Below, in pieces: positions 1 through 53,230 of a DNA stretch of 53,230 bases. The position numbers and the translations under genes were made by a program. The notes under the pieces were generated by a model. It was not told where the DNA came from, did not search any database, and saw only the letters and a program-made list of their open reading frames with translations. Origin of the DNA: Pseudomonadota bacterium (GTDB taxonomy: Bacteria > Pseudomonadota > Alphaproteobacteria > Acetobacterales > Acetobacteraceae); NCBI GenBank assembly GCA_018240405.1, contig JAFEFW010000004.1, positions 1-53,230 of the forward strand, given 5' to 3'. The stretch's first letter is position 1, and every line of letters begins with the position of its first letter.

Positions 1-1127
1 GCGAACCCCGCCTCGGCCACCATCGCCTGGATCACTTCAGCCAATTGCGCCTGATCCGGCGTGTTCGGCACCATCATGGTGACCGGCACCGGCGTCGCCA
101 CGCCGGCCTGCTTCACCAGCGCCTTGGCCTTGGCCAAGTCCCGTCCGGGCGGCGGCAGGTCCTTCAGATAGAACGGCGAGGACGACGACACCGCCTGCAC
201 CGTCGGCGCATACATGCCGCTGAACACCACCTCGATTAGCGCCTTACGGTCCAGCGCCGCATCGAACGCCTGCCTCAGCAGCGCATTCTGGCCCAACGGG
301 TTCTTCGCCGTCTCGCCATTGCCGACGTTGAACGTGATGCCGAGATAGCCGAGCGACGGCGAAGTGACGATGCGAAGCTTGGGATCGGCCTTTACCTCGG
401 CCACGTCGGTCGGCAGCACCCGCTCCGCAATGTCAATCGAGCCGGTGCGGAGGTTCGCCGTCTGCACCGCGGTGTCGGTCATCGGCTGATAGATCACCTT
501 GTCGAAATGAATATCCTTGGCATTCCAGTAACCGGGAAAGCGTTCCAGCACGATGCGGTCCTGCGCCACCCGTTCGCTGAACCGGAACGGTCCGTTGCAC
601 ACCGGCTTCAGGCCAAAATCCTTGCCCGCCGCCTCGGCGGCCTTGGGTGCCACGATCATCCCCGCCCGGTCGGTGAACTGCGCCAGCAGCGGCGCCGAGG
701 GCGATTTCAGCACGATCCGCACGGTCAGCGGGTCCACAACCTCGACATGGTCGATGGAACTGATCTCGCTGCGGCGGAAACTGCCCTGCATCGTCAGGTG
801 GCGCTCGAGCCCGTATTTCACGGCCGCCGCGTCGAACGCCTCGCCATCGTGGAACGTGACGTTCGGTCGTAGTTTCAGCACCAGCGTAACCGGGTCCGCC
901 CATTCGTATGACGTCGCCAGTTGCGGCACGATCTGCAGTTTCTCATCGATGTCGAACAGCTTGTCGCACAGCCCGGCAAAAACGATCCGCCCCACATAGC
1001 TGCGCGCCAGGGTCGGATCCATGATGTCGGCGTCCTGCCGCAGCGCGATGCGGAGCGTCTGCGCCTGTGCGCCCACGCAGGAAATGGCAAACACGGCCAA
1101 GCCGGCCAACAGGCAGAGAAGACGCAT
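1..1127 (-). CDS. Partial ABC transporter substrate-binding protein, peptide/nickel type (family 5)
   Basis: This gene runs off the left edge, so its C-terminus is missing; about 375 codons are visible. The N-terminus is a Sec signal peptide with a hydrophobic stretch (LLCLLAGLAVFAI) ending near AQAQT. The next part, TLRIALRQDADIMDP, is the usual opening of SBP_bac_5 periplasmic binding proteins, which deliver oligopeptides or other solutes to an ABC permease. Further family features are VTFHDGEAFDAAAV, a KSPSAPLLAQF segment and VIYQPMTDTAVQTANLRTG. The usual length is about 500 residues, so roughly three quarters is present. The ATG at 1127 directly precedes the signal peptide. The permease genes, if linked, lie outside the window, and the substrate cannot be told. 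Confidence 0.9.
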   Translation of the reverse strand, partial: MRLLCLLAGLAVFAISCVGAQAQTLRIALRQDADIMDPTLARSYVGRIVFAGLCDKLFDIDEKLQIVPQLATSYEWADPVTLVLKLRPNVTFHDGEAFDAAAVKYGLERHLTMQGSFRRSEISSIDHVEVVDPLTVRIVLKSPSAPLLAQFTDRAGMIVAPKAAEAAGKDFGLKPVCNGPFRFSERVAQDRIVLERFPGYWNAKDIHFDKVIYQPMTDTAVQTANLRTGSIDIAERVLPTDVAEVKADPKLRIVTSPSLGYLGITFNVGNGETAKNPLGQNALLRQAFDAALDRKALIEVVFSGMYAPTVQAVSSSSPFYLKDLPPPGRDLAKAKALVKQAGVATPVPVTMMVPNTPDQAQLAEVIQAMVAEAGF

Positions 1128-1293
1128 CAGGCTCCGTCCCAGGAACTGCAACATCGGGGAGCATGGCGGACAGTGCTGCGCCGCCGCAAGGCCCGATCGT
1201 GACCGGCCGCAACGCCTTAGGACATCGTTGGCATCAGCGCAGCCACGGCGCGATGATGGCGGCTGCGTTGCAACCGGCCGAGGGACCAGGGTC

Positions 1294-1698
1294 ATGAATG
1301 GGACGGACAAGAATGCGGACGCGGGAAAATCCCCTTCGGACCTGATCGACGCTCGTATTGCGGAACTATGCGACTGGCGCGGGGATATGCTCGCCCGCCT
1401 GCGGCAGTTGATCCGCGAAGCCGATCCGGAGGTGGTCGAGGAATGGAAATGGCGCGGCGTCCCTGTCTGGTCGCACGACGGAATCGTCTGCACAGGCGAG
1501 ACCTACAAATCGGTCGTCAAGATGACCTTTGCCAAGGGCGCGAGCCTGCCGGACCCGGCGGGCCTGTTCAACGCCAGCCTGGACGGCAACACGCGGCGTG
1601 CCATCGATCTCCGCGAGGGCGAAAAGATCAATGAGGCTGCCCTGAAGGCCCTGATCCAGGCCGCTGTAGCCCTGAACGGGTCGAAGCGGCGGCGCTGA
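1294..1698 (+). CDS. DUF1801 family protein
   Basis: A 134-residue soluble protein. The conserved part begins with a helical LIDARIAELCDWRGDMLARLRQLIREADP segment split by a short turn, followed by VVEEWKWRGVPVW and TYKSVVKMTFAKGA, which are the tryptophan-rich and lysine-rich signatures of the DUF1801 (YdhG/YdeI-like) fold. The molecular function of the family is not established. The reading frame is open upstream to 1021, but the ATG at 1294 follows a purine-rich AGGGACCAGG and gives a family-typical length. The gene stands alone between a divergent binding-protein gene and an MBL hydrolase gene, so context gives no further clue. Confidence 0.8.
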   Translation: MNGTDKNADAGKSPSDLIDARIAELCDWRGDMLARLRQLIREADPEVVEEWKWRGVPVWSHDGIVCTGETYKSVVKMTFAKGASLPDPAGLFNASLDGNTRRAIDLREGEKINEAALKALIQAAVALNGSKRRR

Positions 1699-1805
1699 TC
1701 TCCGACACTCCGTACCGAGCGCCGGTGCTCACGACTGTGCTGGGTAAACGTGACGGACGCGGTTCGGCTGTTTATCCTGACCGGCGCGTGAACAGGAGGA
1801 TGCGG

Positions 1806-2783
1806 ATGGCGTTGCGGCAGGCGGACGCGCTGGAAATCCAGGTGCTGGTCGATAACGTCACCGACTCGCTGTCGTCGACGCCGGTCTTTGTTACGCGGGA
1901 ATGGGTACAGTTGCAGAAGCGCGGCATGCGACGCACGTCCGGCGCGGCGCTGTGCTGCGCCAATCACGGCTTGTCGCTGGTAATCACCGCGCATGGCCCG
2001 AGCGGCCCGCGCACGCTGCTGTTCGATGGCGGTCCGGTCGATTACGCCGTTGAGCGGAACGGCACCCGCCTGGGCGTCGACTTTGGTGCGATCGAGGCGG
2101 CCATGCTGTCGCACGGCCACTGGGACCACGCCGGCGGCATCCCGCGTGCGTTGAGCATGATCAACGCCGCCAACGGGTCCAAGCCGATCCCGCTGTATCT
2201 GCATCCCGGCATGTTCCATGAGCGCGGCCAGCGCCAACCGGACGGCGGCGTCTTCCCAATGGATAACGTTCCGGTCCCGGCGCTGTGGCGCGAATACGGG
2301 GCGGAGCCGGTGGTGACCGATCAGCCTGATACGTGCCTTGACGATTTGTTCTGGATCAGCGGCGAAATTCCTCGCCTGACGGCCTACGAGAAAGGCCTGG
2401 TCAACCAGGTGCGCCGCATCGCCTGGGACGAGCCGTGGGAGCCGGATCCTCTGCTGATGGATGAGCGGTTCCTGGCGGTGAACGTAAAAGACAAGGGCCT
2501 GGTGGTCTTCAGTGCCTGCTCCCACGCCGGCATCGTCAACGTCCTGCACGAGGCGCGGGCGCGCTTTCCTGGCGTGAAGCTCTACGCCGCGATGGGCGGC
2601 TTCCACCTGTCCGGCCCGACCGAGGCGGCGATCCCGGAGACGGTCCACGACCTGGCGCAGTTCGGGCTGGACCTGGTCATTCCCGCGCATTGCACCGGGT
2701 GGCGCGCCGTCAATGCGTTGGTGCAGGCGTTCGGCGAGCAGGTCGTGTTGCCAGCGGCGGTCGGGAAACGCTTCACGCTGTGA
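1806..2783 (+). CDS. MBL-fold metallo-hydrolase, dihydropterin-phosphate-synthase-like subgroup
   Basis: A 325-residue metallo-beta-lactamase-fold protein. HGHWDH at residues 103-108 is the HxHxDH dinuclear metal site; SACSHAG and GGFHLSG later in the chain are the other metal-site loops. This combination is typical of the archaeal-type 7,8-dihydropterin-6-methyl-4-(ribofuranosyl)aminobenzene-5'-phosphate synthase relatives, whose bacterial members mostly have unknown substrates. I chose the ATG at 1806 because a perfect AGGAGG lies six bases upstream; the in-frame ATG at 1800 sits directly on that site. Its stop is followed closely by the DUF4239 gene, so co-transcription is likely. The substrate is not predictable from sequence. 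Confidence 0.85.
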   Translation: MALRQADALEIQVLVDNVTDSLSSTPVFVTREWVQLQKRGMRRTSGAALCCANHGLSLVITAHGPSGPRTLLFDGGPVDYAVERNGTRLGVDFGAIEAAMLSHGHWDHAGGIPRALSMINAANGSKPIPLYLHPGMFHERGQRQPDGGVFPMDNVPVPALWREYGAEPVVTDQPDTCLDDLFWISGEIPRLTAYEKGLVNQVRRIAWDEPWEPDPLLMDERFLAVNVKDKGLVVFSACSHAGIVNVLHEARARFPGVKLYAAMGGFHLSGPTEAAIPETVHDLAQFGLDLVIPAHCTGWRAVNALVQAFGEQVVLPAAVGKRFTL

Positions 2784-2800
2784 CGCCCACACTTCCAGCG

Positions 2801-3607
2801 ATGTCAACGGAACTGGTGTCCGCGGCCGTGGTCTTTGTCCTGCTGTCCGGCAGCGCGGCCGGATCATTCTTGATTCGTCGTGTTCTGCCGGAACAGCATC
2901 GCAGCCGTGAAACCACGGAGCTGATGCAAATTACGATAAGCCTGCTGGCGACGTTCGCGGCCATCGTCCTTGGCCTTCTTACAGCATCGGTGAAGCAGAA
3001 CTACGACAAGGCAGCGCATGACTGGGGTGCCTATGGCTTTGAGTTGGCCGCACTCGACCGGTGCCTGAGCAATTACGGTCCGCAGGCTGACGCCGCCCGA
3101 ACGGCCCTGCATCGCTATGTCGCCGCTGCCATCGCCACGAACTGGCCGGCCGAACCAAACCCCGCCGGACTCAACTATCCTGACACAAGCGGCATGGCGC
3201 GCATCGACGCTACGCCCGTCCTGACCGGGCTGATGGAGGCGATCGGCAATGCGATTCTGTCGCTGACACCTTCCCCCGGGCCGCAAGCCGAACGCGCGGC
3301 GACGTGCCGGTCGCGGTTTGGCGTCGTCCGGGATACCCGCCTGGGTCTGCTGGGGGACGAGGAGCGCGGCTTGTTCAACCCATTCTACCAGATCCTGCTG
3401 CTGTGGCTGATGATCATTTTTGCCTGCTTCGGCCTGGTAGCGCCGCCGAATGGCGTGGCGGTACTAACGGTCGTTTTGTGCGCCTTCTCGCTGAGCAGTG
3501 TGATCTTTCTCATCCTCGATCTCGGCCAGCCATTTGGCGGTTTGTTCGGCATCTCCAGCACCAGCATGCGAGCCGTCCTGGCCACCATGCTGACACCGGC
3601 GCAGTAG
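2801..3607 (+). CDS. DUF4239 family membrane protein, copy 1
   Basis: A 268-residue integral membrane protein. A first hydrophobic helix follows the start, then HRSRETTELMQITISLLATFAAIVLG spans a second helix ending in GLLTASVKQNYDKAAHDW, the hallmark of the DUF4239 'bestrophin-like' family. A soluble central part of about 120 residues follows, then two C-terminal helices (LLLWLMIIFACFGLVAPP and a VVLCAFSLSSVIFLILDL stretch). I chose the ATG at 2801 because it aligns with the start of the neighbouring paralogue; a GTG at 2780 overlapping the MBL stop is possible. Function is unknown; the bestrophin comparison suggests, but does not show, an ion channel. A related copy follows 14 bases downstream. 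Confidence 0.8.
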   Translation: MSTELVSAAVVFVLLSGSAAGSFLIRRVLPEQHRSRETTELMQITISLLATFAAIVLGLLTASVKQNYDKAAHDWGAYGFELAALDRCLSNYGPQADAARTALHRYVAAAIATNWPAEPNPAGLNYPDTSGMARIDATPVLTGLMEAIGNAILSLTPSPGPQAERAATCRSRFGVVRDTRLGLLGDEERGLFNPFYQILLLWLMIIFACFGLVAPPNGVAVLTVVLCAFSLSSVIFLILDLGQPFGGLFGISSTSMRAVLATMLTPAQ

Positions 3608-3621
3608 CCGGCAACCCGACC

Positions 3622-4416
3622 ATGCTATCCCCGGAATTGCTCTCCGCGCTCATTGCCTTCGTGCTGCTGCTGAGCAGCGCGGGTCTCGGCACGTTCGTCC
3701 GCCATCGCCTGCCGGAGCATCACCGGAGCCGCGAAACGACCGAATTGTTGCAGGTCGCAATCAATCTGCTGGTCACGTTCGCTGCGCTGGTACTCGGACT
3801 GCTGACCGCGTCGGTGAAGCAGAATTTCGACCGCACCGCGCATGATTGGGAGGGATACACACTGCAGCTCTCGATCCTCGATGACTGCCTGCGTAGCTAC
3901 GGCGGCGAAACATCAGATATCCGGAACGACCTGCATGCCTACGTCGCCGGCGTGATCGCCAGCACCTGGCAGGACACGCCATTACCGCCGGCTTTGGCAT
4001 CATTAGCGACGGCTAAGCCACGCGATCCGCATAGGCTTGGCGCTTTCATCAACCAGATTGGAACCGGGTTGAATCAGCTGGTGCCGGCGACGCCGTTTCA
4101 GCACCGCCAGTTCGCCATGTGCCTCGACCGCTACAAGGACGTTCTGGCCGCCCGCCTGCGGGTACTGGAGGATTCCCGCGCTGGCCTGTTTCAGCCGTTT
4201 TACGCCATTCTGCTATTCTGGCTGATGATCATGTTCGCCTGCTTCGGATTCGTGACGCCGATCAACCGGGTCACTGCGGTTACGACCGTGCTGTGCGCAA
4301 TCTCGCTTAGCAGCGTGATCTTTGTCATTGTCGACCTGAGCACGCCATACACCGGCCTGTTCGCCATTTCCAGCGATGGCGCGCGCGACGCATTGATGAT
4401 GATGCTGACGCCGTAA
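3622..4416 (+). CDS. DUF4239 family membrane protein, copy 2
   Basis: A 264-residue paralogue of the preceding gene with the same layout: N-terminal helix, ETTELLQVAINLLVTFAALV, the signature GLLTASVKQNFDRTAHDW, a variable middle, and C-terminal helices containing LLFWLMIMFACFGFVTP and AISLSSVIFVIVDL. The helices and signature are closely conserved between the copies, while the central soluble part has diverged strongly. This indicates an old tandem duplication with shared membrane architecture, perhaps subunits of one hetero-oligomer (inference). The start ATG at 3622 lies 14 bases after the upstream stop. A stop at 4414-4416 ends the rightward gene group. Confidence 0.8.
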   Translation: MLSPELLSALIAFVLLLSSAGLGTFVRHRLPEHHRSRETTELLQVAINLLVTFAALVLGLLTASVKQNFDRTAHDWEGYTLQLSILDDCLRSYGGETSDIRNDLHAYVAGVIASTWQDTPLPPALASLATAKPRDPHRLGAFINQIGTGLNQLVPATPFQHRQFAMCLDRYKDVLAARLRVLEDSRAGLFQPFYAILLFWLMIMFACFGFVTPINRVTAVTTVLCAISLSSVIFVIVDLSTPYTGLFAISSDGARDALMMMLTP

Positions 4417-4528
4417 CCGGCGCTGGCTGACCGGCTCGGGCCGGCAGCGAAGACTCCGGCGCAGCAACGGAAATGGGACGCCGCGCGACGCGATCCAGCG
4501 GCGCCCGCAGTGCGCCGCTGTTCCGGCG

Positions 4529-5104
4529 CTACGCCCGCACCTGCCGGTGATATTCCTTGTTCGGCATCATGTCCGTCGCCGACGCCATCCGGTTCGACAG
4601 ATTGAAAAACGCTGTCGTCTCGGACAGATCGAAGATGTCCTCCTGGGTCAGTCCCACCTTACGCAGCCCGTCGCGGTCGGCGTCATCCACCAGATTCGGC
4701 GTCGTCGTCAGCTTCCAGGCAAAATCCAGCATCGCCCGCTGCCGCGCATCCAGCTTCGCCACCCGGTAGTTCAGTGCCATCATCTCACCGAGTTCCGGAT
4801 CGCCCGACAACTGGCGTACTGCGGCGCCATGCGCCACCAGGCAGTAATAGCACCGGTTCGCCGAGGAAACGACAACGGCGACCATCTCCCGCTCCAGCTT
4901 CGACAGGCCGGATTTCGACAGCATGATCTCGTTGTACATCGCCATGAAATTGCGCAGGCGCTGCGGCTTCAGGCTGTATGTGCTGAAGACGTTGGGCACG
5001 AAGCCCAACTTCTCCACGCATTTCGCCCAGATCACTTTCAGATCGTCCTCCAGCCCCGCAGGGTCGGGAACGCCGAGGGCTGAGATATGGTCAGGCTGTG
5101 GCAT
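4529..5104 (-). CDS. AhpD-like peroxidase-related protein (carboxymuconolactone decarboxylase fold)
   Basis: A 191-residue protein of the peroxidase-related (AhpD/CMD) family. The redox motif is visible as CYYC at residues 85-88 followed by His92 (CxxCxxxH), preceded by the conserved LSKLEREMVAVVVSSANRC helix with its glutamates. Such proteins reduce peroxides through the cysteine pair with a partner reductant. The gene starts three bases after the stop of the upstream LLM oxidoreductase gene, so the two form one leftward operon; the pair may handle a flavin-generated peroxide or related substrate, which is inference. Length and motif agree with the family. Confidence 0.87.
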   Translation of the reverse strand: MPQPDHISALGVPDPAGLEDDLKVIWAKCVEKLGFVPNVFSTYSLKPQRLRNFMAMYNEIMLSKSGLSKLEREMVAVVVSSANRCYYCLVAHGAAVRQLSGDPELGEMMALNYRVAKLDARQRAMLDFAWKLTTTPNLVDDADRDGLRKVGLTQEDIFDLSETTAFFNLSNRMASATDMMPNKEYHRQVRA

Positions 5105-5107
5105 GCC

Positions 5108-6205
5108 CTACTCCGCCGCCCGCGCCGTCACGGCATCTGTCTTCCAGGAATGCAGCACGGGCAACACCTCCTTCGCATAAAGTTTCAGCCCATCTTCCGC
5201 TAACTTGAACGGCGTGCCGCCGAATCGGAAGGAGGTGGCAAGCTCAAACTCACCGACAATGGCGCGGCGTTCCTCGAACATCTTCAGAATGTGTTCCGGT
5301 GTGCCCCAGACCGCTGCCTGCAGGAAGGCCGAGACGATGCCGTCCATGCCGATTTCCTTCGCCAGCGCGATCTTCTGCGCGTAGGCGTCGTAGCCCTTCA
5401 CCTGGCTGAAATGCTCGCCGAGCAATTCGTAGTGGTAGAAGTTGGATTCGACGAACTTACCCATGTATTTGCGAGCGAGCTCCTCCGCGCCGTCCATGGT
5501 CGGCGTGCAGATGCAGAAATCTGCCAGCAGTGGCGCGAGTGGCGGCGTGCCGTGCAGTTCCTTGATCAACTGCCGGTGCTTCTCGATCATCGGCATGCGC
5601 ATTGGCCACGGCCGATCGGCGAACATCACCATCCGTGCGTTCAGCTTGGCCGCCGACACCACCGAGTCCTCGGACGAGGCCACAGCGTAGACGCGCCCGT
5701 CGATCGGCTTGTAGGGACGTGGTCGCAACTCCGTGCGCGGCTGCTTGTAGAACGGACCGTCGCCCTCGATAAAGCCGGTCTGCAGCGCCTTGACGATCAT
5801 CGCCGCCGCCTCATCGAAGCGGCCGCGCGACTCGTCCATGGTGCCACGAAACGCGTGGAACTCGCGGCGGGCCAGGCCACGACCCATGCCCAGGCGCAGC
5901 CGGCCCTTCGACAGCATATCCACCACGATGGCCCGCTCCGCGACGCGCAGCGGGTCGTTCCACGGCAGGATCACGGCCGCCGTTCCCAGATCGATGTTGG
6001 GACAAACCGCGGCCAGGTACGCCATCAGTTGCAGATTGTCCGGGCAGAATGAGTAATCGTTGAAGTGATGCTCGACCGACCACAAAACGTCGAAGCCTGA
6101 GTCGGCCGCCAAACGGGCCAGCGCCAGTTCCTCATCCCATGCCTGCTGGTCCGAGACATTGTCCCAGCCATAGGTGGCAAACACCATCTGCAAGCCGACG
6201 TCCAT
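5108..6205 (-). CDS. LLM class flavin-dependent oxidoreductase
   Basis: A 365-residue luciferase-like (LLM) monooxygenase. Typical features are LVWSVEHHF-type text (here FDVLWSVEHHFNDYSF) in the first barrel strands, IDLGTAAVILPWNDPLRVAE, then the SKGRLRLGMGRG phosphate/flavin region. These enzymes use reduced FMN or F420 and oxygen to oxidise varied substrates; the substrate here is unknown. I chose the ATG at 6205 because GGGAG lies upstream and the protein then starts MDVGLQMVFATYGW, matching the first beta strand; an ATG at 6274 in the same frame is less likely. It is the first gene of an operon with the AhpD-like gene and is divergent from the membrane-protein gene at 6426. Confidence 0.88.
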   Translation of the reverse strand: MDVGLQMVFATYGWDNVSDQQAWDEELALARLAADSGFDVLWSVEHHFNDYSFCPDNLQLMAYLAAVCPNIDLGTAAVILPWNDPLRVAERAIVVDMLSKGRLRLGMGRGLARREFHAFRGTMDESRGRFDEAAAMIVKALQTGFIEGDGPFYKQPRTELRPRPYKPIDGRVYAVASSEDSVVSAAKLNARMVMFADRPWPMRMPMIEKHRQLIKELHGTPPLAPLLADFCICTPTMDGAEELARKYMGKFVESNFYHYELLGEHFSQVKGYDAYAQKIALAKEIGMDGIVSAFLQAAVWGTPEHILKMFEERRAIVGEFELATSFRFGGTPFKLAEDGLKLYAKEVLPVLHSWKTDAVTARAAE

Positions 6206-6425
6206 CGCGATCTCCCGTACGTTTCCGAGCACCATGCTCCCACGACGGAGCGCGTGCCGCAACCGCCGGATCAAGCAGCCGGACCAGGACGAACGCGGTC
6301 CGGACAGTGCTGTGAAGCATTTCAGTGGGCCATTGCAATGTTGTTGTCATGGTCCATTGGCGTGAATGACTGGCATGGACTAGGGCCTATGTGATTTTAC
6401 TTGAAACAGGGATTGAGAGTGTACA

Positions 6426-7358
6426 ATGCGACCTGCCGTACTGGCACCGCACGGCGTTTGGCTGCCGCTCGCCGTTATGGCCGTCTGCACCGCCCTGCCC
6501 TCGCTCGGGCATCTTGCTTTAAAGACGATCCCGGTGTGGGCAGTGGTCATTGCATTCTTCAGCGCCATGGCGATGCCAGCCGGCCATGCCACACGCGCGG
6601 AAGGCGCCCACGCCGCTGCCATCGTTGTCGCCATTGCAACGCTGTCACCGCTGCTGGCGACACTGCTCGCGCGCGCCCTGGATGTTGACGCCGAAACAGG
6701 CGCACTGATGGCACTGACCGCCTGTGCACCGATCACCCCCGCCGTGGGCTCGGTGGCTGCACTCTTGCGCCTGCCGGGACGCGCGCCAATGATGGCTGCC
6801 TTGCTGGCCGCGCTGATCAGCCCGGCCGTCCTATGGGCGGTCAGCGGCCTGCTGACCGGCAACGCTCTACCGGTTTCGGCCGCCACCGTGGCTATCCGGA
6901 TGGGACTGGTGGTGATGCTGCCCACCATCCTCGCATTCGGCCTGCGCCACCTCTACCCAGCCCGGAGCATGGCGTGGTGCTTCGAGTTCCGGGGCATGGT
7001 CGTCGTCGGGCTGTCCATGGTCGCGGCCGCTCGTGGCGAGGGGCTTGCGTTCAGCCTGCGCCACCCGCTTCTCGGGATAAAACTGGCGGGCCTGGCCTTT
7101 GCAGTGACCGGTTGTGCCATGCTCGCCGGCTGGGCGATGTCGAGGGCGTTCGGGCGCGACGCAGCCCTGTCCGGCACCATGGCTGCCGGGATGCGCAGCA
7201 CGCCTTCCGCCTGGGCTGCCATCGGTACCAGTCTCGGTGAGCTTGGCACCACCTACATGACGCTGACGGTGCTGCCATTCTACCTTGTGCCCTTGATCCT
7301 GCGTGCCGTCCTAAGCCTCCGCCGGGCTCCCGTTGTCACCGCCACCAAAGTGGCCTGA
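6426..7358 (+). CDS. Polytopic membrane protein, possibly related to bile acid:sodium symporters
   Basis: A 310-residue, very hydrophobic protein with about nine or ten predicted membrane helices and almost no soluble loops. Two regions look like the paired motifs of BASS-type transporters: ALTACAPITPAVGSVAAL near residues 98-115 and GMRSTPSAWAAIGTSLG near 255-271, each a small-residue stretch with a proline or crossing-like break. This resemblance is by eye and weak, so the family is uncertain. The ribosome binding site before the ATG at 6426 is poor. The gene stands alone, divergent from the LLM operon. Confidence 0.6.
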   Translation: MRPAVLAPHGVWLPLAVMAVCTALPSLGHLALKTIPVWAVVIAFFSAMAMPAGHATRAEGAHAAAIVVAIATLSPLLATLLARALDVDAETGALMALTACAPITPAVGSVAALLRLPGRAPMMAALLAALISPAVLWAVSGLLTGNALPVSAATVAIRMGLVVMLPTILAFGLRHLYPARSMAWCFEFRGMVVVGLSMVAAARGEGLAFSLRHPLLGIKLAGLAFAVTGCAMLAGWAMSRAFGRDAALSGTMAAGMRSTPSAWAAIGTSLGELGTTYMTLTVLPFYLVPLILRAVLSLRRAPVVTATKVA

Positions 7359-7439
7359 CCTGTTCCCCAGGGGCCGCCGGCTCTCGACCTCTGCGTTTCC
7401 TGCGCTACAGTCACCGGTATCGACTGGAGGAAACACGCT

Positions 7440-7781
7440 ATGCCGCTGAAACGCATGGTGCTGGAAATCGGCATGGGCACCGATATCCGCGGCGCCGATC
7501 CCACCAAGGCCGCAGTCCGCGCGCTGCGCGACGCGCTCTGGCACAATTCCCTCTCGATCGCCAACGCGCTCGGCCAGGACACCGACGCAATGCAGGTGGA
7601 AGTCACGATCGGCGTGCCGCATCCGGAGCGCGTCAACAAGGAGGAGGTGCTCGCCGTCCTGCCGCACGGCACCGGCACGGTCACCTGCGTCGAGGGTGGG
7701 TTGGAGATCCCCAACGACGAAGGCACCAACTCCACCCTAATTGCCAGCGCCGCCGCGGTGGTCTGGCTCGACATTCCTTAA
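7440..7781 (+). CDS. Lin0512 family protein, copy 1
   Basis: A 113-residue protein of the uncharacterised Lin0512 family. It opens with KRMVLEIGMGTDIRGADPTKAA, where the GxGxDxxGxDxTKAA pattern is the family signature, followed by a helix (AVRALRDALWHNSLS) and a VEVTIGVPHPERV strand. GGAGGAAAC lies upstream of the ATG. The second copy begins 14 bases after this stop, so the two are translated from one message and may form a heteromer (inference). Function is unknown. Confidence 0.8.
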   Translation: MPLKRMVLEIGMGTDIRGADPTKAAVRALRDALWHNSLSIANALGQDTDAMQVEVTIGVPHPERVNKEEVLAVLPHGTGTVTCVEGGLEIPNDEGTNSTLIASAAAVVWLDIP

Positions 7782-7795
7782 GGAGGCCGATCGAC

Positions 7796-8140
7796 ATGCC
7801 CCGGAAACGCGTGATCCTGGAACTCGGCACCGGCAACGACCTGCATGGCGGCGACTATACGAAGGCGGCGCTGCGCGCGGTGCAGGACGCCCTGCATCAC
7901 TCCTCCCTGGCGATGCTGCGCTCGCTGGGCGTCGACCCGAAGACAGGAATGTTCGTCGAGGTGACAATCGGCGTGCAGCAACCCGAGAAGGTAGACATCG
8001 AGGCGGTGCGGAAAAGCCTGCCCTACGGCGTCGTCACCGCGAAGGCGGTAAAAGGCGGCCTGGACGTCATCGATCGCGAACGCGGAGACAACGCGGTGAT
8101 TGCCAACGCTGCCGTCGCGGTGCGGCTGGAACTACCGTAG
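7796..8140 (+). CDS. Lin0512 family protein, copy 2
   Basis: A 114-residue paralogue of the preceding gene: KRVILELGTGNDLHGGDYTKAA at the start, then a helix with VQDALHHSSLAMLRSLGVD, a VEVTIGVQQPEKVD strand and a final NAAVAVRLELP strand that matches SAAAVVWLDIP in copy 1. A strong AAGGAGG precedes the ATG. The two copies are roughly half identical, so the duplication is old, and retention of both in tandem suggests a functional pair. No catalytic role has been assigned to the family. Confidence 0.8.
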   Translation: MPRKRVILELGTGNDLHGGDYTKAALRAVQDALHHSSLAMLRSLGVDPKTGMFVEVTIGVQQPEKVDIEAVRKSLPYGVVTAKAVKGGLDVIDRERGDNAVIANAAVAVRLELP

Positions 8141-8291
8141 CGCGCGCACCGGGACGCGCCGGCTTCCTCATAGTCGCCGCAACGCAGCGGACCGGCGCTG
8201 CCACTTTCGATAATCGGTCCCCGGAGCAAGCCGGAAGCATGTTCCGGCATGCCATGGCGACAGTGGCTGCCGCCGGCGGAGGCTGGGCTTG

Positions 8292-8687
8292 CTACAGGGC
8301 GAAGGGCAGCCGGCCCTCGTGATAGCCGTTCTCGTCGAAATGCTGCTGGCCATTTTCCAGCATGCCACGCCGCACATAGTCAGCGATGCCGGGATGCTGT
8401 GTCAGGTAGTAGCGCTCATCCACCTTGATCTCGAAGGGCATCCGGCCCTCAAAGTACCCGTCGTCCACAAAATGCTTCTGCGGCGACGCCACCAGCCCCT
8501 GGTCGATCGCTTCCGCGATGTCGGGATAGCGGGTCCGGTACCATGCGGCATCGACTTCGATGCCAGCGATCATACGGCGGATCATCTCCACGAAGTTTTC
8601 ATACGTACAGGTCGCCATCAGCTCGCCATTGACGGTTTCGAGCGTCATGTAGGCTTTCAGGACCTCGAACGGCGGCAGGTACTTCAT
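8292..8687 (-). CDS. Small protein with two tandem HF-x3-GY-x-EGR-x-PF repeats
   Basis: A 131-residue soluble protein with an N-terminal part of about 45 residues and two copies of a 40-residue repeat. Copy 1 reads AAWYRTRYPDIAEAI then HFVDDGYFEGRMPF; copy 2 reads ERYYLTQHPGIADYV then HFDENGYHEGRLPF. I know this unit (YL..NPD(V/I)A..., H(Y/F)...G..EGR.P) from the ends of glycosyltransferases and surface-polysaccharide proteins of alphaproteobacteria, where it is often tandem. Here it is detached from any transferase domain. The role is unknown; a binding or scaffold unit is possible. The gene is convergent with the Lin0512 pair. Confidence 0.7.
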   Translation of the reverse strand: MKYLPPFEVLKAYMTLETVNGELMATCTYENFVEMIRRMIAGIEVDAAWYRTRYPDIAEAIDQGLVASPQKHFVDDGYFEGRMPFEIKVDERYYLTQHPGIADYVRRGMLENGQQHFDENGYHEGRLPFAL

Positions 8688-8860
8688 GCGCTTCCACGTG
8701 CTGTGCGGCGCAAATATCCATGCAGGTCGGCCCGAAACGCAACCTCATTTTTCAGCCACAATAGGTGCGGGAACGGTAGCAGACCGACGCATCCCCTACG
8801 GGGGTCGCGCACCGGCTCGCGGGCCATCGGTCGGCATGCGGCCGCTCGCTTCCCCTGGCA

Positions 8861-9649
8861 CTACCGCCCCCGCCAGATGGGCTTGCGCTTCTCGACGTAG
8901 GCCCGCACACCTTCTACCCGGTCCTCACTTGTGTATGGGCTGATTCCCTCGTTCAGGCGCAGCGCCACCGGCACCGGCAAGCCGTTGGCTCTGACAGCCG
9001 TTTCCTTCATCCGGCGCAGCGTCACCGGCGCGTTTTCGCAGATGGCCTCCGCCATCTTCAGCGCCTCATTCAGCGCTTCGCCGCGCGGCACGACCCGGTT
9101 CACCAGGCCCCACTGCCGAGCGTCCTGGGCGGTGATGTATTCGCCCAGGTAGAGCATCTCGAAGGCGATGCCTGGCGGGATCGTCCGTGGCAGAATGACG
9201 TTGGCAAAATGCGCGCCCTTGCCGCGCTTGGCCTCGGGCAGGCCAAGGGTAACGTGTTCGGCTGCCACACGAATGTCACAGGCGAGCGCGAGCTCCATAC
9301 CCCCGGCAATGGCGGGGCCGTTCAGCGCGGCAATGGTCGGCTTGATGGTTTCGTACACGACCTCGAACAGGTAGCGCTGCACGCGGGACAGCAGCGGCTG
9401 GAATGGCTTGCCTGCGGCGTCCTCCTGCGCCCGCGCCTTCAGATCGGCGCCGGCGCAGAAGGCGCGCTCGCCCACCGCGGTCAGCACGATCACCCGAATG
9501 TCGGGATCGGCGCCGGCATCGACGAAGGCCTCGATCAGCGCATCCGACATCTCCGGCGACAACGAGTTCATCCGCTCCGGCCGATTGATGGTCAGCAACC
9601 GGATATGGCCGCGCGTTTCGGCCAGCAGGATCGGAGCCGTTTCGGACAT
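8861..9649 (-). CDS. Enoyl-CoA hydratase/isomerase (crotonase) family protein
   Basis: A 262-residue crotonase-fold protein. The oxyanion-hole segments are visible as ERAFCAGADLKA and NGPAIAGGMELALACD, and the second acidic region as GLPEAKRGKGA. It ends KRKPIWRGR, a usual end for the group. Members hydrate, isomerise or cleave acyl-CoA thioesters. The acidic residue of PEAKRG matches the second catalytic glutamate of hydratases, so hydratase activity is plausible. GGAGGAA precedes the ATG at 9649. The gene is divergent from the acyl-CoA synthetase gene at 9775, which could supply its substrate, but no direct link is shown. Confidence 0.9.
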   Translation of the reverse strand: MSETAPILLAETRGHIRLLTINRPERMNSLSPEMSDALIEAFVDAGADPDIRVIVLTAVGERAFCAGADLKARAQEDAAGKPFQPLLSRVQRYLFEVVYETIKPTIAALNGPAIAGGMELALACDIRVAAEHVTLGLPEAKRGKGAHFANVILPRTIPPGIAFEMLYLGEYITAQDARQWGLVNRVVPRGEALNEALKMAEAICENAPVTLRRMKETAVRANGLPVPVALRLNEGISPYTSEDRVEGVRAYVEKRKPIWRGR

Positions 9650-9730
9650 GGTGGTTCCTCCATGGGTTCACGGCAGACTCGCCCGACATGGACAGCGCGG
9701 CAAGCCCTCGACATGATGCGCGCCCCCTAG

Positions 9731-9762
9731 GGACATGAACGCCCGGGGACATGAACGCCCGG
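9731..9762. repeat. Perfect 16-bp tandem duplication at the acyl-CoA synthetase start
   Basis: GGACATGAACGCCCGG occurs twice in a row (9731-9746 and 9747-9762). Each copy contains an ATG with a purine-rich sequence before it. The first ATG (9735) is out of frame with the synthetase, and the second (9751) is in frame. The unit looks like a recent slippage duplication in the translation start region. Confidence 0.9.
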
Positions 9763-9774
9763 AGCCGCCGCCTG

Positions 9775-11916
9775 ATGACCGTCCGTCCGACGAAACACGA
9801 TGCCCTGCACGCGCTGTTCCATCCACGGGCCGTTGCCGTCATCGGCGCGTCGGACGACACCACCAAGCACGGCTATATCGTGCTGACCAACATCCGCAAC
9901 ACCGGCTTCACGGGCGGCGTCTACGGCATCAGCCGCCGCCTGACGGACATCGAGGGCATTCCCTGCCTGCCCGACATCGGTGCCGCGCCGGAACCGATCG
10001 ACACCGCCTTCCTGGCGATCCCCGCCGAGGCCGCGGTACAGGCGGTTCGCGACTGTGCGCAGGCCGGATTGAAGGCGGTGATCGTCGGATCGGCCGGGTA
10101 TGCCGAGAGCCTCGACGCTGGTGGGGCGGAACGTCAGCGCGAACTCGCACGCATCGCCAGTGAGTCCGGTATTCGCATCGTCGGGCCGAACTGCAATGGC
10201 ATGTACAATGCCCATTTCCCCATTTCCGTCGGCTTCAATACCTCCCACGCCAAGCGACAAAGGCCGGGCGGGATTTCCATCTTCTCGCACTCCGGTGCGC
10301 TGTTCGACGCCATGGCCGGGCGCCTGTCCATGCTCGGTGCAGGGCTGTCACTGTTTGCCTCGGCCGGCAATGAGGCGGATTTGTCCGTGCTCGACTACAT
10401 GGAATACGCGCTAACGCACGAACCGACGCGGGTCATCGCGCTGCTGGTCGACAGCCTGGACGACGGCGCCCGTTTCCGCCGCCTGGCACTGGAGGCATTC
10501 CGCCTTGGCAAGCCAGTGGTGGCGCTGAAGATCGGAGGGTCGGAAGCCGGCGCCGCGGCCGCGGTTGCGCACTCCTCACGCCTGGCCGGCGATGACGCAG
10601 CCTATCGCGCCCTGTTCCGCGCTTCCGGGGTAGCCACGGTGCAGACGCTGGAGGGGCTGATGACCGCCGCCGCACTGCTGGACCGCTACGGAAGGCGACC
10701 CGGCGCCCTAGGCGCATTGTCCACTTCCGGTGCCGGTGCATCGCTAATCGCCGACCGCTGCGAGGCGCTGGGCGTACCTCTGGCAACACTGGCGCCAGAG
10801 ACGCAGGCCGCGATCGACACGCACAAGATGTTTTCGCGCATCGGTAACCCGCTCGACCTGGGCATCTTCGGCGGTATGCGGAAATCGGGCGAGGTGCCGA
10901 AGCTGCTGCTGACCGACCCATCAGTATCCGTGGGGCTGGCGCTGGTGCATTCGATGAACCCGTGGCAGGGCGATCCGTACCGGGCCGCGATGGGTGCCGC
11001 GCGTGAGGCGTCCGGTGTACCGCTGCTGCTGGTCACGCCGGGCGGCCTGCCGCCGGCGGAGCAGGAGACATATCGGAAGCTGGGCATCGACCTGTTCACG
11101 GACACTGACATCCTTCTGGAGGGCATCGGCGCGTTGATGGCCCCGGCGCCGGATAATGTGCCACCAGGCGTCCTGGCCGGGCTTGGCTTGCCCAGCCAGG
11201 ACTTTGCCGCGGCGCCGAAGGCTGCGGCGCACGCGCCATTGCAAGTCCCGGATGGCCGGGACAAGCCCAGCCACGACAGTGAGCGTTTACGCCATCGTCC
11301 ACTGACAGAACCTGAAAGCCTGCGGCTGCTCGCGAAGTTCGGCGTTCGAACCGTGGCGACCGTGGAATGCACGTCAGCCGCCGATGCCGTCGCTGCGGCG
11401 GACTCGCTGGGTTATCCGGTTGTATTGAAGGGCGTTGCTGAAGGCGTAGCGCATAAGAGCGATTTCGGCCTTGTCCATGTCGGATTGCACGATGCGGTCG
11501 CCGTTGCGACCGCCTATCAGGCAACCGGCTGCACCCGGGTCATAGTCCAAGCCATGGTGCGCGGCGATCTGGAGGCCATCGCAGGCGTTACCCGCTCCGA
11601 TGGTGTGGGCCTCGTGCTGATCGCCGGCCTCGGCGGCATCTTCGCGGAAGCGCTGCGTGACACCGTCACCCTGCCAATTCCTTCCAGCCAGCAGGCGGTG
11701 GAAGCGGCCCTCGCCCGCAGCAGCGTCGGCCGCATCCTGACCAGCCCGCGTTGGAAACATCCTGGTGCCGCGACGGCTCTTACGGCGCTGCTGCTGGCAC
11801 TTCAGGACGCTGCCCTGGCGCTTGGTGACCGCGTCCAGGCGATCGACATCAACCCGGTGATCCTCGGTGCCGATGGCGCCACCGCTGTCGACGCCTTGGT
11901 GGTGCCGGTGCCATGA
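9775..11916 (+). CDS. NDP-forming acyl-CoA synthetase (acetate-CoA ligase family), fused alpha-beta type
   Basis: A 713-residue protein in the ADP-forming acyl-CoA synthetase family. Order of domains: CoA-binding Rossmann domain (HPRAVAVIGASDD near the N-terminus), a succinyl-CoA-ligase-like part with SHSGALFDAMAG, a second ligase part with ALSTSGAGASLIADRCE, then a C-terminal ATP-grasp domain (GYPVVLKGVAEGVAHKSDFG, and VQAIDINPVIL at the end). It would make an acyl-CoA from an acid, CoA and ATP, reversibly. Start choice is open: ATG 9775 gives the usual short lead, and ATG 9751 is in frame. The linker around residues 490-502 is encoded by a palindromic repeat (see separate entry). Its stop overlaps the RLP start (ATGA), so the two are translationally coupled. 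Confidence 0.88.
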   Translation: MTVRPTKHDALHALFHPRAVAVIGASDDTTKHGYIVLTNIRNTGFTGGVYGISRRLTDIEGIPCLPDIGAAPEPIDTAFLAIPAEAAVQAVRDCAQAGLKAVIVGSAGYAESLDAGGAERQRELARIASESGIRIVGPNCNGMYNAHFPISVGFNTSHAKRQRPGGISIFSHSGALFDAMAGRLSMLGAGLSLFASAGNEADLSVLDYMEYALTHEPTRVIALLVDSLDDGARFRRLALEAFRLGKPVVALKIGGSEAGAAAAVAHSSRLAGDDAAYRALFRASGVATVQTLEGLMTAAALLDRYGRRPGALGALSTSGAGASLIADRCEALGVPLATLAPETQAAIDTHKMFSRIGNPLDLGIFGGMRKSGEVPKLLLTDPSVSVGLALVHSMNPWQGDPYRAAMGAAREASGVPLLLVTPGGLPPAEQETYRKLGIDLFTDTDILLEGIGALMAPAPDNVPPGVLAGLGLPSQDFAAAPKAAAHAPLQVPDGRDKPSHDSERLRHRPLTEPESLRLLAKFGVRTVATVECTSAADAVAAADSLGYPVVLKGVAEGVAHKSDFGLVHVGLHDAVAVATAYQATGCTRVIVQAMVRGDLEAIAGVTRSDGVGLVLIAGLGGIFAEALRDTVTLPIPSSQQAVEAALARSSVGRILTSPRWKHPGAATALTALLLALQDAALALGDRVQAIDINPVILGADGATAVDALVVPVP
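11241..11280. repeat. Palindromic 'MAGLVPAI'-type repeat inside the synthetase gene
   Basis: GTCCCGGATGGCCGGGAC at 11245-11262 is a hairpin with 7-bp arms and a four-base loop, followed by AAGCCCAGCCACGACAG. Read on the other strand, the element encodes the start MAGLVPAI, a spurious peptide I know from many alphaproteobacterial genomes where this short repeat is dispersed. Here it sits in frame in the linker before the ATP-grasp domain, so the host protein tolerates it. Confidence 0.7.
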
Positions 11917-13013
11917 GGTTCAACGTCACTTACCTGGTTCGCTCCGACGCCGCGTCGATCGACGCTCGCGCCCAGGGCATCGCCATCGAGCAGAGCGTCG
12001 AGATGCCGCTGGAAGCGATCACCGACGAAGCGGTGCTGGGCGATATCGTCGGCCAGGTGGAGGATATCCGCGACCTCGGCGCCGGCCGCTTTGCCGTGCG
12101 CATCGCGCTCGCCGTCGCGACGATCGGCCAGGATGCCGGCCAGTTCCTCAACATGCTGTTCGGCAACACCTCGCTGCATGAGGACGTCATTCTCTACGAC
12201 GTCGATGTGCCGGAGAGTTTGCGCGACGTCTTTGGCGGTCCGCGCCACGGCATCGTGGAGCTACGGCGCAAACTGCATCTGCATGAGCGTGCGTTCGCCG
12301 GGTCCGCGCTGAAGCCCCAGGGCATGGCGCCGGCCGACCTTGGCCTACTCGCGGAGCGGATGACCCGCGGCGGGCTGGATTTCATCAAGGACGACCATGG
12401 GCTGGCGGACCAGCACTACAGTCCATTTGCAGAGCGCATCCGCAGCGTCATGGCCGGCATCGCCCGCGGGGTCCGGTCCACCGGCCATCCGACCCGCTAC
12501 ATTCCGAGCCTGACCGGAAACCTGGATCAATTGCGGGCGCAGGCCAGCCTGGCGCGAGATGAAGGCATCGACTGCGTCATGCTGGCGCCCATGGTGGCCG
12601 GGTGTCCCGCCCTGCAGGCAATGGTGAAGGAGTTTGCCGACCTCGTCTTCTTCGCCCATCCAAGCCTGGGCGGATTGCGAATCGCGCCGGACCTGCTGAT
12701 TGGCAAGTTGTTCCGGCTATTCGGCGCCGACGCTGTCATATTCCCCAACTATGGCGGCCGCTTCGGCTACAGCCAAGCCACCTGCCGCTCGCTGGCCGAC
12801 AATGCCCGGCACGGGGCGCATGCGGTGCGCCCGGCCCTGCCTGTCCCTGCTGGCGGGATGACCCTGACCCGTACCGCGGAAATTCTTGATTTCTACGGAC
12901 CGGACACGATGTTGCTGATCGGCGGCAACCTGCTGCTCGCGCGCGAGCATGTCGCTGCCGAGGCAGAAAAGTTTGTCAGGGCGGTCGCTGATCACCGCTA
13001 CCAACAGGATTGA
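11913..13013 (+). CDS. RuBisCO-like protein (form IV RLP)
   Basis: A 366-residue member of the RuBisCO large-chain superfamily: an N-terminal alpha/beta domain to about residue 110, then a barrel. Landmarks are SALKPQG (Lys134; the second Lys of the canonical KPK is Gln), GGLDFIKDDHG (Lys159, Asp161; the canonical metal-ligand Glu of KDDE is His162), FFAHPSLGG (His249), LLIGKLFRLFGAD, VPAGGMT and LIGGN. Loss of the loop-6 lysine and other changes exclude CO2 fixation. Form IV proteins act as enolases or isomerases on sugar phosphates, for example methylthioribulose-1-phosphate isomerase in Rhodospirillum rubrum. Overlap with the synthetase stop and a cupin gene four bases downstream define the operon. 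Confidence 0.88.
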   Translation: MRFNVTYLVRSDAASIDARAQGIAIEQSVEMPLEAITDEAVLGDIVGQVEDIRDLGAGRFAVRIALAVATIGQDAGQFLNMLFGNTSLHEDVILYDVDVPESLRDVFGGPRHGIVELRRKLHLHERAFAGSALKPQGMAPADLGLLAERMTRGGLDFIKDDHGLADQHYSPFAERIRSVMAGIARGVRSTGHPTRYIPSLTGNLDQLRAQASLARDEGIDCVMLAPMVAGCPALQAMVKEFADLVFFAHPSLGGLRIAPDLLIGKLFRLFGADAVIFPNYGGRFGYSQATCRSLADNARHGAHAVRPALPVPAGGMTLTRTAEILDFYGPDTMLLIGGNLLLAREHVAAEAEKFVRAVADHRYQQD

Positions 13014-13017
13014 ACGC

Positions 13018-13476
13018 ATGGATATCGAAACGCCGCCGCTGTTCCGGTCCGCGCAGGACAAGTTCCGTTGGGACGGCGTTGCCCACATGCCATACAAACA
13101 GGATGGCAGCGCGCCGTTCAGGGACATCTCCCGCCAGGTGCTGTTCCACGAAGACGCCCTCGGCTGCGAATTGCGGTATTTCGAAATGGATGCCGCAGGA
13201 TACTCCACGCTGGAACGGCATGAACATATGCATGCCGTCATGATCCTGCGGGGTCACGGCGAGTGCCTGCTGGGCGAGCAGGTGATCGCGGTTAAGCCGC
13301 ATGACCTAGTTACGATCCCAGCCTGGACATGGCATCAGTTCCGCGCCAGTGCGGGTGAACCAATGGGATTCCTGTGCATGGTCAATGTACAGCGAGATCG
13401 TCCGCAACTGCCAACGGAGGCGGAACTGGCCGCAATGAAGCGCAACCCTGAGGTCGCACACTTTCTGGAATCCTGA
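13018..13476 (+). CDS. Cupin-domain protein, candidate methylthioxylulose-5-phosphate sulfurylase
   Basis: A 152-residue single-domain cupin. Motif 1 holds RHEHMH (His68, His70, His72) where the usual glutamate is replaced by a histidine spacing, and motif 2 is PHDLVTIPAWTWHQF with His106; together these form a metal site. In R. rubrum the RLP of the methylthioadenosine-isoprenoid shunt is encoded close to a cupin that releases methanethiol and gives 1-deoxyxylulose 5-phosphate. The same pairing here, four bases apart, suggests the same role, but I cannot compare sequences directly. Alternative: a cupin isomerase or dioxygenase on another sugar. It is the last gene of the operon; a strong hairpin follows. 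Confidence 0.75.
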   Translation: MDIETPPLFRSAQDKFRWDGVAHMPYKQDGSAPFRDISRQVLFHEDALGCELRYFEMDAAGYSTLERHEHMHAVMILRGHGECLLGEQVIAVKPHDLVTIPAWTWHQFRASAGEPMGFLCMVNVQRDRPQLPTEAELAAMKRNPEVAHFLES

Positions 13477-13524
13477 CGGAACCAGCCCGGATCGACCAGT
13501 TTAGGGTTATCCCCAACAGGCATT

Positions 13525-13552
13525 GACCCTGGCCGGGGCTCCGGCCAGGGTC
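13525..13552. terminator. Perfect 12-bp stem hairpin between convergent genes
   Basis: GACCCTGGCCGG (13525-13536) pairs with CCGGCCAGGGTC (13541-13552) around a GGCT loop. It lies between the cupin stop and the csbD stop, which face each other, and can act as a terminator from both sides. There is no long T-run. Confidence 0.75.
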
Positions 13553-13561
13553 ATCATGCAC

Positions 13562-13744
13562 TTAGCGGTCAGTGGCGTCCCGCACGGCGTCCTTTGCCCC
13601 ACCAGCGGTGTTCTGGACCTTGCCTGCGGTCTTCTCAGCCACGCCCTCAGCCTCGGTCTTCTTGTCACCCATAACCTTGCCGGCCGCCTGCTTTACTGCG
13701 CCCTTCGCCTGATGCACAGCACCTTCGACTCGATCCTTGTCCAT
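13562..13744 (-). CDS. CsbD family stress protein
   Basis: A 60-residue, lysine- and alanine-rich, very hydrophilic protein: MDKDRVEGAVHQAKGAVKQ at the start and AEGVAEKTAGKVQN in the second half, the two similar helical halves of CsbD-like proteins. The family is induced by general stress in many bacteria; the molecular role is unknown. ACAGGAGCTACGCAG precedes the ATG at 13744. The gene is transcribed alone, divergent from the methyltransferase gene. Confidence 0.9.
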   Translation of the reverse strand: MDKDRVEGAVHQAKGAVKQAAGKVMGDKKTEAEGVAEKTAGKVQNTAGGAKDAVRDATDR

Positions 13745-13956
13745 CTGCGTAGCTCCTGTCGTTTACAGCGGCGGACAGCCGCTATGTCAGAACGAGTGGC
13801 AGGCCGTCAGGTTTCGTTAAGCCTCGGTAAGGCCGGCGGAGTATGCGGCAGCAGATGATCGTAGTCTGCCCCGTACGATTTGCCTCATGCCGCGGCAGCG
13901 ATGGGCAACGTCTGAAAGCAGAATAGTTGTGGCCGTCGGGGCCAATGGAGGAAGCG

Positions 13957-14790
13957 ATGAACGACGACGTTGCCCGCCATTACGCCAACCAGGGCGTGCT
14001 GACCCGCATCCTTGCGGCTCTGCAGCAAGCGGGCAAGGACATCGACCGGCTCACCATCGACGATCTTGCTCCTGTGGATGAATTCCATTCGCGCCGCCGC
14101 GCCGCTACCGAGGAATTGGCTGCAATGCTCGCGCCCGCAGCCTCGGATCGCGTGATCGACATTGGCGCCGGTCTTGGCGGTCCGGCGCGCTATCTCGCGA
14201 CCCGCTACGGTTGCCGGGTCAGCGGTATCGATCTGACGCAGGCGTTCGTTGCCGCTGCAACGGATCTCACCCGGCGGACGGGCTTGTCTGACAGTGTTGA
14301 CTTCCAGCTTGGCTCCGCGTTGGACTTACCGTTTGCCAGAAGCCTGTTTGATTGCGCATGGTCGCAGAACGTCGGCATGAACATCGCAGATAGAGCCCGC
14401 TATTACGCTGAAGCCTACCGCGTACTAAAGCCCGGCGGCCGATTTGCGATCCAGGATGTGGCCGCCGGCAATGGCGAGCCCATCGATTACCCGGTGATGT
14501 GGGCAGAAACCTCGCAGATCAGCTTCCTCCGGACACCCGAGGAGACACGCGCTTTGCTGGAGGCGGCAGGCTTCAGCATCCAGCAATGGGTCGACAATAC
14601 GGAAGCGGCTCTGGCCGAAACCGAAGCGGAGCGAGCCCGGATGGCAGCGTCCGGTAACCCTTCTCGCCCGCCGTTGCTGGGAATTCACCTGATCGTTGGC
14701 GCCGGCTTTCGGGACCGGGTGCGCAATATGAACCGCGCAATGGCGGATGGTCGGATGCGGCTGATCAACGCGGTGGTGATCCGGCGGTAG
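13957..14790 (+). CDS. Class I SAM-dependent methyltransferase
   Basis: A 277-residue methyltransferase. Motif I is VIDIGAGLGGPARYLA, with the acidic end of strand 2 in VSGIDLT; SALDLPF and AYRVLKPGGRFAIQDV are the later motifs. The arrangement, with an N-terminal helical part (HYANQGVLTRILAAL) and a lid after motif III, resembles UbiE/glycine-sarcosine-type methyltransferases acting on small molecules; the substrate is unknown. GGAGGAA lies at 13947-13953, fixing the start at 13957 rather than the in-frame ATGs upstream. No co-transcribed gene is present. Confidence 0.85.
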   Translation: MNDDVARHYANQGVLTRILAALQQAGKDIDRLTIDDLAPVDEFHSRRRAATEELAAMLAPAASDRVIDIGAGLGGPARYLATRYGCRVSGIDLTQAFVAAATDLTRRTGLSDSVDFQLGSALDLPFARSLFDCAWSQNVGMNIADRARYYAEAYRVLKPGGRFAIQDVAAGNGEPIDYPVMWAETSQISFLRTPEETRALLEAAGFSIQQWVDNTEAALAETEAERARMAASGNPSRPPLLGIHLIVGAGFRDRVRNMNRAMADGRMRLINAVVIRR

Positions 14791-15005
14791 CACGGCATCG
14801 CTTGTGTGCCGGCACGTAGGAGGCGCCGGGCGGAACAGGCGGCGAGACCCAAACTGGCCCGCGTGCCATAGTCGCGCGAGCATGAACCGTACTGCTCCGC
14901 GGCCCTCCGCCGCTCACGCCAATCCCGACGTGAAGTAGCGCGGTCAGCGAACTGCCGGCGGGTTATGGCAGCGCGGGTCGTGCTGCGGGCGAATGGCGTA
15001 AGTGT

Positions 15006-16637
15006 CTACTCGATCGCCTCCGCCGACTTCGCAATCTCGCGCAGGGCAAACTTCTGGATCTTGCCCGTCGACGTCTTCGGAATCTCCCGGAAGATGAACG
15101 TCTTCGGCACCTTGAACCGAGCCAGATGTTCACGACAGTAGTCGCGGAGTTCCTCGGCGGTGGCGGAGGCGCCCGGCTTCAGTTCAATGAACGCACACGG
15201 TGTCTCACCCCATTTCTCGTCGGGCTGCGCCACCACAGCGGCGTTCATCACCGCCGGGTGCGAATACAGCGCGTCCTCGACTTCGATGGACGAAATATTC
15301 TCGCCGCCAGAGATGATGATGTCCTTGGATCGATCGCGAATCTTCGCGTAGCCGTCCGGATACATCACCGCCAGATCGCCGGTGTGGAACCAGCCGCCTT
15401 CGAACGCCTTTGCCGTCGCGGTCGGATTCTTCAGATAGCCCTTCATGGTGATGTTGCCGCGGAACATGATCTCGCCCATGGTTTCAGCGTCCCACGGCAC
15501 CGGCTGCATCGTATCGGGATCCAGCACGGTCATCGCATCCTGCAGCGGCGTCCGCACGCCCTGCCGGCCATTGCGTTCGGCACGCTTCTCCACCGGCATA
15601 TGCGCCCACTCCTCGTGCTTCGCGCAGACGCTGGCCGGGCCATAGACTTCGGTCAGGCCATATACATGGGTCAGTTCGATGCCCATCTGCTCCGCCCCCT
15701 CGATCACCGCGAGCGGCGGAGCGGCGCCGGCGATCTGGCCGTAGATCTTATGGCTGATGCCGGCGCGCTGTTCCGCCGGCGCGTTGATCAGCATGGCGTA
15801 GACGATCGGCGCACCACACATATGGGTCACCGCATGATCGCGAATCGCATCCAGAATGGCCTTGGCCTCGACGCGGCGCAGGCAGACATTGATGCCGGCG
15901 CGCTCCGCCACGCTCCAGGGATAGCACCATCCGTTGCAATGAAATAACGGCAGCGTCCACAGATAGGTGGCGTGGTGCGGCATGCCCCAATTCAGGATGT
16001 TGCTGACCGCGTTCAGGTAGGCACCACGATGGTGCGTCACCACGCCCTTCGGATCACCGGTCGTGCCCGACGTGTAGCTCAGCGCGATGGCGTTCCACTC
16101 GTCGTCCGGCGGCTGCCATGCGTATTCGGGATCACCCTCGGCCAGCAGCGCCTCGTAATCCAGTGCACCCAGGCTCTTGCCATCTGGCACCTCCGGGTCA
16201 TGGATGTCCACCACCAGCGGCTTCTGATCCAGCTCCGCCAGCGCCGCCTCAATTACCGGGGCAAACTCCCGGTCGGTCAGTAGCACCTTGGCGCCGCCGT
16301 GGCGCAGCATGAACGCCAGCACTGAGGCATCAAGCCGTGTGTTCAGCGTGTTCAGCACGGCCCCGCACATCGGCACGCCGAATGCCGCCTCGACCATGGC
16401 CGGCGTGTTCGGTGCCATGATCGCCACCACGTCGTTCTTGCCGACGCCGCGACGCGCCAGGGCGGACGCAAGCCGTCGCGTGCGGGTATAGGTTTCCGCC
16501 CAGGTGGCTCGGTAACTGCCGTAAATGATCGACAACCGCTTCGGGTAGACATAGGCCGCACGCTCGATGAAACTGATCGGCGTCAGCGCTGCATAGTTCG
16601 CCTGGTTCTTGGGCAGTTCGTCGAAGGGACTGGTCAT
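15006..16637 (-). CDS. AMP-forming acyl-CoA synthetase, DmdB/medium-chain type
   Basis: A 543-residue ANL-superfamily ligase that activates a carboxylic acid through an acyl-AMP to an acyl-CoA. Motifs: YTSGTTGDPKGVV (P-loop), HVYGLTEVYGP, GWFHTGDLAVMYPDG, RDRSKDIIISGGENI (hinge) and the catalytic lysine region PKTSTGKIQKF. The overall pattern (start with DELPKNQANYAALTP) is that of the group containing methylmercaptopropionate-CoA ligase DmdB and related fatty acyl ligases; specificity is open. GGAGG upstream supports the ATG at 16637. The gene follows the exporter operon on the same strand with a gap of about 70 bases but is not obviously part of it. Confidence 0.9.
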   Translation of the reverse strand: MTSPFDELPKNQANYAALTPISFIERAAYVYPKRLSIIYGSYRATWAETYTRTRRLASALARRGVGKNDVVAIMAPNTPAMVEAAFGVPMCGAVLNTLNTRLDASVLAFMLRHGGAKVLLTDREFAPVIEAALAELDQKPLVVDIHDPEVPDGKSLGALDYEALLAEGDPEYAWQPPDDEWNAIALSYTSGTTGDPKGVVTHHRGAYLNAVSNILNWGMPHHATYLWTLPLFHCNGWCYPWSVAERAGINVCLRRVEAKAILDAIRDHAVTHMCGAPIVYAMLINAPAEQRAGISHKIYGQIAGAAPPLAVIEGAEQMGIELTHVYGLTEVYGPASVCAKHEEWAHMPVEKRAERNGRQGVRTPLQDAMTVLDPDTMQPVPWDAETMGEIMFRGNITMKGYLKNPTATAKAFEGGWFHTGDLAVMYPDGYAKIRDRSKDIIISGGENISSIEVEDALYSHPAVMNAAVVAQPDEKWGETPCAFIELKPGASATAEELRDYCREHLARFKVPKTFIFREIPKTSTGKIQKFALREIAKSAEAIE

Positions 16638-16709
16638 GGCGCGCCTCCGGGCCGGATCCGAATACAGGCGGCTTATGACATTTCGGCTCTGGCGCGCCAA
16701 GGCGAAGCT

Positions 16710-18833
16710 TCAGTCCGGCGCCGACGCTGCTTCCCGCGCCGGCACCGGCGCCGTCTGGCCAATATGCAGCACGGCGTCGGCGCCGCTCATCATCTCCGGC
16801 CGGTGCGCCACGCTGATGCGCGTAATGTCCAGCGCGCGCAGCCGCTCGTTGATCTCCTTCTCCTTCGCCACGTCCAGATGCGCGGTGCCTTCATCGAGGA
16901 ACAGGATGCGCGGCTGCTTGTACAGCGCGCGCGCCAGCAGCACGCGCTGCTTCTGCCCGCCGGACAGCGAACTCCCCATATCGCCGACCAGGCTGTTGTA
17001 GCCCATCGGCATCGACATCACGTCATCATGCACGCCAGCCACCTGCGCGCAGGCAATAACCCGTTCAAGCTCAAAATTCGGGTCATAGAAACTGATATTC
17101 TCGGCGATCGAGCCGGACAGCAACTGATCCTCCTGCATCACCGCGCCGATCTGCTCGCGGTAGACCCGCACGCCGATCGTCTGCAATGGCACGCCATCGA
17201 CCAGCACCTCGCCGCTCGTCGGTTCCAGCAAGCCCAGCATGATCTTCAGCAACGTCGTCTTGCCCCCGCCGGACGGACCCATGATCGTCACGAATGATCC
17301 GGCGGCGATCTTCAGGTTCACATTCTCCAGCACGAAGCGCTCGGTCTCGGCGTAGCGGAAGCTGACGTTGCGGAGTTCCAGTTCGCCAACGATCGGCGCC
17401 TGCACCTGCAGCGGCCGGTCGTGTCCGGACTCCGGCGCGCTAAGAGCGATGTCGGCAATGCGCTCCAGGTGCAGATCCAGCAGGCGGAAGTCGAGCGCCT
17501 TCTCGACCAGGGTGGCAGCCTTCTCTGTGAAGCTCATCTTGTAGGCCATGAAGGCGAAGATCATCCCGACAGTCATCTTGTTATCCAGCGCCAGGTTGGC
17601 GGCCAGGTAGACCGTGATGATGTTCTCGAACCCGAAGATGGCCTTGTTCATCGTGGTGAAGTGAATCGAGAACCGACCCTTGCGGATACTGGCGTTGACG
17701 GTGTCGGCGTGGCGGTTGAACCACTGACTCTCGCGATCGGTTTCGCGGTTGAACAGCTTGATGCTCTGGATCGCCCGCGCGGTCTCAATGAAGTTCGTGT
17801 TTTCGACCGCCTGGGCGCGGATATACGCTTCATTCAGGTCACGGAAGCGGCGGTAGGTCAGCAGGCGAAGCACGACGTACAGCATCAGCGCACAAAGCAC
17901 GACCGCTGCGAGCGTCAGGCTGTAGAGGCAGATCATTGCCAGCGTCGCCAGCGCCATCATGCCGTCGATGACCGCCAGCACCAGGCCCTCTGCCAGCAGA
18001 TTCCGGATCGGCTCAACCGACTGGAAGCGCGACAGCACGTCGCCGATGTGGCGCTTCTCGAAATAGCTCAGCGGCAGCCGCACGAGGTGGTGGAACAGCC
18101 GTGCGCCCATGTGGAAATGCACGGCATTCTGCACCACAAGCGCAATGTGGGATCGCAGCGCGTAGGTGCCCGTGTTGATCGCCGCCAGCAAGCCGAAGCC
18201 GAGAGCGAGAGTCATCATAAGGCTTTCGTCGCCGCGGGCGATGACCTCATCGACCGTCAGCTGCATGTAGAACGGGGCCGCAACGATCAGCAGTTCGAGA
18301 ATGGCCGACAGGATGAAGATCTGCGTCAGCGGCCCGCTCATGCCGCTCAGGTGGCCCCAGAACGCGCGCAGTGGCAGCTGGGCCCGCTCGTTCTTCTGCT
18401 CGAAGCTGGAACTGGGTGACAGTTCCAACGCGACACCGGTCAGGTGGCGCGACGCCTCGGCCAGCGGATAGGTGCGCACGCCAACGGCCGGATCGTGGAT
18501 CAGTACGCCGCGGCTGGTGACGGATTTCAGCACGACGAAATGATTCATGTCCCAGTGGACGACCGCCGGCAGAGTCAGCAGTTTGATGTCGTGCAGTTCA
18601 AAGCGCAGCGGGCGGCACGCCAGGTGCATCTGGTTAGCTACCTGGATCAGGCCGCGCATCGTCACGCCGTTCAGCGACACCGGGTAGCGCCGGCGCAACG
18701 TGTTAAGGTCGATGCGGTGCCCGTGGTAGGACGCAACCATGGCCAGACAGGCCAGGCCGCATTCGGCCGCCTCGGTCTGCAGAATGCTGGGGAGGCGCGC
18801 CCGCCCACCGATATCGAGCAGGTCCTGGATCAT
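16710..18833 (-). CDS. Peptidase-containing (C39) ABC exporter for double-glycine peptides
   Basis: A 707-residue fusion of three parts. Residues 1-140 are a C39 bacteriocin-processing peptidase: Gln19 and Cys25 in QTEAAECGLAC, His98 in WDMNHFV, Asp114 in IHDPAVG, all catalytic positions intact. Residues 165-440 are the six-helix exporter domain. Residues 480-700 are the ATPase: GPSGGGKT (519-526), LSGGQ (623-627), FLDE (645-648) and His677. The protein would cut leaders after GG on the cytoplasmic side and export the rest. The usual family length is about 700. It starts inside the HlyD stop (ATGA overlap), and four GG-leader genes lie upstream in the same direction, so substrates are encoded in cis. 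Confidence 0.95.
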   Translation of the reverse strand: MIQDLLDIGGRARLPSILQTEAAECGLACLAMVASYHGHRIDLNTLRRRYPVSLNGVTMRGLIQVANQMHLACRPLRFELHDIKLLTLPAVVHWDMNHFVVLKSVTSRGVLIHDPAVGVRTYPLAEASRHLTGVALELSPSSSFEQKNERAQLPLRAFWGHLSGMSGPLTQIFILSAILELLIVAAPFYMQLTVDEVIARGDESLMMTLALGFGLLAAINTGTYALRSHIALVVQNAVHFHMGARLFHHLVRLPLSYFEKRHIGDVLSRFQSVEPIRNLLAEGLVLAVIDGMMALATLAMICLYSLTLAAVVLCALMLYVVLRLLTYRRFRDLNEAYIRAQAVENTNFIETARAIQSIKLFNRETDRESQWFNRHADTVNASIRKGRFSIHFTTMNKAIFGFENIITVYLAANLALDNKMTVGMIFAFMAYKMSFTEKAATLVEKALDFRLLDLHLERIADIALSAPESGHDRPLQVQAPIVGELELRNVSFRYAETERFVLENVNLKIAAGSFVTIMGPSGGGKTTLLKIMLGLLEPTSGEVLVDGVPLQTIGVRVYREQIGAVMQEDQLLSGSIAENISFYDPNFELERVIACAQVAGVHDDVMSMPMGYNSLVGDMGSSLSGGQKQRVLLARALYKQPRILFLDEGTAHLDVAKEKEINERLRALDITRISVAHRPEMMSGADAVLHIGQTAPVPAREAASAPD

Positions 18834-20203
18834 CGGTCGATCCTCAGATGCCGGAGCGGCGATACGATCCAGTCGATCAAAGTCCGTTTCTCCAGCAGTA
18901 TATCAGCACGCAGCGACATGTCGGCGCGCAGCGGCACAATCCGCCCGTTGGCCGTGATGTCCGGACGCTCCAGCGCCACCGTGGCGGCGTAGGCTGGTTC
19001 CCGCAGTGTCACCGGACCATCGGTGTCAGACGGCAGCAGCACTGTTTGCGACAACGACGTGATCCGGCCGCGATAGGTGCCAAAGCGCTGATAGGGAAAC
19101 GCGTCGAACAACAGCCGCACATCCTGGCCGGTCTCGACAAAGCCTATCGCCCGGACGGGGATGAATAACCTCGCCTGCAGCGGCGAGTCAGGCGGCACGA
19201 TCTCCAGTTGTACCCGCTTGGGATCGACAATCTGGCCAACGCCCGCCTGCAGCAGCGCAACGCGCCCTGCTACCGGTGCCCTGACAATGTATGCGGCACG
19301 CCCGCCGGTCTCGGCGATCCGTTGCTCCGTCGTGGCGAGTTCATTGCGCAATGCCTGGATCCGGTCGCCCTGCGCGAACGGAAGCTGGGCGAGATTGAAC
19401 TTCACCTCCGATAACTGGCCTTCGCGCGTGGTCGTCTGCTGCATCAGGTTCAGCAGCGCCTGTTGCTGTTCCAGCAACTGCTCTTGGCGCCGGTTCTGGT
19501 CGAGTTCGGACACCAGGCCGCGGCCGCGGAGTAGCGCTCCCGTCTCGACAGCCTTCTCCAGGATTGCAATGCGCAGTTTCTGCGTCGCGGCCTGGGCCTG
19601 CAGGTCCCGCAGTACCTGCTGGTGCTCCTGCATCTGCGCCGTCAGCCGCGCCCGCTCCGACTCGGTGCGACGCACCTCATCGGCGATCTTGCGGGTCAGG
19701 GCGGTGCGCTGCTGCTCCAGGTTGGCAAGGATGGTGGCGTGGACATTGTCCCCGCTGCCGGCGAACTGGGCGGTGGCCACGCTCAATAACGGCTGGCCAG
19801 CCTGCACATCCTCTCCCTGGCGCACGTAAACTGCGCTGATCGTACCGACCTGGGTGGCGAAGATGCGCGCCGACCCGCTGAGTGGGGCCAGGTAGCCCTG
19901 GGCAACTTCCTTACGCGCGTACTGGGCGACGAACAGAAAGACGATGACGCCCGAGGCAACGGCGGCGGTGAACCAGACCATCATCCGCATCGGCAGGGGC
20001 TGCAGCGGGACGACCCGGCCCCACTGCCGGTTCTGCTGCTGGAATGCCAGCACCTCGGGCCGGAACAGCGTGGCGCGGGCCGCGGGTGCCGGTGGCGCGG
20101 CCAACGGCGCGGCGGCGGCCGGCGTGGTTGCTACACTGCCGGCCGTTCCGCCATGGCGTGTCAACGGCGAGCCAGTCTTGCCCGGCATGTCTGACGGTTC
20201 CAT
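18830..20203 (-). CDS. HlyD/CvaA-type membrane fusion protein of the peptide exporter
   Basis: A 457-residue periplasmic adaptor. An Ala/Pro-rich cytoplasmic N-terminus of about 70 residues leads into a single membrane helix (VWFTAAVASGVIVFLFVAQY, about 76-95). A half-lipoyl segment (SARIFATQVGTISAVYVRQGEDVQAG) follows, then a long coiled coil (about 155-290) and the second half with VRAPVAGRVALLQAGVGQIV. Such proteins bridge an inner-membrane ABC exporter to an outer-membrane TolC channel; no tolC gene is in the window. ATG 20203 or the in-frame ATG at 20188 may be the start; neither has a strong ribosome site. It is coupled to the exporter gene downstream. Confidence 0.93.
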   Translation of the reverse strand: MEPSDMPGKTGSPLTRHGGTAGSVATTPAAAAPLAAPPAPAARATLFRPEVLAFQQQNRQWGRVVPLQPLPMRMMVWFTAAVASGVIVFLFVAQYARKEVAQGYLAPLSGSARIFATQVGTISAVYVRQGEDVQAGQPLLSVATAQFAGSGDNVHATILANLEQQRTALTRKIADEVRRTESERARLTAQMQEHQQVLRDLQAQAATQKLRIAILEKAVETGALLRGRGLVSELDQNRRQEQLLEQQQALLNLMQQTTTREGQLSEVKFNLAQLPFAQGDRIQALRNELATTEQRIAETGGRAAYIVRAPVAGRVALLQAGVGQIVDPKRVQLEIVPPDSPLQARLFIPVRAIGFVETGQDVRLLFDAFPYQRFGTYRGRITSLSQTVLLPSDTDGPVTLREPAYAATVALERPDITANGRIVPLRADMSLRADILLEKRTLIDWIVSPLRHLRIDR

Positions 20204-20355
20204 CGTTGTTGCGATTTGGCTGGACCTTCAACGGTGGCGGGCAGCCTGCGCAGGGTCACGGCGCCTGCAGGACAAGCGCGCGCCCGGTTTGGGCGGCACG
20301 CTCGCCAGCTCCGCTAGGCGCCCGCGGGAAGCCTCTCCAGCGGGACCGTTCGTCG

Positions 20356-20559
20356 CTACTGGTGTAACGAGACGCCCTGGATGATCCACTGGCTGACGTT
20401 CGACGTCAGAACCGCAATGTTGTTGGCAATTTGCGTCGGAACAGCCAGGTTGATGTTGACCAGATTGCTCAGGTTGAGGCTGAGACCTCCGCCCCCGGTC
20501 ACCAGATCAAGTTCAGCGCCGGACAGTTCGGCGATGCCATGAGCAACGAGCTCATTCAT
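20356..20559 (-). CDS. Double-glycine leader peptide A
   Basis: A 67-residue precursor. The leader ends ELSGAELDLVTGG at residues 22-23, the cleavage signal of C39 exporters. The predicted mature part is 44 residues, with no Asp, Glu, Lys, Arg or Cys and only one His; it begins with two more glycines and is rich in Asn, Leu, Ile and Val (SNLVNINLAVPTQIANNIAV, then SNVSQWIIQG). GGGGAG lies nine bases upstream of the ATG. It is the last of four such genes and lies 152 bases before the HlyD gene. A secreted antimicrobial or a structural peptide are both possible; no known bacteriocin is recognised. Confidence 0.85.
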   Translation of the reverse strand: MNELVAHGIAELSGAELDLVTGGGGLSLNLSNLVNINLAVPTQIANNIAVLTSNVSQWIIQGVSLHQ

Positions 20560-20758
20560 GTCATTTTCTCCCCTAGAAGCGGTCTGCTTATGATCCCGGC
20601 TGCCGGAACTGTATGGCGGTTCCGGCAGCCGGATCTGTCATGGCGTCGCGGCCGGGCTGTCCCGGCCATCCGTTGCGGCATGCCCGGTCAGGAGCATGCC
20701 GCCGGCAATACCGTGCCGGATCCGCGGCTGGCGCCGACGGGCGACAGTTTGGTGCCGT

Positions 20759-20950
20759 TCAGGACTGCGCGATGTTCGAGCTCTGGCTGACGTTCTGCAC
20801 GGTCAGAATGGTCACGAGCCCGACATTCGCACCGGACTGGTTGCTCTGCGCCGTGTTGAACTTGATGCCAGTGAACAACGACCCGGAGAGGGCGAGGCCG
20901 CCCGTCACCTGGTCAAGCTCGACATCATTGAGCTGGGTCAACGTCTGCAT
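20759..20950 (-). CDS. Double-glycine leader peptide B
   Basis: A 63-residue precursor with an 18-residue leader ending NDVELDQVTGG and a 45-residue mature part. The mature part holds a single charge (one Lys) and two spaced copies of a Q-x6-N-(V/I)-(G/A) unit, at Gln35-Gly44 and Gln52-Ala61. It ends SQSSNIAQS. The same length and gapless alignment with peptide C (44 of 63 residues identical by my count) show they are duplicates. GGGGAG eight bases before the ATG at 20950 decides against the in-frame ATG at 20965, which overlaps that site. Exported by the downstream C39 exporter (inference from leader and synteny). Confidence 0.87.
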   Translation of the reverse strand: MQTLTQLNDVELDQVTGGLALSGSLFTGIKFNTAQSNQSGANVGLVTILTVQNVSQSSNIAQS

Positions 20951-21035
20951 GATCTTACTCCCCATTTGATTTACTACATTGGTCCTGCTGCCGGGTTTGA
21001 CCGGCAGACCTGGCCGCAGGGCCGCCTCACGGCAA

Positions 21036-21227
21036 TCAGGACTGCGCGATATTGGCGCTCTGGCTGACGTTCTGCACCGTCGCGAAAGTCAGAAGACCCA
21101 CATTCGCGGCGCTCTGGTTCGTCTGCGCGGTGTTTACCTTGAAGAAGGTAAAGCCGGACAACGAGATGGCAGCGCCCCCCGTTACCTGGTCGAGGTCGGA
21201 ATCAACCAGCACTGACAGTGTCGACAT
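21036..21227 (-). CDS. Double-glycine leader peptide C
   Basis: A 63-residue precursor with leader end VDSDLDQVTGG and a 45-residue mature part carrying one Lys and no other charge. It shares the Q-x6-N-(V/I)-(G/A) units of peptide B at the same positions and ends SQSANIAQS. Its middle is more aromatic (SGFTFFKVN). GGGAGTAACGAA precedes the ATG at 21227; a longer in-frame opening to 21359 lacks leader character. The gap to peptide B is 85 bases. Function as for B; the two could act together as two-component peptides or as subunits of one fibre (inference). Confidence 0.87.
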   Translation of the reverse strand: MSTLSVLVDSDLDQVTGGAAISLSGFTFFKVNTAQTNQSAANVGLLTFATVQNVSQSANIAQS

Positions 21228-21371
21228 TTCGTTACTCCCATGATTAGACCGAGAAGTTTGACTGCGCCACCAACAGTTCGTCTTGATCGAGCTGAGGTTG
21301 ACGGACGTTGGCAAAGTTCTTCTTGCCGCGGCCGCCAGGACCATGACATCCGCTACCAAGTACCGTCAAAT

Positions 21372-21377
21372 ATTATA
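21372..21377 (-). promoter_or_regulatory. Possible internal -10 element (TATAAT) before peptide C
   Basis: A perfect TATAAT is present on the minus strand in an AT-rich part of the 311-base gap between peptides D and C. No convincing -35 lies 17 bases upstream, so this is weak. It could allow peptides C, B and A to be expressed separately from D. Confidence 0.3.
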
Positions 21378-21415
21378 TCCTGTTCTCGCCGCACATGCCA
21401 GTGAACATTTTTATA

Positions 21416-21433
21416 CTTCGACTTCATTCGAAG
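21416..21433. repeat. Small inverted repeat in the gap between peptides D and C
   Basis: CTTCG (21416-21420) and CGAAG (21429-21433) flank eight bases in the AT-rich spacer upstream of the possible internal promoter. It could be a regulator site or a weak hairpin. Nothing else that I can identify lies in the 311-base gap 21228-21538. Confidence 0.35.
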
Positions 21434-21538
21434 AGACGCCAATGCGCTTACGTTATGGAATACCTGCAGGCGCGCCGTGATGGTGCGTCGAAGTGCAACC
21501 TGCGACCCCCGCCCGTCGGCACGCCTGCCTGGTTCGCT

Positions 21539-21823
21539 CTAGCGCCAGCGGCCTCGCCCGCCCGCAAGCGCCTGGAAACCACCGAAGCCGCGCATTCCGC
21601 CTCCGGCTGCGTTGGTGTTGATGGCAAGGATCACCGGGCCGTTGCCGGTGGCGATGATCTCACCAATTGAGACGGATACGATGTTGATAACGGTGTTGGC
21701 AGACGTGCTGGTCATGCCGCCGTGGCGTCCGCCCGACACTGCGTCGATCTCGGTTTCGCTCAGTATTGAGAGGCTGCTTTCGCAAGACAACGCGATAGCT
21801 GGTCGTTCTTCTGTTGTCACCAT
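21539..21823 (-). CDS. Double-glycine leader peptide D (Gly/Arg-rich end)
   Basis: A 94-residue precursor, first in the operon. Its leader is longer (32 residues) and ends LSETEIDAVSGG, still the C39 consensus. The mature part of 62 residues is unlike peptides A-C: it begins RHGGM, has a hydrophobic middle (NTVINIVSVSIGEIIA, then GPVILAINTN), and ends in a glycine- and arginine-rich tail (GGRGRWR). The in-frame ATG at 21832 touches GAGGGAA, so I prefer the ATG at 21823. Its basic tail could bind nucleic acid, membrane or surface polymer. The opposite-strand reading has no family features. Confidence 0.8.
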   Translation of the reverse strand: MVTTEERPAIALSCESSLSILSETEIDAVSGGRHGGMTSTSANTVINIVSVSIGEIIATGNGPVILAINTNAAGGGMRGFGGFQALAGGRGRWR

Positions 21824-22074
21824 AGTGCGCATTTCCCTCGTACGGGTGCGTACCGGCCGGCATTACGCGCGCGAAGCGCAGCAGCCGGGCCAGACACGAC
21901 TGTGGCTATTGGAATCCATTGAACGGTGAAGCCTTGTCGGGCGCCACCGGAGACGGGACGCGCCGGGATGATCTGGACACCGCTCTTGAACAATCTCGTG
22001 AACAAACCTAGGGCGGCTGATATATGATCATTCTCTCCCCCTTTATCGCTGATTGAGCCGAACAGGCTTTGTCT

Positions 22075-22091
22075 CGCGCCGCTTCGGCGCG
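22075..22091. terminator. GC-rich hairpin upstream of the peptide operon
   Basis: CGCGCCG (22075-22081) and CGGCGCG (22085-22091) form a perfect 7-bp stem around CTT. With the predicted promoter just to its right, it would lie at the 5' end of the peptide transcript, where it could act as a stability hairpin or attenuator. There is no T-run on either side, so simple termination is doubtful. Confidence 0.45.
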
Positions 22092-22102
22092 GACGAAGAG
22101 AA

Positions 22103-22129
22103 TTTGTACGATTGTGTTTGAATAGTCAA
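22103..22129 (-). promoter_or_regulatory. Possible sigma-70 promoter for the peptide operon
   Basis: On the minus strand TTGACT (22124-22129) is followed, after a short 15-base spacer, by TACAAA (22103-22108). The -35 is five of six, the -10 four of six. A transcript from here would have a leader of about 270 bases before peptide D. The match is by eye in an AT-rich area, so confidence is low. Confidence 0.35.
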
Positions 22130-22164
22130 AATAAGCTGGCGGGATTCTTATTAAATAACAGTGA

Positions 22165-22362
22165 ATGGATCGACGATATTCGAAGGATCAAAGTATCACG
22201 GGATTAACGGTTGCACCGTTCAGCGGGCTGGTCCGCCGGCCGATCGCCTTCAACGTGCCGCGCGTGGGCACGCACTCCGGTTCCCCGTTCTTTGGCCAAT
22301 GGGTCGTAAACAAAGCTTGTCCGCCTGGGTGCAACGCAGCATGGAACGAAGATGTCCCATAA
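22165..22362 (+). CDS. Doubtful small reading frame, possible gene remnant
   Basis: A 65-residue frame starting MDRRYSKDQ. Only the middle part (from GLVRRPIAF to SPFFGQW, about residues 21-46) shows the strong third-position G/C preference of real genes here; the beginning and end do not. This may be a decayed gene piece or chance. No family is recognised and no good ribosome site is seen. It lies between the peptide operon and the gene at 22534. Confidence 0.25.
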   Translation: MDRRYSKDQSITGLTVAPFSGLVRRPIAFNVPRVGTHSGSPFFGQWVVNKACPPGCNAAWNEDVP

Positions 22363-22533
22363 GCTATATGGGCACCTGGACGAGGATCCGCCTCGTTCGC
22401 GATTGCGGCGTGTGCGCGCGTCTTAAGTACCGGCAAGGGGACAGAGATGCCGGTGCGACGGCTGAGGCGGCTGGTTGCCGGATGATGTCACGGAGCGGAT
22501 CGTCGGATTGCACGGTCCGGGCAAGGAGAGAGC

Positions 22534-22950
22534 ATGGGGTTAACGGACGGCGTTTATCAGTTCGCATCAACGGACGATGTTCTGACGATCTCCGGCGCCT
22601 ATCTCAGACTGGACGAAGAACGCCTGCGCATTGAGCGCCGCCTGACGGCCCTGCCCGAGCGCGCTCCGGCACGGGATGAGGCTTGGCAGGAATTGGAGGT
22701 CATCCTGAAGCAGCTGGCGGGACTGCTCGCAAAGTTGGCGGCGCTTCCATCCCTGTCGGCTGAACAGATGAAAGCCAAGGCGGAGGTCCTTGGACGGGCG
22801 CTACGCCCGGCGATTGCGGATCCGTCAGTTGCTACAGCAGACATGCTGAAGCTTGCGAGGGCGCTTGCGCACGAGGTTGCCACTTCACCCGGGCTCCCGG
22901 TCGCTGCGCAGGAGCAGCGTGGCAAACAGCTGAGACAGGCCGAAAACTAG
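22534..22950 (+). CDS. Hypothetical all-helical protein next to the peptide locus
   Basis: A 138-residue soluble protein with no cysteine and no membrane helix. Most of it looks alpha-helical with heptad-like leucines (LRLDEERLRIERRLTAL; ELEVILKQLAGLLAKLAAL; DMLKLARALAHEV), which suggests a helical bundle or coiled coil. AAGGAGAGAGC immediately before the ATG is a strong ribosome site, so it is probably a real gene. Its 3' end overlaps the convergent ArsR gene by 66 bases. It is divergent from the peptide operon. I do not recognise the family; it lacks the membrane helices expected of most bacteriocin immunity proteins. Confidence 0.6.
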   Translation: MGLTDGVYQFASTDDVLTISGAYLRLDEERLRIERRLTALPERAPARDEAWQELEVILKQLAGLLAKLAALPSLSAEQMKAKAEVLGRALRPAIADPSVATADMLKLARALAHEVATSPGLPVAAQEQRGKQLRQAEN

Positions 22951-23274
22951 GTCCGGATTGACGGAATAGATAATATGCCGGCTGGATCGCCGTTGAACCA
23001 GGATACCGGCCTGTGTCATCAGGCGCAGGTGAAATGACAGGCTGGATGGAACGATCGCCATACGAGCCGCGATGGTGCCGGCAGGCATGCCCGCGGCGCC
23101 GTATGGCAGGAGGAGGCGCCACAGATTGAGCCTGGCTTGGTGACCCAGCGCCGTCAATACGGCAACAATCTGGGTATCGTCGAGCATCAGATCCGCCGCG
23201 CGGCTCGCCATATAATTGGCTTCTTCGTGACGAACCACATGCATGTCGATGGGTAGGCCGGCTTGTGCATTCAT
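22885..23274 (-). CDS. ArsR-family winged-helix transcriptional regulator
   Basis: A 129-residue regulator. The winged helix-turn-helix is visible in LTALGHQARLNLWRLLL, followed by MPAGTIAARMAIVPSSLSFHLRLM (recognition helix) and the wing GILVQRRSSRHIIYSVN. The LDDTQIVAVL lead is usual for the group that includes redox- or metal-sensing members, but no cysteine metal motif is present in the visible sequence. A run of G followed by AAA precedes the ATG at 23274. The 3' end overlaps the convergent helical-protein gene by 66 bases. It could control the peptide locus or its own operon; no target site is identified. Confidence 0.85.
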   Translation of the reverse strand: MNAQAGLPIDMHVVRHEEANYMASRAADLMLDDTQIVAVLTALGHQARLNLWRLLLPYGAAGMPAGTIAARMAIVPSSLSFHLRLMTQAGILVQRRSSRHIIYSVNPDLVFGLSQLFATLLLRSDREPG

Positions 23275-23440
23275 TTCCCCCCCGGGACGCCGCTGCACGA
23301 CTGGAGCAAAGATGGCCACTGTGCCGCGATCTCAGTCACAGCATGACCAATTCATTATATTGCTGATCTGCCGATATCATATGGCAGATAAGGGATGTTC
23401 ATCGAAATCACATACCCGAGAGACAGCAACCTAATGCAGT

Positions 23441-23468
23441 AAACAGGCGGTTCCATAGCCGCCTGTTT
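23441..23468 (-). terminator. Terminator after the TRAP transporter operon
   Basis: AAACAGGCGG (23441-23450) and CCGCCTGTTT (23459-23468) form a perfect 10-bp stem with an 8-base loop. It lies 54 bases past the dctM stop in the direction of transcription, and the stem ends in three Ts on the minus strand, consistent with intrinsic termination. Confidence 0.8.
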
Positions 23469-23522
23469 GTTGGTTCCGATAATAAATCTGTTTCTTTAAC
23501 CGGAATGTTAATTGTTTCGTAT

Positions 23523-24803
23523 CTAACTGCCGTAGACCCACTGAGGCAGCCACATGGTCAGCGGCGGAAAGTATGTGATGATACCAAGAACGATTACCAG
23601 CAGGATCAGAAATGGAAGGATCCCGCGGATGACTTCGCCGATCGGCGCATCCGAAATGGTCGACAGCACGTACAGATTCAGTCCAACCGGGGGATGCACC
23701 AGGGCAATCTCCAGGTTGTGCGTGAAGATGATGGAGAAATGCACCGGATCCACACCTAGTGGTTGCAGCGCGGGCGCAAGTATTGGAATCGTCAACAAGA
23801 GGGCCGCCACCACCTCCAGGAAACACCCGAGGATCAGCAGCAGGATGTTGATTGATAGCAGGAACATCCAGGTGGACATGTGATGGTCCAGTGTCCACTG
23901 CACCAGCTTGGCTGGCACACCCGACTCCGTCATCCAGTGACCGAACGCAAGCGCGGTGGCGACAATCAGCATGATCGTGCCGGCGCTGCGCAGCGCGTCG
24001 GCAATGACAGACAGCGTCTGCGTGATGTGGAACCCGCGGTAGAATACCAGGCTGACAACCAGCGACACCACGGCCGCGAGCGCCGCGGCCTCGGTGACCG
24101 TGACGATGCCGCCGTAAATGCCGACCAGCACGATGACCGGCACAGCCAGGGCCGGCAGCGCACGCACCGTGGCGTCCACGCGTTCCGTGAATGGCAGCGC
24201 CGGTTCGACCGGGAAGTTGCGCCGGCGGGCATCATACCAGACCCAGGCGAAGAACGCGCCCGCCTGTAACAATCCGGGCAGAATGCCGGCCAGAAACAGC
24301 CGTGGCACCGATTGCTCCGCGACAATGCCATACAGGATCAGTGCCAGTGATGGCGGGATGACAATGCCGATGGTGCCCGATGCCCCAATGACGCCCAGCG
24401 CGAAGGAGCGCGGATAGCCCTTTTCGATCATGGCCGGCAGCAGGATCGTGCCCATGGCTAGGGCAGTGGCAACCGAAGATCCGCAGATCGCGGCAAACAG
24501 TGTGCAGGCAACCACGGTCACGAGGCCTAAGGAGCCCCGAATGCCGCCCAGCCATGCGGCCGAGACGTCGACCAGCGCCTTGGCCACCCCGCCCTGCCGC
24601 ATGAACGCTGCCGCCATGACGAACAACGGCAGGGACATCAGCGTCGAGGAGTTCAGGTGATCGATGATCACCTGGGCAACGCCAATCAGCGGCTGCCCGG
24701 AGACCATATACAAGACGGCCGCACAGGCACCCAGCACCAGGAAGATCGGCATGCCCGCGGCCAGCAGGCCGAAGAACAGCAGAAGAAAAAGCGCGGTCCA
24801 CAT
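23523..24803 (-). CDS. dctM: TRAP transporter large permease subunit
   Basis: A 426-residue, highly hydrophobic protein with about 12 membrane helices, typical for the DctM/SiaM ion-coupled permease. Features include LFVMAAAFMRQGGVAKALVD near the N-terminus, CGSSVATALAMGTILLPAM, GASGTIGIVIPPSLALILYG and PVGLNLYVLSTISDAPIGEV at the end. It moves the substrate bound by the periplasmic DctP across the inner membrane using an ion gradient. The start is three bases from the dctQ stop. A terminator hairpin follows. The substrate is likely an organic acid, but sequence alone does not tell. Confidence 0.93.
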   Translation of the reverse strand: MWTALFLLLFFGLLAAGMPIFLVLGACAAVLYMVSGQPLIGVAQVIIDHLNSSTLMSLPLFVMAAAFMRQGGVAKALVDVSAAWLGGIRGSLGLVTVVACTLFAAICGSSVATALAMGTILLPAMIEKGYPRSFALGVIGASGTIGIVIPPSLALILYGIVAEQSVPRLFLAGILPGLLQAGAFFAWVWYDARRRNFPVEPALPFTERVDATVRALPALAVPVIVLVGIYGGIVTVTEAAALAAVVSLVVSLVFYRGFHITQTLSVIADALRSAGTIMLIVATALAFGHWMTESGVPAKLVQWTLDHHMSTWMFLLSINILLLILGCFLEVVAALLLTIPILAPALQPLGVDPVHFSIIFTHNLEIALVHPPVGLNLYVLSTISDAPIGEVIRGILPFLILLVIVLGIITYFPPLTMWLPQWVYGS

Positions 24804-24806
24804 GGC

Positions 24807-25367
24807 TCAGTGTTGTCCCTGAGTCGTCAGGTTGCCGGACACCTCGTGGTCCGGAGGCAGGTGATGCCCCACGGTCATGGTCCGGGGATCGAAGTGGAAC
24901 AGGTAGCGATACAGGCGGATGGCATAGCGCACCGTCATCAGCACGCCACCGGCCGGCAGCGCGGTGTAGTAGATCCACATCGGGAACTGCAGGTCGCTGG
25001 AACTGGTCTCGTCCAGCAGCCAGGAGGTATTCACGATCTCCCAGCCGTACCAGACCATCCCGACCGAGAATGCCAGCGCCACGATGCAATTAAAGGCCTC
25101 AAGCCAACGTTGACCAGCGGGAGGCACAAGGCGCAGCACCAGATCAGGCCGCACATGCCCATCGGTGCGGACCAATTGGCTGGAGATGATCATCACGCCC
25201 CAAATGATCAGGTAGACGATTACCTCCTCCGCCCAGGAAATCGCGTATCTTGGAAACAGATACCGACCGACCACCTGAAGCAGGCCGACAGCCATGGCGA
25301 CGGCGCCCAGGATGCCGACCAGCGTACGCTCGATCGTGTCCCAGATCGTATCGTGGCGCTGGCTCAC
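24807..25367 (-). CDS. dctQ: TRAP transporter small permease subunit
   Basis: A 186-residue protein with four predicted membrane helices (GILGAVAMAVGLLQVVGRY; AEEVIVYLIIWGVMIIS; CIVALAFSVGMVWYGWEIV; YYTALPAGGVLMTVRYAI), the DctQ pattern including the conserved WAEE in ISWAEEVIVYL. It partners the large subunit in the membrane. It lies between dctP and dctM with gaps of two and three bases, so all three are co-transcribed and probably co-translated. Confidence 0.92.
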   Translation of the reverse strand: MSQRHDTIWDTIERTLVGILGAVAMAVGLLQVVGRYLFPRYAISWAEEVIVYLIIWGVMIISSQLVRTDGHVRPDLVLRLVPPAGQRWLEAFNCIVALAFSVGMVWYGWEIVNTSWLLDETSSSDLQFPMWIYYTALPAGGVLMTVRYAIRLYRYLFHFDPRTMTVGHHLPPDHEVSGNLTTQGQH

Positions 25368-25369
25368 GA

Positions 25370-26401
25370 TCAGGACGTTCCGTTCGCCGAAGCTTCGGCC
25401 AGCTTGACGATCTCAGGCGATAGCTTGGCCGCGCTGATCAATGCGGCGACATCCGCCTGCATCGCCTTGCGCGCCGCATCCAACGTCGCTTCGGATGGAT
25501 CGCTGAACTGCACGCCGTTGTCGGCCAGCAGTTTGCGCGCCCGTTCCTGCGACGCCAGCGCGTTCGCGCGGTAGACTGGGATGTTCTGCGCCCACAGGTC
25601 CAACATCATCTTCTGCAGGTCAGGTGTCAGCTTCGCCCAAAACGCCTCGGTGATCAGCGGCATGTACTGTCCGACATACTGATGATCCTGGTATGAATAC
25701 TTTACGCCCGCTTCCCACAGCTTCGCCGTCGCCACGCTCTCATTGGTGGAGACGAAGCCGTCGAATGTGCCTTGCGACAGCGCCAGCGGCACGTTCGGCC
25801 ATGCGGTCGTGTTGGGGATGCCGCCGAAGAACGATATGCGCCAGGAAATGCCGGCGCCGCCCGGGCTGCGAATCTTCAGGCCCTTCAGATCCTCAGCCGT
25901 GTTGATCGCTTTCTTGGTCGTGTACCAGTTCTGAAAGCCCAGATCGACCCACGGACCGAGCACGCGGACTTTCAGCTTGGTTTCGATCTGCTTGTTGACC
26001 AGCGCGCCGGGTTTGCCGTCGGTCGCCGCATGCGTCGTTGCCATCGGACGGCCGTAGAATGCGGGCAACTGGCAGAAATCGCCGTCGGGGACGATGCCGG
26101 TCTGCGTCCAGGTGCCGGGGCAAGCCATTTCGATCTGGCCCTGCAGCAGGGCCTTCGCCACGTTCAGGTCGGCGAACAACTGCCCGGCGTGGAACAGCTC
26201 GGGGGCGATCTTGCCACCGGAGGCCTTCTCGACCTTGCCAAGGTAGTCCGCGATGGAGACGTTACGGATGTGCGACGGAGCGGTATCGAGGGAGCAGCGA
26301 AGCTTCAGGGCGTCTTCACCGCGTGCGTGCCGGAGGATAGCAAACGAGCCAAGCGCGGCGGCAGAGGCGCCGAACGCTCTGCGGGTTATGCGTGCCTGCA
26401 T
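25370..26401 (-). CDS. dctP: TRAP transporter solute-binding protein
   Basis: A 343-residue periplasmic binding protein. The N-terminus ITRRAFGASAAALGSFAIL has a twin-arginine-like signal. The mature part starts near EDALKLRCSLD, with family features GGKIAPELFHAGQLF, AEDLKGLKIRSPGG (the conserved Arg that binds a carboxylate) and ALSQGTFDGFVSTNE. It captures the substrate and delivers it to DctQM. It is first in the operon and is divergent from the zinc alcohol dehydrogenase gene at 26571, which may process the imported compound (inference from context). Confidence 0.92.
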   Translation of the reverse strand: MQARITRRAFGASAAALGSFAILRHARGEDALKLRCSLDTAPSHIRNVSIADYLGKVEKASGGKIAPELFHAGQLFADLNVAKALLQGQIEMACPGTWTQTGIVPDGDFCQLPAFYGRPMATTHAATDGKPGALVNKQIETKLKVRVLGPWVDLGFQNWYTTKKAINTAEDLKGLKIRSPGGAGISWRISFFGGIPNTTAWPNVPLALSQGTFDGFVSTNESVATAKLWEAGVKYSYQDHQYVGQYMPLITEAFWAKLTPDLQKMMLDLWAQNIPVYRANALASQERARKLLADNGVQFSDPSEATLDAARKAMQADVAALISAAKLSPEIVKLAEASANGTS

Positions 26402-26570
26402 CAGTCAGGACCTTTCGTTGACCCCGGGAAATCGGAGCGGCGGAGTGATGGCGGCACGGCCTGCCTGCGTCAAGGCAGATGACAGGACGGTAAGCTGGCC
26501 GCCTGCGGCACCCGGTTTGGGGGACGCGGGCAGACGGCCTATAGTCACGCCAAACCGGGAGGGAACGAAG

Positions 26571-27668
26571 ATGCAGAGTAATGCCGCGGTCTTCCGCAAG
26601 GTGCATGAACCGCTGACGATCGAAACCGTCGACCTCGACAAGCCGTGGGGCCGGGAGGTGCTGGTGCGTACCGTCGCTACCGGCGTCTGCCATAGCGACC
26701 TGCACGTGGTGGACGGGCTGGGGCGCTTCCCGACGGACCGCCCGATGGTACTGGGGCATGAGGGCGCGGGCATCGTCGAGGCGGTTGGCAAGGACGTGAC
26801 CACCGTGCGTGTCGGCGACCATGTCGTGGCCTGCCTGTCCGGCTTCTGTGGCAACTGCCCGCAATGCCTCAGCGGCCATCCCAATGTCTGCACCGGCGGC
26901 CTGGTATCGCGCGCCGACGATGCGGCGCCGCGGGTATCGCAGAACGGTGCCCCGTTCCGCGTCTTCGCCACGATTGGCTCCTATGCGGAGCACATGCTGC
27001 TGCACGAGAACTCCATCGTGCGCATCGATCCGGAGCTGCCTCTGGATCGGGCTGCCCTGGTCGGCTGCGGCGTGCTGACCGGCGTCGGCGCCGCGCTGCG
27101 ATCGGCGGGGTTGCAGCCAGGCCAGACGGTCGCCGTGTTCGGCTGCGGCGGTGTCGGCCTGTCGATCATCCAGGGCGCGCGCATCGGCGGTGCCCGGCAG
27201 ATCATCGCGGTGGACCAGTTCGATTCCAAGTTGGAAATGGCGAAGGCCGTTGGCGCCACCCACACCGTCAACAGTATGCAGGACGACGCAGTGAAGGCGG
27301 TGCGGGCTCTGAGCAAAGGCCTGGGCGTGGACCATGCGTTTGAGGCAGTCGGACTGCCGATCCTGTGCCGGCAAGCCATCGAGAGCCTTGCCGTGCGTGG
27401 GACCGCCACCATCGTGGGCGTGCTGCCGCCGGACGCCACAATCGAGTTCCCGTGGATGGCAATCCGGCCCGAGTGCAAGGTGCAGACCTCGCGCATGGGC
27501 TCAAACCAGTTCCGGGTTGATATCCCGAATTACCTGGAATTCTACCGCCAGGGCCGGCTCGACCTGGACTCGATGATCAGCCGCCGCGGGAGGCTCGGCG
27601 ACATCAACGACGCCTTCCGGGCGATGAAGGCCGGCGAGGTAGCCCGCTCGGTGCTGCTGTTCGACTGA
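26571..27668 (+). CDS. Zinc-dependent alcohol dehydrogenase
   Basis: A 365-residue medium-chain dehydrogenase. Catalytic zinc ligands: Cys40 in GVCHSD, His63-Glu64 in GHEGAG, and the cysteine of VGCGVLTG. Structural zinc: Cys93, Cys96, Cys99 and Cys107. The nucleotide-binding VFGCGGVGLS follows. It resembles class III/NDMA-type dehydrogenases, which oxidise alcohols or formaldehyde adducts; the exact substrate is unknown. GGGAGGGA nine bases upstream supports the ATG at 26571 over a long upstream opening. The TRAP operon is divergent, and the MetE-like gene follows in the same direction after about 175 bases. Confidence 0.92.
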   Translation: MQSNAAVFRKVHEPLTIETVDLDKPWGREVLVRTVATGVCHSDLHVVDGLGRFPTDRPMVLGHEGAGIVEAVGKDVTTVRVGDHVVACLSGFCGNCPQCLSGHPNVCTGGLVSRADDAAPRVSQNGAPFRVFATIGSYAEHMLLHENSIVRIDPELPLDRAALVGCGVLTGVGAALRSAGLQPGQTVAVFGCGGVGLSIIQGARIGGARQIIAVDQFDSKLEMAKAVGATHTVNSMQDDAVKAVRALSKGLGVDHAFEAVGLPILCRQAIESLAVRGTATIVGVLPPDATIEFPWMAIRPECKVQTSRMGSNQFRVDIPNYLEFYRQGRLDLDSMISRRGRLGDINDAFRAMKAGEVARSVLLFD

Positions 27669-27844
27669 GAGATCTTCGTGCTTCTCCATGGAATACTTCG
27701 TGAGCTCCGTGTCGGATTGATTGACAGGCTGTGCCATGGCGTCGGCGCTCGGGACCTGCTTCAACACATCAATCCGGCATGGAGATCACCAAGCATCCCA
27801 CAGAGTAACACCGAGAGGTGGACTAACTTCGGAGGAATCCTGCC

Positions 27845-29014
27845 GTGCTAACAGTAACAAAAGACCTGATTCTGCCGACCGCCATTACGGGTTCCTACCC
27901 GCGTCCGCTCTGGTTCGATATGAGCCTGAATGGCCGTTCCTTCAAATCCGCCCTCGGCGAATCCCTGTTCCGGGAACAGTACATGGACGCCGTTGCCGCC
28001 ATCATCAACGCACAGGAGGCGGCAGGGCTCGACATCGTTACCGACGGTGACTCACGCTTCGACCTCGCCGTCGGCGGCAAGTCCTGGTTCTTCTACCCGA
28101 TCGAGCGCCTGGGTGGGATCGAGGGCGCGCGCGACACCTCGCAGGGCTGGATGCGGCGCGGGCTGCGCCCGGGCCAGATCCTGTGGGAGGTGCAGGAGGC
28201 CTACCAGCCGGCCGTCGTTAAGGGCAAACTCACCCGCGGGCCGTGGGAGTACGCAGCGCTGTGGCAATTCGCCCAGCGCCTGACCGACAAGCCGGTGAAA
28301 TTCGGCGCCATCTGCGCGCCGATCCTGTCGTCCATGCTGTGGAACGAATACTACGAAGACGACAAGGCAATGATTCTCGACCTGTGCGACATCATGAATG
28401 CGGAGCTACGTGAACTGGTTGCCGCTGGTTGCCCGCTGATCCAGTTGGAGGAGCCGCCGCACCACAGCCGCGCCCTGTTGCCGACCACGACCGAGGCGGA
28501 CCTGGCATTCATGACCGAAGCGTTCAACCGGCAGACCGACGGCATCGATGCCGAAATCTGGGTGCACACCTGCTGGGGCAATCCGAACCAGCAGCGCACC
28601 TACTGGGAAACGCCGAGCTACGAACGGGCAATGCCGCATCTGTTGCAGCTAAGAGCCGATGTCATTACGTTTGAGTGCGCCAGCAGTGACGGTCAGGACC
28701 TGCACCTGTTCGGCAAGTATAAGACCGACAAGAAGATCGGCATCGGCGTGGTCAACCATTGCAACACCGTTGTGGAGCCGCCGGAATACGTTGCAGGCCT
28801 GATCCGCCGGGCACTGGAGTTCATTCCGCCGGAGCGGCTGGTGATCACCACGGATTGCGGCTTCGGGCGTGAAGGGCTCAGCCGACGGATTGCCTATTAC
28901 AAATGCGTATCTATCGTCGAGGGCACGAACATCGTGCGGAAGGAACTTGGGCTGCCCGAGGTGCGGGTACGAGCATCGGATCCGAAGCTGTGGTTTGCGG
29001 GCGGGGCGCGGTAG
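27845..29014 (+). CDS. Core MetE-like (cobalamin-independent methionine synthase II family) protein
   Basis: A 389-residue protein corresponding to the C-terminal catalytic barrel of MetE, without the N-terminal domain of the full enzyme (about 750 residues). The zinc ligands line up as His241 and Cys243 (HTCWGN), Glu277 (TFECASS) and Cys338 (TTDCGFG). Such 'core-MetE' proteins transfer methyl groups to thiols with a donor other than the usual polyglutamyl folate in the examples studied. The start is GTG with GGAGGAA upstream. Neighbours (TRAP transporter and alcohol dehydrogenase) hint at catabolism of a methylated compound rather than methionine synthesis (inference). Confidence 0.85.
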   Translation: MLTVTKDLILPTAITGSYPRPLWFDMSLNGRSFKSALGESLFREQYMDAVAAIINAQEAAGLDIVTDGDSRFDLAVGGKSWFFYPIERLGGIEGARDTSQGWMRRGLRPGQILWEVQEAYQPAVVKGKLTRGPWEYAALWQFAQRLTDKPVKFGAICAPILSSMLWNEYYEDDKAMILDLCDIMNAELRELVAAGCPLIQLEEPPHHSRALLPTTTEADLAFMTEAFNRQTDGIDAEIWVHTCWGNPNQQRTYWETPSYERAMPHLLQLRADVITFECASSDGQDLHLFGKYKTDKKIGIGVVNHCNTVVEPPEYVAGLIRRALEFIPPERLVITTDCGFGREGLSRRIAYYKCVSIVEGTNIVRKELGLPEVRVRASDPKLWFAGGAR

Positions 29015-29047
29015 CCCCCCTACCGGCCAAACGTCCGACGGCCCGTG

Positions 29048-29722
29048 TTAGGCACCACCGCTGGCGCGGGCCGCGAGATGACGGAACTCCGCCTCCAGCA
29101 CCTCGGGGTCTGGTTCCGGCAGCCAGACCGCCGGTTCGTCGACCACCGCGGCCAGGCGCGTCTTGTAGGTGTCGCGCGGAATCTCCTCTGCGCCGAACTG
29201 CGCCAGGTGGGCGGTGACGAATTGCGTGTCCAGCAGGCGAAAGCCGCCCAGGCGCAGGCGCGCGACCAGATGCACCAGCGCCACCTTGGAGGCGTCTCGC
29301 GCAAAGCTGAACATGCTCTCGCCGAAGAACGCGCCACCCAGCGCCACGCCATACAGGCCGCCGACCAGCGTGCCGTTCTGCCAGGTCTCTACCGAATGTG
29401 CATGACCCATGCGGAAGAGTTCACTGAACAGGCGTTCGATCTGCGGGTTGATCCAGGTGTCCATGCGATCCGGCAGCGGGGTGGCGCACCCGGCAATGGT
29501 GCCGGCAAAGTTGCGGTCGACCGTCACCTCATACTGGTCCGACAGCACAGTGCGCAGCAGCCGGCGGGACAGATGGAAACTATCAAGCGGCAGCACGCCA
29601 CGCTTGATCGGATCCAGCCAGAACAGCTTGTCCCCGGCGCGCCCCTCGGCCATCGGGAACAACCCGTGGCGATAGGCTCGCAGAACCAGGTCCGGTGTGA
29701 CTTCCATGGACCGCCGCGACAT
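29048..29722 (-). CDS. aat: Leucyl/phenylalanyl-tRNA-protein transferase
   Basis: A 224-residue protein that attaches leucine or phenylalanine to N-terminal Arg or Lys of proteins, marking them for the ClpAP N-degron route. Family features: AYRHGLFPM near the start, [42 protein letters not shown] (split by short turns), FFGESMFS, and [21 protein letters not shown]. The start [12 protein letters not shown] at 29722 is typical; a longer opening to 29785 would overlap the divergent VOC gene. Cytosolic, single gene. Confidence 0.93.
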
Positions 29723-29771
29723 GCTGTCATGATGAGGTGTCCGGGGCACTATTGGAAGGGGGAAGCGGACG

Positions 29772-30188
29772 GTGATTAGCATCAAGCAACTCGATCACGT
29801 CGTCCTGCGGGTGGCCAACCTGGAGGCGATGAAGCGCTTCTACTGCGATGTCCTGGGATGCACCGTGGAGCGGGAGCGCCACGATTTAGGGCTGTACCAG
29901 CTCCGCGCCGGTGCCGCCTTGATCGACCTCGTGCCCGTTGACGGCCCGCTTGGCCAGAAAGGCGGCGTGGCGCCCGGGGCGGAAGGTCGCAACATGGACC
30001 ATTTCTGCCTGCAGGTGGAACCATGGGATGCTGATGTCATCATGGCCCATCTGAGCAAGCATGGTGCGGACCCGGCGCCCGTGGCCTCGCGCTACGGCGC
30101 AACCGGCCAGGGCCCGTCGATCTATGTGCCAGACCCCGAGGGCAATGTCGTCGAACTGAAGGGGCCGCCGGATCTCGTGCAGCCGTAG
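29772..30188 (+). CDS. VOC-family (glyoxalase-like) protein
   Basis: A 138-residue vicinal-oxygen-chelate protein with two beta-alpha-beta-beta-beta units: [23 protein letters not shown] and [13 protein letters not shown], ending [16 protein letters not shown]. The metal positions are plausible (His8, His78 and Glu133 by my count), so it may be a dioxygenase, lyase or resistance-type enzyme. The start is GTG at 29772, divergent from aat by 49 bases. The specific reaction cannot be assigned. Confidence 0.87.
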
Positions 30189-30198
30189 GGTCGGTTCA

Positions 30199-30216
30199 GC
30201 GCCGGGCCTTCGGCGC
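30199..30216. terminator. Weak hairpin after the VOC gene
   Basis: GCGCCG (30199-30204) and CGGCGC (30211-30216) flank a six-base loop just after the VOC stop at 30188. It is GC-rich but lacks a T-run, so it may be a weak terminator. The rest of the gap to 30438 shows no further feature. Confidence 0.4.
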
Positions 30217-30437
30217 GACGCACTTCAGGAATCCAACGACAATCGCGCGATGCTTTTGCGAATCGTTGCCGTTGCCACAATACACGATTCAGGCATAAGT
30301 CACTGTATGCACCACCTATAGGGGCATAGGCGGAGCCTTCAATAGCCGTGTGGTTGCTTGTCTTTCCGCAGACAGACTCCCCGTCGCGGTCGGAGCGTAC
30401 GCCGCAGCCCCGGGAATTGGCTACAGAAGGCATCGGT

Positions 30438-32180
30438 ATGGGGAGTACAACGTCTCGCCTTTCCTATCTCAACCGCTCCGCCGACCGGCCGATGCAGCGG
30501 CCGATCGGGCTGGCTTACTGGCTGGATGACAAGCCGGGGACACCAACCGCGCTGGGACTTGCCCTGCAGCATGTTGCCATCCAGTCGATCTACTACGTGC
30601 TGCCAGTGGCCGCCGCGACGGCCGTCACCGCCGACCCGATTGAAATCGGCCGCTTCCTATGCCTTTCGATCGTCGCAAGCGCGATCCTGCAGGCGCTGCA
30701 ACTTTTGACACGGGGTCCGGTCGGGGCCGGATACCCGATTCCCGCCACACACAGCACGGCCTGTCTTGGCGCTTACGTACTCACCGCACAAGCGGGCGGC
30801 GGTTTCAATGCCATTGCTGCCATGGTCTGCCTGATGGGCCTTGGCGCCATTGTTGTGACCTTCGCGATGCACCGGCTACGCGTCCTGCTGCCGAATGAGG
30901 TTGCGGGCGTCGTCGTCATCCTCATCGGCGTCGCCCTGATCGGCGTCGCGGCCGCGCAACTGGGACTCCAGCCGGGCGGTTCGCCCCGCGACGGCAGTTC
31001 GATCGGCATCGTGCTGGGAACGGTCGTGGTGACCATGATCATCGGGCTGAGCAAGACCCGAGCAGCGCCATTTGCCGTGTTGATCGGCGCCGTGATCGGC
31101 TCTGGCCTGAGCTTCATGCTGGATGAGGTCGAGGCCGACATACCGGCGGTGATTGCCGCTCGGCCATGGCTGGCACTGCCGGAGCCGTGGTTGCCGGACT
31201 TCACCGCCGTCACGACCGGGCCGCTGCTGGCCTATCTGCTGTCCCTTGTCGCCATCCAGGCAACGGCGGCGGGTAGTCTGGTGGCCATGCAACGTGCCGC
31301 TGATGCCGGTTGGACGCGCCCCGACCCTGTGCCGCTGCGGCGCGGCTTGCTTGCCAATGGCCTGGCGATCGTTGCCGCAGGCCTGATTGGCGGCGCCGCC
31401 CCCGGGCCCGGCAGCGCCGCGGTCGGATTGTCCATTGCCGCAGGCGTGCTCGCGCGCCGGATCGTCTGGTTCGGCGTCGGGACCTTGTTGGTGGTGGCTC
31501 TCTGCCCGAAAATGATCGCGCTGTTCGTGCTGACCCCCGCCCCGGTCAAGGCGGCAATGCTGCTGTATGTCGCCGGCTTCCTGATGGGCCAGGGCTGCCA
31601 ATTGCTATCGGCGCGGCTGCTGGACACGCGCCGGATGATGATTGTTGCCACCGGCCTCAGTGCAGGTGTCTTGGTGGCCATTGCACCCCAGCCGTTTCAA
31701 ACGCATGTGCCCGCCCTTGCCTCGCCGCCCTCGTTCGGCGCCCTGGTTGCGTTCGCAGTGAACCTGGTGACCCTGCCGCTGGTGCCACTTCGGGCCCAGC
31801 GGGTGTTTGGCCTTGATATGGCAGCCAGCCGGAGGGCGCGTGACTGGTTCGCTGAACTTGCGGCCGAATGGGGCCTCAAACAGGCAACGGCGGTTGCCGG
31901 TGAACGCGCGTTGGTGGAACTGACGGAACTGCTGATCGGCCGTGGCGAGAACAGCGTCGACCTGCGGTCCTGGCGGTTCGAGGATCGGATAGCACTCGAT
32001 CTTTCCTGGGCGGGTGTGCCGCTGCCGGAGCCGACCGGCACACCGTCACCGGAAGACCTTCTCGGCACCCTTGAGGAACAGGAGCGGTTCATGGTCTGGC
32101 TGGCCACAAGAGGAGCCATGCGCTTTACCCAGCGCGCCACAGACCGGGGCACCGAGGCAAGGCTGATTTTCGAGGATTGA
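30438..32180 (+). CDS. NCS2-family (uracil/xanthine) permease with C-terminal regulatory-like domain
   Basis: A 580-residue protein. Residues 20-460 are the nucleobase:cation symporter-2 domain with about 14 helices; LALQHVAIQSIYYVLP and GYPIPATHSTACLGAYV are the family regions near the substrate site. The purine or pyrimidine substrate is not certain. Unlike typical members (about 430-470 residues), it carries an extra soluble part of about 120 residues at the C-terminus (from RRARDWFAELAAEWGL to TEARLIFED), which by eye recalls the HATPase fold of anti-sigma factors. AGAAGG precedes the ATG at 30438. Single gene, convergent with the PEP-CTERM gene. Confidence 0.88.
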   Translation: MGSTTSRLSYLNRSADRPMQRPIGLAYWLDDKPGTPTALGLALQHVAIQSIYYVLPVAAATAVTADPIEIGRFLCLSIVASAILQALQLLTRGPVGAGYPIPATHSTACLGAYVLTAQAGGGFNAIAAMVCLMGLGAIVVTFAMHRLRVLLPNEVAGVVVILIGVALIGVAAAQLGLQPGGSPRDGSSIGIVLGTVVVTMIIGLSKTRAAPFAVLIGAVIGSGLSFMLDEVEADIPAVIAARPWLALPEPWLPDFTAVTTGPLLAYLLSLVAIQATAAGSLVAMQRAADAGWTRPDPVPLRRGLLANGLAIVAAGLIGGAAPGPGSAAVGLSIAAGVLARRIVWFGVGTLLVVALCPKMIALFVLTPAPVKAAMLLYVAGFLMGQGCQLLSARLLDTRRMMIVATGLSAGVLVAIAPQPFQTHVPALASPPSFGALVAFAVNLVTLPLVPLRAQRVFGLDMAASRRARDWFAELAAEWGLKQATAVAGERALVELTELLIGRGENSVDLRSWRFEDRIALDLSWAGVPLPEPTGTPSPEDLLGTLEEQERFMVWLATRGAMRFTQRATDRGTEARLIFED

Positions 32181-32213
32181 AGCCGTTCCTTCGGTGTCTC
32201 CCGGCGATATGGG

Positions 32214-33164
32214 CTACCGGCGGCGACGCGCCCCTGACAGTAGCACGACAGCTCCCGCGATCAGCATGATCGAGGCGGGCTCTGGCACGGCGCGCACCAG
32301 TGTGACCGACACCAGACCGTCCAGCTCCGGATTGTCGCCGCCAATGATTTGGATGTTGAGCGTCGGCTCGCCGAGGAAATCGGCCACGACGAATGAGCCA
32401 CCGCCGCCACCGGCTCCTTCGTTGGTCCCGCCGCCGCCACCGCCGCCCGAATAGCCACCACCGCCGCCGCCGCCGTTCAGCCCGCCGCCGGCGCCACCGC
32501 CGAAGCCACCACCGTTACTGTCTGCCGGATCGCTGAGGCATCCGCCGGCGCTGGTGCCGGCCGCGCCGCCCGCGAACCCGAGAGGGCCAAACCCGCCGCC
32601 ACCGGAGCACCTGGGTGGGCCATTCGCACCATCAATCCCGTTGCTGAGGAATCCGCCGCCGCCGCCGCCGTTGGCAAAGGAGCTGATACCGCCGCCACCG
32701 CCGGCACCATTGGTGCCACCGCTACCGGATTGCGGACCTGCACCGGCCAGCCCAGCTATCGTTGCGGGTGCGGCGAGCCCATTTGTGCCAGATTCGTAGC
32801 CCGCACCGCCACCACCGCCACCGACAACCAAGGGAGTGCTGGCATCCAGATAAATAAAACTTCCACCGCCGCCGCCACCACCCCAGGTGCCGCTTGCCAA
32901 GGCGCCGGAACTGCCCCGGCCTCCAACCGCGATCTGAAGAACCGTCCCGCTGAGCAAATAAACGTCGCCCGAGGCGGTTGCGCCTGCGCCACCGGCTGAA
33001 CCGTTACCGCCACCACCAACCGCACCCGTTGCGATGAGCCGATAATAGCCAGTCTGCGTGATCGTTTCGGTCGCTATGCCACCGGTATACGAATAGATCG
33101 TGGCGTTCGCCGTCGATCCCATGGCGACCAAGGCGCACGCCGCCAGCACGCTCTTCCTGATCAT
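32214..33164 (-). CDS. Glycine-rich secreted protein with PEP-CTERM sorting signal
   Basis: A 316-residue exported protein. A Sec signal peptide (VLAACALVAMGSTANA) precedes a beta-rich N-terminal part. The large middle is dominated by glycine runs (GGGGGG repeated, with Asn, Ser and Ala). A C-terminal SVTLVRAVPEPASI segment is followed by a hydrophobic helix and Arg-Arg-Arg: the VPEP-helix-Arg pattern of PEP-CTERM proteins. Exosortase and its partners would process and anchor or release it at the surface; no exosortase gene is in the window. AAAGGA lies before the ATG at 33164. A structural or adhesive surface role is likely (inference). Confidence 0.88.
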   Translation of the reverse strand: MIRKSVLAACALVAMGSTANATIYSYTGGIATETITQTGYYRLIATGAVGGGGNGSAGGAGATASGDVYLLSGTVLQIAVGGRGSSGALASGTWGGGGGGGSFIYLDASTPLVVGGGGGGAGYESGTNGLAAPATIAGLAGAGPQSGSGGTNGAGGGGGISSFANGGGGGGFLSNGIDGANGPPRCSGGGGFGPLGFAGGAAGTSAGGCLSDPADSNGGGFGGGAGGGLNGGGGGGGYSGGGGGGGTNEGAGGGGGSFVVADFLGEPTLNIQIIGGDNPELDGLVSVTLVRAVPEPASIMLIAGAVVLLSGARRRR

Positions 33165-33320
33165 GCAACGTCCTTTCCGGTTTCCCCTCACGCCGGCCGA
33201 GCCGGGCCGGGCCCGCGTAGCTTCATAGCAACGTTCCGATAGTGCAAGAGGCAGCCGAAATTAATGGGGATACAGCCAGCAGCGGCGCCGGCTATGCGCT
33301 TGCGTTGCGTATGACGGTTG

Positions 33321-33854
33321 TCAAGGCGTCGGCCAGGTGCGGCGAATTGGGTCGCTGCCGTCCCAACCAAGCGCGGCCTGCCGGATCTGGTCGAAAATGC
33401 TCCGCCGGGTGGACGTCATCTCGGCCATTTCAATCACGGTGCCGGGATGCCCCTCATTCTTGAAGTAGACGAATGGCCCCCGCGGGCTCTGTCCCTCCTG
33501 CCCTACGGTATAGCCGGCCGCCAGGGCACGCTGGTAGACCGCCTCATAATTCTCCGGCCAGCTTGACCAGTGCTGCATTCCTTCGCGGCCGGCGGCGAGG
33601 AAGTCGCGGTACATGCTGGGTGTGTTGCAACGTTGCTGAATCAGTTCGATTTGCACTTCGCCAGAATTGGCCAACGCAATGGAGACGTGGATGTCGTCAT
33701 ACCTCTTGTCGCCATAGGTGAACGCGGTGAGCGCCAGTTTGTCAGTGTAGTACCAGGGTCCGACACCACAGACATCGACCCAGTGGCGCATTGCCGCTTC
33801 GATGTCGCGCACGACCACGCCCACCTGACGCATCGGTCCAAACAACCGGCTCAT
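33321..33854 (-). CDS. VOC-family protein, glyoxalase/epimerase-like
   Basis: A 177-residue VOC protein: MRQVGVVVRDIEAAMRHWVDV begins the first half, VQIELIQQ holds a metal-type Glu, and the second half includes AAGYTVGQEG and GTVIEMAEM with another Glu. It resembles the lactoylglutathione lyase/methylmalonyl-CoA epimerase side of the family, whose members act on small acids or thioesters; the substrate is unknown. It is transcribed leftwards behind a 215-base gap and is divergent from the dehydrogenase at 34070. Confidence 0.82.
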   Translation of the reverse strand: MSRLFGPMRQVGVVVRDIEAAMRHWVDVCGVGPWYYTDKLALTAFTYGDKRYDDIHVSIALANSGEVQIELIQQRCNTPSMYRDFLAAGREGMQHWSSWPENYEAVYQRALAAGYTVGQEGQSPRGPFVYFKNEGHPGTVIEMAEMTSTRRSIFDQIRQAALGWDGSDPIRRTWPTP

Positions 33855-34069
33855 GGATAGTCCCTCCCGCTATTGGCGAGGACGGTAGCCGCCGCGACCG
33901 CACCCGGCAACGCAACTCCCGCGCCGGACGCTATGAAGGTTGGCCTGGTGGCAACATTCACCCGGCGTTCGTGCAACCTCGCATACGATCTCTGCCGGTA
34001 GCGGCCGTTCCGACGGGCGGTTGGCGCTTGGTTGATGACGGCAGCGGTGCGGCTGTGTCACGCTAGGGT

Positions 34070-35050
34070 ATGCACATTCATTTGCAGAACCCCGCCGGGG
34101 AAACGCTGTTCGCGTTCTCCGACTCCATGTGGGCGGCCGCCTGTGACCGGGCAGGCGCGATTGCCCAGGGCCATCAGGTCACCATCGGCGGCACGCCAGC
34201 CGACTTCGCCACGGCGATGCGCACCGCCGAGGCGGTCATCAGCGACGCCGGCGTCCTGCGCTCCTGCATGCCGTTCGCAGCGCCGCATCTGAAGCTGGTC
34301 TTTGTCACCAATGCCGGCTTGGACGCGCTGGCGCCGTATGACTGGCTGCCGCCGGGTGCGGCGCTGATGAACAACCGCGGCACCCATGCTGGCAAGGCCG
34401 GTGAGTTCGGTATCATGTCGCTGCTGATGCTCGCCAACCGTGTCCCGCGGATGGTGACGCAGCAGCGCCAGGGCGTATGGAAAGAGATGTGGGGCAGCGT
34501 CCTCGGCGGACGCACAGTGACGGTGATTGGTCTCGGCAGCCTCGGCGGCGCGGTGGCCCAGCACGCGCGGCAGTTTGGCATGGTGGTCACCGGCATGCGC
34601 GCCAATCCGGCGCCGCATCCCGCCTGCACGCGCGTCATCGGTATGGACGCCCTGGATGAGGTCTTGCCTTCGACGGAATTCCTCGTGCTGGCCTGCCCGC
34701 TGACACCGGCCACGCGCGGCCTGATGGACCGCCGCCGCGTGGACCTGCTGCCAGCCGGCGCTGGCATCGTCAATATTGGCCGCGGCGCGCTGCTGGACCA
34801 GGACGCGGTGTGCGACCGGTTGGACGCCAGCACGTTGTGCGGCGCGGTGCTGGACGTGTTCAACCCGGAGCCGATCCCGGCCGGCCACCGGTTGTGGACG
34901 ACGCCGGACCTGATCATCAGCCCGCATACCTCGGCCGACGATCCAAATACCTACAACCCGGTCAGTATCGACATCTTCTTCGAGAACCTCCGCGCCTGGC
35001 AGGCCGGCAAGCCGCTGCCCAACCGGTTCGACTTCGAGCGCGGTTACTGA
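34070..35050 (+). CDS. NAD(P)-dependent D-2-hydroxyacid dehydrogenase
   Basis: A 326-residue enzyme of the D-isomer-specific 2-hydroxyacid dehydrogenase family. GLGSLG (154-159) is the nucleotide site; the catalytic residues are Arg238 (NIGRGALL), Glu267 (FNPEPIP) and His286 (SPHTSAD). It reduces 2-oxo acids or oxidises 2-hydroxy acids; the acid is unknown. The start ATG at 34070 gives the usual length. The stop TGA shares its last base with the ATG of the antiporter gene (TGATG), so the two are coupled, which is an unusual partnership. Confidence 0.9.
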   Translation: MHIHLQNPAGETLFAFSDSMWAAACDRAGAIAQGHQVTIGGTPADFATAMRTAEAVISDAGVLRSCMPFAAPHLKLVFVTNAGLDALAPYDWLPPGAALMNNRGTHAGKAGEFGIMSLLMLANRVPRMVTQQRQGVWKEMWGSVLGGRTVTVIGLGSLGGAVAQHARQFGMVVTGMRANPAPHPACTRVIGMDALDEVLPSTEFLVLACPLTPATRGLMDRRRVDLLPAGAGIVNIGRGALLDQDAVCDRLDASTLCGAVLDVFNPEPIPAGHRLWTTPDLIISPHTSADDPNTYNPVSIDIFFENLRAWQAGKPLPNRFDFERGY

Positions 35051-36807
35051 TGCTGGCAACATTGGTGGCGTTGCTGGCGGCCGCGACCATCGCGGTGCCG
35101 CTGACACGGCGTGCCGGTCTGGGCAGCGTGCTCGGCTACCTGCTGGCCGGCGTGGCGATCGGGCCGTTTGGCTTGCGGCTGGTCGAAGACGTGCATGACA
35201 TCGCCGCCATCTCGGAACTCGGCGTCGTCATGCTGCTGTTCCTGATTGGCCTGGAACTGCGGCCGCGGCGCCTGTGGGTTATGCGCAACGCGGTGTTCGG
35301 ATTAGGCGCCGCCCAGCTTGCCGGCTGCGCCGTGGTGCTGGCCTGGCTGGCGCATTTGACCGGCATTGGTTGGGCCGGCGCCGCCGTGCTTGGCGCCGGG
35401 CTGGCGTTGTCCTCAACGGCCATCGTGCTGCCCATGCTGGCCGAAGCTGGGCTGCTGCAGAGCCGGGCCGGACGCGATGGGTTTGCCGTACTGCTGTTCC
35501 AGGACGTGGCGTTCATCCCGCTGGTGGCGATCGTCCCGCTGCTGACGCAGAAATCGCTTCCGGCGCATTTGCCCTGGCTGGACGTCGCGCAGGGCGCGGC
35601 GGCGATCGCCGTCATCCTGGTCGGCGGCCGCTTTGCAATCCCGCCCTTCATGCGGCTGATCGGCGGCGCCAAGACGCCCGAGGTGTTCACGCTCGCCTCA
35701 CTGCTGGTGGTCGCCGGCGCGGCCTTCATCGCCTCGGCCGCAGGCCTGTCCATGTCGCTGGGTGCCTTCATGGCCGGCGTCCTGCTGTCGCAGTCGGAAT
35801 ACCGGCATGAACTGGAGGCGGATATCGGCCCGTTCGAGGGGCTGCTGCTGGGCTTCTTCTTTATTTCCGTCGGCATGGAAGCTGATCTGAAGCTGGCTGT
35901 TTCACATCCCGCGCTGCTGGCCGCTGCGACGCTGGCGCTGCTGGTGACGAAGATTGGCATCTGCTTTGCCCTGGCGCTGATCGCGCGCCAGCCCCTGCCC
36001 GACGCCGTGCGCTTTGCTCTTGCGCTGCCGCAGGCCAGCGAATTCGGCTTCGTCCTGTTCGGCGCCGCCGTAGCGGTGGGCGCATTGCAGCCAGATCACG
36101 CCGCCATGGCCACGCTGATCGCCGCGGTGTCAATGGCGGCGACGCCGGTGTTGTTCGCCCTATCGGAGAAGTTCCTGTTGCCGCGCCTCGAGGCCGAGCC
36201 GGTGCCGGATTTCGATCCGATTGAGTCCCCCAGTGCCCCGGTGATCATCGCCGGGTTCGGCCGGTTCGGGCAGATCGTCGGCCGTGTGCTGCGCATGCAC
36301 GGTATTCCGTTCACAGCGCTGGAGCGGGATCCCGGGCAAGTCGATGTGGTACGGCGCTTTGGTCTGAAGGTTTATTTCGGTGACCCTGCCCGGCCGGAAC
36401 TTATGCGCGCCGCAGGCGCAGAGCAGGCGAAGCTTCTGGTCATTGCCCAGGACGACGCCGAGAACGTGCTGCGCATTACCGAAGTGGCGAAACGAAACTT
36501 TCCGCACCTGCGCGTGCTGGCGCGCGCCCGGAACCGGCGCCACGTGCATCTGCTGATGGACCGCCACGTAGACGGATACGTACGCGATACGTTTTTCTCA
36601 AGCCTCCACATGGCGGAGCGATCGTTGGTCACGCTGGGCGTGCCCGAGGACGAGGCAGTGCGATCCGTGCGACTGTTCCGGCAGCACGACGAAAAGATGC
36701 TGAGGGAGACTCACGCCTTCTATACGGATGAGCAGCGGCTGATCCAAACCCAGCAGCAGGCTACCGACGAACTCGCATCCCTGTTCGAAGGCGACCGCAA
36801 GGATTGA
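35050..36807 (+). CDS. Kef-type potassium:proton antiporter with TrkA-N domain
   Basis: A 585-residue monovalent cation:proton antiporter-2. Residues 1-380 are the membrane domain with about 12 helices, with ISELGVVMLLFLIGLEL and LLFQDVAFIPLVA as the conserved family regions. Residues 397-510 are the TrkA-N domain (IIAGFGRFGQIVGRVL), which binds a nucleotide and gates the transport. A C-terminal helical tail follows. Family members move potassium or sodium against protons and protect against electrophiles. Start and stop overlap by one base with the upstream dehydrogenase, and the next gene follows after about 55 bases, so the three may form an operon. Confidence 0.92.
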   Translation: MLATLVALLAAATIAVPLTRRAGLGSVLGYLLAGVAIGPFGLRLVEDVHDIAAISELGVVMLLFLIGLELRPRRLWVMRNAVFGLGAAQLAGCAVVLAWLAHLTGIGWAGAAVLGAGLALSSTAIVLPMLAEAGLLQSRAGRDGFAVLLFQDVAFIPLVAIVPLLTQKSLPAHLPWLDVAQGAAAIAVILVGGRFAIPPFMRLIGGAKTPEVFTLASLLVVAGAAFIASAAGLSMSLGAFMAGVLLSQSEYRHELEADIGPFEGLLLGFFFISVGMEADLKLAVSHPALLAAATLALLVTKIGICFALALIARQPLPDAVRFALALPQASEFGFVLFGAAVAVGALQPDHAAMATLIAAVSMAATPVLFALSEKFLLPRLEAEPVPDFDPIESPSAPVIIAGFGRFGQIVGRVLRMHGIPFTALERDPGQVDVVRRFGLKVYFGDPARPELMRAAGAEQAKLLVIAQDDAENVLRITEVAKRNFPHLRVLARARNRRHVHLLMDRHVDGYVRDTFFSSLHMAERSLVTLGVPEDEAVRSVRLFRQHDEKMLRETHAFYTDEQRLIQTQQQATDELASLFEGDRKD

Positions 36808-36861
36808 AGGTGACCGGCAGGCGTGCCACGCTGGGCGCCCGCCATGACAGAGGATCGTGCG

Positions 36862-37845
36862 ATGGCTGATCGGATACCGGTTCTGGATGTCGGTCCGCTG
36901 CTGAGCGGTGTGCCCGGTGCGCGTGAAGGTTTGGCCAGGGCCGTGGCCGATACGTGCGTCGATACAGGCTTCCTGGTGATCACCAATCACGGCATACCGC
37001 AAGCCCTTATCAACGACTGCTTTGCCGCAGCCAGCGACTTCTTCGATCTGCCCGAGCAGCGCAAGCTGGACCTGAAAGTCGGCGACCTCAACATCGGCTA
37101 CCTGCCCTATGGTGCGCAGATCATCCGGACCTCGAAGATCAACAACAACACGAAACCGAACCTGAGCGAGAGCTTCTACATCGTTACGGATAAGGCACCA
37201 GACGATCCGGAGATTGTCGCAGGAAATCCGTTATACGGGCTGAATCGCTGGCCGGTGGAAATGCCGTCGTTCAAGGCGCGAACCCTTGCCTATTTCGAGG
37301 CGATGCGTCCGCTCGGCCGCGCCATGATTTCGCTGGTTGCCGCGTCGCTGGGGCTACCGGCGGATTATTTCGATGCTGACTTCCGGGAGCCGACAATCAC
37401 GCTGCGACTGATCCGTTACCCGTCGCACGACGGCGCGGAGGAGAACCAGTTCGGCTTCGCCCCGCATATCGATACCAGCTTTCTGACCTTGCTGGCACAA
37501 TCTGCATTGCCGGGGCTGGAGGTGCTGACAAAAGAGGGCGATTGGATCCGCCCGCCGGCCATTCCGGGGACGTTTGTCGTCAACACCGGGGAGATGCTGT
37601 CACGCTACTCGAATGACCGGTACAAACCGACGCCGCACCGGGTGATCAATGCCAGCAGGTCGCTACGGCACGCGATTCCGTTCTTCTACGGACCCAGCCT
37701 GGACGCGATCATCCAGCCGGTCGCGACCTGTGTTTCCGAATCGGATCCAGCGCGCTACGAGCCGCTGCTGTACGCGGACCACCGGCGCAAGCTTAACCTG
37801 ACGAATTTCGATCACCGGCGGAAAGCCGCGGAGCAGGCAGCGTAG
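36862..37845 (+). CDS. Isopenicillin-N-synthase-like 2-oxoglutarate/Fe(II) oxygenase
   Basis: A 327-residue oxygenase. The iron ligands are His202 and Asp204 (APHIDTSF) and His259 (PTPHRVI); Arg269 (RHAIPFF) would bind 2-oxoglutarate. The N-terminal half holds the usual DIOX_N part (ADTCVDTGFLVITNHGI). Such enzymes hydroxylate, desaturate or cyclise small molecules; the substrate is unknown. I chose the ATG at 36862 because AGAGGA lies seven bases upstream; an in-frame ATG at 36844 is the alternative. It follows the antiporter gene on the same strand and faces the SLC13 gene. Confidence 0.88.
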   Translation: MADRIPVLDVGPLLSGVPGAREGLARAVADTCVDTGFLVITNHGIPQALINDCFAAASDFFDLPEQRKLDLKVGDLNIGYLPYGAQIIRTSKINNNTKPNLSESFYIVTDKAPDDPEIVAGNPLYGLNRWPVEMPSFKARTLAYFEAMRPLGRAMISLVAASLGLPADYFDADFREPTITLRLIRYPSHDGAEENQFGFAPHIDTSFLTLLAQSALPGLEVLTKEGDWIRPPAIPGTFVVNTGEMLSRYSNDRYKPTPHRVINASRSLRHAIPFFYGPSLDAIIQPVATCVSESDPARYEPLLYADHRRKLNLTNFDHRRKAAEQAA

Positions 37846-37861
37846 TCGTCAGTTCCGGCCG

Positions 37862-39637
37862 TTAGATCCCCCACACCCACACGATCAGCAACGTCCCGCA
37901 GACCAACACCAGCAACGACAGCGGCAGACCAAGCCTCCAGTAGTCGCTGAAGCGATAGCCGCCGGGTCCCATCACCAGAAGATTGTTTTGATGCCCAACT
38001 GGTGTCAGAAAATCGCAGGACGCGCCCAGTGCTACGGCCATCAGGAACGCTTCGGGCTGGACGCCGAGGCCACCGGCGATTTGCGCCGCGACCGGGCCCA
38101 TCACCAGCACCGCGGCCGCATGGTGCAGGAACGGCGTCACCAGCATCGACACGAGCATGATGAAGCCGACTGCCAGCAGGCCGGGCAAATGCCCGGCTAC
38201 CAGCAGCAACGCATCTGCCATTAGCCCGGCCGCACCGGTCTCGTTCAGCGCCTCACCCACCGGGATCAGGCTGCCGAGCATGACAATGATCGGCCAGTCA
38301 ATCGCGTCGTAGGCCTGCCGCGGTGTCAGCGAACCACACAGCAGGATCAGCATGGCGCCAGCAAAGAACGCCACCTCGGTGGCCGCCAGATGGAACGTCA
38401 CCGCCACGATTACGCCGCCCAGGATGAGCAGTGGCAGGAAGCGCGATCGCCGTTGCCCGAGCGCGAGATTGCGCTCTGCCAGCGGCAGGCAGCCAAGTTG
38501 TGCCAGCACTTCCGGCAGCACGGATTCCGGCCCCTGCACCAGGATCGTGTCGCCGACCTCAAACCGGGTCGACCGCAGCCGGTCGTTGATCGTTTCGCGA
38601 CGCCGGCCAAGCGACAGGACATTAACGCCAAAGCGGCGGCGTAACGACAACGTCGCCAGGGTCTGCCCGACCAGCAGCGATCCCTCAGTAATGACGGCTT
38701 CGGCGGCACTGATGTCCTCGTCCTTGCCGCCGGTTGTCGGCAAGTCTGCCGCGGCAACGAGTTCGAGTTGCGCCTCATCCACCAACGGCTTCAATGCCAC
38801 CGGATCGCCGTTCAGGATCAGCAGGTCATCCTCGTACAGCCACCAGTGGCGAGCGGGGACGTACCGGTGATTGCCTTCCCGGATGATTGCCGCCACCGCA
38901 ACCGCGCCATCCGCGAGGTCCTCAAGCTCCCCGACGGTCTTGTTGACGAGTGGTGAGTTCGCAGGTAAGCGCGCTTCGCTGGTATATTGTTCGATCTCAA
39001 AACGACGCTCGGGCGCCGGCTGGCCACGACGTCCCTTCGGTATCAGCCGCCAGCCGACGGCCAGAAAGCCAACCGCCAGGATCGACAGCGGCAGTCCCAC
39101 CGGCATGAAGGCAAACAGCGAGAAGGGCTTTCCCTGCGTCTGCTCCCGTACCGTGGAAATCAGCAGGTTCGGTGAGGTGCCGATCAACGTCATCGTGCCG
39201 CCGATCAGGGAGCCAAAGGCCAGCGGCATCAGATAGAGCGAAGGGGAGCGTTTCGCCCGCTCCGCCGTCTGGATCGCAACTGGCATGAAGATACCCAGCG
39301 TGCCGACATTCTTCATAAAGGCGGACAGAAACGTCACACACGCGGTCAGCAATCCAACCTGCACCGAAATGCTTGGAAGTCGCCGCAGCACGCGGCGCAT
39401 GCCTGCCTCGATGACACCGGACACTGCGATTGCCCTGCTGAGAACGAGTACCGAGGCAATAATGATGATCACCGGGTTGGCAAATCCGGTAAATACTTTC
39501 TCCCGCGGCACGACGCCCAACAGCGCGGCGCAGGTCAGTGCCAGTGCGGCGACAATGTCATATCGGATCCGATCCGACATGAACAGCAGCAGCATTCCAG
39601 CGACGATGGCGAAGGCTTCGGCTTGGTGCAGGGTCAC
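37862..39637 (-). CDS. SLC13-type anion permease with two RCK-C domains
   Basis: A 591-residue membrane protein. The two halves of the divalent-anion:sodium symporter fold flank a soluble insert. The signature GGTMTLIGTSPNLLI lies near 146-160, and its counterpart GASCDFLTPVGHQNNLL near the C-terminus. Residues 211-385 contain two RCK-C (TrkA-C) domains, including VNKTVGELEDLADGAVAV and GQTLATLSLRRRFGVNVLSL, thought to bind regulators. Related proteins transport sulfate, dicarboxylates or similar anions. A GTG start at 39637 with AAAGG upstream gives the usual start; the long upstream opening is not needed. Single gene. Confidence 0.88.
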   Translation of the reverse strand: MTLHQAEAFAIVAGMLLLFMSDRIRYDIVAALALTCAALLGVVPREKVFTGFANPVIIIIASVLVLSRAIAVSGVIEAGMRRVLRRLPSISVQVGLLTACVTFLSAFMKNVGTLGIFMPVAIQTAERAKRSPSLYLMPLAFGSLIGGTMTLIGTSPNLLISTVREQTQGKPFSLFAFMPVGLPLSILAVGFLAVGWRLIPKGRRGQPAPERRFEIEQYTSEARLPANSPLVNKTVGELEDLADGAVAVAAIIREGNHRYVPARHWWLYEDDLLILNGDPVALKPLVDEAQLELVAAADLPTTGGKDEDISAAEAVITEGSLLVGQTLATLSLRRRFGVNVLSLGRRRETINDRLRSTRFEVGDTILVQGPESVLPEVLAQLGCLPLAERNLALGQRRSRFLPLLILGGVIVAVTFHLAATEVAFFAGAMLILLCGSLTPRQAYDAIDWPIIVMLGSLIPVGEALNETGAAGLMADALLLVAGHLPGLLAVGFIMLVSMLVTPFLHHAAAVLVMGPVAAQIAGGLGVQPEAFLMAVALGASCDFLTPVGHQNNLLVMGPGGYRFSDYWRLGLPLSLLVLVCGTLLIVWVWGI

Positions 39638-39820
39638 GGGTAGGCCTTTCTGGAACCGCGCCTGCGGTCTTGGACGGGCAGTCGGCGGCAGTCTCCCGGC
39701 TGCCCCGGCAGAACGCGCACCGGACACGATGGTTCGATGGCGGAAAGTTGATCGGCGCAAGGTACGATTTTGCTGCCATGCACTCTGGCCAGCCAGCGTG
39801 GCCTTACCCAGTGTTGCGGG

Positions 39821-40036
39821 ATGAGCAGGCAACACGCGCGCGTAACGCGCACCGTCACTGGCGTCTGGCACTTCCACTGCCCACAATGCGGGTTCGGCCA
39901 CGACGAACTCGGCGGCCTTGCAGCCGACGAGGAGCTCTACTGCATCGTCTGCGACCACGAGGACAGCCAGGTGGTCGTGCTGGAACGCTGGCTGGTGGAG
40001 GTCGAGGCAGCCAGCGAGCCTGTCCCCGCGGGGTGA
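39821..40036 (+). CDS. Small zinc-ribbon protein
   Basis: A 71-residue protein with two cysteine pairs, CPQCG and CIVC, about 20 residues apart, giving a four-cysteine zinc ribbon. The text around it (VWHFHCPQCGFGHDEL and EELYCIVCDHED) has strong third-position G/C bias, supporting a real gene. It ends four bases before the convergent ku stop. Such ribbons often bind nucleic acid or act as small regulators. The family is not recognised. Confidence 0.55.
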   Translation: MSRQHARVTRTVTGVWHFHCPQCGFGHDELGGLAADEELYCIVCDHEDSQVVVLERWLVEVEAASEPVPAG

Positions 40037-40040
40037 CGCT

Positions 40041-40967
40041 TCAGGCGCGTTTCCGCGCCGGCCGGGATGGAGTGGCCGCCGCGGGTCGACGCGCCGAGGT
40101 CTTCTTCGGCTCGGCCTTCTTCTTGTCCGCCGGCTTGCGCGAATTCTTGTTTGCCGGTTTGCGCGAAGCGGGAGGATCGGCGGCTTGCCCCAGGCTCTTC
40201 TTCAGCGCTGCCATCAGGTCCACAACATTGTTCTGATCCGGCGGCGGCGCCTCCTCCTCATCCTCGACGCCTGCCCCCTTGAGCTTGGCGTCGATCAGCG
40301 CCCGCAGGCGCGCCTCGTATCGGTCTTCCAGGTCGGCTGCGGGATTGTAGCGCTCCACCTGGCGGTCGATCAGCTGCCTCGCGAGGTCAACCATCGACGG
40401 ATCCGTCTGCACCCGCGCAACATCGTTGAACAGCGGCCCCGCGTCCTGGATGTCGCGCTGCTCATACAGCGTATGAGCGAGCAGGCCGCCCTGCGACGGA
40501 CGCAACGCGACAGTCCGCTCCCGCCGCGCAATCACCACTCGCGACAGCCCAACCCGCCGGGACTCCGTCAGCGCTTTCAGCAGAACAGCATAAACGTCGC
40601 GACCGGCATCCCCGTCCGGCGCCAGATAATAGCTGGTGTCGTAGTACATCGGGTCGATCGCGGTTGCATCGACGAACTTGTCGATCGCCATGACCGACGC
40701 GCTTTCCACCCGCACGCTGTCGAAGTCCTCATCAGTCAGCAGGACATAAGTGTTCTTTCGAAACTCATAGCCCTTCACCAGATCGGACCGCGATACTTCG
40801 TCTCCGGTTTCAGCGTCCTGCGTGATCATGCGGATGCGATGGCCCGTATCGGGGTTGATCAAATGGAATCGAATTGTGCCCCGGTCCTGGCGGGCCGAGT
40901 ACAGCGCCACCGGACAGGACACCAGGGCCAGCCGCAGATGTCCCCGCCAGACCGGACGTTGCGCCAT
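40041..40967 (-). CDS. ku: Ku protein for non-homologous end joining
   Basis: A 308-residue bacterial Ku homologue: VWRGHLRLALVSCPVALYSA at the start, the Ku core with RMITQDAETGDEV, a YYDTSYYLAPD segment and LIDRQVERYNPAADLEDRYE. The last 60 residues are a lysine-, proline- and alanine-rich tail (many KPADKKKAEPKK-type stretches), which in bacterial Ku proteins aids DNA binding. Ku forms a homodimeric ring on broken DNA ends and recruits ligase LigD; no ligD is in this window. It is divergent from the receiver gene at 41273. Confidence 0.95.
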   Translation of the reverse strand: MAQRPVWRGHLRLALVSCPVALYSARQDRGTIRFHLINPDTGHRIRMITQDAETGDEVSRSDLVKGYEFRKNTYVLLTDEDFDSVRVESASVMAIDKFVDATAIDPMYYDTSYYLAPDGDAGRDVYAVLLKALTESRRVGLSRVVIARRERTVALRPSQGGLLAHTLYEQRDIQDAGPLFNDVARVQTDPSMVDLARQLIDRQVERYNPAADLEDRYEARLRALIDAKLKGAGVEDEEEAPPPDQNNVVDLMAALKKSLGQAADPPASRKPANKNSRKPADKKKAEPKKTSARRPAAATPSRPARKRA

Positions 40968-41272
40968 TGATCTATCCTTCCACCGAAGCGCTTATGCGCG
41001 CGTGGCAGAGATCGTGTTGCCGCGGCGCCGGCGAAAGGGGTGCGCGGACACAGCTTCATGCGCCGGAAGTCTTCAACCCTTGCACCGGACATCACGTCTG
41101 CGTGACATTCCGTTGCAGAAGGCTTTGCTCACATGGTGTTGGCCACTGAGTTTTTTTGCGCATGCTACGTGCGGTGGTGCGGCTATCCGCTCCGTCTCCA
41201 TTGCGCGTGCGATCGAAGCTGCCAACGCCTGCGATGACCTGAACTGCCTTTCAGCATCGGAGCATTTTCAGC
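40968..41272. other. 305-base gap between ku and the receiver gene
   Basis: The two flanking genes are divergent, so both promoters probably lie here. I see a seven-T run at 41151-41157 but no clear stem before it, no tRNA and no open frame with family features. Nothing else is identified. Confidence 0.5.
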
Positions 41273-41686
41273 ATGGATTCGTCCGACGGCAGCACGCCTG
41301 CGCGTCACCCGAGCGTTCTCCTGGTGGAGGACGAACCTGCAGTTCGCACCGTCCTGGCGCAGGCTTTGAAGGATGCTGGCCTGACCGTCGCCGAAGCGCC
41401 GGGACTGCACGATGCGGAACAACTGCTTTCCGCCGCCGCGGCATGTCGTTTCGATCTAGTGATTACCGACCTGGGCCTGCAGGACGGTGACGGCGGCGCC
41501 ATCATAGACACCGCGTCTATCCTCGGCCTGCCCTGTATTGGCATCACCGGCTATCCCGACAGGTTGCCACACGGCATGGTCGTCGGCGGCCCGGGCGCCA
41601 TGTTGGAAAAGCCGTTTACGCTTGAGCGTTTTCTCCATGAGGTGCAGATGGCGCTGAAGTGGAAGCGTGGCGGCAAGGAGACCTAG
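41273..41686 (+). CDS. Stand-alone receiver-domain response regulator
   Basis: A 137-residue single receiver domain. The acidic pocket is VEDEP (Asp20, Glu21), the phosphoryl acceptor is Asp66 in VITDLGLQDGDGG, and the conserved Lys is in LEKPF. There is no output domain, so it probably acts by protein contact or as a phosphate sink. The stop overlaps that of the convergent hybrid kinase gene (shared CTAG), making the kinase a likely partner. GGAG lies upstream of the ATG. Confidence 0.9.
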   Translation: MDSSDGSTPARHPSVLLVEDEPAVRTVLAQALKDAGLTVAEAPGLHDAEQLLSAAAACRFDLVITDLGLQDGDGGAIIDTASILGLPCIGITGYPDRLPHGMVVGGPGAMLEKPFTLERFLHEVQMALKWKRGGKET

Positions 41687-44600
41687 GTCGTCGATTGCAA
41701 CAGCAGCGCGATCTGCGCTTCGACCGCATCCACGGAAGCCGGCTTGCGCATCAATGAGAACGGACCAGTGCCGACAGCCGCGCGCAGGGCTTCGGGGCTG
41801 GCCTCGCCGGCATGGCCGGTGATCAGCACGGCCGGCAGGTTCGGCCGGCGTCGCCGTGCTTCCCGCACCAGGGTCAGTCCATCAATGCCGCCTGGCATGG
41901 CCAGGTCGGTAACCAGCACATCGGCGGCGACGCCGGCATCGAGCCACGACAGTGCCATTGCGCCATCCGCGGCTTCAGCGACCTGATGCCCGCGATCCGA
42001 CAGCGCCTCACTCATGACGGCGCGGACGCCCGGCTCATCGTCGACCAGCAGCACCGCGGCTCGCAGCCCAGGCGTCGTGTCAGTGTCACCGCCTGCGTCT
42101 GCCTCGTCCGCCGTCGCGTGCGGCGCCTGCGGCAGCCACAGCGTCACCGCCGTGCCGACGCCGACCGTGCTGCGGATGGCCAGTGCGCCGCCGGACTGTT
42201 CGGCAAACCCTCGGGCCATGGCCAGACCCAGGCCGGTACCCTTGCCAGTCGCTTTGGTTGTAAAGAACGGTTCCGTCACACGGGCAAGCACGTCCGGTTT
42301 CATGCCGACACCGTCGTCAGTCACCGTCATTCGCACGTATTGGCCGGGCGCCAGCGTGTCCGGCACGTCGCGATCCCCGGCAACGACTGAGACGGCATCG
42401 GCCCGCAGCGAGATCGTTCCGCAGCCGCCCGGCAGCGCATCGCGCGCATTGTTCGCCAGATTCACCAGAACGGCCTCCAGTTGCCCGGCATCGGCCAGCA
42501 TCGACGGCAGGTCCGGCGGCGCCTGCACCGAAAGCCGGACCGAGGGACCAAGCGTGTGTTGCAGTAGAGGCGCAAGGCTGTCCAGCAGCCCGGCGGGCTG
42601 CACCGGCGCTGCGCTTAATTCGCTGCGCCGGGCAAATGCCAGCAGGCGGCCCGTCACGGCAGCGCCACGCTGAGCAGCGTCGGCTGCAATGGTGAGGAAG
42701 CGGCGCGCCGGCTGCGGGTCGGGACCCAGGCGCTTGTCCGCCAGGGCGATGCCGCCCTGCACTGCCTGCAGCACGTTGTTGAAGTCGTGCGCCACGCCAC
42801 CGGCGAGGCGGCCAAGCGCCTCCATCTTCGCGGCGCGCTCCAGTCGCGCCTCGGTTTCGGCCAGCGCCTCTGCCCGCTGGTCGGCCAGCCGTTCCAGATC
42901 GGCTGCCTCGCGCTCAAGCACCGCGGCCGCCTCCCGCCGCTCTGTCACGTCGAAGTTCAGCCCAACCATGCGCGCTGCCTTGCCGTCAGGCCCTGGGATC
43001 GCCCGGCCATGCCCACCGATCCAGCGCTGCCGGCCGCCCGGCAGACGCACCCGGAACTCGTGGCTGAACACGCCAGCCCCGGTCGCAAGCGCTGCCTCAA
43101 TGGCCGCATCCAGCGCCGGCCGGTCGTCCGGATGCACACAGGCCAGCGCCTCCGCGCCCTGCGGTTGGCCAACCGCCGGATCGAGTCCGAACAGCTCGAA
43201 CTGCCGCGCATCCCACTCCAGCCGATCGGCCGCGAGGTCCCAGGACCAATAGCCCATCTGCCCCGCCTCCAGCGCCAGTCGCAGGCGCTCCGCGTAGTCG
43301 GCAGCCACCGCCTCGGTAGCCTTGCGCGCGCTGATGTCCTGGATGACGGAAATAAAATGCCGGGGCGCACCGTTCGCATCGGACTGGACAGCGACGGTCA
43401 GATCAACCCAAAGTTGGGTTCCGTCCTTGCGAACGTAGCGCTTTTCCATCGTATAGGTCGGAATTTCGCCAGCCAGCAGGCGTTGCACCTGCTCCAAATC
43501 CGCGTCGAGATCGGCCGGATGGGTGATGTCCTGGAACCGCAGCGCCAGCAATTCCTCCTGCGTATAACCCACCATCTCGACCAGCCGGCCGTTCACCATG
43601 AGCCATCGCCCGTCGAGCCCGACCAGCGCCATGCCAACAGCCGCCTGCTCGAAAGTGGCACGAAACCGTGCCTCACTTTCGGCCAGCGCTTCCCGCGCGG
43701 CCCGCTCGCCATTGACGTCGACCAGTGCGACCACGCCGCCGACCAGCGCGCCCTCGGCGTCACGGACCGCCCGCCCCATGATCCGCGTCCAGGCGCGTGT
43801 GCCATCGCCGCGCTGATAGTGCACCTCGATCGACGGTGCCTCCTCGCCGGCCAGCACCATGCGCGCCAGCGGATATTCGTGACCGGCGACCCGCGTGCCG
43901 TCGGCATGGTACGAAACCCATTCGTCGTAGCTGTGAATATCCGGCGAGTGCAGCACGGGATGCCGCACCAGCGTCTCGACGTAGGAATTGCCCCCGACAA
44001 TCCGGCCCGACGGCAGTTCCGCCAGCACCAGGCCGACCGGCACAGTTTCGACAATAGTACGCAGTTGCGCCTCGCTCTCCGCCAGGGCCACCCGCGCCTG
44101 GCGCTCTGCGGTCACATCGGTCAGCGCTTCCAGGATGACCGGCGGCCTGCCGTCGGTTGCCTGACGTAGCACCTTGCGTGCGGCCAGCACGAGACGTCGC
44201 CCGTCCCGCGCGCGATGCACCAGTTCGCCGCTCCAGCGGCCGTCGCGTTCCAGCGCCGCCTCAATGGCGGCCAGCGGCTGGGGGAAGACCGTTTGCAACA
44301 AGTCATGCGCATTGCGGCCGACGGCTTCTGCGCCGCTCCAGCCGTAGAGCTGTTCACAGCCGGCGGACCAGTGCTGGATCGTACCATCGAGCGCGCGGAC
44401 GAAGGCAACGCCCAGATCCAGCGTCGCCACCAGGTCGGCCAGCCTCTGCTGGGTTTGCCGTGTCTCGGTCACATCACGGAAGTAGACTGTGATCCCGCCG
44501 TCCTCGCCTGGAAATGCGCGTAGCGCCAGCAGGCGGTTGAGCGGTTCGAACCAGGCTTCGGCTTCTTGTGGCGTGCGCTGTTCCAGGCACGCGGCACAGG

Positions 44601-45345
44601 CTGTCCCGAACGGCGTTGCACGCAGCCCAGGCACGACGTCCCATATCACGGCGCCATCCGGGTTCGCACCGAGGGCCAACTGTGCCATCGCACGTTGATT
44701 GAGGTAGGTGACGCGTGCGGCGCCGTCGAGGGCGACGACACTGTCGGTCGTACTGTCGAGCACCGCGCCCAGCGTCCGTTCCTGTCGCCGCAGTGCCTCG
44801 GTCAGCGTTGCGCTCTGGGCCTGTGCCTGGCGTGCGCGCTCGACCGCAAGGTGCATGAGGTGGATGATCGCCACCTCCAGCAATTCGATGCCGGCAAAGA
44901 AGGTCAACGCGACGACGTCGTGCCAGGAGTCCGGCGCAAAAGACCCGATCTCCGGAACGAAGAAGTATTTTGCGGCGGCCACCGACAGGGCGATGTTCAC
45001 CAGCCCCGGCCAGAATCCGCCATAAAGCGCGGCGATCGCCACCGCCGGAAAGAAGGTCAAGAACGGGAAGCCGGTCGGCGGCAGCAATCCGTTGAGTGCC
45101 AGGCGCAACGCGAGGGCGATGAAGATCAGGCCGACGGCAACAGTGTACCGGCCGGGACGCTGGCGCGGGTCGGCCGGTAGGCCTGGCACGGACCGTAGCC
45201 GCTCGCCCATGCGGGCGAGCCACGTACCATGGCTTGAGCGTGCCGGGAAAGCAGACGGCACGGTTACTGGAAGGATCGCAGGCTGACCTGCCCTCGGCGC
45301 TGCCCGCCGGGAGCTCCGGCCCATATGCGGCAGCGCACGCAGCAT
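41683..45345 (-). CDS. Membrane hybrid histidine kinase with DUF4118 and five PAS domains
   Basis: A protein of about 1220 residues. Order: a DUF4118-like membrane part with about four helices (TVAVGLIFIALALRLALN, then TFFPAVAIAALYGGFWPG, split by turns), five PAS/PAC domains, a HisKA-type dimerisation region with the phosphorylated His in GGVAHDFNNVLQ, an HATPase domain (LVNLANNARDALPGG, TVTDDGVGM, GTGLGLAMARG) and a C-terminal receiver (VLLVDDEPGV, VLVTDLAMPG). It senses unknown signals at the membrane and in the cytosol and autophosphorylates. Start chosen at 45345 because GGAG lies seven bases upstream; ATG 45411 is possible. Its end meets the receiver gene, its likely partner. Confidence 0.92.
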   Translation of the reverse strand: MLRALPHMGRSSRRAAPRAGQPAILPVTVPSAFPARSSHGTWLARMGERLRSVPGLPADPRQRPGRYTVAVGLIFIALALRLALNGLLPPTGFPFLTFFPAVAIAALYGGFWPGLVNIALSVAAAKYFFVPEIGSFAPDSWHDVVALTFFAGIELLEVAIIHLMHLAVERARQAQAQSATLTEALRRQERTLGAVLDSTTDSVVALDGAARVTYLNQRAMAQLALGANPDGAVIWDVVPGLRATPFGTACAACLEQRTPQEAEAWFEPLNRLLALRAFPGEDGGITVYFRDVTETRQTQQRLADLVATLDLGVAFVRALDGTIQHWSAGCEQLYGWSGAEAVGRNAHDLLQTVFPQPLAAIEAALERDGRWSGELVHRARDGRRLVLAARKVLRQATDGRPPVILEALTDVTAERQARVALAESEAQLRTIVETVPVGLVLAELPSGRIVGGNSYVETLVRHPVLHSPDIHSYDEWVSYHADGTRVAGHEYPLARMVLAGEEAPSIEVHYQRGDGTRAWTRIMGRAVRDAEGALVGGVVALVDVNGERAAREALAESEARFRATFEQAAVGMALVGLDGRWLMVNGRLVEMVGYTQEELLALRFQDITHPADLDADLEQVQRLLAGEIPTYTMEKRYVRKDGTQLWVDLTVAVQSDANGAPRHFISVIQDISARKATEAVAADYAERLRLALEAGQMGYWSWDLAADRLEWDARQFELFGLDPAVGQPQGAEALACVHPDDRPALDAAIEAALATGAGVFSHEFRVRLPGGRQRWIGGHGRAIPGPDGKAARMVGLNFDVTERREAAAVLEREAADLERLADQRAEALAETEARLERAAKMEALGRLAGGVAHDFNNVLQAVQGGIALADKRLGPDPQPARRFLTIAADAAQRGAAVTGRLLAFARRSELSAAPVQPAGLLDSLAPLLQHTLGPSVRLSVQAPPDLPSMLADAGQLEAVLVNLANNARDALPGGCGTISLRADAVSVVAGDRDVPDTLAPGQYVRMTVTDDGVGMKPDVLARVTEPFFTTKATGKGTGLGLAMARGFAEQSGGALAIRSTVGVGTAVTLWLPQAPHATADEADAGGDTDTTPGLRAAVLLVDDEPGVRAVMSEALSDRGHQVAEAADGAMALSWLDAGVAADVLVTDLAMPGGIDGLTLVREARRRRPNLPAVLITGHAGEASPEALRAAVGTGPFSLMRKPASVDAVEAQIALLLQSTT

Positions 45346-45800
45346 GACCGGGCTCCGACCGGTATGGCAGAGGCACGGGCGGTCAGAACGGTCGTGTGGC
45401 TCCACATACAAACGAACTCCAGGCGGTGCTCAGCCAAATTCCCGGCTTACCAAGCGCCTGCGCGAGGGCGCCGGCACCTGCCGCCGCCGCATCCTCGTGG
45501 CACGGTAACAGTTACAATCGGCCCATTATGCCATGGCGCCGGATAGCTGTGCGACTAAAGATACAAATCCGCAACGTGCCGCTTCTGATGCCAGATGGCG
45601 ACAGGACGCCCTAGACGCCCCCAGGACGGTTCCTACAGGAAATGACATCGTTTCCGTGCAGATCCGCCCGGATACCTATAGCGCACGTCGATGCAGATGC
45701 GTCACGCGTCGGAGGCGGTTCCAACGTCGCCTGGGGCGCGGCGCTTCCAGGCCAGCCGATGTCGCGGCCAAATGTGGCAGGCCAGCCACAGTACGTCCCG
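45346..45800. other. 455-base intergenic region before the hybrid kinase
   Basis: This lies upstream of the kinase gene and downstream of moaD, both leftward, so it should hold the kinase promoter. The frame stays open to 45411, so the kinase may start there instead. A small palindrome is listed separately. I see no gene that shows family features or coding bias. Confidence 0.5.
45505..45515. promoter_or_regulatory. Small palindrome, possible operator
   Basis: GTAAC-A-GTTAC is an 11-base palindrome in the promoter region of the kinase gene. Such half-sites are typical of small regulator operators, but no regulator can be named and chance is not excluded. Confidence 0.3.
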
Positions 45801-46064
45801 CTAGCCTCCGGTCACAGGCGGAAAGAAGCCAATCTCATCGCCTGGATTCACTGCCGTGCCGGGTTCGGCAAATTCCTGGTTCACCGCGCAGCGGATCGTC
45901 CGCCGGTTGGCGAAGGCCGACGCATAGCCGCCGCCGCGTGCCACCAGGTGCGCCACAACCTCGGCAACGGTGCTCACCCCCGGTGGCAACGGCAGTGTCT
46001 CGCTGCCGGTGCCGACGCGTTCACGCAGCCAGGCGAAATATAGAATGGTGACAGGTTGGCTCAT
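45801..46064 (-). CDS. moaD: MoaD-like molybdopterin synthase sulfur carrier
   Basis: An 87-residue ubiquitin-fold protein ending in PPVTGG; the terminal Gly-Gly is adenylated and thiocarboxylated by MoeB to carry sulfur for molybdopterin synthesis. YFAWLRERVGTGSETLPLP at the start is a usual MoaD opening, and the VNQEFAEPGTAVNPGDEIGFFPP region is highly characteristic. The ATG at 46064 fits family length. No moaE follows, as would be usual; it may lie elsewhere. It begins 16 bases after the stop of the lipoprotein gene. Confidence 0.88.
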   Translation of the reverse strand: MSQPVTILYFAWLRERVGTGSETLPLPPGVSTVAEVVAHLVARGGGYASAFANRRTIRCAVNQEFAEPGTAVNPGDEIGFFPPVTGG

Positions 46065-46080
46065 GCGGCTCGACTGACGG

Positions 46081-46695
46081 TCACTTCGGTGTTGGGATCG
46101 TCTCGATCCGTCCATCTGGGTGTATTACCGTGCTCGTGCCATTGCCGTTCGGTACCACAATCGATTGTGCGCCACCCGGGCCGGTCGTCGTCTGATAGCC
46201 AGGTCCACCGCCCGTCACCACACTCGGTCCACTCGGCGTCTGCAGCACTTGCCCGGTCGGCCCGGGCGACGGTGGGGCGGCCGGCGGAGCGGCGTAGCTG
46301 GACAACGGCGGCGGCAGGGTTCCCCGTGACAAAGGCGGCGCGACGTTAGCCGGCGGGCTTGAACTGCCGCGGCTGGGAGTCGGCGTGGTCAGCAACGGAT
46401 CCACCCCCCGGCTCAGCGGCGATCCCGGCACCGGTGCTTCCGGGCGAGATTGCACGCCGGTCTTCTCCAGGTCCTGCAGAGTCGGCGAAGAGGCGATCTG
46501 GCCCGGCCAGATGTCACCGGGCTCCGAGATAATCGGGTCGACTGTGCTTCGGTTGCCGAGAATACGCTGCATATTCGGGCTGTCCGACACCGGCATGTTA
46601 GGATTGGTCCCGCCGGTGAAGGGCGGGTGCCACCAGGTCTTGAAACCGCACCCGGAGAGGGTGAGCGCCAGCCCGAGTAGGACGATCGGCCGCAT
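46081..46695 (-). CDS. Proline-rich lipoprotein
   Basis: A 204-residue protein with a lipoprotein signal: VLLGLALTLSGC at the N-terminus, lipid-modified Cys16. After it come WWHPPFTGG and a region (SPNMQRILGNRSTVDPIISEPGDIWPG) that looks conserved, then a long Pro/Ser/Thr/Gly-rich tail (PPPLSSYAAPPAAPPSPGP). The last part, TVIHPDGRIETIPTPK, may be a small beta structure. It is probably anchored in the outer membrane. The family is not recognised. An ATG five codons upstream is possible. It precedes moaD in the same direction. Confidence 0.75.
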   Translation of the reverse strand: MRPIVLLGLALTLSGCGFKTWWHPPFTGGTNPNMPVSDSPNMQRILGNRSTVDPIISEPGDIWPGQIASSPTLQDLEKTGVQSRPEAPVPGSPLSRGVDPLLTTPTPSRGSSSPPANVAPPLSRGTLPPPLSSYAAPPAAPPSPGPTGQVLQTPSGPSVVTGGGPGYQTTTGPGGAQSIVVPNGNGTSTVIHPDGRIETIPTPK

Positions 46696-47254
46696 AAAAG
46701 AGGGCTCCAACTGATAGTTCAGAAATCTCTAGCAGGATGCGGAAATTGTTTCCAGATTCCACCGTCATGGGTCGCGGGCCGGCGGCCGGAAGCCGGTCTG
46801 CCGTGACAGCGACAGTGCCGCATCCGCTCCAGCTTACACGCTCCATCAAGCATCAATGTGGGTCCAGCCAGTCACCTCTCGTGCGACGATGCGATCCTCG
46901 GACGCTGTCATGACAAGCCGGAGAGGCAGCAGCGCCGGCGGCTCGCCGCTAACCTTGGCTGTTGTTCGGTCCCGCCGTTGTTGGCTATCGTAACGGTGAT
47001 CAAGGTCTGGCTGTACCAGTCCGCGACTGCGTCCAGGCGGCCAGGAGGACCGGCCCAAACAGGACACGGTTCCGCCGGCAACAGTGCAGGCCTACAGGTC
47101 GCGCCAACCAGCCATGGGCTCTAGGCGGGCACAGGCAGCATAACCCGTGCGCGGGGCGGGACAGAGGTAGATAATTTTCGACGGCATAGCACCGCATGCC
47201 GGTCACTGTTCAGTCTGACGCGTTGCGATGACATGGATTCTAGGGGAGCCATCA
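46696..47254. other. 559-base intergenic region upstream of gnd
   Basis: The flanking genes diverge, so promoters for the lipoprotein-moaD pair and the gnd operon should be here. Frames on both strands exist (for example minus 46846-47067), but none shows a family motif or a convincing start. I see no tRNA or riboswitch-like structure. Confidence 0.5.
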
Positions 47255-48274
47255 ATGGAACTCGGCATGATCGGCCTCGGGCGCATGGGCGCCAATATGG
47301 TTGAACGCCTGATGCGGGCCGGACACAGCTGCGTCGTCTACGACACGCATGACGCGCCGGTGCAGGCGCTGATCGCCAAGGGAGCGCAGGGCACGACCGA
47401 CCTGAAGACCTTCATCGGCATGCTGTCGAAGCCACGCGCGGTGTGGATGATGCTGCCGGCGGCGGCGGTTGATCCGGTGCTGGACAGCCTGGTCCCGCTG
47501 CTGGACAAGGACGACATCGTCATAGACGGCGGCAACTCCTACTATCACGACGACATCCGCCGGTCGAAGGAGCTGGGGACGAAGGGCCTGCACTACGTCG
47601 ATGTCGGTGTGTCCGGCGGCGTCTGGGGATTGGAGCGCGGCTACTGCCATATGATCGGCGGCGAAGACGCGGTGGTGAAGCATCTCGACCCGATCTTCCG
47701 ATCGCTGGCGCCGGGCGTGGATACCGCCCCGCGGACGCCCGGCGCGCCCGCCGAACCGGAGCAGGCCGAATATGGCTATCTGCACTGCGGCCCGAACGGC
47801 GCCGGGCACTTCGTCAAGATGGTGCACAACGGCATCGAGTACGGCCTGATGGCTGCCTATGCCGAAGGGCTGAACATCATCCGCCATGCCAATGAGGGTC
47901 TCGGCAAACAGGTGGTGGACGCCGAAACCACGCCGCTGCGACATCCGGAGCTGTACCAGTACGACATCGATATCGGTAAAGTCGCGGAGGTCTGGCGGCG
48001 CGGCAGCGTCGTCGGCTCCTGGCTGCTCGACCTGACGGCAAGCGCGCTGCGCAAGAATCCGGACCTGTCCAATTTCCACGGCCGTGTCTCGGATTCCGGC
48101 GAAGGCCGCTGGACCGTGCTGGCGGCAATTGATGAAGGCGTGCCGGCCCCGGTGATCAGCGCTGCGCTCTACGCGCGCTTCAGTTCGCGTGGCAATGCCG
48201 ACTACGCCGACAAGCTCCTGTCCGCGCTGCGCTTCGAGTTTGGTGGCCACGTTGAGAAGCCGGCGGGTAGCTAG
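47255..48274 (+). CDS. gnd: 6-Phosphogluconate dehydrogenase, short (GndA-like) form
   Basis: A 339-residue decarboxylating dehydrogenase that converts 6-phosphogluconate to ribulose 5-phosphate. The nucleotide site MIGLGRMGANM begins the protein; DGGNSYYHDD, the substrate loop VGVSGGVWGLERGY and GPNGAGHFVKMVHNGIEYG (catalytic Lys) follow. The length matches the shorter, mostly NAD-dependent form rather than the 470-residue form. AGGGGAG upstream supports the ATG at 47255. It is the first gene of an operon with zwf two bases downstream. Confidence 0.94.
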   Translation: MELGMIGLGRMGANMVERLMRAGHSCVVYDTHDAPVQALIAKGAQGTTDLKTFIGMLSKPRAVWMMLPAAAVDPVLDSLVPLLDKDDIVIDGGNSYYHDDIRRSKELGTKGLHYVDVGVSGGVWGLERGYCHMIGGEDAVVKHLDPIFRSLAPGVDTAPRTPGAPAEPEQAEYGYLHCGPNGAGHFVKMVHNGIEYGLMAAYAEGLNIIRHANEGLGKQVVDAETTPLRHPELYQYDIDIGKVAEVWRRGSVVGSWLLDLTASALRKNPDLSNFHGRVSDSGEGRWTVLAAIDEGVPAPVISAALYARFSSRGNADYADKLLSALRFEFGGHVEKPAGS

Positions 48275-48276
48275 AC

Positions 48277-49662
48277 ATGACAGAGAAACCGTCCGACGCG
48301 GTGGTGTTTTTCGGCGCCACCGGCGACCTCGCCTACAAGCAGATCTTTCCGGCCCTGATGGGCCTGGTGCGCGATGAGGGACTGAAAGTCCCCATCATCG
48401 GCGTCGCCAAGGCCGGCTGGGGGCTCGATCAGTTGAAGGACAGAGCCGCCGACAGCCTGAAGCACCACGGCGTCACCGATGATGCGACGATCAAGCGGCT
48501 GACCGACCTGCTGCGTTATGTCGATGGCGATTACAATGACGAAGGCACATTCGCCGAACTGCGCCAGCAGCTTGGCGAGGCCAAGCATCCCCTGCACTAC
48601 CTCGCCGTGCCGCCGTCGCTGTTCGGCACGGTCGCGGAAGCGCTGGCCAAGTCCGGATCCGCGGAAGGCGGCCGGCTGGTGATCGAAAAGCCGTTCGGCC
48701 ACAACCGCGAGACTTCCAAGACGCTCAGCCGGCTGCTGGCAAAGTTCTTTCCTGAGGAAAGCATCTTCCGCATCGACCACTACCTGGGCAAGGAGCCGGT
48801 CCAGAACATCGTCTATACGCGCTTCGCGAATTCGTTCCTGGAGCCGATCTGGAATCGCGATCACATCGATTCGATCCAGATCACCATGGCAGAGAATTTT
48901 GGCGTGCAGGATCGCGGCGCCTTCTATGACGAAACCGGCGCCATTCGCGACGTGGTGCAAAACCATCTGCTGCAGGTGCTGGCGCAGCTGACGATGGACC
49001 CGCCAACCGGCGAGGAACATGAGGCGATGCGCGACCAGAAGGCTGCACTGCTGAAGGCGGTGCGGCCGTTGGACTCGTTAAGCGTCGTGCGCGGACAGTA
49101 TGACGGCTACCAGTCGGTGCCGGGCGTGCGCGCCGGGTCGAGTGTTGAGACCTTTGTCGCGGTAAAGCTGTTCATCGAAAGCTGGCGCTGGGAGGGTGTG
49201 CCGATCTTCATCCGCGCCGGCAAGATGCTACCGGTGACGTGCACCGAGGTGCTGGTCGCCTTCAAGCGGCCGCCACGCGAGACCTTTAATGAGATCGTGC
49301 CGACCAAGGCCGGGCACCTGCGCATGCGCATCAGCCCGGACGTCAATATCGGCATGGGCGTGCGGGTGAAGCTACCGGGCGACCGGATGGTGGGTGAGGA
49401 CGTAGAAATGATCCTGACCCAACAGGCGCCGAGCTTCACCCCGCCCTATCAGCGCCTGCTCGGCGATGCGATCCGCGGCATCGGCGAGTTGTTCGGGCGG
49501 GACGACATCATCGATGCGCAATGGCGCGTGGTCGAGGCAATCCTCGACAACGTCACCCCGGTGTACCGTTACAAGCCCGGCACATGGGGGCCGGACGAGG
49601 CCGAGGCGCTGGTCGAAGGCCATGCCCGATGGCACAATCCGCGCCCGGCGGAGGGAACATGA
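48277..49662 (+). CDS. zwf: Glucose-6-phosphate dehydrogenase
   Basis: A 461-residue enzyme that oxidises glucose 6-phosphate to 6-phosphogluconolactone. The nucleotide site is FFGATGDLAYKQIFPAL, and the substrate-binding RIDHYLGKEPVQN segment with catalytic His is intact; EKPFG holds another active-site Lys. Its stop overlaps the HAD gene start (ATGA). The usual companion, 6-phosphogluconolactonase, is not encoded next to it. Confidence 0.95.
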   Translation: MTEKPSDAVVFFGATGDLAYKQIFPALMGLVRDEGLKVPIIGVAKAGWGLDQLKDRAADSLKHHGVTDDATIKRLTDLLRYVDGDYNDEGTFAELRQQLGEAKHPLHYLAVPPSLFGTVAEALAKSGSAEGGRLVIEKPFGHNRETSKTLSRLLAKFFPEESIFRIDHYLGKEPVQNIVYTRFANSFLEPIWNRDHIDSIQITMAENFGVQDRGAFYDETGAIRDVVQNHLLQVLAQLTMDPPTGEEHEAMRDQKAALLKAVRPLDSLSVVRGQYDGYQSVPGVRAGSSVETFVAVKLFIESWRWEGVPIFIRAGKMLPVTCTEVLVAFKRPPRETFNEIVPTKAGHLRMRISPDVNIGMGVRVKLPGDRMVGEDVEMILTQQAPSFTPPYQRLLGDAIRGIGELFGRDDIIDAQWRVVEAILDNVTPVYRYKPGTWGPDEAEALVEGHARWHNPRPAEGT

Positions 49663-50339
49663 GCGCCACCCACCAGCACGAAGTCATCTTCCTGTTCGAT
49701 GTCGACAACACGCTGCTCGACAACGACCGGGTGCAGGCCGACCTCGACGCCTATATCAGTTATGAGTTCGGCGTCGAGGCGCGGAACCGCTACTGGACGC
49801 TGTTCGAGGAGTTGCGCAGTGAGCTCGGCTATGCCGACTACCTCGGCGCGCTGGAGCGGTACCGGGTCGAGGAACTGCACGATCCGCGCATCCTGCGGAT
49901 GTCCAACTGGCTGGTGGATTATCCATTTCCCGACCGGCTGTATCCCGGCGCGCTGGAGGCGGTGGCGAAGGTACGAAGCTGGGCGCCGTCGGCGATCCTG
50001 TCGGACGGAGATGCGGTGTTCCAGCCGCGTAAGGTGCAGCGGTCCGGCCTGTGGCAGGCTTTCGACGGGCATGTGCTGATCTACATCCACAAGGAAGAAG
50101 AACTCGACGACGTCGCGCGCTTCTATCCGTCGAAGCACTACGTCATGATCGACGACAAGCTGCGCATCCTGGCCAAGATGAAGGAGATCTGGGGCAACCG
50201 CGTCACCACGGTGTTCCCGCGCCAGGGCCATTACGCGACAGATCCGAAGAACCTGGCGGATTATCCGCACGGCGACATCCAGATCGACCATATCGGCGAT
50301 CTTGTACGCTTTGACCTTGCTGACTTCCTGCAGCCGTAG
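49659..50339 (+). CDS. HAD-superfamily hydrolase in the sugar-phosphate operon
   Basis: A 226-residue haloacid-dehalogenase-type phosphatase. The nucleophile motif is FDVDNTLLD (Asp14, Asp16); motif II lies in AILSDGDAV and motif IV in [10 protein letters not shown] helical cap follows motif I. It starts by overlapping the zwf stop, so it is coupled to the pathway. The position is where 6-phosphogluconolactonase is often found, but this fold is unrelated to lactonases; it may remove a phosphate from a sugar or side product. Confidence 0.9.
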
Positions 50340-50352
50340 AAGGACTGAACCC

Positions 50353-51993
50353 ATGACGGCAATCGACAGCCTGACCCAGACCGCGTCCTGGAAGGCGTTG
50401 CAGGCGCACTATGAGCAGATCAAGGACGTCCATCTGCGCTCGCTGTTCGCGCAGGACCCGGCCCGCGGCGAGCGGATGGTGATCGAGGGTGCCGGCCTGA
50501 TGCTGGATTACTCGAAGAACCGCATCACCGATGAAACCATCCGCCTGCTGTTGCAGCTTTGCGCAGAGCGCGACGTACTGGCGCGGCGGGATGCCATGTT
50601 CCGTGGCGAAAAGATCAATACCACGGAAAAGCGCGCCGTGCTGCACACCGCCCTGCGCGCGCCGCGCCATGCGACGGTGATGGTGGACGGCCAGAACGTC
50701 ATTCCCGAAGTTCATGCCGTGCTCGATGCCATGGCGGCATTCTGCGACAAAGTGCGGGTCGGGTCCTGGACCGGCTACACCGGCAAACCCATCCGCCACG
50801 TTGTGAATATCGGTATCGGCGGCTCCTATCTCGGTCCCGAAATGGCATACCGAGCGCTGCGGACCTACAGCGACCGCAACATCTCCTTCCACTTTGTCGC
50901 CAATGTCGACGGGGCCGAATTCGCCGAGGTGACACGCGCGCTCGATCCGGGTGAGACGCTGTTCATCATCTCCTCGAAGACCTTTACCACGCTGGAGACG
51001 ATGACCAACGCGGAGACCGCACGGAAATGGATTCTCGATGCGCTGCAGGATGAGGCAGCGATCGCTCGTCATTTCGTAGCAGTATCAACCAACACTGAGG
51101 CAGTCCGAAAGTTCGGGATCGACACCGACAACATGTTCGGCTTCTGGGACTGGGTCGGCGGCCGCTACTCGATGGACAGCGCGATCGGCCTGTCGACCAT
51201 GCTGGCCATCGGTGCGCAGAATTATCGTGAGCTGCTGGACGGGTTCCACGACATCGACGAACACTTCCGTACGGCGCCGCCGGAGAAGAATCTGCCGCTG
51301 CTGATGGGCTTGCTAACAGTCTGGTACAACAATTTCTTCGGCACTCAAACCATCGGTGTAATGCCCTACGCGGGTCCCCTCGCCCGCTTCCCCGCCTACC
51401 TGCAGCAGTTGCAGATGGAGAGCAACGGCAAGCACGTCGACATGCAGGGCCGCCATGTGGACTACCAGACCGGCGCGGTGATCTGGGGCGAGCCGGGCAC
51501 CGACGGGCAACACTCCTTCTACCAGCTGATCCACCAGGGGACGAAGCTGATCCCCTGCGACCTGCTGGGGTTCTGCCAGCCGCTCAGCAGCAACACCCAC
51601 CAGCACGACCTGCTGATGGCCAATCTGTTTGCCCAGGCCGAGGCCCTGGCCTTCGGCAAGACGGCCGAGGAACTGACGGCGGAAGGCTCACCCGACTTCC
51701 AGACGCCGTTCCGCGTCGCCGAGGGCAACCGGCCGACCAACATGATCCTGGCCGACTCGCTGACGCCGCGGAGCCTGGGCGCTCTCGTGGCGCTGTATGA
51801 GCACAATGTGTTCACCCAGGGCGCGGTTTGGGACATCGACTCGTTCGATCAGTGGGGCGTCGAACTGGGCAAGGTGCTGGCGGTGCGAATCATTCCGGAA
51901 TTGACAGCCGACGGCACGCCTGCACTGAAGCATGATAGTTCCACAAATGCCCTGATCCGCCGTTACCGCAAGGCGCTCGGCCGGCCTGTGTAG
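50353..51993 (+). CDS. pgi: Glucose-6-phosphate isomerase
   Basis: A 546-residue enzyme that interconverts glucose 6-phosphate and fructose 6-phosphate. Typical features are [47 protein letters not shown] and the catalytic-region [22 protein letters not shown] lies before the ATG at 50353, and the gap from the HAD stop is 13 bases, so it is the last gene of the gnd-zwf-HAD-pgi operon. With zwf and gnd it lets hexose phosphates cycle through the oxidative pentose phosphate route. Confidence 0.95.
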
Positions 51994-52035
51994 TGCCGGC
52001 GTCGCCGCTTGTGAAGGACATTACTTTGCCGGCAC
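51993..52035. terminator. Inverted repeat after pgi
   Basis: GTGCCGGC (51993-52000) and GCCGGCAC (52028-52035) face each other with a 27-base spacer just after the pgi stop. This may be a weak terminator or chance; there is no T-run. Confidence 0.35.
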
Positions 52036-52109
52036 GGTAAGCGAGCGGCGTTCCGGCGTGGTAAGAATGTGGGATCCGGACGTCATGCGGCCAGCCGCGG
52101 CGTCTCCCT

Positions 52110-52140
52110 CGTCACGGCGGAGCCAAGGCCCGCCATGACG
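52110..52140. repeat. Second palindromic repeat of the 'MAGLV' kind
   Basis: CGTCACGGCGG (52110-52120) and CCGCCATGACG (52130-52140) form an imperfect stem (10 of 11 pairs) around nine bases. On the minus strand it reads CATGGCGGGCCTTGGCTCCG, like the element inside the synthetase gene. It lies in a non-coding gap. Confidence 0.65.
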
Positions 52141-52179
52141 ATGCGGCTACCACCAGACGAGATCGGGCAAAACGACCAC

Positions 52180-52662
52180 CTACGCCTCCGGCATCATCAC
52201 GATCAGCAGCGTCAGCCCGATCAACTCGATGAACCGGCTCGCGCTGGGGACGCCGTTCCAGTCCCGCGACTGCCACATCGCAAACCATTCACCGCCGACG
52301 ACGATAAAGCCGAACCCATACAGCAGCAGCCCCATTGTCAGCCCAAGCACCGCGACGGCCCTTGCCGCGGCAAAACGGTCCGGACGGCGCCAGGCGCCGG
52401 CCATTCGCACCACCGCGTAGAGTAGCACTGCCGCGGTGGCCGCTTCCCAGGCAATGATCATGAGATAGGCGCCAGTGACCAGCAGCGGATCAGTGATTGC
52501 CCGCGAGGTCAGCGTCGATCCCGGAAAGATCGAGTCCATCGCCAGCACGTGTTGCACGAACGCCTGATTGGTCCCGTAGTCGGTGACGTTGCCAAACGCA
52601 ACCAGCGCGAAAAACACCGCGATCGCCGACACCAGCACCGTCTTGCACAACCGGATGGTCAA
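52180..52662 (-). CDS. DUF2165 family small membrane protein
   Basis: A 160-residue protein with four predicted helices: CKTVLVSAIAVFFALVAFGN; LLVTGAYLMIIAWEAATAAV; VAVLGLTMGLLLYGFGFIVV; FIELIGLTLLIVMM. The YGTNQAFVQHVLAMDSIFPGS loop between helices 1 and 2 is characteristic of DUF2165. Function is unknown. It is transcribed leftwards, with the next leftward gene starting at 53230 or beyond. Confidence 0.85.
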   Translation of the reverse strand: MTIRLCKTVLVSAIAVFFALVAFGNVTDYGTNQAFVQHVLAMDSIFPGSTLTSRAITDPLLVTGAYLMIIAWEAATAAVLLYAVVRMAGAWRRPDRFAAARAVAVLGLTMGLLLYGFGFIVVGGEWFAMWQSRDWNGVPSASRFIELIGLTLLIVMMPEA

Positions 52663-52705
52663 GCTGGCACGACCTCAATGGGACGCCGCATGGAGCAGTG
52701 CGCCG

Positions 52706-53230
52706 TCACCGCCCACCGACAATGCGGTCGATCTCCGGAAACACCGACTGGCAAAGTCCGGTGCGCCAGGCGCTCTCGGCCGCGCTGCCGGCTTTGTCTG
52801 GGTGCAGCGCACCCATCAGCACCCGGCGGAGACGCTGTGCCATCTCCTCGACGCTGCCGGGGGCAGCCGGCGAGGGCTCCGGCAGGACGATCCCCGCGCG
52901 AGCTTCCATCAGCGCGCGCTCCAGCCGCGCGACCTCAGCGCGCAGTTCGGTCGCCTCACGCCGCCAGTTGGCGGCGGTCGCCGCGACATCCTCATCGCGC
53001 GTGCGATCGCGCTGGCCAAACCACAAGGCACGCAGCGCCCAGTTGACGCTGGCCCAGGCATCGGCGAGGTGCGCCTGTGACCGATTGCGGCTGCCATCGG
53101 GGTCAGCCTGGCCGGCGCCGCCGGATGGCAGTACGGCCAGCACGCTGCGGATGGAAGCGATTTCGTCCAGCGTGTTGTTGATGCGCGCGATGCAGTCGCT
53201 CGCTGTCACCCGTGTGCCGAACGGCGTCAT
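52706..53230 (-). CDS. Hypothetical protein, possibly incomplete at the window edge
   Basis: At least 174 residues; an ATG at 53230 is the last base triplet of the window, so the true start may lie further right. The middle is a helical, Ala/Arg-rich part (WRREATELRAEVARLERALMEA), likely coiled coil. Near the end LRRVLMGALHPDKAGS contains HPDK, the loop motif of J-domains, but the rest of a J-domain is not clear. Function is unknown. Confidence 0.6.
   Translation of the reverse strand: MTPFGTRVTASDCIARINNTLDEIASIRSVLAVLPSGGAGQADPDGSRNRSQAHLADAWASVNWALRALWFGQRDRTRDEDVAATAANWRREATELRAEVARLERALMEARAGIVLPEPSPAAPGSVEEMAQRLRRVLMGALHPDKAGSAAESAWRTGLCQSVFPEIDRIVGGR

Follow-up and report, generated by a model that had tools for sequence, protein, structure and literature searches.

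Genes for double-glycine (GG) leader peptides that lie beside C39 exporters are often annotated as bacteriocins. Published reports describe several systems that are close to the locus studied here. The secretion of EbfG1-4 of Synechococcus elongatus is efficient only with the C39 exporter PteB, and the mature EbfG parts are described as having no known domains and no homology to proteins of other cyanobacteria (PMC4997328). EbfG1-3 form amyloid, and EbfG4 is located on the surface and in the matrix (PMC9981879); GG leaders and C39 exporters are reported to serve biofilm peptides as well, some of them amyloid (PMC4997328, PMC9981879). CdzC/CdzD of Caulobacter crescentus constitute a contact-dependent, type-I-secreted bacteriocin that aggregates on the surface, and the cdz cluster includes CdzI, a protein of the inner membrane (PMC5380434). 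Microcins are rich in glycine and for the most part neutral or anionic (PMC10233263), and the Fap amyloid system of Pseudomonas combines a C39 peptidase with N/Q-rich repeats (PMC5557850).

The locus lies in a stretch of 53,230 nucleotides (the window) from a Rhodopila-like bacterium of the Acetobacteraceae. The preliminary description had reported four GG precursors encoded with their own C39/HlyD exporter, and this observation is real. All locus genes were found on the minus strand, where they had been placed before, and the order, with several GG peptides followed by HlyD and the C39 exporter, is operon-like. Precursor P1 (21539..21823; translation could also start further upstream, at the ATG at 21832) has a leader ending in LSETEIDAVSGG and a mature part starting with RHGGMTST. 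P2 (21036..21227) carries the leader MSTLSVLVDSDLDQVTGG and the mature part AAISLSG...NIAQS, P3 (20759..20950) the leader MQTLTQLNDVELDQVTGG and the mature part LALSGSL...NIAQS, and P4 (20356..20559) a leader ending in LSGAELDLVTGG and the mature part GGLSLNL...SLHQ. The predicted mature peptides comprise 44-62 residues. The mechanical ORF list started P2 at 21359 and P3 at 20965; GGGAG-type sites are located directly upstream of the ATGs at 21227 (P2) and 20950 (P3). A promoter-like site, CTGGCA-18-TATAAT, upstream of P2 (21372..21401, minus strand) is weak evidence, with two sites of this kind in the region versus 1.3 expected.

The leader ends (EIDAVSGG in P1, DLDQVTGG in P2, ELDQVTGG in P3 and ELDLVTGG in P4) share the form (E/D)(L/I)DxV(T/S)GG in all four precursors, as had been claimed. 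The pattern L....[LI]D.V[STA][GA]G, which was composed after the leaders had been inspected, had four matches in the six frames of the window, all of them these leaders, and a mean of 0.03 (maximum 1) in 100 third-order Markov sequences. P2 and P3 are 70% identical, and their substitution rates (Ka 0.262, Ks 0.846, Ka/Ks about 0.31) indicate that they are paralogues under purifying selection.

The precursors are directly followed by the HlyD-family periplasmic adaptor (18830..20203, minus strand) and the C39 peptidase-containing ABC exporter (16710..18833, minus strand). The adaptor was assigned by alignment and by HlyD_3 (9.3e-17, above the cut-off), while the exporter matched Peptidase_C39 (4.7e-33), ABC_membrane and ABC_tran above their cut-offs. 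Pfam and alignment agree on the intact C39 domain (Cys25, His98 and Asp114) noted earlier, and these residues, together with Gln19, are invariant across three close exporters, including that of the window. The solved chain 4ry2, an 'ABC-type bacteriocin transporter', matches exporter residues 17-688. Against NHLM_micro_ABC1 the exporter scored 467.5 bits, below the 853.3 cut-off for NHLP bacteriocin exporters. Candidates for the outer-membrane channel were provided by 14 matches to OEP (PF02321), which are spread over seven other sites of the genome.

The clade to which the exporter belongs is found mainly in Acetobacteraceae and has a patchy distribution; in the window's genus, a C39 match was present in 10 of 34 genomes and a close match in 4. 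Related loci were defined by HlyD identity of at least 50% and more than 400 bp of upstream DNA, which left L076 (0 bp upstream) and L083 (3 bp) outside the count of 17. The leader pattern used in this survey was broadened after a narrower version had missed precursors (L036, L038, L069 and others). One to four precursors with GG, GA or AG preceded HlyD in 16 of the 17 loci, the window included. The leaders were conserved across loci with small variants, and the exporter was 82% identical while the cargo changed fast; odd cargo types included a His-rich (L080) and a Lys/Pro-rich (L067) one.

None of P1-P4 reached the cut-off of any curated Pfam or NCBIfam model, in keeping with the earlier statement that none of the mature peptides was recognised. 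Among the literature matches listed, an Acetobacteraceae system of such a kind was not found, and the combination of Acetobacteraceae with double-glycine gave none. P1 shared 38% identity over 56 aa with a related-locus peptide (L015:8147-8392). A mature-only model of P2-P4 recognised two peptides of G015 (0 of 1000 shuffles each) and left eight N/Q peptides of another genus unrecognised (at best 14 of 1000). In the opposite direction, the model made from the other-genus N/Q peptides failed on P2 (249 of 1000) and P3 (184 of 1000), and shuffles reached P4 and the two G015 peptides in 38, 9 and 12 of 1000. Mature homology of P2-P4 is claimed for these two peptides only (p2 and p3 of G015, one Rhodopila relative). 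The idea that the N/Q peptides form one deep family across genera was rejected because the cross-genus mature-only test failed. The apparent signal for such a family comprised aligned invariants, profile matches (E 4e-19 to 5e-15) to five precursors of G164, and three G164 peptides that scored 30-43 bits in a mature-only model (best shuffle 9.1); these had resembled homology, but G164 is congeneric with G074, the source of three of the eight training rows. In the phylum-wide sample, 6 of 397 genomes matched besides the window's, each of them weakly (E 7e-4 to 0.007) and none from within the family, and plasmids and viral contigs gave no matches to P3 as the sole query.

The mature peptides were unusual in composition. 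N and Q made up 22-25% of P2-P4 versus a background mean of 5.8% (a level reached by 0.3% of segments), and N+Q+S+T+G amounted to 47-58% in P1-P4, reached by none of the background segments, of which there were 595, overlapping and drawn from 19 long ORFs taken as coding. Charged residues accounted for 0-2% of P2-P4; P1 contained only 10% N/Q and had a net charge of +4. Most of the 23 mature peptides were compositionally far from the background. AlphaFold modelled mature P3 as a low-confidence helix with no strands (pLDDT 67.8, pTM 0.28), strand periodicity in P1-P4 was not above shuffles (z -0.3 to 1.3), and helix periodicity gave no signal either. Three kinds of repeat were discarded: the Fap repeat was not enriched (P 0.91), a curlin motif was weak when summed over 14 peptides (P 0.013, one peptide at 0 of 1000) and not enriched in P2-P4 (P 0.39-0.72), and an internal two-fold repeat in P2-P4 was unsupported (P 0.22-0.49). 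The FapA chaperone model matched 1 of 11 N/Q precursors at 0.01, which was taken as chance.

Of 17 genomes examined for a large Gly-rich repeat protein, 8 contained one; its gene is upstream of HlyD in six, just past the exporter in G323 and about 17 kb away in G327. According to a sorting done after the fact, all eight of these genomes had peptides that were Gly/Asn-rich by eye; of the nine without the protein, five had N/Q-rich peptides and four had others or none. In the four loci of this kind that were tested, the small peptides resembled the repeats of the large protein, the protein of the own locus scoring highest for 6 of 7 peptides; own-locus z values were 4.4-10.9, and proteins of other loci also scored (z up to 11.9), all compared sequences being of low complexity. 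The C-terminal 229 residues were modelled as repeated strands (pLDDT 82.3, pTM 0.81), a predicted beta-solenoid. No copy of the protein turned up in the window genome, P2 and P3 showed no resemblance to its repeats, and PDB sequence searches with the solenoid and peptide profiles returned nothing of use.

We give close to an even chance to the reading that the locus makes structural peptides of the surface or matrix, which would be processed by C39 and work in the manner of EbfG1-4. Judging from the protein families, the cytosolic C39 domain would cut each precursor after its GG leader, and the ABC domains would push the mature peptides out by way of the HlyD adaptor and a channel in the outer membrane whose gene lies elsewhere. 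Outside the cell, the peptides may assemble into surface or matrix material, with P2, P3 and P4 as alternative subunits of one structure and the more basic P1 as a distinct partner; this assembly and structural role are our inference. The linkage in 16 of 17 loci, the composition, the large Gly-rich protein, the missing recurrent immunity gene and the EbfG precedent all point this way. The helix model, the null Fap and strand tests, the lack of the large protein in the window genome, the low N/Q content of P1 and the narrow mature homology argue against a fibre. The net charge of P1, the lack of likeness between P2/P3 and the large protein's repeats, the rapid change of cargo and the patchy distribution also count against the structural reading.

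We regard it as rather unlikely that the peptides are a bacteriocin or a surface-bound, contact-dependent toxin like CdzC/CdzD, which would form aggregates on the producing cell and kill the cells around it, the immunity gene being unlinked, soluble, unrecognised or needless. The small secreted proteins and type I exporter are the parts of the Cdz system, the distribution is patchy with several cargos per exporter, a cargo that changes fast next to a conserved exporter would be expected of antagonistic peptides too, and microcins have a similar Gly-rich, mostly neutral or anionic make-up (PMC10233263). Weak model matches point in the same direction: P3 to PF10439 (0.0067) and P4 to NF038167 (0.0016), the NF038167 scores being 15.1 bits for P3 and 18.6 bits for P4 against a 32-bit cut-off, with no match for P1 and P2 at E up to 1. 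Among the 11 N/Q-type precursors, 10 matched NF038167 at E up to 1, the window's three included (best 3.3e-5). However, the window precursors stay below the curated cut-offs, P1-P4 lack a glycine zipper (GxxxG counts 1, 0, 1 and 0), and the small peptides of sister loci look like the repeats of a large solenoid-like protein. The earlier remark that no immunity gene is evident held: the 17 ORFs of 40-250 aa on the same strand close to the operon included nothing membrane-like, in a screen that a soluble or opposite-strand gene would escape, and a less strict rule that took in both strands (hydropathy 1.5) passed 3 of 34 ORFs, namely P1 and two opposite-strand ones over P4 and P1. Whereas CdzI belongs to its cluster, no recurring membrane-type immunity gene was seen in 16 related loci, some with little upstream DNA. 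The proposed class II microcin or bacteriocin locus thus stands as regards the GG precursors, their own exporter and the absence of a known mature family; its bacteriocin identity is weakened by the lack of a recurring immunity gene, the uncharged, N/Q/S/T-rich P2-P4 and the sister peptides, whose likeness to Gly-rich solenoid-like repeats makes structural cargo the better fit.

GG leaders and C39 exporters are also used for signal peptides, and the leader-free products could be pheromones, or allelopathic cues that kin perceive. The solved relatives of the exporter include ComA, a response-regulator-like gene was seen by eye upstream of the G164 precursors, and a helix-turn-helix gene lies near the locus (22885-23319). 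Nevertheless, long, N/Q-rich, partly redundant sets of four peptides are unusual for signals, and the helix-turn-helix gene with its small-ORF partner was dropped from the locus parts as a regulator because the pair also occurs in G005 and G021 without an exporter match; in G025 it is on another contig. A signalling role is improbable. We find it just as hard to believe that these are no more than ordinary secreted peptides of low complexity that share no function, a drifting cargo of a general exporter: the wide range of cargo types, up to the His-rich and Lys/Pro-rich ones, would suit this, but the purifying selection on P2/P3, the composition of most of the 23 peptides and the conserved leaders oppose it.

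Returning to structural peptides, we tentatively suggest, as a possibility, that the Acetobacteraceae C39/HlyD exporter clade builds a surface or matrix fabric from swappable short GG-leader subunits, which in some genomes would be minimal repeats of a nearby-encoded large Gly-rich beta-solenoid and elsewhere an N/Q-rich substitute (P2-P4). If true, alphaproteobacteria would have an extracellular structure made of peptides, with a conserved pump and a rapidly replaced fabric, and the likeness of small peptides to solenoid-like repeats would offer a concrete and testable route to the origin of such fabrics. Bacteriocin annotations of such genes in proteobacteria and cyanobacteria might then need re-checking.

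In comparison with known systems, FapD is a periplasmic peptidase with a different outer-membrane pore, unlike the window exporter. Class II microcins share the GG leader, the PCAT and the membrane fusion protein; unlike them, the locus shows no immunity gene, and its precursors fall below all bacteriocin-model cut-offs. The CTB family bacteriocin model NF038167 aligns weakly with P3 and P4, over their leaders and a portion of their mature regions, and S. elongatus, the home of EbfG, gave no match to it among the control genomes. CdzC/CdzD resemble the locus in their small proteins, type I exporter and alphaproteobacterial host; unlike Cdz, the window peptides have neither a glycine zipper nor a linked membrane-type gene (17 same-strand ORFs). 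EbfG1-4/PteB is cyanobacterial, unlike the window, and the likeness is one of gene layout: four small GG precursors with a C39 ABC exporter.

The gene placement given in the preliminary description was borne out: four precursors with double-glycine (GG) leaders (P1 to P4, at 21539–21823, 21036–21227, 20759–20950 and 20356–20559), a HlyD-type adaptor gene (18830–20203) and a C39 ABC exporter gene (16710–18833) all lie on the minus strand. The leader pattern occurred at four places in the window, namely the four precursors only (chance expectation 0.03). P2 and P3 shared 70% identity, with a Ka of 0.262 and a Ks of 0.846 over 63 codons, and both therefore appear to be genes under selection. The exporter contains C39, membrane and ATPase domains, and its residues 17–688 matched the solved chain 4ry2 (‘ABC-type bacteriocin transporter’). 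The C39 protease had been called intact, consistent with the invariance of Gln19, Cys25, His98 and Asp114 among three close exporters, including that of the window. Outer-membrane channels gave 14 matches, at seven places elsewhere in the window genome, and the predicted export route of the peptides follows from well-established families. An AMP-binding gene of the acyl-CoA ligase type (15006–16700, minus strand) starts within 10 bases of the exporter stop; it is probably unrelated to the locus, since other ORFs occupy that place in the related genome G015. The TRAP transporter genes DctM, DctQ and DctP lie at 23523–26401 (minus strand). A small plus-strand ORF (22534–22950) and an ArsR-like HTH gene (22885–23319, minus strand) overlap tail to tail, and their relatives are adjacent in G015, G025, G021 and G005. 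Exporter matches were absent in G021 and G005, although both carry relatives of this pair; the pair looks like an independent module.

The distribution of the locus is patchy. Within the genus, 10 of 34 genomes gave a C39 match, a close one (at least 85% identity over the C39 piece) being present in four (the window's own, G002, G015 and G025). At the family level, the adaptor was detected at E < 1e-70 in 21 of 398 sampled genomes, including the window's own. Among 10 loci confirmed out of 80 pattern matches, the closest named ones by adaptor were in MAGs labelled Rhodopila or Acetobacteraceae, followed by Belnapia, Paracraurococcus and Roseomonas; one MAG labelled Sphingomonas and one labelled Rhodospirillales were also among the relatives. 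Re-scanning revealed at least one precursor in 19 of 27 loci and none in the other 8 (L041, L076, L079, L081, L083, L084, L085 and L028). When adaptor identity was at least 50% and more than 400 bp lay upstream, 1–4 precursors were found in 16 of 17 loci, the sole miss being L041 (489 bp upstream). The leaders were alike across loci (LTDAELDAVxGG and variants, GA and AG ends among these). Sorted by eye, the mature parts were Gly/Asn-rich, N/Q-rich (window P2–P4, G015, G025, G074 and G164) or of a few other kinds. In G164 the precursors stand four in tandem, and their contig, judged by eye, stops at the adaptor start; upstream of these precursors lies a response-regulator-like gene (L122:2361–3221, minus strand) with an apparent LuxR-type end (by eye). 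In G020, of the same genus as the window, three other GG precursors (L030:2382–3343), one of them very Met/Gly-rich, precede a more distant C39 exporter.

The preliminary description had recognised none of the mature peptides, and indeed no Pfam or NCBIfam model scored above cut-off for the window precursors. N+Q made up 22–25% of P2–P4 versus a background mean of 5.8%, and charged residues 0–2%; P1 was set apart (N+Q 10%, charged 10%, net charge +4). The N+Q+S+T+G content of P1–P4 (47–58%) exceeded that of all 595 background segments, which overlap and derive from 19 long window ORFs taken as coding. Cys was absent from all 23 mature peptides examined (an L067 precursor, not among the 23, has one), and one of the 23 (L077) had an ordinary N+Q+S+T+G content. 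With a leaderless P2–P4 model, both G015 peptides beat all 1000 shuffles of each, but none of the eight N/Q-rich peptides of the other genus did as well, the best being reached by 14 of 1000 shuffles. A model built conversely from the other-genus peptides recognised P4 and the G015 peptides only weakly, and P2 and P3 not at all. A wider mature homology, suggested by an alignment with three invariant mature positions and a profile search, is not relied on, because the cross-genus leaderless models fail. A P1 counterpart is present in G015.

At six loci (L034, L038, L039, L040, L043 and L069), a Gly-rich repeat protein is encoded upstream of HlyD, with NxGxIxFGDVTGG-like units in those at L038:2–1783, L039:2775–4691, L040:1542–3713, L043:2508–4655 and L034:3–1652. 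An AlphaFold model of its last 229 residues, based on five sequences, contained repeated strands (pLDDT 82.3, pTM 0.81, 35 residues below 50), and this C-terminal part is read as a putative beta-solenoid. Pfam gave no matches at E up to 5 for three members, and a PDB sequence search nothing convincing. The C-terminal part was found in 8 of 17 chosen genomes (G002, G093, G241, G258, G263, G315, G323 and G327), in open frames of 549–792 aa, some cut by contig ends; the same run, shown by these matches to work, gave none in the window genome. With cargo types sorted by eye after the data had been seen, all eight genomes with the large protein carried Gly/Asn-rich precursors, and the nine without it comprised five of N/Q type and four of other kinds, including G311, in which no precursor was found. 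For six of seven small peptides (four loci, five large proteins), the own-locus large protein gave the top score. Own-locus z values were 4.4–10.9 against 60 shuffles, but large proteins of other loci also scored (z up to 11.9), and all the sequences are of low complexity. P2 and P3 lacked such similarity. The large protein merits separate study.

Immunity genes were sought in 16 loci, including the window, as same-strand ORFs of 40–250 aa with a hydrophobic stretch, in the 2.6 kb ahead of HlyD and the 1.5 kb past the exporter; upstream DNA was short at several (L042 471 bp, L078 727 bp, L067 1145 bp). Only four loci had hydrophobic ORFs: one each in L035 and L074, the precursor itself in L077, and three Ala-rich ORFs overlapping Gly-rich coding sequence in L043. 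By eye, no hydrophobic immunity-like ORF recurred among the 16 loci, in a scan that soluble or unlinked proteins would escape. When the criteria were relaxed and both strands scanned at three loci, a few opposite-strand ORFs were found.

GG peptides with C39 exporters are described as a known kind, mined earlier in cyanobacteria (PMC3140520). What seems new is an exporter clade with exchangeable cargo, together with the likeness of small GG peptides to a solenoid-like repeat protein; the papers listed in our literature search included none on either. Composition alone is not decisive on role, because microcins too are reported as Gly-rich and mostly neutral or anionic (PMC10233263). We prefer an extracellular structure as the likeliest role, given the locus evidence and the precedent of EbfG1-4, four cyanobacterial GG genes that form an operon served by a C39 exporter. 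This operon is described as enabling biofilm, and three of the peptides it encodes form amyloid (PMC4997328, PMC9981879). Against a structural role stand a low-confidence AlphaFold helix for P3, the absence of strand periodicity in P1–P4, a Fap motif that was not enriched, and a rapidly changing cargo, with the large protein not found in the window genome. The main rival is a surface-bound toxin of the type of Cdz, the contact-dependent bacteriocin of Caulobacter, which is reported to aggregate (PMC5380434); since that toxin also aggregates, the structural and the Cdz-type readings may overlap.
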